Assembly: GCA_000155715.1 (NCBI GenBank)
Contig: DS990604.1
Span: 1 to 39,803 of the forward strand
Direction of reading: 5' to 3'
DNA from: a gamma proteobacterium HTCC5015
GTDB taxonomy: Bacteria; Pseudomonadota; Gammaproteobacteria; HTCC5015
DNA length: 39,803 nucleotides
This document shows, piece after piece, positions 1 to 39,803 of this stretch (position 1 is the stretch's first letter; the number at the start of each line of letters is the position of its first letter). The notes under the pieces were generated by a model, which was not told where the DNA came from, searched no databases, and saw nothing but the letters and a program-made list of their open reading frames with translations. The translations under genes and the position numbers were made by a program.

Positions 1-4
1 GTTT

Positions 5-9
5 GGAGG
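5..9 (+). promoter_or_regulatory. groES ribosome binding site
   Basis: A GGAGG Shine-Dalgarno core lies nine bases before the groES ATG and supports that start. The promoter itself lies outside the window. Confidence 0.8.
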
Positions 10-18
10 TTTTGCACC

Positions 19-306
19 ATGTCCATTCGTCCTTTGTACGACCGTGTGGTCGTCAAGCGTCAAGAAGAAGAGAGCAAAAGCGCTGGCGGCATTATTATCC
101 CCGACAGCGCTGCGGAAAAGCCCGCCCAAGGTGAAGTCGTCGCTGTCGGTGAGGGTAAGCCCCTTGAAAATGGCGAGACTCGCGCCCTAGCGGTCAAAGT
201 GGGCGACAAAGTGTTGTTCGGCAAGTACAGCGGCACCGACGTCAAAGTCGATGGCGATGACTTGCTCATTATGCGTGAAGACGACATCCAAGCGATTGTC
301 GACTAA
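19..306 (+). CDS. groES: Co-chaperonin GroES
   Basis: This is the 10-kDa co-chaperonin that forms the seven-membered lid of the GroEL folding chamber in the cytoplasm. The 95-residue product is full length for the family. It starts with the typical [13 protein letters not shown] strand, then the mobile loop that contacts GroEL (about residues 16-33, with [16 protein letters not shown]), and ends with the conserved [11 protein letters not shown] segment. A strong GGAGG site precedes the ATG. groEL follows 39 bases downstream in the same direction, the classic groESL operon. The usual sigma-32 or CIRCE control region, if present, would lie left of the window. Identification is from direct motif recognition. 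Confidence 0.98.
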
Positions 307-333
307 TCCAAGCAATAAACACATTCGAGTTAA

Positions 334-1986
<1,653 letters not shown>

Positions 1987-2008
1987 TGCGCCATTGGCTC
2001 AGCCCACT

Positions 2009-2036
2009 AAAAGCCCCGCACTGCGGGGCTTTTTTG
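2009..2036. terminator. Bidirectional intrinsic terminator between groEL and the OMP gene
   Basis: A stem of AGCCCCGC pairing with GCGGGGCT around a very short loop is followed by a run of T and preceded by a run of A. It can therefore stop transcription from groEL rightward and from the leftward outer-membrane gene. Confidence 0.9.
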
Positions 2037-2052
2037 TGGGTCTGGCTGCTAA

Positions 2053-2616
2053 TTAAAACTTAAATCGAACGCCTGCCTTGAGTGTATCGATGTCAGAGTC
2101 CTCGTCGCTGAGACGATTGTCTATTTGAGAGGATTTGAGTTCCACCTCGTAGCGGTTGTACTCCAGGTTGAAATCTACAGCATCTGATATAGAAAATGTC
2201 ATCCCCGCGCCGTAGTAGGGTTCGTCTCCCTCGAAAGAGTCTTTGACGCCAAAGGCTTGCACTTCGGCATCCCAGTAAAAGCGGCCGCCCTTGGCAAATA
2301 GGGAGAAATCTTCGCTGAGAGGAATGCGGCCAACTACAGAGGCTCCATAGCCATCAATTTCTACTGAGGAAATGCGGTTTTGAGCCTGGCCAAAATCCGT
2401 GTAGTCGAATTCGATGCCGAGCACTGGGAGTAGCTGAAATCCCAAAATGCCTTGAACAAAGTCGTTGTCCTCTTCAAATTCGCCACCGCGCGATTTATAA
2501 CCGCCATAGTTGGCTCCTAGATAAGTGCTGGGCTCGGCTGTGTTTGCATTAACGGCGTGGGGAGCCGACAAAGATGCAAACGAAGTGAGCAAAAAAGGCA
2601 GTGTGAATTTGTTCAT
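2053..2616 (-). CDS. Outer-membrane beta-barrel protein (OmpA/opacity-like, 8-strand type)
   Basis: The 187-residue product looks like a small outer-membrane barrel. It has an N-terminal signal peptide (residues 1 to about 24, hydrophobic core and an ANA-type cleavage site), alternating hydrophobic/polar strands with aromatic belts (YLGANYGGY, LGIEFDYTDF, FSLFAKGGRFYWD, YYGAGMTF, VDFNLEYNRYEV), and a C-terminal phenylalanine after KAGVRFK, the usual recognition signal for the BAM complex. The size fits the OmpA-like transmembrane or porin-like opacity family. An AAGGAG site sits six bases before the ATG. It is convergent with groEL and shares its terminator. The exact function (adhesion, membrane stability) cannot be told. 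Confidence 0.85.
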   Translation of the reverse strand: MNKFTLPFLLTSFASLSAPHAVNANTAEPSTYLGANYGGYKSRGGEFEEDNDFVQGILGFQLLPVLGIEFDYTDFGQAQNRISSVEIDGYGASVVGRIPLSEDFSLFAKGGRFYWDAEVQAFGVKDSFEGDEPYYGAGMTFSISDAVDFNLEYNRYEVELKSSQIDNRLSDEDSDIDTLKAGVRFKF

Positions 2617-2811
2617 AAAATGCTCCTTGTACTAAAGCAGTCGTTGGGACGGGCAAAGGCTAACAGGTACAAAGAAAAGATCTTTTGTTGCCGTGTTGAT
2701 AATCATCAAACTTTGCAAAGTAAGGATAAAGCGATATGCCGCTTGGGCAGTACTGGGAACCGTGCAATTGATGGGGATTGCCTTACAATGAGTGTAAAAC
2801 GGAGTAGCAAT

Positions 2812-5700
2812 ATGTGGCCTTCCGCCTGTCAGTGGCGCCCGACATTGTCGGAACATTTTCCCCAAGCGTTGGATGCTGTGTTGGCGCGCAGTCTCGCCAG
2901 CTTGAAGCAGGCGTTGCCCAGCGATCAGCACGATGAGGTCGAGCGACTAGCGCCGGTGTGGATGTGTAGCCCGTGGGCGGTGCGCCAATTTTCTGCTCAT
3001 CCCGAATGGTTTGCGCAATTGTCGGGTTGCGGTTGGGGCGTCGAAAACAATGGTTGTGACAGCCAGTCTCAGTTTGAGGCGTTCTCAATGGATTGTGACG
3101 AGGCGGTCGCGATGCAAAGACTGCGGCAGATGCGTCAGCGCGAAATGTTGCGTATCACTGTGTGCGACATCATGGGCTGGGTCGATCTAGAGCGAACCTT
3201 GCGAGATCTGACGGCCTTTGCCGATTGCGCGGTCGAGCTTGCGCACAATTGGTCGAGAGAGCAACTCAGACATCGTTATGGCGTGCCCCGTGACGACCAA
3301 GGAAAGGAACAATCGCTGATTGTCTACGGAATGGGGAAGCTAGGTGGTGGTGAGCTCAATTTTTCCTCGGACATTGATTTGATTTTTTTCTATCCAGAGG
3401 GTGGGCAAACGGATGGCGATAAATGTCTCGACAACCACCCTTATTTCATTCGTTTGGGCCAGCAAATAATACGTCTACTCGATGACTTAACCGCTGACGG
3501 CTTCGTGTATCGCGTGGATATGCGCCTGCGTCCCTTCGGCGACGCAGGTGCCTTGGCCGTGTCCTTCGCGGGCGCGGAAAACTACTATCAAACTCAAGGT
3601 CGCGAGTGGGAGCGCTATGCACTGATTAAAGCGCGGCCAATGACGGGGCACCCCGAGGCTATTGATCGCCTTCATCAAATGTTGCGCCCCTTTGTTTTTC
3701 GACGCTACTTGGACTTTACCGCCATTCAATCTTTACGCGATTTAAAAGCGATGATTGAGGCGCAAGTGCGTGAGAAAGGCATGGAGGGCAATATCAAATT
3801 GGGTCGGGGCGGCATTCGTGAAGTGGAATTCATAGGCCAAGCCTTTCAGCTGATCTATGGTGGCCGCGATCCCGAGCTACGTGTGCGCAGCATTGTTCGC
3901 GTACTAGGCCATCTCGCTGAAGAGGCGTTGTTGTCACAGAGCGATGTCGATCGCTTACTAGAGGCCTATACATTTTTACGTCTCGCTGAAAATCGACTGC
4001 AAATGGTTGAGGATGCGCAGACGCATGATTTGCCCACGGATGAACTCGGCCAGCAGCGCTTGGCTTACGCCATGGGGTTTCAAACGTGGCGTGACTTTGC
4101 CGAAGCGCTTCAAGTACACCGCGATTTTGTGGCTGAGCAGTTTCAATGGGTATTTGCTTCGCCGGAAGATCAGGATCGCACACAGTGGCAGAAAATCTGG
4201 TGTGGCGAAATGTCGACCTCAGCGTCTTTAGAGGCCATGGGGTTGAGCGGAGATCCTCGGGGAACTGAAGTGTTGGCTCGACTGAAGCAGTTGCGCGAAA
4301 ACAGTGCCTACCAGAAATCGCCCAAAGAAAGCCAGCAGCGCGTCGATGAATTCATGGCGCAACTGCTGTGCAAAGTGTCACATCTCAATGTCGACAAGTC
4401 GCAGGCTCTATTGCGGTTAATCAATTTTGTGCGCGCTGTGGCGAGGCGCTCTGTGTATCTGGTGCTGTTGACAGAGAACCCCAAGGCGCTAGAGCGCCTC
4501 GTATTTTTCTTTGCCGAGAGCGACTGGGTGGCCGAGCAGCTAACACGTCAGCCCGCCGTATTGGATCAGCTGCTGGATGCTCGCTTGCTGTATTCGCTAC
4601 CGCGTCGCCCCGAGCTTGATCAACAGTTGGAAGAGCACCTCAGCAGCGTGCCGCAAGAACAGTTTGAAACGCTATTAAATGAGCTAAGACAATTTAAAAA
4701 CGCCTATACCTTAAAAGTTGCCGCCGTTGATTTAAACGACGAAATGCCCTTAATGCGCGTGAGTGATCATTTGACAGAGTGCGCCGAGGTGCTGGTCTCG
4801 CAGGGGCATCGCATCGCTTGGCGCGAGACGACGGCCAAGCATGGCTTCCCTCATTGCCGCCGCGAAGACGGGGTTTACAATCCGCAAATGGCGGTGATCG
4901 GCTATGGCAAGCTCGGCGGCATCGAGCTGGGCTATTCCTCTGACTTAGATGTTGTTTTTTTGCACGATAGCAGCGGTCAGCGCGAGTACACCAGCGGTCG
5001 CGATGATGAGGGAAAAGGCTGTGTCGACAACAGCCTGTTCTTTGCCCGCACTGCCCAAAAACTCGTGTCCGTCATGAACTCGCAAACCATGGCAGGGCAG
5101 CTCTATGAAATAGACACGCGCCTCCGCCCCGATGGCGATGCCGGTGCGTTGGTGAAGAGCGTGGATGGCTACCGCGACTATTTATTGAACAAAGCGTGGA
5201 CATGGGAACACCAGGCTTTGGTGCGCGCACGCTTCATTTGTGGCAGTGAAGCGATGCGCTCGAGTTTTGAGGCCGTGAGGAAAGAGGTGCTTTGTCAGCA
5301 TCGCGACAAAGAGAAGCTGCGCCGAGAAGTGGTCGATATGCGCGAAAAAATGCGCGGGCATCTCGGCGGCCAGCGCGGTATGGTGAGCCTTAAGCAAGAC
5401 CGCGGAGGACTGGCCGATATTGAGTTTATGGTGCAGTTTGGCGTGCTCGCCTACGCATCAGAATATCCACAATTGGTGCAATACAGTGATAATATTCGCA
5501 TTCTCGAAGCGATAGCGGCCTGTGGCGTGCTGTCCGCTTCCGATGCGGAGATGTTGATAGAGAGTTATCGCAGTATTCGCGCTAAAATACACCGCCTCGC
5601 CCTCGACCGCCGCAAGGCCATTGTCGAGTCGGCGGGGGCGCTTGAGCCCGTTCTCACCCAAGTGGCCGATTTTTGGCAGCGGTGGATGTTGGCAGAGTAG
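2812..5700 (+). CDS. glnE: Bifunctional glutamine synthetase adenylyltransferase/deadenylase
   Basis: GlnE adds AMP to and removes AMP from a conserved tyrosine of glutamine synthetase, tuning nitrogen assimilation under PII control. With the start chosen here the product has 962 residues, close to E. coli GlnE (946). It carries two nucleotidyltransferase domains with matching signatures: GMGKLGGGELNFSSDIDLIF (Asp187 and Asp189) in the N-terminal deadenylase half, and GYGKLGGIELGYSSDLDVVF (Asp711 and Asp713) in the C-terminal adenylylase half. The reading frame is open back to 2557, but that region overlaps the antisense outer-membrane gene; the ATG at 2812 has a GGAG site seven bases upstream, so I prefer it. 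ATG 2788 is possible. ilvE follows closely, as in Pseudomonas. Confidence 0.96.
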   Translation: MWPSACQWRPTLSEHFPQALDAVLARSLASLKQALPSDQHDEVERLAPVWMCSPWAVRQFSAHPEWFAQLSGCGWGVENNGCDSQSQFEAFSMDCDEAVAMQRLRQMRQREMLRITVCDIMGWVDLERTLRDLTAFADCAVELAHNWSREQLRHRYGVPRDDQGKEQSLIVYGMGKLGGGELNFSSDIDLIFFYPEGGQTDGDKCLDNHPYFIRLGQQIIRLLDDLTADGFVYRVDMRLRPFGDAGALAVSFAGAENYYQTQGREWERYALIKARPMTGHPEAIDRLHQMLRPFVFRRYLDFTAIQSLRDLKAMIEAQVREKGMEGNIKLGRGGIREVEFIGQAFQLIYGGRDPELRVRSIVRVLGHLAEEALLSQSDVDRLLEAYTFLRLAENRLQMVEDAQTHDLPTDELGQQRLAYAMGFQTWRDFAEALQVHRDFVAEQFQWVFASPEDQDRTQWQKIWCGEMSTSASLEAMGLSGDPRGTEVLARLKQLRENSAYQKSPKESQQRVDEFMAQLLCKVSHLNVDKSQALLRLINFVRAVARRSVYLVLLTENPKALERLVFFFAESDWVAEQLTRQPAVLDQLLDARLLYSLPRRPELDQQLEEHLSSVPQEQFETLLNELRQFKNAYTLKVAAVDLNDEMPLMRVSDHLTECAEVLVSQGHRIAWRETTAKHGFPHCRREDGVYNPQMAVIGYGKLGGIELGYSSDLDVVFLHDSSGQREYTSGRDDEGKGCVDNSLFFARTAQKLVSVMNSQTMAGQLYEIDTRLRPDGDAGALVKSVDGYRDYLLNKAWTWEHQALVRARFICGSEAMRSSFEAVRKEVLCQHRDKEKLRREVVDMREKMRGHLGGQRGMVSLKQDRGGLADIEFMVQFGVLAYASEYPQLVQYSDNIRILEAIAACGVLSASDAEMLIESYRSIRAKIHRLALDRRKAIVESAGALEPVLTQVADFWQRWMLAE

Positions 5701-5761
5701 GAACCAATTCGATAAAACTTTGAGTGAACCCATGCCTAGGCTTGGGCAGCAGGAGACAGCA

Positions 5762-6688
5762 ATGAGTACGATGGCCGACCGTGACGGTCTAATTTGGTTT
5801 GATGGTGAGTTAATTCCTTGGCGCGATGCCAAGGTGCACGTGCTGACTCACACCTTGCACTATGGCATGGGCGCGTTTGAAGGCGTGAGAGCCTACAAGA
5901 CGGAGCAGGGTGCGGCCATCTTTCGCTTAGAAGAGCATACGCGTCGCCTGTTTAACTCGGCCAAAATCATGAATATGCAGATTCCTTTCAGTGAAGAGGA
6001 AATCAACGAGGCCCAGCGCGCCGCGGTGCGCGAAAACAATCTGGACAGCGCCTATATTCGCCCTATGATCTTTTTTGGATCAGAGGGCATGGGCTTGCGC
6101 GCCGATAATTTGAAAGTGCATGTCATGGTCGCCGCCTGGGAGTGGGGTTCTTATCTAGGCGACGAGGGCATTGAAAAAGGCATTCGCATTAAGACCTCTT
6201 CGTTTACTCGCCACCATGTGAATGTTTCTATGTGCAAAGCCAAGGCGAATGGGCACTACATCAATTCCATGCTGGCTCTGCAAGAAGCTCAGCGCGATGG
6301 TTATGATGAGGCTATGCTGCTGGATGTTGACGGCTTTGTGGCAGAGGGCAGTGGCGAGAACATTTTTGTCGTACGCGAGGGTCAGATCTACACCCCCGAC
6401 CTGACGTCGGCACTCGATGGCATTACGCGCAAAACCATCGTTCAGCTGGCCAATGAGCTCGGCTACGATATTATTGAAAAGCGCATCACTCGCGACGAAG
6501 TGTATATCGCCGACGAAGCCTTTTTTACGGGTACCGCCGCAGAAGTGACACCCATTCGCGAAGTCGATAACCGCCCTATCGGCTGCGGCAGCCGTGGCCC
6601 CGTCACTGAAAAGCTACAAAAGCTCTACTTCGATGTGGTAGAAGGCCGATCCCACCTCGATCAGAACTGGCTGACGCCAGTGGTTTGA
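5762..6688 (+). CDS. ilvE: Branched-chain amino acid aminotransferase
   Basis: IlvE is a PLP-dependent fold-type IV aminotransferase catalysing the last step of leucine, isoleucine and valine synthesis with glutamate as amino donor. The start at 5762 is chosen because AGGAG lies six bases upstream; the frame is open further back but overlaps glnE. The product is 308 residues, matching E. coli IlvE (309). Visible signatures include the N-terminal LIWFDGELIPW and LHYGMGAFEGVRAY stretches, the PLP-binding lysine (about Lys161) in CKAKANGHYINSML, EGSGENIFVV and FFTGTAAEVTPIREVD. It sits 61 bases after glnE and probably shares transcription with it. Downstream the GT4 gene runs convergently. Confidence 0.97.
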   Translation: MSTMADRDGLIWFDGELIPWRDAKVHVLTHTLHYGMGAFEGVRAYKTEQGAAIFRLEEHTRRLFNSAKIMNMQIPFSEEEINEAQRAAVRENNLDSAYIRPMIFFGSEGMGLRADNLKVHVMVAAWEWGSYLGDEGIEKGIRIKTSSFTRHHVNVSMCKAKANGHYINSMLALQEAQRDGYDEAMLLDVDGFVAEGSGENIFVVREGQIYTPDLTSALDGITRKTIVQLANELGYDIIEKRITRDEVYIADEAFFTGTAAEVTPIREVDNRPIGCGSRGPVTEKLQKLYFDVVEGRSHLDQNWLTPVV

Positions 6689-6709
6689 TGTAAACGGAAT
6701 TAGTGGTTA

Positions 6710-7750
6710 CTAGCGATTTTCTCGTATGGCTTTCTCGTACAGGACAAGGTATTTCTTGGCCATGCTTTCCATGGAGTACTGATCTAGTTGTTCTTTGGCC
6801 GTGGAGGCCAAGGTCTTCGCGAGAGTACGGTTTTTATACAGATTGAGAATCGATTGTTTTAGCTGGTCTGCTTTTCCGTTTTCAAATAGAAGGCCATTCT
6901 CTTGATGTTTAACAATGTCCGGTATTCCTCCAACGGCTGATGCGATGACAGGAATTTCCAAGTCCATTGCATCGAGAATAGATGAGCCCAGTCCTTCACT
7001 TCGCGAGGGAAAGGCAAATAAGTCTAAACCGGCAATATAGTCTGCAATATTAGATTTGAAGCCTAGCCAACTAACATTGTGCAAATTTTGAGATTCACTC
7101 TTTAATATGTCGTGGTCAACACCACTGCCTAAAAAAACAAAGTGAATCTCTGGGTGAGAGTGCTGAATCTCCTTAGCCACTTGTAGCAAAACTCGTTGCC
7201 CTTTGTGCGAGTCCACTAGTGCTGCGACATGACCAATAATGAACTTTTGAGAAAATTGGTTGCGAAACTTTTGGGTGGCTTCGGCTTGGTGTGTAAAGCC
7301 CGCATAAGCGTCGTGAATGATTTCAACATCGCCGGCGTAGTGATTGGTGATTTGCTTTGAAATGGCCCTAGATATGGCGACGCGGCTGGAAGCTTGATCG
7401 TAAGTTTTATGGTTAAGCCATCTGTCTTTTACAGCGCAGTCAATTCGTCGTGTTAATACATATGGCGTAGAGAACAGTTTTGAATGTAGCCACGACCAGT
7501 GAATAGCTCTTGCTTCATGGGCGTGCGTTACATCTGATTTTCGAGATCTGAAATGCCCAATTATTTGGTTGCTGGATGTGACGAAATTCACTCCATAGTC
7601 ATTCAGTAAATGCTGTTTAATGGGCGAGTTGTGTCGGGATACCAAGGTTTGTTGAATGTCGTTAAATTCACTAAGAGCTTTAATTAATAACTCTGTCTGC
7701 CGTTCTCCTCCACGAAAACCTTTGGCCAAATTGATGTGTGTGATATGCAT
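6710..7750 (-). CDS. Glycosyltransferase family 4 (GT-B fold)
   Basis: A 346-residue cytoplasmic glycosyltransferase, probably adding a sugar to LPS core or a surface glycan. The N-terminal half has the glycine-rich acceptor loop (NLAKGFRGGERQTELL) and a THAHEARA motif. The C-terminal half has the family-4 donor site: HVAALVDSHKGQ, FVFLGSG, then FAFPSRSEGLGSSILDAM and ASAVGGIPDIV. The usual E-x7-E motif appears as E-x7-D here (EGLGSSILD), a conservative change. It is the last gene of a leftward operon, 14 bases after the GT9 gene. The coding sequence is visibly richer in A+T than glnE/ilvE or hldE, suggesting recent acquisition. Sugar specificity cannot be inferred. Confidence 0.9.
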   Translation of the reverse strand: MHITHINLAKGFRGGERQTELLIKALSEFNDIQQTLVSRHNSPIKQHLLNDYGVNFVTSSNQIIGHFRSRKSDVTHAHEARAIHWSWLHSKLFSTPYVLTRRIDCAVKDRWLNHKTYDQASSRVAISRAISKQITNHYAGDVEIIHDAYAGFTHQAEATQKFRNQFSQKFIIGHVAALVDSHKGQRVLLQVAKEIQHSHPEIHFVFLGSGVDHDILKSESQNLHNVSWLGFKSNIADYIAGLDLFAFPSRSEGLGSSILDAMDLEIPVIASAVGGIPDIVKHQENGLLFENGKADQLKQSILNLYKNRTLAKTLASTAKEQLDQYSMESMAKKYLVLYEKAIRENR

Positions 7751-7764
7751 AGACTGGAAGTCTC

Positions 7765-8739
7765 TTAATTGAGTAATGGTTCTAAATGCTTTTTAAAGCT
7801 GGACATTATATCAGTCGAGGAAAGCTGTTCTGGTGAAGGGCGGAATATGATGGTGCCTTGGTATATTCCCTGTGGAAAGGTCCGCTTAGGCTCCCCAGGT
7901 GTGAATATGCCCAAATTGGGTATGCCTATGGCTGAAGCCAAATGTAACACGCCAGAATCGTGGCCAATATAAGCGTCACAATAGGATAGAAGTGGAATTA
8001 CCTGGTCAAGTTGTCCATTGCAGAGATAATCAGAGAATAAGCCGATGCAACCTCGGATGTCTCGTAGGGTATTTAATTCACTCGTGGTTCCAAACCACAC
8101 TGGGGTGAACCCTGTGGCTTTAATCTCTCGGGCTACTTTCAACCAAGTCTCTAAATCAACGCAGCGGTTTTTTAAGCTGGCAAAGGCATGAAGGCCGACC
8201 CATTGATCATTGGTGTCCTTAGTGATGTTCATTAGCTGCTTTTTGGATTGAACGGCGTCTAGATCTAAAGAGTAGTGAGGGGATTCCTGTGGTGGATAAT
8301 GGAGGTGAGATATGAGTGATTGAATGGCTTCTATGGCGGGCTTTTTTAGCGAAGGCCGAGGAGTGGCGTGTGTTAAAAATGGAGCGAGTTTTGGAAAGTC
8401 CCAACCAATCGTTACAGGAATTTTAGCCAAGTAAAGAGCAAGCCCAAGCCGCCAGTTTTTGCTGACGGTGATTGCGATGTCAAAATTCTGTCTTTTTAGC
8501 CACTTGATGAACTGCCAGAAGGCTACATGCTTTTTCCAGTGGAAAATAGGATCAATTTTATCGAGAAGTGGTATGGAGTGATGTGATTGTATGCCAGGTA
8601 TGAATGGGGCAACTGCTTCTGTGTCGATTCTAGTTACCAAGGTGATTTTTTCGCCATGACTTGACAGGTGGCTTGTCAGGGCGGAGGTGAATACTAAGTC
8701 ACCAATATTGTCTTGGCAGAGAAGCAGTGTTTTTTTCAT
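7765..8739 (-). CDS. Glycosyltransferase family 9 (heptosyltransferase-like)
   Basis: A 324-residue GT-B fold glycosyltransferase of the ADP-heptose:LPS heptosyltransferase family. It begins with LLLCQDNIGDLVFTSAL, equivalent to the N-terminal GD motif of WaaC/WaaF/WaaQ, and has the C-terminal donor-site signature GHDSGVLHLASAIGIPNLGIF followed by TPGEPKRTFPQG. The ATG overlaps the stop of the upstream O-antigen-ligase-like gene (ATGA), indicating translational coupling. It is more divergent than the WaaF encoded later in the window and may be a WaaQ-like or strain-variable enzyme. Composition is A+T-rich like its operon partners. Substrate assignment (heptose versus another sugar) is unproven. 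Confidence 0.88.
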   Translation of the reverse strand: MKKTLLLCQDNIGDLVFTSALTSHLSSHGEKITLVTRIDTEAVAPFIPGIQSHHSIPLLDKIDPIFHWKKHVAFWQFIKWLKRQNFDIAITVSKNWRLGLALYLAKIPVTIGWDFPKLAPFLTHATPRPSLKKPAIEAIQSLISHLHYPPQESPHYSLDLDAVQSKKQLMNITKDTNDQWVGLHAFASLKNRCVDLETWLKVAREIKATGFTPVWFGTTSELNTLRDIRGCIGLFSDYLCNGQLDQVIPLLSYCDAYIGHDSGVLHLASAIGIPNLGIFTPGEPKRTFPQGIYQGTIIFRPSPEQLSSTDIMSSFKKHLEPLLN

Positions 8740-10127
8740 GTGGATCTCATACCATTAGGGTCATTGCTCTTATTGTGGTCACACAGGATCATAAAGAGGG
8801 GAATGAGCAATAAAAAATAGATGGTTCCAACTGAGCGATAAAACATGACATCTGTTAAGGAGAAACAGGCGTACAAAACAACAATGCAAGCTCCTGATAG
8901 AGGCCATTGATGTGAAGTAGAAAAAAAGAGTTTTCGTGTAAAGTAAAGTAGAGGCATGGAGTATAAAAACACTAAGGGGATAAAACCCGTAATGCCCGTA
9001 TTGGATAGTGTGTTTAGATAATCGTTATGTGCATGATAGTACTCGCTTTCAATTGATAGACTTGGGTCTGGGTCTGGATTGATGAACGCAAAGCTATCGG
9101 GGCCACTGCCGAAAAAGGGTGATTCTTTAATATTTTCAATAGCCTGCAGCCACATGCGAAGTCGGTACCCAATGGATGTTTCGCTGTTTTTTGGGTCAAA
9201 CTGAGAAATGTTTTCATAGGTATTTTGAAAGCGTTTTTTTAGCATGCCTTCATGCGAAAAAAAGTAGCTTGCGAAAAGAGCCGAGACTAATAGTAGAGAA
9301 AAAAGGAATAGCAGTTTTACTTTACCTTTGATTAGCAAAATGAAAAAAAACAAAGATGTCAGAATCAGCCCTGCTAGCCAACCTCCGCGAGACAGTGATA
9401 ATACGCTTCCAATAATGCCAAAAGTGGCGCCATTGACAGCAAAAAATACCCAGATCCACTTTTTTTCTTGCCAGTTCTGATAGAGGCTGATTGCTGAGAT
9501 GGTGCCAAGCATTAAAGCGATGTTGCCAAAATAAATGGCATTGACCACGCCATCTGCACGCCAAGTTTTTCGCGAAAACTGATCGCCAAAAAAAGTCCAT
9601 TGGAATATTTCGCAAAGAGCGTGAAAACCACTTAAAATAGCGCCCGCTATGCAGCTAGCCACTACTGTTTGGGTAAATAGCCTAGAGTATGACCTGTAGC
9701 ACAGTAGAAGAGCTGGCACGGTTAAGAGGGTTAGTAAGAATTTGCCCATCGGGCTGCCCAGTGCTCGTGCTTGTTCTGGGTCTAAGCCGTTAGCCCACCA
9801 AGAGAGACAGGCAGTAAAAAATACTGCCGCGCAGATGTAGAGCCAATACTTAAGCGCTTGGGGGAAAGGGTTTAGCTTTCCTCTTTCCTTGGGTATAAGC
9901 AGCACTATTAAGCCGACTAAACCGAGTATAGACCAAGCCTTGGAACCTGATTTTTCTACAATCAGACCAAGGCAGATCCCCCCTGAAATGGCGCAAAGAG
10001 TTATGATGGATAGAAGCTTATTGATCCAGTCTTGCCTATAGGATCGTTTGAGTGATTCGTCGCTCGTCGTCATGGTGAAGTATTTCTGTCTCGGCTGGCT
10101 AGTGGGGAGAATTCTACCATAGGGCAT
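8736..10127 (-). CDS. O-antigen ligase/polymerase family membrane protein (WaaL/Wzy type)
   Basis: A polytopic inner-membrane protein of up to 463 residues with many hydrophobic segments. It carries a large periplasmic loop in its C-terminal half containing ESPFFGSGPDSFAF, then YYHAHNDYLNTLSNTGITGF, the hallmark of the Wzy_C domain of O-antigen ligases and polymerases. WaaL ligases join undecaprenyl-linked O-chain to lipid A-core in the periplasm; the LPS-core setting favours ligase, but polymerase cannot be excluded. The start is uncertain: the ATG at 10127 has little ribosome-site support, and the ATG at 10073 (445 residues, MTTSDESLK) places the first membrane helix at a more usual distance. 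First gene of the A+T-rich leftward operon, divergent from hldE. Confidence 0.85.
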   Translation of the reverse strand: MPYGRILPTSQPRQKYFTMTTSDESLKRSYRQDWINKLLSIITLCAISGGICLGLIVEKSGSKAWSILGLVGLIVLLIPKERGKLNPFPQALKYWLYICAAVFFTACLSWWANGLDPEQARALGSPMGKFLLTLLTVPALLLCYRSYSRLFTQTVVASCIAGAILSGFHALCEIFQWTFFGDQFSRKTWRADGVVNAIYFGNIALMLGTISAISLYQNWQEKKWIWVFFAVNGATFGIIGSVLSLSRGGWLAGLILTSLFFFILLIKGKVKLLFLFSLLLVSALFASYFFSHEGMLKKRFQNTYENISQFDPKNSETSIGYRLRMWLQAIENIKESPFFGSGPDSFAFINPDPDPSLSIESEYYHAHNDYLNTLSNTGITGFIPLVFLYSMPLLYFTRKLFFSTSHQWPLSGACIVVLYACFSLTDVMFYRSVGTIYFLLLIPLFMILCDHNKSNDPNGMRST

Positions 10128-10194
10128 GGTTTCTGATATGAGACATTGTTGGCAAAATTGTCAGAGAGTCGCTAGCAGTTAACAAATGACTCAG

Positions 10195-10200
10195 TATAAT
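10195..10200 (+). promoter_or_regulatory. Probable -10 element for hldE
   Basis: A perfect TATAAT lies 26 bases before the hldE ATG in the 99-base divergent gap. No good -35 hexamer is visible at 17 bases (CTAGCA there), so the promoter call is tentative. Confidence 0.4.
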
Positions 10201-10226
10201 TTAGGGATGAAAAATCTAGGTGATCT

Positions 10227-11657
10227 ATGCGTTTGAAGCTTCCTAATTTTACGACCGCCAAGGTTCTTGTTCTCGGCGATGTCATGCTCGACCGTTACTG
10301 GTACGGCGATACCAGCCGGATTTCGCCGGAGGCGCCCGTGCCTGTGGTGAAGGTCGGGCAAATCGAGGAGCGCGCCGGTGGCGCGGGCAATGTGGCGCTG
10401 AATGTGACGGCCCTCGAGGGGAGGGCCGATCTTATTGGCCTAGTCGGGCAGGATGAGGCGGCGGGGAGCTTGTCGGCGGTGCTGTCTGGGCAGGGCGTGC
10501 AATGCCGTTTTCAAACGGTGGAAGGCAGTCATACGATTACCAAACTGCGGGTGATCAGCCGACAGCAGCAACTGATTCGCGCCGATTTTGAGGACGGTTT
10601 TTTGGCCTCGCCTAGTGGTTTGGAGGAAGCGGCGGTGCGCAAAGCCATGGCAGAGTCCCGTGTGGTGGTGCTGTCAGACTATGGCAAGGGTTCGCTCAGA
10701 GATATTCCCGCCTTAATAAAAATGGCGAGGGAGTCTAACTGCCCTGTTTTGATTGACCCGAAAGGCACCGATTTCTCGATCTACCGCGACGCGACCCTGA
10801 TCACCCCCAACCAAAGTGAGTTTGAAGCGGTGGTGGGCCCTTGTAATAGTGACGCAGAGCTAATGCAAAAAGGCGAGCAGTTGCGCGCCGAGCTCAATTT
10901 GGACGCCTTGCTGGTCACGCGCAGTGAGAAGGGCATGGTGCTGTTTCGTCGAGATTGTGAGCCCTTTATTCAGCCAACGCGGGCGCGGGAAGTGTTTGAT
11001 GTGACGGGCGCTGGCGATACGGTGATTGCCACCTTGGCGGCGAGCATTGCTGCGGGTTGCGATCTCGTGGAGGCTACTCAGTTGGCAAACATTGCCGCCG
11101 GTATCGTGGTGGGCAAACTGGGCACGGCGACAACCAATTTGCGTGAGTTGCAGGCGGCCATGTTAGAGCATGCGCCGCTAGAGCGCGGCGTGGTCTCGGA
11201 AGAATCGCTGGTTAGCTTGATTGAGCGCGCTCGCTCGAATGGCGAGCGCGTGGTGATGACCAACGGCTGCTTTGACATCTTGCACTCGGGGCATGTGGCC
11301 TACCTGTCTCAGGCTGCGGCCTTGGGCGATCGTTTAATTGTGGCAGTGAATTCAGACGATTCTGTGAAACGCCTCAAAGGTCCCGAGCGGCCTGTCAACG
11401 GCTTGGATCAGCGCATGGCCGTGTTGTCAGGCCTAGAGAGCGTGGATTGGGTGGTGCCTTTTTCAGAGGACACGCCCCAGCGTTTAATCGAAGCCTGTTT
11501 GCCCGATGTACTCGTTAAGGGCGGCGACTATCAACCCGAAGACATTGCGGGTGGCGCGGCGGTGCAGGCCAATGGGGGCGAAGTCCGTGTGCTCGATTTT
11601 GTCGATGGCTGCTCGACCTCACGGATTATCGAAGACATCCGCGCCCTCAAGGCTTGA
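10227..11657 (+). CDS. hldE: Bifunctional heptose-7-phosphate kinase / heptose-1-phosphate adenylyltransferase
   Basis: HldE performs two steps toward ADP-heptose for the LPS inner core: phosphorylation of D-glycero-beta-D-manno-heptose 7-phosphate at C1, and adenylylation of the 1-phosphate. At 476 residues it is the two-domain gammaproteobacterial form. The N-terminal ribokinase-like domain (about 1-315) shows [30 protein letters not shown] and the anion-hole motif DVTGAGDT with catalytic Asp264. The C-terminal nucleotidyltransferase domain (about 344-476) has [12 protein letters not shown], with HSGH at 353-356, and [11 protein letters not shown]. hldD, the next pathway enzyme, follows 250 bases downstream after an inserted repeat element. 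Confidence 0.98.
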
Positions 11658-11660
11658 GTG

Positions 11661-11869
11661 TTAGCCACAGAGGACACAGAGGCTTTATTGGTAGGGCTTC
11701 AGGCTCGCCACCCATGCTGGAAAAAATAATACAGCCTCATTGTTCTGAGCTCCGTATGCATTGTTCAGCTTATAGTGCGCTCACTGACATGGTCGTCGGC
11801 CTGAAGGCCGACCTACGCTACACTCAAAATCTCTGTGCTCTTTTATGCCCTTTAGGGTGCTGTGGCTAA
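11661..11869. repeat. Non-coding repeat element 1 with terminal inverted repeats
   Basis: This 209-base element fills most of the hldE-hldD gap. Its ends are perfect 10-base inverted repeats (TTAGCCACAG / CTGTGGCTAA), followed inward on the left by AGGACACAGAGG and on the right by a CTCTGTGCTC block. Inside is a perfect hairpin at 11795-11812 (GTCGGCC, loop TGAA, GGCCGAC) and a related degenerate copy near 11691-11710. The small reading frames in it resemble nothing. It matches elements 2 and 3 in this window at its ends. A non-autonomous mobile element (MITE-like) is my inference; no transposase is present. Confidence 0.75.
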
Positions 11870-11907
11870 CATAGTACAATGTCGGCAAATACTTCGGAGT
11901 TTTCACT

Positions 11908-12867
11908 ATGATCGTCGTCACTGGCGCCGCTGGCTTTATCGGCAGCAACCTCGTCAAGGCCCTCAATGATCGCGGCCGTACCGATATTTTAGCGGTGGAC
12001 GATCTGCGCGATGGCACCAAAATGTTCAATTTGGCCGACTTGGAAATTGCCGACTATGTCGACAAGGACGATTTTTTAGGCAGTGTGTTATCGGGTGATT
12101 TGGACGGGCAGGTTGAAGTAATTTTTCACCAGGGCGCCTGTTCCGACACCACCGAGTGGGACGGCAAGTTTGTGATGGAAAACAACTACGAATACACCAA
12201 GGATTTGTTCCACTTTTGCCAAGAACAGGGCGCGGCCTTTATTTATGCGTCCTCGGCTTCGGTTTACGGCGGTAGCAGCGAGTTTGTCGAGCGGCGCGAA
12301 GTTGAACGCCCGCTCAACATGTACGCCTATTCCAAGTTTTTATTCGACCAATACCTGCGGCGCCATTTGCCAGACTGCAAAGCCCCAGTTGCCGGTTTGC
12401 GCTATTTCAATGTGTATGGCCCCCGCGAACAGCACAAAGGCGGCATGTCGAGTGTGGCCTACCACTTTAATCAGCAACTCCGCCGCGATGGCGTTTGTCG
12501 TTTGTTTAAAGGCACAGAAGGCTACGAGGATGGCGAGCAACGCCGAGACTTTGTGTATGTAGGCGATGTCGTGGCCGTTAATTTATGGCTGTGGGATCAC
12601 CCCGAGGTCAGTGGTGTCTTTAACTGCGGCACGGGGCGTAGTCAGTCGTTTAACGATGTAGCCAAGGCCGTCATCGCTTGGCACGGCAAAGGTTCGATTG
12701 AGTACATTCCATTCCCCGAAAAGCTGAAAGGCGCGTACCAAAGTTATACTCAGGCCGACATGAATACTTTGCGCCAAGCGGGCTATGAAGCATCATTTAA
12801 AACGGTTGAAGAAGCCGTGCCCGAGTATATGGCGTGGTTGGCCGATCAGCACTTTATTGGTCAGTAG
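11908..12867 (+). CDS. hldD: ADP-L-glycero-D-manno-heptose 6-epimerase
   Basis: HldD converts ADP-D-glycero- to ADP-L-glycero-D-manno-heptose, the donor used by the heptosyltransferases WaaC and WaaF. The 319-residue product is an extended short-chain dehydrogenase. It has the NAD(P)-binding [16 protein letters not shown] at the N-terminus, the family-typical [24 protein letters not shown], and catalytic Tyr139/Lys143 in [11 protein letters not shown], then [26 protein letters not shown] site precedes the ATG. It lies downstream of hldE in the same direction, and the cytidylyltransferase gene starts three bases after its stop, so the latter two are surely co-transcribed. Confidence 0.98.
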
Positions 12868-12870
12868 AGT

Positions 12871-13278
12871 ATGAGTCAAAAAACCGTTGTTACATTTGGT
12901 ACTTTCGATCTTTTTCACTACGGTCATTTGAAAATTTTAGAGCGTGCTGCCGCGTATGGGGATCGCCTCATTGTGGGCATTTCTTCGGATCAGTTTAACT
13001 TTGAGAAAAAGAAAAAATACCCAGTTTTTAGTGAAGGTCACCGCATGGAGATCGTCTCTGCCATTCGCTATGTCGAGGGCGTTTTTCTCGAAGAAAGCTT
13101 TGAGAAAAAGCGCGAGTATTTAGTGGAGCATCAGGCAGATGTGTTTGTAATGGGAGACGATTGGCGCGGAAAGTTCGATGAATTCAAAGACATCTGTGAA
13201 GTGGTGTACTTAGAGCGCACTCCCGAGCTGTCGACTACCGAATACAAGTCGATTATTCGCAATTTGCTCGATAGCTGA
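12871..13278 (+). CDS. Glycerol-3-phosphate cytidylyltransferase (TagD/Gct-like)
   Basis: A 135-residue nucleotidyltransferase that most likely makes CDP-glycerol from CTP and glycerol-3-phosphate. It has the HxGH motif at residues 16-19 within TFGTFDLFHYGHL, a central MGDDWRGKFDEF stretch, and RTPELSTTEYKS near the end, corresponding to the RTEGISTT signature of the TagD family. It starts three bases after hldD and is convergent, with an eight-base gap, with a CDP-glycerol glycerophosphotransferase gene that would use its product. Other CTP-dependent cytidylyltransferases (for example ethanolamine-phosphate type) are possible but the TagF-like neighbour makes glycerol most likely. Confidence 0.88.
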   Translation: MSQKTVVTFGTFDLFHYGHLKILERAAAYGDRLIVGISSDQFNFEKKKKYPVFSEGHRMEIVSAIRYVEGVFLEESFEKKREYLVEHQADVFVMGDDWRGKFDEFKDICEVVYLERTPELSTTEYKSIIRNLLDS

Positions 13279-13286
13279 GTCTGTGG

Positions 13287-14378
13287 CTAATCAGCGGCGT
13301 GTCTTTTTAAGTAGTCTACAATGCGCTGTGAGCACAGCCCGTCGCGCGGGCCGACGACTTGGTCGCTAATCTCTAATCGCTCTTTTTCGAGTCGTTTCGG
13401 GTGCTGAATGTCTCGCTCCACAGCGGCTTTTAAAGCAGAGTATTTGGGCACTTTCTCGGCGAGTTTTTGGAAGGCTTCGGTGCTGGCGTCGAGACGCTTT
13501 TTCGCCTTGGCGCGGAAGGGGCCTCGGTAGGACCAGCGCAGATAGATAAAGCCGCAAATAATCACGGGCTTGTTGAGTGCTGCAAATTCATAAACAGCGG
13601 ATGAGGTGTCGGAAATCATTAAGTCAGCGGCACTCATAAAAGGCAGCAGTGAAAACTCTTCATCGCTGGCGAGGTAGACATTGTCAAAGCTGGCCCAGTG
13701 CGTGAGTTTTTTTAATTGATGGCGATATTTCTTTTTGTTGAGCGTGAAGTCGTGCGCTTTGATCAAGATATTGTAGTGACGAAAATCTTTAGGGAAGCGC
13801 CGAGGAAAATTTTCTAGCGAGCTGGGATAGAAAGTGGGCGCGTAAAGTAGCGTCTTCTTTTTGGGGTCTAGCCCTCGTCGGGTGAGAAATTGTGGTTCTT
13901 TATGGCGCTTATCGGGGGGCATAAGTGGGTCCAGCTTGGCAAAACCGCTTTCCACATAGGTCACATCGGGAAGCGCCTGTTTCAAAAATTGGCTGCGTCC
14001 GCGGCCCGATAAAAAGCGCACATCAAAGGCATTCAGCCCCGGGGCCAGTGTTGCCGCTTTAAAGCTAGAGTCTAGGCCGTGGAAAATTAAAGCCGTTTGA
14101 GTGGGCGGGTGAATACGCTCCATATTGGCAATGCCGTGGCCCAAAACAAACCAGTGCGGACGCTTTTGGTTGACCCTGTCGATCGCTTGCGTCTCGTCGT
14201 CGATCGCAATGCACTCAATGCCGTAGCGAGATTGAATTTGCTGTTCTAGGGCGGGGTGAACGGCGGGGTGGACAAGAATGTCGCAGCGCGCGCCTTCCAG
14301 CAATAGTGCCTTTAGAACCGGTTCGTATTGTGGAAAATAATAAGTGAACCGAATATCGAAAATTACATGCAAAGCCAT
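13287..14378 (-). CDS. CDP-glycerol glycerophosphotransferase family protein (TagF/TagB-like)
   Basis: A 363-residue enzyme expected to transfer phosphoglycerol from CDP-glycerol to a glycan or lipid acceptor. The GT-B-like fold shows HPAVHPALEQ, LIFHGLDSSFKAATL (the TagF HG motif region), VESGFAKLDPL, LLYAPTFYPSS, and the donor-site stretch DLMISDTSSAVYEFAALNKP near the C-terminus, equivalent to the DYSS motif of teichoic-acid enzymes. I place the start at MALHVIFDIRF; the frame remains open upstream to 14801 but that part runs antisense through waaF and looks unlike protein. It faces the cytidylyltransferase gene and diverges from waaF by 94 bases. The acceptor is probably LPS core or a surface polysaccharide. 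Confidence 0.85.
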   Translation of the reverse strand: MALHVIFDIRFTYYFPQYEPVLKALLLEGARCDILVHPAVHPALEQQIQSRYGIECIAIDDETQAIDRVNQKRPHWFVLGHGIANMERIHPPTQTALIFHGLDSSFKAATLAPGLNAFDVRFLSGRGRSQFLKQALPDVTYVESGFAKLDPLMPPDKRHKEPQFLTRRGLDPKKKTLLYAPTFYPSSLENFPRRFPKDFRHYNILIKAHDFTLNKKKYRHQLKKLTHWASFDNVYLASDEEFSLLPFMSAADLMISDTSSAVYEFAALNKPVIICGFIYLRWSYRGPFRAKAKKRLDASTEAFQKLAEKVPKYSALKAAVERDIQHPKRLEKERLEISDQVVGPRDGLCSQRIVDYLKRHAAD

Positions 14379-14472
14379 TGAGCAGAATCCGTTGTCGGCC
14401 GATATTTTGAGCCAGTGTGGTAAGATTTTACGCAAATTTTTCTTATATTTCAGAATTGTGACAGTGCGGCCG

Positions 14473-15486
14473 ATGGCGGATGAAGTGAACAATATTTTGG
14501 TGGTGGGACCCTCTTGGGTGGGCGACATGGTGATGGCGCAAAGCCTTTTCCAGTCGCTCAAGCGACAACACCCCCAAGCCAATATCGATGTGATTGCCCC
14601 CGCTTGGTCGTTGCCTGTGCTGGCTCGTATGCCGGAAGTGCGTCGCGGGCTCGCCTTGGCGGTGGGCCATGGCGAAGGTGGTCTTAAAAAGCGCTGGGCA
14701 TTGGGGCGCTCGCTGCGCGGGCAGTACGACTGGGCGATTGTGCTGCCGCGTTCGCTCAAAGCGGCGCTGGTGCCTTTTTTTGCGCGGGTGCCCGTGCGCA
14801 CGGGGTTCCTCGGTGAGATGCGCTATGGCCTGATTAACGATGTGCGCGTCTTTGATAAAACCGTACTCGATCAAACCGTCAAACGCTTTGTTGCGCTGGG
14901 TCAGCCGAGGGGAGCGGATGTGACGACACTCGAATTGTCTCACCCGAGCTTGACGGTGGATGGCACAGGGGCGTTGCGGGCGATGCAGCGTCTTGAATTA
15001 AAGGCAGATAAGCCCATTGTGGGCTTTATGCCCGGCGCGGAATACGGCCCCGCTAAGCAGTGGCCCGCGCAACATTTTGCCGATCTGGCCAAGAGCGTTG
15101 TTCAATTGGGTGGACAGGTGTGGACATTTGGCTCGGCTAAAGATCGCTCGGTGGGCGAGGAGATTGACCAGCTTTCCGGCGGCGTTACCACCAACCTCTG
15201 TGGAGAGACCTCGCTGGAAGAGGTGGTCGATCTGATGGGGCAGCTGGACATGGCGGTGAGTAACGATTCGGGCTTGATGCATGTGGCCGCGGCGACAGGC
15301 TGCTACGTACAGGCTATTTACGGCTCTTCCTCTCCCTTGTTTACGCCACCATTGACGGATCGAAGAGAGATACATTGGTTGCAAATAGACTGCAGCCCCT
15401 GTTTTGCGCGAACCTGTCAGTTTGGACACTACAACTGCTTGAAGCAGATAAGCCCCAGCCGAGTTCTGGACTCGATGTCACTGTAG
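14473..15486 (+). CDS. waaF: ADP-heptose:LPS heptosyltransferase II
   Basis: WaaF adds the second L-glycero-D-manno-heptose of the LPS inner core at the cytoplasmic face of the inner membrane. The product from the chosen ATG has 337 residues, near the family norm of about 345. Motifs include ILVVGPSWVGDMVMAQSLFQ at the N-terminus (the acceptor-side GD motif), FMPGAEYGPAKQWPAQHFA, and NDSGLMHVAAATG followed by AIYGSSSP in the donor site. The open frame extends to 14344 but the upstream part overlaps the divergent glycerophosphotransferase start. No strong ribosome site is visible, so the start is moderately sure. In Pseudomonas waaF directly follows ilvE; here other surface genes separate them. 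Confidence 0.93.
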   Translation: MADEVNNILVVGPSWVGDMVMAQSLFQSLKRQHPQANIDVIAPAWSLPVLARMPEVRRGLALAVGHGEGGLKKRWALGRSLRGQYDWAIVLPRSLKAALVPFFARVPVRTGFLGEMRYGLINDVRVFDKTVLDQTVKRFVALGQPRGADVTTLELSHPSLTVDGTGALRAMQRLELKADKPIVGFMPGAEYGPAKQWPAQHFADLAKSVVQLGGQVWTFGSAKDRSVGEEIDQLSGGVTTNLCGETSLEEVVDLMGQLDMAVSNDSGLMHVAAATGCYVQAIYGSSSPLFTPPLTDRREIHWLQIDCSPCFARTCQFGHYNCLKQISPSRVLDSMSL

Positions 15487-15590
15487 TGACAGAGATGGAC
15501 TAATGCCCAACAAGGCATGCGTTTCGTGTCATATTTCTCCAATACGGGCGTAGTAGCCTGTGAGCACTTATTTGAGATTTAGGTGAAATC

Positions 15591-16934
15591 ATGAGAGTCA
15601 CTGTTTTTGGTAGCGGTTATGTCGGTTTGGTCTCGGGAGCTTGTTTTGCCAACGCGGGCAACCAAGTCACTTGCGTTGACATTGACCCGCAAAAAATTGA
15701 GCGTTTACAGCAAGGTGACATCCCCATATACGAACCGGGCCTTAGCGAACTAATGGCGCACAATATCAGTGCGGGGCGTATAGATTTCACCACGGACGCC
15801 GCCGAGGCAGTTCGCTCGGCAGATATGATTTTTATTGCCGTGGGGACGCCGCCTGATGAGGACGGGTCGGCAGATCTACGCTATGTGTTGGCCGTTGCCA
15901 AGACGATTGGTGAAAACTTAGACGGCTATAAAGTCATTGTCGATAAGTCCACAGTGCCTGTAGGGACCGCCGATCAGGTGAAAGGTGTGGTCGCGCAGAC
16001 CTTGGCCGAGCGCGGCGAAAACATCGAGTTTGATGTTATTTCTAACCCGGAGTTTCTCAAGGAGGGCGCTGCTTTAGACGACTTTAATAAGCCTGATCGC
16101 GTGATCATTGGCGCAGACAGTGAGCGAGCCATTGCACTAGCGCGCGAGTTGTACGCGCCCTTCAATCGCAATCACGACCGTCTCATTGTGATGGACGTGC
16201 GCTCTGCAGAAATGACCAAGTATGCGGCCAACGCGATGTTGGCGACGAAAATCAGCTTTATGAATGAAATGGCCAATATTGCCGAGCGAGTGGGAGCGGA
16301 TATTGAGGCAGTTCGTCGCGGTATTGGTTCCGACCCACGCATAGGCTATCACTTCATTTACGCGGGTGCGGGTTATGGCGGCTCTTGTTTCCCCAAAGAT
16401 GTTAATGCCCTGCATCGGACGGCCCAGTCTGCCGGTGTGCAGTCCGATATGCTGGCGGCCGTGGAATCCACAAACCAACGGCAAAAGCAGACGATATACA
16501 CTAAATTGTCTGCGGCAATGGGTGGCGATTTAAGCGGAAAAACGATTGCCGTGTGGGGTTTGGCGTTTAAACCGAACACAGATGATATGCGCGAAGCGCC
16601 GAGCCGTGTGTTGATGGAAAGCCTGTGGCAAGCTGGCGCAAGGGTGCAAGCTTACGATCCAGAGGCCATGCAAGAAACGCGTCGCATCTACGGTGAGCGA
16701 GAGGAACTGACGCTGTGTGATGACCCCTATGCCGCCTTAAGCGGTACGGATGCTCTGGTAATTTGTACCGATTGGAAGAGTTTTACGAGCCCCGATTTTG
16801 CCGAGATAAAACGCGCCCTAGCGAATCCTATTATTATTGATGGCCGCAATCTCTACGATCCCCAGCGCATGGTCGAACTCGGTTTTGACTACTATGGCGT
16901 CGGCCGTGGTCTCAGTGTTCGGTCGGTGTTCTAA
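15591..16934 (+). CDS. UDP-glucose 6-dehydrogenase
   Basis: A 447-residue NAD-dependent enzyme that oxidises UDP-glucose to UDP-glucuronate in two steps, supplying acidic sugar for core or capsule. The N-terminal Rossmann motif is [18 protein letters not shown], followed by [12 protein letters not shown] and [13 protein letters not shown]. The catalytic cysteine is Cys266 in [14 protein letters not shown], preceded by the [14 protein letters not shown] substrate-binding stretch. The C-terminal domain has [17 protein letters not shown] and [10 protein letters not shown]. The GxGxxG dehydrogenase family also includes GDP-mannose and UDP-ManNAc dehydrogenases; the overall pattern favours Ugd/TuaD. 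An AGGTGA site precedes the ATG. Repeat element 2 follows immediately. Confidence 0.93.
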
Positions 16935-16940
16935 AGGATA

Positions 16941-17102
16941 AGTCACAGAGCACCCTAAAGCGCACAGAGGTTGTCTTGTGGACAATGTTAGCTTCGGTCA
17001 TTGCGAGGAGGCGTAGCCGACGCGGCAATCTGTTGGTGCATTCTATAGGCAGATCGCCGCGCCACTACACGGCTCGCGATGACAACCCCCAACTCTGTGA
17101 CT
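16941..17102. repeat. Non-coding repeat element 2 with terminal inverted repeats
   Basis: A 162-base element with perfect 10-base terminal inverted repeats (AGTCACAGAG / CTCTGTGACT). Its left end continues with CACCCTAAAG and CGCACAGAGG, which is the reverse-complement of the right end of element 1, so the two share a family. Its interior is an imperfect inverted repeat, 16997-17032 against 17050-17083, starting GTCATTGCGAGG and ending CGCGATGAC, which resembles a palindrome type common in many bacterial genomes. The right end overlaps the CTA (TAG) stop codon of the acyltransferase gene. Confidence 0.75.
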
Positions 17103-17775
17103 AAACGGTATAGCGATTGGCCTGTTCTAAGGCCTTGATGGTGTTTTCCATCTCTAGGCGCAGCGATTCTTGTACCTTTTCATCCATGCGCTTAGGCGCC
17201 TGTACGGGTTCACCAAGAGCGATAGTTACTTTTGAAAAAGGCTTGGGCAGCATAAAGCGATCCCAAGAGTTGAGGTGCCAAGAGCGGTTACAGGTAACTG
17301 CAATGGGCAGCATGGGTACTTTGGCAATTTGAGACAGCATAACGGCGCCCGATTTAAACTCAAAGGCGGGGCCGCGCGGGCCATCGGGCGTGATGACGGG
17401 CGAATAGCCCTTCTTGATAATTTGATAGAGATCCCTGAGCGCTTGTGCCCCTGTGCGGCTTGAGGAGCCGCGAACCACATCGACGCCCCACTCCTTCATG
17501 GCGATTGCTGCCATTTCACCGTCTTTTGAAGGACTGACCAAGGCACTTAATTTTAAGCCGTCATTTTTTCGTTTGTTTAAGACAAACTGCAATCCCATAA
17601 CATGGGCTTGATGCCAGTAGCACAGAATCACTGGCTGATCGTTGCGAATGAGTTGATTTAAATGCTCTTCGCCCACGACTCTTTCCACCTTGGTCGTGAG
17701 CCATAGCGTTTTTAAAAGCCCTTTGAACGCGGTGACCTTGAGCTTGAATTTCCAGTTGTGATCCACGTCGGACAT
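17101..17775 (-). CDS. DUF374-type lysophospholipid acyltransferase family protein
   Basis: A 224-residue membrane-associated acyltransferase-like protein. It matches the DUF374 (LPLAT) pattern: CYWHQAHVMGLQF near residue 60 in place of the classical HX4D block, VVRGSSSRTGAQALRDL, then VITPDGPRGPAFEFKSGAV and a PMLPIAVTCNRSWHLNSWDRF stretch. Members are often encoded in LPS loci and resemble lipid A late acyltransferases, though the substrate is rarely known. I choose the start at MSDVDHNWKF because AGAGG lies just before it; upstream codons run into repeat element 3. The stop codon lies within the end of repeat element 2. A role in acylating a core or lipid, possibly with the neighbouring acyl-ACP ligase, is speculation. 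Confidence 0.85.
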   Translation of the reverse strand: MSDVDHNWKFKLKVTAFKGLLKTLWLTTKVERVVGEEHLNQLIRNDQPVILCYWHQAHVMGLQFVLNKRKNDGLKLSALVSPSKDGEMAAIAMKEWGVDVVRGSSSRTGAQALRDLYQIIKKGYSPVITPDGPRGPAFEFKSGAVMLSQIAKVPMLPIAVTCNRSWHLNSWDRFMLPKPFSKVTIALGEPVQAPKRMDEKVQESLRLEMENTIKALEQANRYTV

Positions 17776-17809
17776 GGTAAGCCTCTGTGTTTTTGAGTGA
17801 CATGAATTG

Positions 17810-18015
17810 TAAGCCACCGAGGGCACAGAGAACATAGAGGGGGATACCGCCGTGATCAAACTGTAGGAGGCCCGCCCCGGGACGACAGTGCGTCGTCATT
17901 CCCGCGTAGGCGGGAATCCAGCGTCTTTGAGCGAGTGTGGCAGTAAAGCCACTAGGCTTCTGTCTCCGAAAGGTACCACTCCTGCAATCCTAGCTCTCCG
18001 TGACTCGGTAGCTAA
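17810..18015. repeat. Non-coding repeat element 3 with terminal inverted repeats
   Basis: A roughly 206-base element whose ends are imperfect inverted repeats (left TAAGCCACCGAGGGCACAGA, right the complement of TTAGCTACCGAGTCACGGAG). The ends match those of elements 1 and 2. The interior holds two hairpins: GACGAC/GTCGTC at 17881-17897 and ATTCCCGC/GCGGGAAT with loop GTAG at 17898-17917, the latter a motif seen as dispersed repeats in many proteobacteria. The right end covers the CTA (TAG) stop codon of the acyl-AMP ligase gene. Confidence 0.7.
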
Positions 18016-19973
18016 TTTTCCAGTTGCGATTGCAGGTAAGCGGCGACTTCGCGAATGGAGGGGTGGTCGAAGAAATCGGTGATTTCCAGTTTGTCGGGGT
18101 AGCGCTCATCGATTTCTTCATGCACTTGAGCCAAGGATAAAGAGCTAATGCCGCTGTCGAAAAAGTTGTCATCGAGGCTCAGCTTGGTCTCTTCGATGAC
18201 TTCGTCGCAGATGGCTTTGACTTCATTTTCAAGCGCATTGCCATCGTCTGATGTTTCACTACTGGCGTTGTTGAGTTGCGCGAGTTGCTGTTCAATGTGG
18301 CTAAAGTCGCCATTGAGATAGGCTTGTCCGAGGCGCGCGCGCTGAACCTTGCCGCTCGTGGTTCGGGGAACGACGGGGGTGGGTAGGATGGCGTCTACCG
18401 ACAGGCCGCTGGCTTCGTTAACGCGGCGTCGAATGGCCGATGCCTGCTCGCTAAAGGCCTTTAGATCCTCCATCTGATCCTTTTTGACGTGAACAAAACC
18501 GATGATACTGTCCTCTACGGCGTCATCGCCTTCGCGCACACCGACAAAAACCATTTTTCCCAGTTCCAAGCCCGATAGGTCTTCCAGATCGTGAGGGTAG
18601 TAGTTCAGGCCGTTACTGAAAATAATGTCTTTGGCGCGCCCCGTAATATAAAGCTGCCCTTGGTGCATAAAGCCGAGATCGCCGGTATTGAACCAGCCGT
18701 TTTGAAAGGCGGCTGCGTTTGCCGCGTCGTTGTTGAAGTACCCCGAGGTGACGGTGGGGCCCTGAATGCAAATCGAACCAATACGTCGCTCGTCGAGTGG
18801 CTCGCCCTTGTCGTCTTGAATGTTGACTTCGATGTCATCGACCGCACTGCCAACGCAGACAAAATGCAGCGCATTGGCATCATTGTCGTCAAGCAGCGCG
18901 ACTGTGTCGTCGGGCTTGAGTTGCTGTCGGTCGACACTGAGCCAAGTAAAGGGCGTCTCCGCCTCGGGGAAGGTCGCGGCCAAAGTGGCTTCGGCCAAGC
19001 CGTATACGGTGAACATGCTGGTGTCTTTTAAACCGTGCTGCCCCATTCTTTGTAAAAACTCTTGGCACAGAGGGACAGAAATGGGCTCGGCGCCGTTGTA
19101 AATGACGCGAACGCAACTTAAATCGAGATGTGTCGGTTCGCTGTCTAGGCGCTTGAGGTAGTGCTTAAAACCAAAGTTGGGTGAGCACAGTACACTGGCG
19201 CGGTGTTCGCTGACTTTGTCCAGCCACAGGTGGGGTTGGCGACTAAAGGTTTCTGCGCGCATGTTGATTTGGCTCACGCCGCGCAACATAGGCGTGATGT
19301 GAAAGCCTATCAAACCCATATCGTGGGTCAGTGGCATCCAGCTAAACGTGATGTCGTCGTCGCGGTAGAGGCCGCCATTGGCGATGGCGGCGCTATTGAT
19401 GATTAGGTTGCGGTGGGTGAGTACAACGCCTTTGGGGTCGCTGGTTGAGCCCGACGAAAATTGAATAAAGGCGAGGTCGTCGCCCTTGACCTGAGTGATG
19501 GTCGCGGCTTTGGAATCGCCCCGCGCCACCTGTTCTAGAGTTAGCACATGGGGCGCTTTCGAGTCGGTTTTCTCGGCGTGGGCGGTGAGCCGTTCGGCCA
19601 AGGCGTCGTGGGTGTAGACCGTTGCTTGTTGAAATTGCTGGCTGACTTTCAGTAATTTGTTCAAGTGTTCTGTGGTCGGACCGCTGGAGACGGGAACGGC
19701 AATCACCCCCCCGTAGAGGCAAGCCCAGAAGGCTTCAATAAAAGCTAGGTTGTCCTCCAGAAAGAACACCAAAGGATCGCCCGCCTTGAGGCCGTGTTCC
19801 TGCTGTAAACCCGCCAGTAGAGCGAGTGCGCGCTCGCGAATGTCTGCGTAGGCCCAAGTCGTTTCGCTGCCATCGTGGGCGACATAGGTGAGCGTGTGCT
19901 TGCCGCTAGCGCGCTGATCAAGCATCTCGGTGAGGGTTTGAAAGGCATCGGGGCTAATGCGGTGTTGGCTCAT
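18012..19973 (-). CDS. Fatty-acyl-AMP ligase fused to an acyl carrier protein
   Basis: A 653-residue two-part enzyme. Residues 1 to about 560 form an ANL-superfamily ligase: FIQFSSGSTSDPKGVVLTH (P-loop), SWMPLTHDMGLIGF, VYGLAEATLAATF, WFNTGDLGFMHQGQLYITGR and KDIIFSNGLNYYPHDLED. The HDMGLIG block and the NGLNYYPHDLE form are typical of fatty-acyl-AMP ligases rather than acyl-CoA ligases. Residues about 575-653 form a carrier domain with DNFFDSGISSLSLAQ; Ser611 is the expected phosphopantetheine site. The enzyme should activate a fatty acid as acyl-AMP and load it on its own ACP. It lies 27 bases downstream of the P450 gene in one operon, and a PPTase gene able to activate the ACP is adjacent. 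The final product is unknown. Confidence 0.92.
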   Translation of the reverse strand: MSQHRISPDAFQTLTEMLDQRASGKHTLTYVAHDGSETTWAYADIRERALALLAGLQQEHGLKAGDPLVFFLEDNLAFIEAFWACLYGGVIAVPVSSGPTTEHLNKLLKVSQQFQQATVYTHDALAERLTAHAEKTDSKAPHVLTLEQVARGDSKAATITQVKGDDLAFIQFSSGSTSDPKGVVLTHRNLIINSAAIANGGLYRDDDITFSWMPLTHDMGLIGFHITPMLRGVSQINMRAETFSRQPHLWLDKVSEHRASVLCSPNFGFKHYLKRLDSEPTHLDLSCVRVIYNGAEPISVPLCQEFLQRMGQHGLKDTSMFTVYGLAEATLAATFPEAETPFTWLSVDRQQLKPDDTVALLDDNDANALHFVCVGSAVDDIEVNIQDDKGEPLDERRIGSICIQGPTVTSGYFNNDAANAAAFQNGWFNTGDLGFMHQGQLYITGRAKDIIFSNGLNYYPHDLEDLSGLELGKMVFVGVREGDDAVEDSIIGFVHVKKDQMEDLKAFSEQASAIRRRVNEASGLSVDAILPTPVVPRTTSGKVQRARLGQAYLNGDFSHIEQQLAQLNNASSETSDDGNALENEVKAICDEVIEETKLSLDDNFFDSGISSLSLAQVHEEIDERYPDKLEITDFFDHPSIREVAAYLQSQLEN

Positions 19974-20000
19974 GGTGATCCTGTGATCGAGTAAAAAGGC

Positions 20001-21347
20001 TTAAAGGGCAGTGCGGCGTTTCTTCAATCGCATATAGATGGGGGCCGCGCTGCGCAAATTGATTTCGGGTTCAATATCGACGTTACCACTTTTTGAAGCG
20101 TCGAAAACGAGTTCGTAGCGACGGGCAAAATAGGCTAAATGCAGTTGCATTTCCACCATGCCAAAAAAATCGCCGATACAGCGGCGCGGGCCGCCTGAAA
20201 AGGGAATGAAAGAATAGCGGTTGCCGTATTGTGGTTGTGACTTGTCGAATCGCTCGGGAATAAACGCCTCCGGCTCGGGCCATAGGTCGGCGCGCCGCTG
20301 AATAAACCACGGCGAGAGAAATACGTCGGCGCCGGCGGGAATGCGGTAGTCGCCAACGGAGTCATCGCCTAGTGCTTTGCGGCTGAAGAGCCATACCGCA
20401 GGGTAGAGCCGCAGTGTTTCATTGAGCACTTGCTCGGTGTAGGCCAGCTTGGGAAGGTCCTCGAAGGTGGCAAATTCTGGAAAGGCTAAATCGTCGATTT
20501 CGCGATGGAGAAGGGCGGTTTTATCGGGGTTTTGCGAGAGCAAATACCAGCACCAGTTGAGCGTGTTAGCGCCTGTTTCATGGCCGGCCACGATCAGTGT
20601 CATGACTTCGTCGATCAGCTCCTTGTCGCTCATGGGGTCGCCGTTTTCATCGCGGGCATTCATGAAAACACTGAGGAAATCGACTTCTTCGCGCTGTTCC
20701 GCGCGGCGGCGGTCGATAATTGCTTGCACTTCCTTGCCGAGGCCGCGAAAGCGAGCCACCAGCTTGAGGTCGCGGGCCAAATCTTCCGAGAAAATGCTAA
20801 AGGGGTGGCCGCCGCCGTGTTCTTCCAACATGCGCTCAAAGTCACGGCTGAACAGGGCGCGCAAAATAATGCGCAGCGACAGCTCGTTCATGGCCTCGGT
20901 TAAATCAAAGGCCTCACCGCTATCGGCTAGCGATTCCCACCGCTCCGCCAGTTCGCGGTTGCTTTGTTCCATATAGGTGGTGAGTTGGGCGACGAAGCGG
21001 CGGTGAAAGCCGGGTTGTATCATTTTTTTATGGCGCTTCCAGATGTCGCCATCGAGTACAATAATGCCGTTACCCATCAGCATCTTAACCAACTCAAAGC
21101 CTGCGCCCTTGTGGTAATTGGGATGATTGTTGACCAGAATGTTTTTGACAAACTCGGGCTTGTTGATCAGATAGGCGTCACCCTTGCGCGTTTTTTGCGG
21201 CAGACGGCAGATATCGGGGTGGGCCGATAGCGCTTTTTTAACCAGCGGAAAACTGGTTTGATTGGGGCCAATATCGACGGCAGTCTGTTCAGAGCTCTGA
21301 AACAGCGGTGGGTCGAGCAGGGCATTGCCGGCGGTGTTATCCGTCAT
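20001..21347 (-). CDS. Cytochrome P450
   Basis: A 448-residue soluble heme monooxygenase. The I-helix oxygen-activation motif is IVAGHETGANTLNW, the K-helix ExxR is in LNETLRLYPAVW, and the heme-ligand loop is FIPFSGGPRRCIGDFFG with Cys390 as the thiolate ligand. The N-terminus has no membrane anchor. The likely substrate is a fatty acyl chain, possibly bound to the ACP of the ligase encoded just downstream; bacterial P450s acting on acyl-ACP (for example P450BioI) give precedent. No ferredoxin or reductase gene is nearby, so redox partners must come from elsewhere. It diverges from the PPTase gene with only 23 bases between starts. No strong ribosome site precedes the ATG. Confidence 0.95.
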   Translation of the reverse strand: MTDNTAGNALLDPPLFQSSEQTAVDIGPNQTSFPLVKKALSAHPDICRLPQKTRKGDAYLINKPEFVKNILVNNHPNYHKGAGFELVKMLMGNGIIVLDGDIWKRHKKMIQPGFHRRFVAQLTTYMEQSNRELAERWESLADSGEAFDLTEAMNELSLRIILRALFSRDFERMLEEHGGGHPFSIFSEDLARDLKLVARFRGLGKEVQAIIDRRRAEQREEVDFLSVFMNARDENGDPMSDKELIDEVMTLIVAGHETGANTLNWCWYLLSQNPDKTALLHREIDDLAFPEFATFEDLPKLAYTEQVLNETLRLYPAVWLFSRKALGDDSVGDYRIPAGADVFLSPWFIQRRADLWPEPEAFIPERFDKSQPQYGNRYSFIPFSGGPRRCIGDFFGMVEMQLHLAYFARRYELVFDASKSGNVDIEPEINLRSAAPIYMRLKKRRTAL

Positions 21348-21370
21348 AGATTACTTAAGAGTCGTATTGC

Positions 21371-21979
21371 GTGGCGCAAGTATATTACAAACGCTTGTCA
21401 AATCAGATAGATGCGGGGCAATTCGAGGCCGTGTTGGCGCGCTTGCCCGATGCGAAACAACAGCAGTTACTGCGCCGAAACCCCAGTATCCGCCGAAACA
21501 GCTTGGCGCTCTACGCCTTTCTCAATGAGGTTTTGAGCGAAAACCCCAATTATCCCGCACTCGAGTCGCTGCGTTTTGACGAGCGCGGTTGGCCCCACTG
21601 GCCCGAGGGTGACGCGACGCCCCCCGCGTGGCTGAGTTTGTCCCACAGTCGCGAATGGTTGGCGGTGGCGATCAGCCGAGTTGGCCCTGTGGGGGTCGAT
21701 GTGGAGCAGCTTCGCGGCCAAACAGCCCAGACATTTAAACGCTATTTTCACGACGACGAGCTCGCTTGGGCGGGTGACGATCCCCAGCGGTTTTTACAGC
21801 TGTGGACGGCTAAGGAAGCTGTGGCAAAGGCCGAGGGGCAAGGTGTCTTGTCGATGAAAAAGTGGTTGGTTTTCCCGACAAAGAATCAAGTTCAAGCTTG
21901 TGATGGTGAACAGGTTTGGGGCTTAGAAAATTATTGGGTCGATTGTGAGGCGTGTGTGGCGCTTGTATCGACCCTTTAA
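21371..21979 (+). CDS. 4'-phosphopantetheinyl transferase (Sfp type)
   Basis: A 202-residue enzyme that moves phosphopantetheine from CoA to a serine of a carrier protein. Motifs are LSLSHSREWLAVAIS, the metal-binding VGVDVEQLR, and WTAKEAVAKAEGQGV, the Sfp/Gsp W-x-x-K-E-A signature. The start is a GTG (21371) with AAGAG nine bases upstream; no in-frame ATG lies near. It diverges from the P450 gene. The FAAL-fused ACP two genes away is the obvious local target, though such enzymes often serve several carriers. Downstream it converges on rlmKL with a 30-base gap. Confidence 0.93.
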   Translation: MAQVYYKRLSNQIDAGQFEAVLARLPDAKQQQLLRRNPSIRRNSLALYAFLNEVLSENPNYPALESLRFDERGWPHWPEGDATPPAWLSLSHSREWLAVAISRVGPVGVDVEQLRGQTAQTFKRYFHDDELAWAGDDPQRFLQLWTAKEAVAKAEGQGVLSMKKWLVFPTKNQVQACDGEQVWGLENYWVDCEACVALVSTL

Positions 21980-22009
21980 TCGCTATTGACCCCGAGCTCT
22001 AAGAATCTC

Positions 22010-24187
22010 TTAAATGACGTTTTGATGTTGAATGCGCCAAGTGCGGTGGATTTTTTGATTGCGCTCGTAGTCGGGGTCGAGGGTGTCGCGGCTTATCTCT
22101 TCGATTTGGAAGTGGTGTTCTAAATCGGCATCCATTTCGAAGCGGCGGAAGTTGTTGGAAAAGTATAAGACCCCTGTAGGAGTTAGTCGCGCCATAGCGG
22201 CTTGAATGAGTGCGATGTGATCGCGCTGTATGTCGAAGACATCCTCAGTGCGCTTGGAGTTGGAAAAGGTCGGTGGGTCGATAAAAATCAAGTCGTACAC
22301 ACCGCGGTCCTGCTGAATCCACTCCATGACATCGGCGCGAATCAGTTGGTGTTTATCGCTGTATCCGTTGAGTGATAGGTTTTTCTTGCCCCAATCTAAA
22401 TAGGTGTTGGACAAATCGACGCTGGTGGTCGTGCGAGCGCCGCCGAGCGCGGCGTGGACGGTGGCGCTGGCGGTATAGCAAAACAAGTTGAGAAAGCGTT
22501 TGCCGTCGGCTTCAGTCTGTAGAAGGTGGCGCAGGGGGCGGTGATCCAGAAACAGTCCAGTGTCGAGATAGTCGTCGAGGTTGACTAAGAGTCTGGCGCC
22601 GTGTTCTTGCACTTCAATGAGCTGGTTTTTTCGATCCTGCTTGTTGTACTGAGCCTTTCCCCGCTGGCGCTCGCGGCGTTTTAAGTGAATGTTCGCGGGG
22701 TCGATATCAAGGGCCTGGGGCAGTGCCGACACGATGTCCAACATGCGCGCCTCCGCTTTGGCGGGGTCGATGGTTTTGGGCGGCGCGTATTCCTGCACAT
22801 GCAAGTGCTTGCCATAAACGTCGATGGCCACGGCGTATTCGGGCATGTCGGCATCGTACAGGCGGTAGCACTCAATATTGTCTTTTCGCAGCCATTTGGC
22901 CAGCTTCTTGTGATTTTTCTTTAAGCGGTTGGCAAACATCTGTGCGCCTTCAGTGAGGCGGGCTGAGCGGTCTGCTTCAATATGCTTCGAATCGTTTGAA
23001 CTCGATTTGTCGACGACGAATTGTGCCTGTACAACATTTAGCAGAATTAATTTACAGGGCAGGGCGCCGTTGTAGAGGGCGTATTGCTTGTGGCTGCGAA
23101 TGCCCATGCGCTTCCCCAGTTCGGGGTTGCCCGTGAAAATGCCCGCCTGCCAGCCCGTGCAATGTTGGCGCAGTTGGTGTCCGAGGTTCTGGTAGAGATA
23201 GAGCAGCTGGCTCGCCTCGCCGAGTCGTTCGCCGTAGGGTGGGTTGCAAATCACCAAGCCGGTTTGCCCCTCGCTAGGGCGCGGGGCGAAGTCGTGCAGC
23301 TCGCGTTGGTAGATTTTAATCCAATCCTCCAGGCCCGCGCGCGCCACATTGTTGCGAGCGGGTTGGATGAGTCGAGGGTCGGCTTCGTAGCCGCGCATCC
23401 ACAGTGGCGGCTTCGATTTGCCCGCGTCGGCTCGCGCTTTGGCCTCTTGATGGAGACGCTTCCACAGTGCGGGGACATGGCCCAGCCAGCCGTCAAAGCC
23501 CCAGTGGGCGCGTTGCAAATTTGGGGCGATATCCGCGGCCATCATGGCGGCTTCAATCAGTAGTGTGCCTGAACCGCACATGGGGTCGGCCAAGGCTTTG
23601 CCCTCGGCAGCCAACTGGGGCCAACCCGCGCGCAGGAGAATGGCTGCGGCTAAATTTTCTTTCAATGGGGCGGTGCCCTGCTGGCTGCGATATCCGCGGC
23701 GGTGCAGGCTATCCCCCGATAAGTCGAGAGAGAGGCTCGCCCGTTGGCGAAAGGCATGGACGTGTACTCGGATGTCTGGACGGTCTTTATCGACATTGGG
23801 CCGCTTGCCATGATGTTCGCGGAAGTGATCGACGATGGCGTCTTTGACTTTGAGGTTGCCAAAGTGGGTGTTGTCGACGCCGCAGCCTCGCCCAGAGAAA
23901 GTCACGGCAAAGCGCCCCGCGACGGCGAGATGTTCGTCCCAATCAATCTCGCGTAGGCCTTGGTACAAAGCGTTGGCGTCAGCGGCTTCAAACTCCGATA
24001 GCACCAGCAACACGCGGTTGGCCAAGCGCGACCAAAGGCACAATCGGTAGGCGGTTTCTATGTCTCCCGTGCCGCGCACCGAGGCCTTGCCAGGTTCGAC
24101 GTCGGTCAGGCCAAGAGTTTGCGCCTCATCGGCGAGTATAAGCTCTAAGCCTTTGGGGCAGGTGAGTTGGAGCGTGTGTGAGCTCAT
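22010..24187 (-). CDS. rlmKL: 23S rRNA m2G2445 / m7G2069 methyltransferase
   Basis: RlmKL is a fused enzyme methylating two guanosines in 23S rRNA. The 725-residue product is close to the E. coli length (702). The N-terminal half has a THUMP domain (about 50-160) and an m2G methyltransferase domain with DPMCGSGTLLIEAAMMA and the NPPYGERLG motif at residue 315. The C-terminal RlmK half has LNLFCYTASATVHAALGGA as its SAM-binding loop and the DPPTFSNSKR motif at residue 637. It looks intact. It is a housekeeping gene sitting between the lipid cassette and the second LPS-core group, reading leftward and convergent to the PPTase gene. Confidence 0.97.
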   Translation of the reverse strand: MSSHTLQLTCPKGLELILADEAQTLGLTDVEPGKASVRGTGDIETAYRLCLWSRLANRVLLVLSEFEAADANALYQGLREIDWDEHLAVAGRFAVTFSGRGCGVDNTHFGNLKVKDAIVDHFREHHGKRPNVDKDRPDIRVHVHAFRQRASLSLDLSGDSLHRRGYRSQQGTAPLKENLAAAILLRAGWPQLAAEGKALADPMCGSGTLLIEAAMMAADIAPNLQRAHWGFDGWLGHVPALWKRLHQEAKARADAGKSKPPLWMRGYEADPRLIQPARNNVARAGLEDWIKIYQRELHDFAPRPSEGQTGLVICNPPYGERLGEASQLLYLYQNLGHQLRQHCTGWQAGIFTGNPELGKRMGIRSHKQYALYNGALPCKLILLNVVQAQFVVDKSSSNDSKHIEADRSARLTEGAQMFANRLKKNHKKLAKWLRKDNIECYRLYDADMPEYAVAIDVYGKHLHVQEYAPPKTIDPAKAEARMLDIVSALPQALDIDPANIHLKRRERQRGKAQYNKQDRKNQLIEVQEHGARLLVNLDDYLDTGLFLDHRPLRHLLQTEADGKRFLNLFCYTASATVHAALGGARTTTSVDLSNTYLDWGKKNLSLNGYSDKHQLIRADVMEWIQQDRGVYDLIFIDPPTFSNSKRTEDVFDIQRDHIALIQAAMARLTPTGVLYFSNNFRRFEMDADLEHHFQIEEISRDTLDPDYERNQKIHRTWRIQHQNVI

Positions 24188-24282
24188 AGTGCCTTCGCGT
24201 GACCGACTTAACGGAGAAGTTAAGTCGAGTGAATGAAGTCGCGATTATAGAGAATAAGCACGCTGTGAGCTATTTGGATCGT

Positions 24283-25299
24283 TTAGGATGACGAGTTTTC
24301 CGAAGCGACAGAGCTCAAAGTCAGCGCCGGATGGGGCCGGTGCTTGAATTTCTCTAGTGGGTGGTAGTTCTCAGAAGCAAAGAGTTGTCGGCCTTTGAGC
24401 CAACGATTTTCGATCCAACTCAATACCACATATTTAAAGCGCTCGTGTTTGTGTTGTTCTCTGGTCTCTGGGGCGTCGGTTTCTTTGAAATACAGTGAGC
24501 TTTGCCAATCCAAGGAGCGTATGGTGTCAGACATGACGCGAGGATGGGTTGCTTGATAGGTTGGAATCGGAGCTAAGGGGCCGTAGTCATAATCTTTTGG
24601 TGTGGACTGAGCTAGAGATGAGGACGCGGCTTCCCCGCGATGATTGCGAGTGAAATAGACGGTCTTTTTGCGCATGGCTATGGGAGGGCGGACCCAGCCA
24701 TAGTGAAAAATTCGCGCCCCCGAGTGAACACAGTGCAGTTTTTTAGTGCCTTTCTTTTCGCGATAGGACACGCCGTCAAAATTGGGAATGCGACGGAAAC
24801 TTTGCGCTGAGCGAAAAGAGTGTATTTCCGGGTCGTTGCGGATTAAGCGGATTTCCTCTTTATACCAAGCGTGAGAACAGTGCACATGATCGTAGTCGCC
24901 CCAAAAGTGCAGGTAATCAAATAACATACCGTCGACGCGTTTATCATTCAGCCAATTCTCACATGATTGTCGGATAATCGGCAGGTCGTCTTCATGCAGT
25001 ACTTCGTCACCTTGCAAATAGAGCAGCCAGTCGCCAGTGCAGGCGTTTTTGGCAATGTCGGTTTGATGGGCGTGCTCCATGCCCCGTGGGTATTTTTCTA
25101 AATCCCACACGGTATCAATAATGCGAATTTTATCACTGCCGAGGGCTTCAATTTTTTCGCGCGTATCATCGTCGGGGTCGGAGTCGCCGAGCGCGATCAC
25201 AAATTCGTCGACTAGTGGCAGGGCACTTTGGATGGATTCAATGATGGGGTAAAACAGTTTGCTACCGTTTCTTAAAAAAGTGAAGCCGCTAATTTTCAT
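24283..25299 (-). CDS. Glycosyltransferase family 2-like protein
   Basis: A 338-residue GT-A-fold protein. The N-terminal part shows ISGFTFLRNGSKLFYPIIES, LVDEFVIALGDSDPDDDT, and then a LYLQGDEVLHEDDLP block, which corresponds to the metal-binding D-x-D/x-D-E region of WaaE/KdtX-type glucosyltransferases. It lies 42 bases after the GT9 gene and in the same direction, and this pair is divergent from Kdo kinase, so it probably adds a sugar to LPS core. The C-terminal half (about 200-338) has no motif I can name. No clear Shine-Dalgarno site is visible before the ATG. Confidence 0.85.
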   Translation of the reverse strand: MKISGFTFLRNGSKLFYPIIESIQSALPLVDEFVIALGDSDPDDDTREKIEALGSDKIRIIDTVWDLEKYPRGMEHAHQTDIAKNACTGDWLLYLQGDEVLHEDDLPIIRQSCENWLNDKRVDGMLFDYLHFWGDYDHVHCSHAWYKEEIRLIRNDPEIHSFRSAQSFRRIPNFDGVSYREKKGTKKLHCVHSGARIFHYGWVRPPIAMRKKTVYFTRNHRGEAASSSLAQSTPKDYDYGPLAPIPTYQATHPRVMSDTIRSLDWQSSLYFKETDAPETREQHKHERFKYVVLSWIENRWLKGRQLFASENYHPLEKFKHRPHPALTLSSVASENSSS

Positions 25300-25341
25300 G
25301 AGTAATTTGTTCAGTGACGCGAATGGGAATAGGCTTTAGAT

Positions 25342-26415
25342 TCAATGTCTTTGAGTATCTAAAAGCTGATCGATTTTAGCACAAACGGATGACACTTTAA
25401 TGAAGTTCATGGCCTCAGGGTTGCGCACCCGTTGACCCCAGGCGGCGCGATCGACGTCCAAGTCGTACTCCGCCTTGAGGGCTTGGGGGTACGCGTTTAC
25501 CGCGTAATCCAAGCTGAGGTAGGGCCCAGTGCGATAGGGGTTGGAGGTGGCAAATAGGCCAACCACGGGGGTGCCGACGGCGGTGGCCATATGGGCAGGC
25601 CCCGTGTCGGGAGACACCATCAGCACAGCTCGATCGAGTAGGGCGAGCAGGCCCTTGAGGCTGGTTTGGCCGACGAGATTTGTTGGGGTGTGCCGAGCGT
25701 GTCGCACGATTGCCGCGGCCATTTCCGTTTCGATGTTATCGGGGCCACCGCTCAGTACAGTGTGCAAGCCGTAGGTTTCTGCGGCGTAGTCGATCACTTC
25801 CGCATAGTACTCCGCTTTCCAATTGCGCCAGTTGCGCGAGCGGTTGCTGGTACAAGCGTTGATGACCAGTAGCTTTTGCGAGCGCTCTAGCACCCGATCG
25901 ATTTCGCTTTTAGCGCTGTCGGGAATGGGAATGTCCCAGCGCAGTTCGCGCTCGTGGAGCCCCAGTGCTTTGGCAAATTCAAAAAAACTGTCGAGCACAT
26001 GTTGTTGGGAAACGGCGGCAATACGGGCGTTGGTAAAAAGGCTTTGTTTGTCTTTGGCGCGGTCTTGGTCGTAGCCGAGCTTCAGTGGTGCTTTAATTAG
26101 TGTGCTGGCCAAGCTGGCTCGCATGGCGACTTGCATGTGCAGAAGCACATCAAATTGACGGCCTTTAAGTTGCCGGCGTAAATCGAGGTAGGCGCGCCAG
26201 CCTCGACTTTTGTCAAAAACAATAAATTCAACGTCATCGAGGTCTTTTAGCAATTGGTACTCGGCTTTCCCAATGACCCAGGTAATGTTTGTCTCGGGCC
26301 AGTGCTTTTGCAGTGTCCGCACTAGCGGCACGACATGCGTGCAATCACCAATGGCGGAGAGCCGCAGCAGGCATAGCGATTGGGGAGCGTGTTGTAGAGG
26401 TAGAGTGCTGGTCAT
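25342..26415 (-). CDS. Glycosyltransferase family 9, heptosyltransferase I-like
   Basis: A 357-residue GT-B protein of the LPS heptosyltransferase family. It starts near LLRLSAIGDCTHVVPLVRTL, similar to WaaC; continues with ITWVIGKAEYQLLKDL, LLHMQVAMRASLAS, LVINACTSNRSRNWRNW, and the donor-site motif MVSPDTGPAHMATAVGTPVVGLF with ATSNPYRTGPY. The start at 26415 is chosen because the frame further upstream overlaps the divergent Kdo kinase gene region and looks non-coding. Since a WaaF is encoded at 14.5 kb and no other WaaC is seen, this could be the heptose I enzyme, but WaaQ-like or other roles are possible. First gene of a two-gene operon with the GT2 gene. Confidence 0.87.
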   Translation of the reverse strand: MTSTLPLQHAPQSLCLLRLSAIGDCTHVVPLVRTLQKHWPETNITWVIGKAEYQLLKDLDDVEFIVFDKSRGWRAYLDLRRQLKGRQFDVLLHMQVAMRASLASTLIKAPLKLGYDQDRAKDKQSLFTNARIAAVSQQHVLDSFFEFAKALGLHERELRWDIPIPDSAKSEIDRVLERSQKLLVINACTSNRSRNWRNWKAEYYAEVIDYAAETYGLHTVLSGGPDNIETEMAAAIVRHARHTPTNLVGQTSLKGLLALLDRAVLMVSPDTGPAHMATAVGTPVVGLFATSNPYRTGPYLSLDYAVNAYPQALKAEYDLDVDRAAWGQRVRNPEAMNFIKVSSVCAKIDQLLDTQRH

Positions 26416-26502
26416 CGCGCTTGGGTCTGGGATAATGTGCGCAGTATATCGAATCTTGCCTTGTGGGTAAGCGGATAGGCAGCGAAAGAGGTGGCTCACA
26501 CA

Positions 26503-27276
26503 ATGGCCGTAATCAAAGAGCAAACGCTTCGCGTGGGGCGACAAGTCATTTTGTACGATGCTGAAGCCCTTTCGGCGGTGCCACAGACGGCGCTACCCTA
26601 TTTGTTCGAGCCCGCTCATATCCAGCAAAAAGGCTGGCTACAGCGTATCGCCCACGGCCGTGGCGAGACATGGTTTTATCGCTGGCAGGAGAGCGACTTA
26701 GAGTTGGTGTTGCGTCACTATCGCCGAGGTGGCTTGGTGGGCAAGTTTAATCCCGATCTCTACTGGGGCTTGCGCGTGGAAAATAGCCGCCCCTGGAGAG
26801 AGTGGCGACTGCTGTGTCAATTGGCCGAGTGGGGTCTGCCCGCACCGGTGCCCGCCGCGGTACGCTTTTTGAATAGTCCGCTGTTTTATCGCGCGGATTT
26901 GTTGACGCATCAGATTCACGGTGTCGAACCCTTAGGCGATGTTTTACAGCAGCGCGAGCTGGCCAGCGAGCGCTGGGCGCAGCTGGGCGCTTTAATTGCG
27001 CAGTTTCATCAGCGCGGCGTCTATCACGACGATCTCAACGCGCAGAATATTCTGCTGGGCCAAGATCAAGACTATTTAATTGATTTTGACAAAGGCGAGT
27101 TGCGCTCCCCCTGTCGAGTAGAGTACAGCGTTCGCGGCAAGGGCTGGGCGGGTGCAAATTTACAGCGCCTAAAACGCTCTTTGCACAAAATAGAAAGCCG
27201 CTCTGAAACTTTTTATTTTAGTGCGTCAAACTGGCTCAGCTTACTGGATGGCTACAGGGGGGCTGAGCCGAGTTAG
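26503..27276 (+). CDS. kdkA: 3-deoxy-D-manno-octulosonic acid (Kdo) kinase
   Basis: KdkA phosphorylates the 4-OH of the first Kdo residue on lipid A, as in species with a single phosphorylated Kdo (Haemophilus, Vibrio, Shewanella). The 257-residue product is family length. It is a eukaryotic-like kinase fold with GLVGKFNPDLYWG, SRPWREWRLLCQLAEWGLP, the catalytic loop YHDDLNAQNILL (Asp176/177, Asn179), and the metal-binding DFDKGELR (Asp194, Asp196). The ATG at 26503 is preferred over an upstream GTG at 26491 because the GAGG site overlaps that GTG. It is divergent from the GT9 gene and its stop overlaps the stop of sixA by four bases. Confidence 0.94.
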   Translation: MAVIKEQTLRVGRQVILYDAEALSAVPQTALPYLFEPAHIQQKGWLQRIAHGRGETWFYRWQESDLELVLRHYRRGGLVGKFNPDLYWGLRVENSRPWREWRLLCQLAEWGLPAPVPAAVRFLNSPLFYRADLLTHQIHGVEPLGDVLQQRELASERWAQLGALIAQFHQRGVYHDDLNAQNILLGQDQDYLIDFDKGELRSPCRVEYSVRGKGWAGANLQRLKRSLHKIESRSETFYFSASNWLSLLDGYRGAEPS

Positions 27277-27764
27277 GGGCTGTCGCGACAGACAAAGCGC
27301 TGCTGTTGCTGTGGTCGAGCGTGCTGCACATCGTCCCAGCGGTCGGTGTCCCAGAAGAGAGCTACGCCATCTGCGGGAGAGAAGCCGAGGTGCTGGCCTG
27401 ATAAGTGCTGGGCGAGAGCGGAAATTTCCGGGTTGTGCCCTACCAAAACAAGCGATGACAGCTCGTGACCAAGCCCCGCTATTTCCAACAGCCAGCGATT
27501 GACAGAGCTGGCGTAGAGCGAATGGTGTAACTCGAGCTGGCCGCCTAAAGCCGTGCGAAAGCATTCGGCGGTTTGCTGCGTTCGCAGCGCTTGGCTGGCG
27601 ATGATCAATTGATGATTCGCGCCATGTTGACGGGCGTGTTGGGCGAGCGCTTTTGCCTGCTGTTGAGCTTGGCGTAGGCCCTTGGGCGTCAGGGCTCGGC
27701 CAAAGTCGTCGCCTGATGTTCCCGCCTCGGCTTGAGCGTGTCTAAAAATGTAGATTTGTTTCAT
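27273..27764 (-). CDS. sixA: Phosphohistidine phosphatase SixA
   Basis: SixA is a histidine-phosphatase-superfamily enzyme that removes phosphate from histidine in phosphorelay or PTS proteins. The 163-residue product matches the usual size. The RHAQAE motif at residues 8-13 gives catalytic His9; DFGRALTPKGLRQA and LVLVGHNPEISALAQ (second histidine) follow. It runs convergently with kdkA, with a four-base overlap of the coding ends, and divergently from the PQQ-propeller lipoprotein gene. Confidence 0.93.
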   Translation of the reverse strand: MKQIYIFRHAQAEAGTSGDDFGRALTPKGLRQAQQQAKALAQHARQHGANHQLIIASQALRTQQTAECFRTALGGQLELHHSLYASSVNRWLLEIAGLGHELSSLVLVGHNPEISALAQHLSGQHLGFSPADGVALFWDTDRWDDVQHARPQQQQRFVCRDSP

Positions 27765-27874
27765 TCTTGTTAACTTAAGTATCTGATTTAATTGAGTTTT
27801 AAATCATTTGCTTGGTGGGTTTGTTCTAAAAATAACGCGTACATTGAAGCTCTTGTTTCACACAGGAGTTTGCC

Positions 27875-29002
27875 GTGAAATTCTCTAACTCTCTATTCGC
27901 TTCCATTTTAATGGTACTGCTTTTAAGCGCCTGCCGCATTGACCCCGACTGGTCGGTAAGCGTGAGTGGGGTCGATTCTCAGAGCGCGGTACAGGCGATA
28001 CTGCCCGCGATGGATCAATCGGCTGTGTTGGTGACAGCGAGCTCCCAGCGCAATTGGATGTTAAAGCGCTATAGCCAGCAGGGGCTCATGCTCAATGAAC
28101 AGTCTCTTCAGGGGACGGCAAGGGCGACATTGGTCGATAGCCAGTACTACGATGGACGATACTACTTATTGATGGACAACGCTCAGGGCAGCGAACTGCG
28201 TGTTTATACTGAGCAGTTTTCCCTCGCTTGGCGCCAATCGTTTGCCACCGCCGATCTGCGCCAGTTGGTGGTGCAGGGAACTCGCGTTTATCTCAGTGGC
28301 GATCGCAGCTTAGTGCTCAGTCAGCAAGGGCGTTTGCTGACGCAAGTGGATCACGCCGGCAGCGTTTACACCGAACTGCAAGTGGGCTTGTTTGGCGATA
28401 TCTATGTGGCGAATAAGTCTAGCGTTGCCGCCTACACCCAAGAGGGTGGCCAGCTGTGGCAGCGCGTTACAACGGCGAGGAAAGTCGTCAATAGCGTGAG
28501 CTTGCAGTGGGCGTCGGGCGAATTGTTTTACGCTCAAGCCAGCGATGACGGTTCGGGCGTAACGGCGACGATGCTCTCGGCGCGAACGGGGGATGTTAAA
28601 TGGCAGCGCGAGCTGGCGGCACTCGATGCCAATCCCCATGTACGACACTTCCCCTCACAGTTTTTGGTGCGCGGCGATGGCGTGGTTGTGGTGCTTCAAT
28701 CCACCGCGACACTGCGACAATTTACGGCGCTGGGAAGCAACCATGGCAAGCCCCAGTGGCAGGTCGATTACAGCTCGCGCGGCGCCGAGGTGGCCAAACT
28801 GGCGGTGGGGCTGGATGAAGAGTCTCTCGTGGTCATCGGTCAGGGTCGCACGGAGCAGTTTTCCAGTGAGGGAAAACGTGTGGCTTGGCACACAGCGGTG
28901 GCACCAGTGGCTGAGGGCGGACAGTTATTGGTCGTCGACACTGGGATTTATGTGGCGCAAGAGCACGATGGCGAGTGGCGCCTGAGTTACTTTGCTCGCT
29001 AA
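27875..29002 (+). CDS. Lipoprotein with PQQ-type beta-propeller (function unknown)
   Basis: A 375-residue predicted lipoprotein. The signal peptide ends with the lipobox LLLSAC (cysteine about residue 20). The rest forms repeated four-strand blades with WxR and GxxxW patterns (VLVTASSQRNWMLKRYSQQG, LAWRQSFATADLRQL, GQLWQRVTTARKVVN, GDVKWQRELAALD, GKPQWQVDYSSRG), consistent with a PQQ-like propeller as in BamB, but the overall sequence is not BamB-like enough to name. The start is a GTG with CAGGAG six to seven bases upstream. It stands alone between sixA and trmA, which read away from and toward it. The role is unknown; envelope protein interaction is plausible. Confidence 0.8.
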   Translation: MKFSNSLFASILMVLLLSACRIDPDWSVSVSGVDSQSAVQAILPAMDQSAVLVTASSQRNWMLKRYSQQGLMLNEQSLQGTARATLVDSQYYDGRYYLLMDNAQGSELRVYTEQFSLAWRQSFATADLRQLVVQGTRVYLSGDRSLVLSQQGRLLTQVDHAGSVYTELQVGLFGDIYVANKSSVAAYTQEGGQLWQRVTTARKVVNSVSLQWASGELFYAQASDDGSGVTATMLSARTGDVKWQRELAALDANPHVRHFPSQFLVRGDGVVVVLQSTATLRQFTALGSNHGKPQWQVDYSSRGAEVAKLAVGLDEESLVVIGQGRTEQFSSEGKRVAWHTAVAPVAEGGQLLVVDTGIYVAQEHDGEWRLSYFAR

Positions 29003-29021
29003 CGACGTCGAGCGTTCTGGC

Positions 29022-30116
29022 TTAAGCGCCTTGGCGCTTGAGCCAGACCCCGGCCTCGATATGATCGGTTTGCGGGAACTGATCAAACAATGCCGCTCTC
29101 TCGATGCGGTGAGTCTCACACAGCAGTGCCAAGTCTCTCGCCAGAGTCTCGGGATTGCATGAAATGTACAGAATGTGTTCGAAGCGGGCCGTCAGTTGGC
29201 AGGTGTTTACATCCATGCCGCTGCGCGGCGGATCTACGAAGACAGCGTCGAAATCGTATTGATCGAGTTCGATGGCTTTTTGCTGCAGGCGGCGAAATTC
29301 GCGTTCGCCGTTTAAGGCTTGGGTCAGTTCTTCGCTAGACAGGCGAATCACCGTAATATTGTCGCAGGCGTTGCGTTGGATATTCCACTCGGCGGCGTAG
29401 ACGGACGTTTTGGCCACTTCGGTGGCCAGCACGCGTCGAAAGTGGCGCGACAGGGGCAGGGTGAAGTTGCCGTTGCCGCAGTAAAGTTCGAGTAAATCGC
29501 CGCGGGCCTGCATCGTCTTTGCACAGTCGCTGGCCCAGTTCAGCATAATCTCGCACATAGCGCCGTTAGGCTGGGTAAAGCCGCCCTCCAATTGTTGGTA
29601 CTCGTAGTGTCGCTGGGCCACTGTAAATTGCTCCAGCACATAGTCTCGCGAGAGTACGCACTTTTGCTTGCGCGAGCGGCCAATAATTGCGATGCCCAAT
29701 TGTTCCTGCAGTTGAGCAGCGGCAGTCCGCCAATCGTCATCAAGTTTTTTGTGGTAGATCAGTGTGACCAACATATCGCCACTGAGCGTCGATAGGAATT
29801 CGATCTGATACAAGCGCTTTCGCGTGAGTTCCTTGGACTTCAAAGCGTCAAGTAGAGGTGGCATCAACTCGTTAATGGCTCGGCTAGCGATAGGGAGCTG
29901 TTCTATTCGAATTAAACTTTTTGAACTGGCTTTCTGGCCGGGTTCAAACATGGCGTAGCAGCAGTCCTCACCCTCGTGCCAGATGCGAAACTCCGCGCGC
30001 AGACGGCAGTTCAGCGGCGCCGATTCGTACACTTCTAAGGCGGGAGCTTGGAAGGGGGCGAGCAACTGAGAGAGCCGTTGTCGCTTGCGTTCGAGTTGCT
30101 GGGCGTAATCGTTCAT
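29022..30116 (-). CDS. trmA: tRNA (uracil-54-C5) methyltransferase
   Basis: TrmA makes the universal T54 of tRNA from SAM. At 364 residues it equals the E. coli size (366). Motifs: FTQPNGAMCEIMLNW, the SAM-binding LELYCGNGNFTLPLS, VFVDPPRSGMD, and the catalytic cysteine Cys320 in ILYISCNPETLARDL, with the base glutamate in DHIEAGVWL near the C-terminus. There is no N-terminal TRAM domain or Fe-S cysteine cluster, which separates it from RlmC and RlmD. It is convergent with the propeller lipoprotein gene and divergent from the choice-of-anchor lipoprotein gene. Confidence 0.96.
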   Translation of the reverse strand: MNDYAQQLERKRQRLSQLLAPFQAPALEVYESAPLNCRLRAEFRIWHEGEDCCYAMFEPGQKASSKSLIRIEQLPIASRAINELMPPLLDALKSKELTRKRLYQIEFLSTLSGDMLVTLIYHKKLDDDWRTAAAQLQEQLGIAIIGRSRKQKCVLSRDYVLEQFTVAQRHYEYQQLEGGFTQPNGAMCEIMLNWASDCAKTMQARGDLLELYCGNGNFTLPLSRHFRRVLATEVAKTSVYAAEWNIQRNACDNITVIRLSSEELTQALNGEREFRRLQQKAIELDQYDFDAVFVDPPRSGMDVNTCQLTARFEHILYISCNPETLARDLALLCETHRIERAALFDQFPQTDHIEAGVWLKRQGA

Positions 30117-30294
30117 TGAACCCTGATGTCTGGGAAAGCCGTCATTGGAACATATTATATATCAGGATGAATGTGACGATTCGGTTGAATGGCGGACCGT
30201 ATTGCGCCTGCCCGATAAAAAACGGACACCTCAATGTGACATAGGAGACACACGCGCAGAGTACGGTGTGCTCCTCAGCATTGGGAGTGTAATT

Positions 30295-32244
30295 ATGAAT
30301 ATGAAAAAATTATTAGCGTTATCGCTTGTTTCGAGCGCTTTTCTGGCTGCGTGTGCCGATAGCGATCAAGACATTCCAGGAATGTCTGGTGTTCAGCCCG
30401 AACCTCAACCCGACACCGAAGACAAAAAGTCGGTAACGATAAGTCTCGAGCAGATCGGTCGCTACGAATCCGATATCTTCGACGATGGCGGCGCTGAAAT
30501 TGTGTCGTACGATAAAACCAGTCAGCGCGCTTTTGTGATCAATGCAGAGGACGCCACTGTCGATGTACTCAACTTGAGTGACCCTAGCAAACCGGCCAAG
30601 CTAGGCACGATTGACGACACAGACATCACCGCGATCTCAGTGGGCGGCTTTAACAGTGTGTCGGTACACAGTGGCCTCGTGGCCGTTGCCGTGGAAAACG
30701 ACGACAAGCAAGCCAAGGGGCACGTCGCTTTCTACAACGCCAGCGACCTCGGCTTTATCACCAGTTTTGAAGTGGGGGCACTACCCGATTTGGTCACCTT
30801 CAATCGCTCGGGAGATACCGTATTGGTCGCCAATGAAGGCGAGCCCAACGACGCCTATGACGATGACCCCGAGGGGTCTGTGAGCATTATCGACTTGAGT
30901 GTCGGAGCGGTGAATGTGGGCGCGGCTCAAGTGACGACGGTCGGCTTCAGTGACTTTAATGTCGGTGGTTCGCGCGCGGCTGAGCTACCTAGCGATGTTC
31001 GTATATTTGGCAACTTCGGCCACACAGAGTTGTCACTGACGACAGCGCCCGATCCCGATGCAGATCCCGCCGTGTTAGCGGTGAATGACGCGAGCGGCGT
31101 TTCTGCCGGCGACTGGTTAACACTGGAGGCCAGTGAAGGCGATCCCATCAATTATCAAGTGGCCAGTGTAGCGGGCAACACGATCACGCTAAGCGACGAT
31201 TTTGATGGCGATACAGAGGTTCAGGATACGTTGGACGAAGATGGCATGGGTGGTTTTGTTGTGCATCTACACGATGGCCAGTCGAGCGTCGCTCAAGATC
31301 TGGAGCCCGAGTACATCGCGGTGTCGGAAGACGACACGAAAGCATTTGTCTCGCTGCAGGAAAACAATGCCATCGCCGTGATTGACTTGGCCACGAAAAC
31401 CGTCGACCGCATTGCCGCGCTGGGCACGAAAGACCACAGCCAAGCGGGCAACGAGTTGGATGCCTCCGACAAAGACGACGGCGTTAATATTCAGGCTTGG
31501 CCGATCAAGGGGATGTATATGCCTGATACGGTCGCCAGTGTCACTATTAATGGCCAAAACTACGTGTTGACAGCCAACGAGGGCGACGCCCGCGAATACG
31601 ACGGTTTTGTTGAGGAAATACGCTTTGAAGACGCGCCGAGAGCGGCCTCTTTTGATAGCGCCGACTTCGACGACGAGGAAAAACTTGGGCGCATTGCCAC
31701 CACCATAGGAGGCAACGTAGATGCCAGTGGCAACGTCAAAGAGCCTTTCGTGTTTGGCGCTCGATCGTTCTCTATTTGGAGCGAGGAGGGTGCGCTGGTT
31801 TACGACAGTGGCAGCGATTTTGAAACCATTACGGCCAATGTTCTGGGCGATGATTTTAATAATGATAATGGTGAAAACGACGGCGATAGCCGCAGCGATG
31901 CCAAAGGGCCCGAGCCCGAAACCGTCGAGGTGGCGACGCTCGGAGAGCAACACTTTGCCTTTGTCGGTCTTGAGCGAGTGGGCGGTATTATGGTCTACGA
32001 AATTACCGACCCAACGGCACCTAAGCATCTGCAATACATCAATAATCGAGACATGGATTACAACATTGCAGATGATATTGATGATGGTGCCGACCCCGCT
32101 GGCGCCGCGGGCGATCTCGGACCAGAGGGGTTTGAATTTATCCCCGAAGCAGACAGTCCAATCGATGCGCCATTGCTTTTGGTGGGCAACGAAGTGAGTG
32201 GCACAACGACAATTTATAAAGTCAATGTGACTGAGGTCGAATAG
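30295..32244 (+). CDS. Choice-of-anchor I family lipoprotein (beta-propeller/phosphatase-like)
   Basis: A 649-residue secreted protein. The start MNMKKLLALS is chosen by a GGGAG site and the following signal peptide; LAAC is a lipobox, so it is probably lipid-anchored. The body matches the choice-of-anchor I type: ERAFVINAEDA-like strands, VANEGEPNDAYDDDPEGSVSI, QDLEPEYIAVSEDDTKAFVS, QENNAIAVIDL, TANEGDAREYDGFVEE, FGARSFSIW, the Asp-rich DNGENDGDSRSDAKGPEPE and FVGLERVGGIMVYEI. A segment of roughly 90 residues around 240-330 looks inserted. Members are extracellular and of unclear activity, sometimes linked with phosphatases. It ends in a strong terminator. Alone in its transcription unit. 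Confidence 0.85.
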   Translation: MNMKKLLALSLVSSAFLAACADSDQDIPGMSGVQPEPQPDTEDKKSVTISLEQIGRYESDIFDDGGAEIVSYDKTSQRAFVINAEDATVDVLNLSDPSKPAKLGTIDDTDITAISVGGFNSVSVHSGLVAVAVENDDKQAKGHVAFYNASDLGFITSFEVGALPDLVTFNRSGDTVLVANEGEPNDAYDDDPEGSVSIIDLSVGAVNVGAAQVTTVGFSDFNVGGSRAAELPSDVRIFGNFGHTELSLTTAPDPDADPAVLAVNDASGVSAGDWLTLEASEGDPINYQVASVAGNTITLSDDFDGDTEVQDTLDEDGMGGFVVHLHDGQSSVAQDLEPEYIAVSEDDTKAFVSLQENNAIAVIDLATKTVDRIAALGTKDHSQAGNELDASDKDDGVNIQAWPIKGMYMPDTVASVTINGQNYVLTANEGDAREYDGFVEEIRFEDAPRAASFDSADFDDEEKLGRIATTIGGNVDASGNVKEPFVFGARSFSIWSEEGALVYDSGSDFETITANVLGDDFNNDNGENDGDSRSDAKGPEPETVEVATLGEQHFAFVGLERVGGIMVYEITDPTAPKHLQYINNRDMDYNIADDIDDGADPAGAAGDLGPEGFEFIPEADSPIDAPLLLVGNEVSGTTTIYKVNVTEVE

Positions 32245-32271
32245 CGACTGAGAGAAAAGCGCAAGCTACTG

Positions 32272-32297
32272 AGCCCCGCCTAGTGCGGGGCTTTTTT
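32272..32297 (+). terminator. Intrinsic terminator after the choice-of-anchor lipoprotein gene
   Basis: An eight-base stem (AGCCCCGC / GCGGGGCT, five-base loop) followed by a run of six T. The stem is nearly the same as that after groEL. It sits between two convergent genes. Confidence 0.88.
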
Positions 32298-32314
32298 ATG
32301 TTGGGCCTAACGAA

Positions 32315-33091
32315 TCAATCAAACAGTTGTTTGCCGCTAAAGCGCATCGCTAAGCGCGACACCGAAGTCGGTAGCAGGCGACCTGCACGCAGGACTAATC
32401 GGTGATGTAGGGCGGGGATGCTGACTTCTTTGCGCTTGCTTAAATCGCTCAGCGATTGCTTAACGACGGTTTCTGGTTTGATGAAAAGCGCCCGCGGTGC
32501 CGACAGTTGGCCGTCGGCGGCGTAGTCTTCAAACCCCGTTTCCACTGGGCCGGGGCAGACGGCTTGTAGAAAAACGCCGCTATCGCCGACTTCATCATTC
32601 AAGGCGAGCGTTAAGCTCAGAATGTGGGCTTTGCTGGCCGCGTAGTTGCTAAAGTAGGCGGTGGGCTGGAACGCGGCGCTGGAGGCAATGTTGATGACTT
32701 GCCCCTCATTGCGCAAAACCATGCCAGGTAGAGCTGCGCGTGTGAGCTGCACCACGGCGTTGATGTTGAGCAGTATTTCCTCTTCAAGCCGCGCGGGTTT
32801 GCGTTCGCAAAATGCGCCGATGGTGGCGACCCCTGCATTGTTGATTAGCAGACTAATGGGTTTATCTTTTAAATAGCGCAACAGGGTGTTGAGGCTTTTT
32901 TTCTTGGTCAGGTCGGCGGCGTGTACCGTGACATTGACGCCCGATTCGGCGTGAATGCCCTCGGCCAACTCGCCCAGCTTGGCTTCTGAACGCGCCACCA
33001 GTATGAGATCGTAGCCGCGGGTGGCGAGCTCAATGGCAAAGGCCCGACCAATACCGGAAGAGGCTCCTGTAACAACGGCGAGCGGATTCAT
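32315..33091 (-). CDS. Short-chain dehydrogenase/reductase family oxidoreductase
   Basis: A 258-residue classical SDR with NAD(P)-binding VVTGASSGIGRAFA at the N-terminus, the LLINNAGVATIGAF structural motif, and the active-site YFSNYAASKAHILSL (YxxxK). The start at 33091 is chosen by an AGGAG site seven bases before the ATG, and it begins one base after the stop of the permease gene upstream, so it is co-transcribed and probably coupled. The C-terminal part contains RALFIKPETVVKQSL, like DltE/YqjQ-type reductases; substrate unknown. Confidence 0.9.
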   Translation of the reverse strand: MNPLAVVTGASSGIGRAFAIELATRGYDLILVARSEAKLGELAEGIHAESGVNVTVHAADLTKKKSLNTLLRYLKDKPISLLINNAGVATIGAFCERKPARLEEEILLNINAVVQLTRAALPGMVLRNEGQVINIASSAAFQPTAYFSNYAASKAHILSLTLALNDEVGDSGVFLQAVCPGPVETGFEDYAADGQLSAPRALFIKPETVVKQSLSDLSKRKEVSIPALHHRLVLRAGRLLPTSVSRLAMRFSGKQLFD

Positions 33092-33092
33092 A

Positions 33093-34175
33093 TCAAGTCT
33101 CCTCTTGAGTCTCGTCTGGGGCGGGGGCGTTGCTGCTGTGCGCACCTTCGCTGTCCATCAAGACGGCGAGCCAGCGGGTGTTGTCACTGCTGCTCAAGGC
33201 GATTTTTACAAACATCGTTAATGGCACGGACAGCAGCATGCCAACGGGGCCAAACACCCAACCCCAAAATACCAAGGATAAAAAGACAACCAAGGTGGAT
33301 AGCCCTAGGCCTTTTCCCATATAGCGGGGCTCGATCATATTGCCCATGACGACATTGATCACGACATAGCCAATGGCGGTACCGAGCGCGGGAAGGCCTC
33401 CCAATTGCACAAAGGCTAGCAGCACAGCGGGTACGGCGGCGATGATAGAGCCGATATTGGGAATGTAGTTAAACAGAAAGGCCAACAAGCCCCAGAGTAG
33501 GGGATAGTCGATGCCGATAGCCCAAGTCAGTATCGTGGCGCAGAGTCCTGTCAACAAACTGATACTGGTCTTGATGACCATATACTTTTGCAGGGTGTGG
33601 CTAAACAGCTGAAATTGTACGAGGTGGTGGTCGGCGTCGGTAAAGGCCGATTTTAATTTATTGGGAAACGAGTGAGTTTCCGCGAGAATAAAAATCACCG
33701 TCAATACGATTAAAAAGGCATTGGTCAGCACATTGCCTAAGCCATTAAATACCTTGCCGACCATTTCCATGGCAGCGCCAGGATTCACGTGCTCTCTCAG
33801 CAGGGCAGTCGGTGTTTCGATGCCGTAGCTGTTAAGCAGTGCGAACGCACTTTGCATCTCTCCACCGAGTCGCGCCTTGTACTGGGGTAGCGAGCGCGTG
33901 AAGTCGGTGATGGAGCTACCCACCAGTGCGCCGACCAAGGTGAAACTGCCCACCATGGCGACTACGACGAGTAGCATGGCCAGCCACATGGGCAGTCCGC
34001 GGCGCTGAAGCCAGCGCAACACGGGTGTGGTGATGACGGCGATAAAAGTGGCCAGTAAAAAGGGTACGAGTAGATCTGCCGCCGCGCGCAGGCTAGCGAT
34101 GATCACCATGAGAGCCGCTGCCGTTAGGAATAAACGGTAGCTGGTGTTGCGGGCTTCCGTGCTAGGCGAGGTCAT
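33093..34175 (-). CDS. AI-2E family transporter (PerM-like permease)
   Basis: A 360-residue polytopic inner-membrane protein of the AI-2E exporter/PerM family. About seven to eight hydrophobic helices are visible: LFLTAAALMVIIASLRA, LLVPFLLATFIAVITTP, MWLAMLLVVVAMVGSF, TNAFLIVLTVIFILAE, and a C-terminal block YPLLWGLLAFLFNYIPNIGS with GNMIEPRYMGKGLGLSTL, the most conserved family stretch. Members export varied small molecules or ions; the AI-2 role is established only for some. Its ATG overlaps the stop of the preceding small gene by one base (TAATG). It sits in a three-gene operon with that small protein and the SDR. Confidence 0.92.
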   Translation of the reverse strand: MTSPSTEARNTSYRLFLTAAALMVIIASLRAAADLLVPFLLATFIAVITTPVLRWLQRRGLPMWLAMLLVVVAMVGSFTLVGALVGSSITDFTRSLPQYKARLGGEMQSAFALLNSYGIETPTALLREHVNPGAAMEMVGKVFNGLGNVLTNAFLIVLTVIFILAETHSFPNKLKSAFTDADHHLVQFQLFSHTLQKYMVIKTSISLLTGLCATILTWAIGIDYPLLWGLLAFLFNYIPNIGSIIAAVPAVLLAFVQLGGLPALGTAIGYVVINVVMGNMIEPRYMGKGLGLSTLVVFLSLVFWGWVFGPVGMLLSVPLTMFVKIALSSSDNTRWLAVLMDSEGAHSSNAPAPDETQEET

Positions 34176-34522
34176 TACTCGCTCCGCTCGTGAATGAGGT
34201 CTTCAATAAAATCACACAGTTCAATGATCTGTTCTTCCGACAGTGAGCTGATGGCTTTTTTGCCCATGCTATTGACCATCTTGAGGCTACCTGAAACGCC
34301 CATGCCGACAAATTTTCGAGTCATAGTACCCGCTTTGATGATATCCATGGGCGTGTAGAAATAGTAGTTCATGGCCTCTTCGGTGAGGCAGTTGATCGTG
34401 TCGAGCAAGTGTTGCTTGGCATCTTTGCTAGCGGGAGATTTTCGCGCATGGGCAATACCATCTCGTGCGCGATTGAGTGCGGCCTCTGAGAGCGGCGAAG
34501 AAACATAGGCTGGGTGACTCAT
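34175..34522 (-). CDS. Conserved-looking small protein of unknown function
   Basis: I do not recognise this 115-residue protein. It looks soluble and largely helical, with SEAALNRARDGIAHARKS near the N-terminus, a central EAMNYYFYTPMDIIKAG and GMGVSGSLKMVNSMGKK, and a charged tail LSEEQIIELCDFIEDLI. No signal peptide is visible. It is first in the leftward operon and its stop overlaps the start of the AI-2E-type permease gene by one base, implying coupled expression. A supporting or regulatory role for the permease is possible but unproven. The coding frame is long, well-matched to neighbours and therefore real. Confidence 0.75.
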   Translation of the reverse strand: MSHPAYVSSPLSEAALNRARDGIAHARKSPASKDAKQHLLDTINCLTEEAMNYYFYTPMDIIKAGTMTRKFVGMGVSGSLKMVNSMGKKAISSLSEEQIIELCDFIEDLIHERSE

Positions 34523-34579
34523 TACAACTCCAAATATTGAAAACGGGCATTATGCGAATAGCGTCATGCGGCGACAAGT

Positions 34580-35398
34580 CTAGTGTGGAGAGTTTGTCAG
34601 GCTGTCGTCGGACTTGGCGGGTATCCCATATTCCTTGAGCAGTTTATCGAGCCGTCCGCTGTGGCGCAGTTCTTGTAGCCCGCGGTTAAAGGCATCGGCG
34701 GCTTTCTGGTGTTGAGGGTGGGCTTTGGAAAACACCACATAAAGCGGCTTGTAGGTCAGGGGTGGCTGCATCATCTCGAGTGCATCGCGAGACGCCGCAG
34801 GCATGGATGTTTTAACAAGGTGCTCGGCGACGAGCTGATCGATAAAAATTAAGTCGACGCGCTGGTGAAATAGCAGGCGCAAGTTGGCTAAATCGGAAGG
34901 CGACTCCTGTTTTGTGAGCTGCTCTGATCGATCGAAGTAGGGGTCGTTTAAGTAGCCGCGGACTACGCCAAATTTGTAGGCGGCGAGAGAGTCAATCGCG
35001 GCGGCTTTGTCGAGGCGCGGGTCGTGGCGATATTGGATGTCTCTGTCGACGCGCTTGTAAAAACCGACGGGACCACCGGGAAAGGGGTCGGAAAAGACGA
35101 AATCACCGAGGCGCTCGGGGTCGTAGTACTCGGGATAGAGTCCCACATACTTGCCTTCGCGGGCTTCGAGCAAGGCGCGGGCCCAAGGCAAAAATTGATG
35201 CTCAGCGCGGTGTCCGCTGGCGGCGAAGGCCTCGCGGATGATGGCGGCCACATAGCCGTTGGAGTCGCTGTGTTGAGTGATGTAAGGCGGCCACTCCAAG
35301 GTGGAAAAGCGGAATGTATCGGCGCGAACCGAGGTGCTGAGCAAACTGCTGAACAGCAGTGTGAGCACCACGAGTGAAGAGGCCGCGAAATGGCGCAT
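34580..35398 (-). CDS. Periplasmic solute-binding protein family 3 (orphan)
   Basis: A 272-residue secreted protein with a clear signal peptide (about residues 1-26, MRHFAASSLVVLTLLFSSLL, then SVRA cleavage). The mature part follows the SBP family-3 layout: TLEWPPYITQHSDSNGYVAAII, LLEAREGKYVGLYPEYYD, FSDPFPGGPVGFY, LAAYKFGVVRGYLNDPYFD, and a long lobe with RGLQELRHSGRLDKLLKEYG. Such proteins bind polar amino acids or feed histidine kinases. No ABC permease or ATPase gene is adjacent, so it is either orphan or works with distant partners. It lies 53 bases after mutM in the same direction. Confidence 0.88.
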   Translation of the reverse strand: MRHFAASSLVVLTLLFSSLLSTSVRADTFRFSTLEWPPYITQHSDSNGYVAAIIREAFAASGHRAEHQFLPWARALLEAREGKYVGLYPEYYDPERLGDFVFSDPFPGGPVGFYKRVDRDIQYRHDPRLDKAAAIDSLAAYKFGVVRGYLNDPYFDRSEQLTKQESPSDLANLRLLFHQRVDLIFIDQLVAEHLVKTSMPAASRDALEMMQPPLTYKPLYVVFSKAHPQHQKAADAFNRGLQELRHSGRLDKLLKEYGIPAKSDDSLTNSPH

Positions 35399-35451
35399 AG
35401 GAGCAAAGCTACCTTTTTGTAAGTACTTGCTACTCAGCTTAGCCTAAAAAT

Positions 35452-36264
35452 TCAGCGCTGGCACTGTTTACAGAAATAGCTGGAGCGCTGGCCAATCACT
35501 TGGGTGTGTATAGGGCTTCCGCACTGGGGGCAGGGTTCTTGAGCGCGACCGTAAACGCGCAATTGCTGGGCAAAATAGCCGGGCTGGCCATCGCTGTTAA
35601 CAAAGTCGCGCAGCGTGGTGCCGCCTTGGGTGATGGCGTCTCCGAGTACGGTCTGTATGGCCTGTGCCAGCGCTTGATAGCGAGCTAAGCCGACTCGACC
35701 CGCCGCGCGCTTCGGGTGAATTCCCGCTAAAAACAAACACTCGGAGGCGTAAATGTTGCCCACGCCGACGACGACCTGCGAATCCATAATAAAGTTCTTA
35801 ACCGCCCCTTTGCGACCGCGGCTTTTGGCGTAGAGATGTTCGCCGCTGAAGTGGTGGCCGAGTGGCTCGGGGCCCAGCTTGCAGAGCAGAGGGTGTGCCT
35901 GTGGTGTGGTGCCGGCCCACACCACGAGACCAAAGCGGCGCGGGTCGTGGTAGCGTAGGTGCCTGCCGTTGGCGAGGGCGATGTCGAGGTGATCGTGCTT
36001 TTTGTAGGGCGTGTCGCCATCGACTAAACGCAAACTGCCCGACATGCCGAGATGGCAGAGCCAGTGTTTGTAGTCTGTGTTGACGATTAAATATTTTCCG
36101 CGGCGCTCAACGCAGTGAATGCGGGCCCCCATCAACTGCTCGAAATCTTTGGGCACGGGGTAGCGCAACTGGTCTCGACGCACGACGACGCTATCAACGA
36201 GCTGGCCTTCAATATGCGGTGCGATGCCGCGTCGGGTGGTTTCTACTTCGGGAAGCTCAGGCAT
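35452..36264 (-). CDS. mutM: Formamidopyrimidine-DNA glycosylase
   Basis: MutM (Fpg) removes oxidised purines such as 8-oxoguanine and nicks the DNA by beta,delta-elimination. The 270-residue product is full length. The N-terminal MPELPEVETTRRG gives the catalytic Pro (P1 after Met removal) and Glu; VGNIYASECLFLAGIHP is the helix-two-turn-helix stretch; and the C-terminal zinc finger has Cys245, Cys248, Cys265 and Cys268. It diverges from the hydantoinase A gene, with coding starts about 65 bases apart. An intact housekeeping gene. Confidence 0.97.
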   Translation of the reverse strand: MPELPEVETTRRGIAPHIEGQLVDSVVVRRDQLRYPVPKDFEQLMGARIHCVERRGKYLIVNTDYKHWLCHLGMSGSLRLVDGDTPYKKHDHLDIALANGRHLRYHDPRRFGLVVWAGTTPQAHPLLCKLGPEPLGHHFSGEHLYAKSRGRKGAVKNFIMDSQVVVGVGNIYASECLFLAGIHPKRAAGRVGLARYQALAQAIQTVLGDAITQGGTTLRDFVNSDGQPGYFAQQLRVYGRAQEPCPQCGSPIHTQVIGQRSSYFCKQCQR

Positions 36265-36328
36265 AGTGCTATCGAGTGACGGTGAATCGCTAGGTGGTGG
36301 TACACTGCGCGGCAGTATAAATGAGCCG

Positions 36329-38362
36329 ATGCTCCAGCACTACGACGACATGAACCATCCTGCTTCTTATCCCACGCTGCTCGGTGTAGACACTGGCGGC
36401 ACCTTTACCGACTTCGTTGTTCTAGAAAACGGTGAACTGCGCACGCATAAAGTGTTGTCGACACCGCGCGCGCCAGAGCAAGCGATTTTGCAGGGTATTC
36501 GTGACATGCAGCTCGATCCGAGGTGCCTGTCGGTGGTTCACGGCTCGACGGTGGCGACGAATGCCGTACTGGAGGGCAAGGGAGTGAGCGTGGCCTATGT
36601 CGCTAACCGTGGTTTGAGCGATGTGCTACGCATTGGGCGTCAAGCTCGCGAGCGCTTGTACGATCTCAACCCGCCTCCGTTTGAGCCGCCCGTTGAACGC
36701 GACCACTGTTTTGAGGTGGAGGCGCGGCTCGACGCCAATGGTGTCGAGGTCGTTCCGCTTACGCCGTTGATGATCGACCGCTTGTTGGATCAATTAGCCC
36801 CCGCGATTGAAGGTGGTGAAGTACAGGCCGTAGCCATCAATTTGCTGTTCGCCTACCTCGATCGCTCTGACGACAATCACGAGCGCCGCCTAGGTAGTGC
36901 TATTCGCAAGCGTTTTCCGCAGGTGTTTGTCAGTTTGTCCAGCGATGTATTGCCCGAGTACGGCGAGTACGAGCGCGCGGTGGCTACGTGGATTAACGCC
37001 AGTGTGGGGCCGCTGATGGGCGATTATCTGCACCGTTTGCAAGACAGCTTAGCGCCCGCACCGCTGGAAGTGATGCACAGCGCGGGCGGTACATTTGCCG
37101 TGTCGCAGGCCAGCAACAACGCGGTGCGCTTGTTGTTGTCGGGGCCCGCGGGTGGCTTGATGGGCGCTCGCTATGTTGCCAAAGCGGCAGGGGAAGAGCG
37201 TTTGCTCACCTTTGATATGGGTGGTACCTCCACGGATGTCGCCTTGATTGACATCGAGCCAGCGCTGACTCAAGAGAGCCGCATGGGGCGTTTCCCCATT
37301 GCCGTGCCCACGGTGGATATGCACACCATTGGCGCCGGTGGTGGCTCCATCGCGCGTTGCGATGAGGGCGGCGTGCTTCAGGTGGGGCCGCAGTCTGCGG
37401 GCGCTTCGCCGGGGCCCGCTTGTTACGGCAAGGGGGGCGAGCAAGCGACGGTGACGGATGCCAATGTAGTCTTGGGGCGACTGCCCGCGCAGGCCTCCCT
37501 CGGTGGCTCGCTCAAGCTGGATAAGCGAGCCGCAACACAGGCGGTAGAGCGACTGGCAGTGCAACTGGGCCTAGGGGTGAGTGAGACTGCCGAGGGCATT
37601 GTGCGGCTGGCTAATGAGCACATGGCGCGCGCTCTGCGCGTGATATCGGTGTCGCGCGGCGTCGATTTAGAACGCTTTGTGTTGACGCCTTTTGGTGGTG
37701 CGGGCGGACTGCATGTCTGCGCGTTAGCGGATTTAATGCAACTCGACCGCGCGTTTGTGCCGGCTCACGGCGGCGTGCTGTCGGCGCTGGGTATGCTGGC
37801 GTCGCCGAGGCAGTCCGAGCGCTCGCGCAGTATTCGGGCGCCTCTCGACGAGTGCGATGAGCACCTGCTGCAAGGCACGTTCAATACGCTGGATCGCGAG
37901 TTGTTAGAGGCCTCGCCCGCGTTGACGGCCAGCAGTCGCTGGCAGCTAGAGCTGCGCTATCAGGGGCAGTCCAGCGCATTGCCTCTAGCGTATCGCGGCG
38001 AGAGTGTGGCACAGATCGCCGAGGCGTTTCACAGCGCGCACCGCGATCAGCTAGGGCACGCGCTCTCCTTGCCGGTCGAGCTGGTCACACTGCGTGTATT
38101 TCGCCAAGGGGCTGCGCCCTCGTGGCGCCTGCCCAGTGTCGCCGAGGGGGAACTGAGCCAAGCGCTTTTGGGCGATGTGTCGGTTGAAGGCTGTGGCGAC
38201 GTGGCCTGTTATCGTCGCGAGCAGCTTCCCGCCAATGCTGAATTGGAAGGCCCCTGTGTGATCGTCGGGCAAGTGGCCACGGTGTGGGTGGAGCCGCAGT
38301 GGCGAGTGAATGTTGATGGCGCGGCTAATCTGCATTTGTCGCGTATGGGTAAAATCCTTTAA
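36329..38362 (+). CDS. Hydantoinase/oxoprolinase A-subunit family protein (HyuA-like)
   Basis: A 677-residue ATP-dependent ring-opening enzyme subunit. HyuA-type proteins open N-methylhydantoin or 5-oxoproline together with a HyuB subunit. Motifs: LGVDTGGTFTDFVV, VHGSTVATNAVLEGKG, the actin-fold TFDMGGTSTDVALI, HTIGAGGGSIAR, SAGASPGPACYGKGG and TPFGGAGGLHVCALA. The start is uncertain: ATG 36329 and ATG 36350 both fit the usual distance to the first motif and neither has a good ribosome site; the frame upstream overlaps mutM. No HyuB gene is next to it; a desaturase gene follows. The HyuB partner may be elsewhere, or the substrate may be different. Confidence 0.9.
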   Translation: MLQHYDDMNHPASYPTLLGVDTGGTFTDFVVLENGELRTHKVLSTPRAPEQAILQGIRDMQLDPRCLSVVHGSTVATNAVLEGKGVSVAYVANRGLSDVLRIGRQARERLYDLNPPPFEPPVERDHCFEVEARLDANGVEVVPLTPLMIDRLLDQLAPAIEGGEVQAVAINLLFAYLDRSDDNHERRLGSAIRKRFPQVFVSLSSDVLPEYGEYERAVATWINASVGPLMGDYLHRLQDSLAPAPLEVMHSAGGTFAVSQASNNAVRLLLSGPAGGLMGARYVAKAAGEERLLTFDMGGTSTDVALIDIEPALTQESRMGRFPIAVPTVDMHTIGAGGGSIARCDEGGVLQVGPQSAGASPGPACYGKGGEQATVTDANVVLGRLPAQASLGGSLKLDKRAATQAVERLAVQLGLGVSETAEGIVRLANEHMARALRVISVSRGVDLERFVLTPFGGAGGLHVCALADLMQLDRAFVPAHGGVLSALGMLASPRQSERSRSIRAPLDECDEHLLQGTFNTLDRELLEASPALTASSRWQLELRYQGQSSALPLAYRGESVAQIAEAFHSAHRDQLGHALSLPVELVTLRVFRQGAAPSWRLPSVAEGELSQALLGDVSVEGCGDVACYRREQLPANAELEGPCVIVGQVATVWVEPQWRVNVDGAANLHLSRMGKIL

Positions 38363-38411
38363 AACGTATCTAAATGTCTTTATCTTCTCTTAAGGTCTTA
38401 TAAGTTGCTTT

Positions 38412-38447
38412 AGTTTGATGTTGGTTTTCGCCGTTTGTCATCAAACT
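38412..38447. promoter_or_regulatory. Perfect spaced inverted repeat upstream of the desaturase gene
   Basis: AGTTTGATG (38412-38420) and its exact complement CATCAAACT (38439-38447) are separated by 18 bases, 71 bases before the desaturase start and 49 after the hydantoinase stop. It could be an operator or a stem, but there is no T-run after it. It is not the DesT or FabR consensus that I recall. Confidence 0.35.
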
Positions 38448-38518
38448 GCCTTGCGACTTTCATAGACCCTACATTGCCTCCCTTTTATACTGCGACTTCT
38501 ATAGAAACAGGCTACGCC

Positions 38519-39751
38519 ATGAACCTCGCTGAATTTCACGCCGCCGCTGGGCGCTCCCTCGATTACTTATACAACGATTTTTTATTCTGGAGCTTACCTT
38601 GGTGGAGCTATGTGTTGATCGCGCTGCTGTGTACGCAGTTGACGATTTTTTCGGTAACGCTGTACCTGCACCGCAGTCAGGCGCATCTGGCTTTGCGTCT
38701 ACATCCGGTTATCAATCATTGCTGCCGCTTTTGGCTGTGGGTGACGACGGGCATGGTGACGTCCGAGTGGGTGGCGATTCACCGCAAGCACCACGCCCAC
38801 TGTGAAACAGCAGAAGACCCTCACAGCCCCGTTGTTGAGGGATTCAGCAAAGTAATGTGGCAGGGGGCGGAGCTCTACCGCGATGCGAGTGAGGATGAAA
38901 GTATCGTCGCCCGCTACGGTCACGGCACCCCGACCGATTGGCTGGAGCGCCATCTGTACCAGCGCAAGACGACGGGTGTGATTTTGCTGTTGCTGGTGTT
39001 TATGGCGCTATTTGGCCCCGCGGGTATTATTCTCTGGGCGATTCAAATGGCTTGGATTCCCTTCCACGCGGCGGGCTTGATTAACGGTCTCGGCCACCAC
39101 TGGGGTTATCGCAACTGGGAGTGCCCCGATGCGGCGACGAATATCTCGCCTTGGGGTTTTTGGATCGGTGGCGAAGAGCTGCACAACAATCACCACGCTT
39201 TCCCCAGCTCGGCCAAGTTCTCGGCCAAACCCTGGGAGTTTGATATCGGTTGGGTTTGGATTCGTTGTCTGGAAACCGTCGGGCTGGCAGAGGTGCGCAA
39301 AACCCTGCCCAAGCCGATTGTGGAGGCGGGCAAAGAGCACCTCGATGCCGATAGCGTGCGCGCCATTTTGCGCTCGAAAATGCATGTGATGGCGGCCTAC
39401 GCCAATTCGGTGATCAAACCCGTATTGCGCGAGGAGCGCGAGCGGGCTGGGGATGCGATGCGACGCCAGTACGCCCGCGCCAAGCGCGCGCTGATTCGTG
39501 ATGAACAGCGCTTGAGTGAGCGACAGCAGGGGCGCCTTCAGCGCACGCTGGAGAGCAATTCGACACTGCAACAAGTTTATGAATATCGCCAGAAGCTTCA
39601 GGCCATTTGGGCGGCGCGCTACGCCAATAACGACGGCCTGCTGCACGCCATGCAGGAGTGGATTCAACAAGCTGAGGCCAGCGGTATTGACGCGCTTAAA
39701 GACTTTGCCCAGCACCTCAAGGGTTGGTCGTTAGAGCCCACGCCAGCTTAA
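38519..39751 (+). CDS. Membrane fatty-acid (acyl-CoA type) delta-9 desaturase
   Basis: A 410-residue di-iron membrane desaturase introducing a double bond in a fatty acyl chain. The three histidine boxes are visible: LHRSQAH (HxxxxH), HRKHH, and HNNHH in GGEELHNNHHAFPSSAKFS. Hydrophobic spans (WSYVLIALLCTQLTIFSVTL and TTGVILLLLVFMALFGPAG, FHAAGLINGLG) place it in the inner membrane. The C-terminal part (about 300-410) is charged and helical, longer than in short family members, of unknown use. I choose ATG 38519 (MNLAEFHAAA); the frame is open to 38435 but upstream codons lack coding character. Redox partners are not encoded nearby. Confidence 0.93.
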   Translation: MNLAEFHAAAGRSLDYLYNDFLFWSLPWWSYVLIALLCTQLTIFSVTLYLHRSQAHLALRLHPVINHCCRFWLWVTTGMVTSEWVAIHRKHHAHCETAEDPHSPVVEGFSKVMWQGAELYRDASEDESIVARYGHGTPTDWLERHLYQRKTTGVILLLLVFMALFGPAGIILWAIQMAWIPFHAAGLINGLGHHWGYRNWECPDAATNISPWGFWIGGEELHNNHHAFPSSAKFSAKPWEFDIGWVWIRCLETVGLAEVRKTLPKPIVEAGKEHLDADSVRAILRSKMHVMAAYANSVIKPVLREERERAGDAMRRQYARAKRALIRDEQRLSERQQGRLQRTLESNSTLQQVYEYRQKLQAIWAARYANNDGLLHAMQEWIQQAEASGIDALKDFAQHLKGWSLEPTPA

Positions 39752-39803
39752 ACAGAGTGTCGTAGGAGCCTTATAGTAGGCGAATGCTTATGTGCCGCCG
39801 ATG

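Follow-up and report, generated by a model that had tools for sequence, protein, structure and literature searches.

A cytochrome P450, FAAL-ACP, PPTase and DUF374 acyltransferase cassette of gammaproteobacteria as a possible lipid acylation module

Organization of the locus

The analysed window, the whole 39,803-nucleotide stretch of contig DS990604.1 from gamma proteobacterium HTCC5015, contains a four-gene cassette at positions 17101-21979. Three of the genes lie on the minus strand: a DUF374 (LpxJ-family) acyltransferase gene (17101-17775, PF04028), a gene for a fatty-acyl-AMP ligase fused to an acyl carrier domain (FAAL-ACP; 18012-19973, PF00501 and PF00550), and a cytochrome P450 gene (20001-21347, PF00067). 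The fourth, encoding a 4'-phosphopantetheinyl transferase (PPTase; 21371-21979, plus strand, PF01648), is divergent from the P450 gene. According to the HMM domain matches each gene is full-length within its own family, and the four-gene set described in an earlier note on this DNA is thus real. The same note had stated that no polyketide or peptide synthetase is present, and indeed no NRPS/PKS domain was found among the window genes scanned, nor were linked condensation or ketosynthase modules seen in the window genes or in the neighbour tally. The window has a layout that is unusual among its relatives, with the DUF374 gene downstream of the FAAL-ACP gene and on the same strand. The two genes are not tightly coupled here, given the 236 bp between the FAAL-ACP stop and the DUF374 gene.

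LPS inner-core genes flank the cassette on both sides. On one side (10227-16934) are HldE (10227-11657), HldD (11908-12867), a PF04464 glycerophosphotransferase-like gene, WaaF (GT9, 14344-15486) and UDP-glucose dehydrogenase; on the other (24283-27276) are a weak GT2-like protein, a GT9 heptosyltransferase-like gene and a Kdo kinase (26491-27276). The window also has other GT9 genes and a WaaL-like ligase, and WaaA-LpxL is found farther along the same contig.

The ligase-carrier protein and its PPTase

The FAAL-ACP consists of 653 residues, with an AMP-binding region (PF00501, E 1e-57) and, fused to it at the C-terminus, the carrier domain (PF00550, E 6e-11; residues 585-647, positions 18033-18221, minus strand). 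The carrier serine is Ser611 (codon 18141-18143). In a three-sequence alignment of FAAL-ACPs the residues Ser610, Ser611 and Leu612 are invariant, and the G-x-S-S-L carrier motif is present in most of the relatives. Among solved structures the ligase comes closest to the McyG ligase-carrier didomain (4r0m, with the match covering residues 8-648) and to FAALs such as 3pbk and 3kxw, which outscore CoA ligases by a wide margin. Residues about 335-372, a stretch that we take to be the FAAL-specific insertion, align nearly gap-free to the Legionella FAAL (3kxw/3lnv). By these best matches to fatty-acyl-AMP ligases the protein is assigned to the FAAL type, which agrees with the earlier description of a fatty-acid ligase with its own carrier domain at Ser611.

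The PPTase (202 residues, GTG start) is of the Sfp/HetI/AcpT type, with a PF01648 match at E 4e-13; the NCBIfam HetI/AusB/AcpT matches fall below their cut-offs. Its predicted role is the conversion of the ACP domain from the apo to the holo form.

Conservation of the cassette

A profile built from three FAAL-ACPs retrieved 80 named loci, mostly from gammaproteobacterial MAGs, along with Salinisphaera shabanensis, Cycloclasticus and some betaproteobacteria. Together with the window these give 81 loci, which were scanned with HMMs built for the analysis; 50 of them have full context. Within 4 kb of the FAAL-ACP gene a DUF374 or LpxL-type gene is present in 44 of the 50 full-context loci (DUF374 in 39, LpxL-type in 10, both in 5) and a PPTase gene in 20, and the P450 gene is directly upstream of FAAL-ACP in 33. 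The commonest layout, with DUF374 divergent from P450-FAAL-ACP, occurs at 18 loci, and at 8 loci with the PPTase gene behind DUF374. The check that the earlier note had proposed, conserved co-occurrence in related genomes, therefore comes out in its favour, and dozens of unrelated gammaproteobacteria turn out to carry this set.

The association was also counted by genome, a FAAL-ACP genome being defined by a score above 500 bits, with one very long ORF left out. Among 369 gammaproteobacterial genomes, DUF374 is present in 20 of the 26 with FAAL-ACP, as against 29 of the 343 that lack it (Fisher p = 7e-15). Of the 20 genomes having both genes, 19 have them within about 4 kb of each other. Of the six FAAL-ACP genomes that have no DUF374, at least two (L131 and L140) show an LpxL-type gene beside FAAL-ACP, and in others the locus is cut by a contig end. 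The co-occurrence of the cassette genes is not due to chance. The betaproteobacterial lineages belong to the Gammaproteobacteria in the sense of GTDB, and 398 genomes sampled across the phylum added a single strong match, lying in a long ORF of a genome outside the class, so that the system looks confined to the class. The pairwise divergences of the P450, FAAL and DUF374 proteins are correlated (Spearman 0.74-0.79, 0 of 500 permutations), a result which shared ancestry alone would yield; it affects all the permutation and tree tests. The L064 locus, labelled as carrying FAAL only, was excluded from the tree, since its match sits in a very long ORF, probably of an NRPS/PKS.

Beyond the cassette the flanking genes are diverse among the relatives. 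A GT9 gene adjoins DUF374 in five loci only, and it is only in that group that LPS genes recur beside the cassette; an LPS neighbourhood was accordingly rejected as a general feature. The placement in an LPS locus claimed by the earlier note thus holds for the window, where inner-core genes surround the cassette, but the position is not conserved in relatives. Other neighbours (a sample of 72) comprise only scattered regulators and housekeeping genes, with no further conserved pathway genes. Lipid natural-product clusters typically contain FAAL, ACP, P450 and PPTase, and an MFP/RND operon is found near the cassette in several lineages, as might be expected if this were a small biosynthetic cluster making a lipid metabolite for secretion, or an oxidised free fatty acid, with the acyltransferase transferring the chain to a small acceptor and the RND pump acting as exporter. 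We regard this as quite unlikely, as the same neighbour sample shows no recurrent NRPS/PKS, thioesterase or reductase gene, the RND genes each recur in only 11 of the 81 loci, with none found in the window, and the partner enzymes are acyltransferases of envelope lipids.

Cytochrome P450

The genome encodes a single P450, that of the cassette (448 residues, PF00067 E 7e-73). The A-G-x-E-T and ExxR motifs and the heme ligand Cys390 are conserved across 35 P450 sequences. A fold search with the predicted model (pLDDT 91) gave CYP184A1 as the closest structure (one entry with oleic acid), followed by CYP97; CYP4B1 and BM3 also rank high in the list of matches. In all 75 usable pairs the P450 and FAAL-ACP genes share a strand, with a median gap of 11 nt between the HMM envelopes. 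An apparent P450-FAAL gene fusion at the L078 locus was rejected as an assembly gap (X within the frame).

The P450 is missing from 17 of the 50 full-context loci, in a few cases because of assembly gaps, and 12 of these 17 retain an acyltransferase. The P450 is therefore a common but not obligatory addition, the module can do without oxidation, and its core is made up of the FAAL-ACP and the acyltransferase. P450BioI is known to act on acyl-ACP, and a similar cleavage of the loaded chain here would give pimeloyl-ACP for biotin. Such a role is most improbable: cassettes that have no P450 exist, the conserved partner is a lipid acyltransferase, and BioH-like and BioC-like genes are adjacent in the genome (scores of 106 and 149 bits, each short of its curated cut-off), which led to rejection of the biotin reading.

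The substrate of the P450 could also be a free fatty acid or the finished lipid in place of the ACP-bound chain. The closest folds (CYP184A1 with its oleic acid entry, CYP4B1, BM3) include users of free fatty acids, whereas the tight same-strand coupling of the gene to FAAL-ACP, and the precedents of A-PCP and P450 pairs that take the loaded substrate only (PMC3578932), argue for oxidation on the carrier. This variant, which otherwise leaves the acylation module as it is and overlaps with the readings on either acceptor discussed below, seems to us a minority possibility, perhaps one chance in a handful.

DUF374 acyltransferase

The protein of ~224 residues is the sole DUF374 member of the genome, with a match to PF04028 (E 1.5e-25) above the family cut-off. 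Its start was placed at ATG 17775 (AGAGG upstream), which fits the relatives better than the TTG at 17859 that opens the ORF. Cluster 8 of the neighbour analysis was dismissed, as by translation it was judged to be the DUF374 gene in the wrong reading frame. Two DUF374 genes are found in Salinisphaera shabanensis.

DUF374 corresponds to LpxJ, a family of late acyltransferases of lipid A; the members characterised in PMC6148475, and those which that paper cites, are lipid A acyltransferases. Rickettsia LpxJ needs W60, H61, D86, D132, W172 and D173 and has no HX4D motif (PMC6148475). In the window protein these residues are matched by W54, H55, D85, D131, W171 and D172, and the HX4D motif, looked for alongside them, is absent. 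Five of the six (W54, H55, D131, W171 and D172) do not vary between the window protein and 36 relatives, D85 is almost constant, and the D-D-W-D spacing is as in LpxJ. The predicted model (pLDDT 94) has PlsC and PatA as its closest folds.

In a tree obtained by a quick method, with several long branches flagged and no characterised Helicobacter or Rickettsia LpxJ sequences, the FAAL-linked DUF374s, that of the window included, form one clade (support 99) apart from the DUF374s of other classes; the clade also takes in a PPTase-linked copy from genome G001. Several DUF374s of other classes, outside this clade, adjoin waaA, as expected of LpxJ, and the window protein does not group with them (a grouping used as a proxy and not a published criterion). 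The genome has two PF03279 enzymes and WaaA elsewhere, which makes the DUF374 protein an extra acyltransferase.

Exchange of the acyltransferase partner

The FAAL-ACP tree shows eight changes of partner label among DUF374, LpxL and both, and at least five changes for DUF374 are forced by its well-supported branches. The linked LpxL proteins belong to PF03279, most of them with HX4E. The acyltransferase has thus been switched several times between two lipid A families, a case of non-orthologous replacement. The proposal of the earlier note that DUF374 might perform the transfer step stands in a wider form, with an acyltransferase as the conserved partner by co-occurrence and the LpxL-type enzyme substituting for DUF374 in other lineages.

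That two lipid A acyltransferase families serve the same FAAL-ACP is the strongest argument for lipid A, or something like it, as the acceptor. A different acceptor would imply re-acylation of a lysophospholipid, or acylation of a glycolipid or aminolipid, by the Aas-like logic of an acyl-ACP synthetase with an acyltransferase. The PlsC/PatA fold of DUF374 is consistent with this, PlsC being a phospholipid acyltransferase, as are the label of lysophospholipid acyltransferase that NCBIfam gives to some PF03279 relatives and the fact that most relatives' cassettes have no tie to LPS genes. Besides the exchange itself, the absence of the HX4D needed by PlsC-type enzymes, the presence of all the LpxJ-critical residues and the lipid A activity of the characterised DUF374 enzymes (PMC6148475) stand against it, and an acceptor other than lipid A is in our view unlikely, if still a serious competitor.

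Comparison with known systems

AlmG, the dedicated transferase of the AlmEFG system, is LpxL-like. In this system of Vibrio cholerae an AMP-forming ligase loads a carrier and AlmG transfers to lipid A (PMC12930378); the cassette likewise combines an AMP-forming ligase, a carrier and a transferase of a lipid A-type family, with lipid A as its putative acceptor. AlmE, however, uses glycine and is separate from the carrier AlmF, and there is no P450 (PMC12930378), whereas in the cassette the FAAL is fused to the ACP and the transferase is DUF374 or belongs to another LpxL subfamily. AlmEFG is the closest system in logic, but the cassette is not a member of it, because its ligase, by sequence, is of the FAAL type and not a glycine ligase.

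With LpxJ of Helicobacter, Campylobacter and Rickettsia the window enzyme shares the Pfam family, the six essential residues and the absence of HX4D (PMC6148475), while the FAAL-linked DUF374s differ in having a clade of their own and a dedicated FAAL-ACP as partner; known LpxJ substitutes for LpxM, and PMC6148475 describes no link to FAAL. The pairing of a ligase-carrier didomain with a P450 resembles the A-PCP and P450 pairs Qui18/Qui15, NovH/NovI and that of nikkomycin, where hydroxylation takes place on the carrier and where the Qui15 P450 acts only on Qui18-loaded Trp (PMC3578932). Their substrates are amino acids and they serve antibiotic biosynthesis, with release by a thioesterase in the echinomycin proposal (PMC3578932), in contrast to the lipid acyltransferase of the cassette. 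In the AcpXL-LpxXL cluster of Rhizobiaceae an LpxL-type enzyme acting on lipid A receives a special fatty acid from a special ACP, but FabZ/FabF enzymes synthesise that chain de novo, and there is neither FAAL nor P450 (PMC11901934). FAALs also load stand-alone ACPs in lipid natural-product clusters, e.g. LitD/LitF, which unlike the cassette feeds amino-acid acylation and has no lipid A-type acyltransferase (PMC10616846). No description of this gene set was found in the open-access literature, including that on FAAL with P450 and lipid A and on DUF374 with FAAL (subscription papers lay outside the search).

Proposed mechanism and significance

We propose, tentatively and at slightly less than even confidence, that the four genes act together as a dedicated acylation module which oxidises a chain and transfers it, with lipid A or a precursor of it as the acceptor. 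Ser611 of the FAAL-ACP would receive phosphopantetheine from the PPTase, after which the FAAL would convert a free fatty acid to acyl-AMP and load it on its own ACP; both steps follow from the domain identities. Oxidation by the P450 would come next, most probably as a hydroxylation of the tethered chain, and DUF374 (an LpxL-type enzyme elsewhere) would then pass the carrier-bound acyl group on to a hydroxyl of lipid A or its precursor, giving an extra or alternative late acyl chain beside those of the canonical LpxL-type enzymes. Fatty-acid loading and the existence of a transfer partner are well supported, and co-occurrence establishes, at the genetic level, that this partner is an acyltransferase of a lipid A type. 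Oxidation on the carrier is suggested by the tight coupling of the P450 and FAAL-ACP genes, the Qui18/Qui15 precedent and the correlated divergence; like the tethering, the oxidised position and the lipid A acceptor are inferred.

In its broadest form, which we consider plausible but somewhat more doubtful than the module itself, the proposal describes a widespread and so far undescribed remodelling of gammaproteobacterial lipid A, in which fatty acids from the free pool would be oxidised by a P450 on the carrier and installed by an LpxJ subfamily or an LpxL-type enzyme, a hydroxylation route other than LpxO. A clear prediction follows for the mass spectra of lipid A from carriers in culture. 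If it is true, many environmental gammaproteobacteria would put oxidised fatty acids on their outer-membrane lipid by a route new to the literature searched, a distinct branch of DUF374 would gain a function, a compact enzyme set would become available for making oxidised acyl-ACPs, and P450 chemistry would be tied to the assembly of the envelope.

Gene neighborhoods in the window

The gap between the DUF374 (LpxJ-family acyltransferase) gene (17101-17775, minus strand) and the FAAL-ACP gene (fatty-acyl-AMP ligase fused to a carrier domain; 18012-19973, minus strand) contains a perfect inverted repeat, ATTCCCGCGTAGGCGGGAAT (17898-17917), present as a single copy in the window. A CDP-glycerol glycerophosphotransferase-like protein (PF04464) is encoded at 13287-14801; its gene overlaps the WaaF ORF when the latter is taken in its long form. 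A 375-residue ORF (27875-29002), flanked by the Kdo kinase and tRNA methyltransferase genes, has no Pfam match. The fatty acid desaturase-like protein at 38435-39751 matches DDE_Tnp_ISL3 in its C-terminal part.

Related loci

Among the relatives' loci (L-numbers, from FAAL-ACP and DUF374 searches), an extra FabH-like KASIII gene lies immediately 3' of FAAL-ACP in L065, L085, L090, L092, L094, L098, L103, and L118; these loci are Woeseiaceae-like, and some are without the P450. An MFP/RND efflux operon is located downstream of FAAL-ACP in Steroidobacteraceae-like and betaproteobacterial loci (L049, L050, L061, L079, L083, L095, L099, L106, and L117), in several of which it is followed by an LpxL-type acyltransferase gene.

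The DUF374 gene is adjoined by a DUF3108 (PF11306) gene in 9 loci, including L065:8181-8945 and L074:6969-7724. Tandem DUF374 pairs are found 3' of FAAL-ACP at L075:12004-13451 and L087:12016-13456, the hosts being Endozoicomonas sp. G2_2 and Salinisphaera shabanensis. In genome G001, from the window's own family, a PPTase gene adjoins DUF374 (L178:7998-9361) and FAAL-ACP was not found; this pair is perhaps a remnant of the P450, FAAL-ACP, DUF374, and PPTase cassette.
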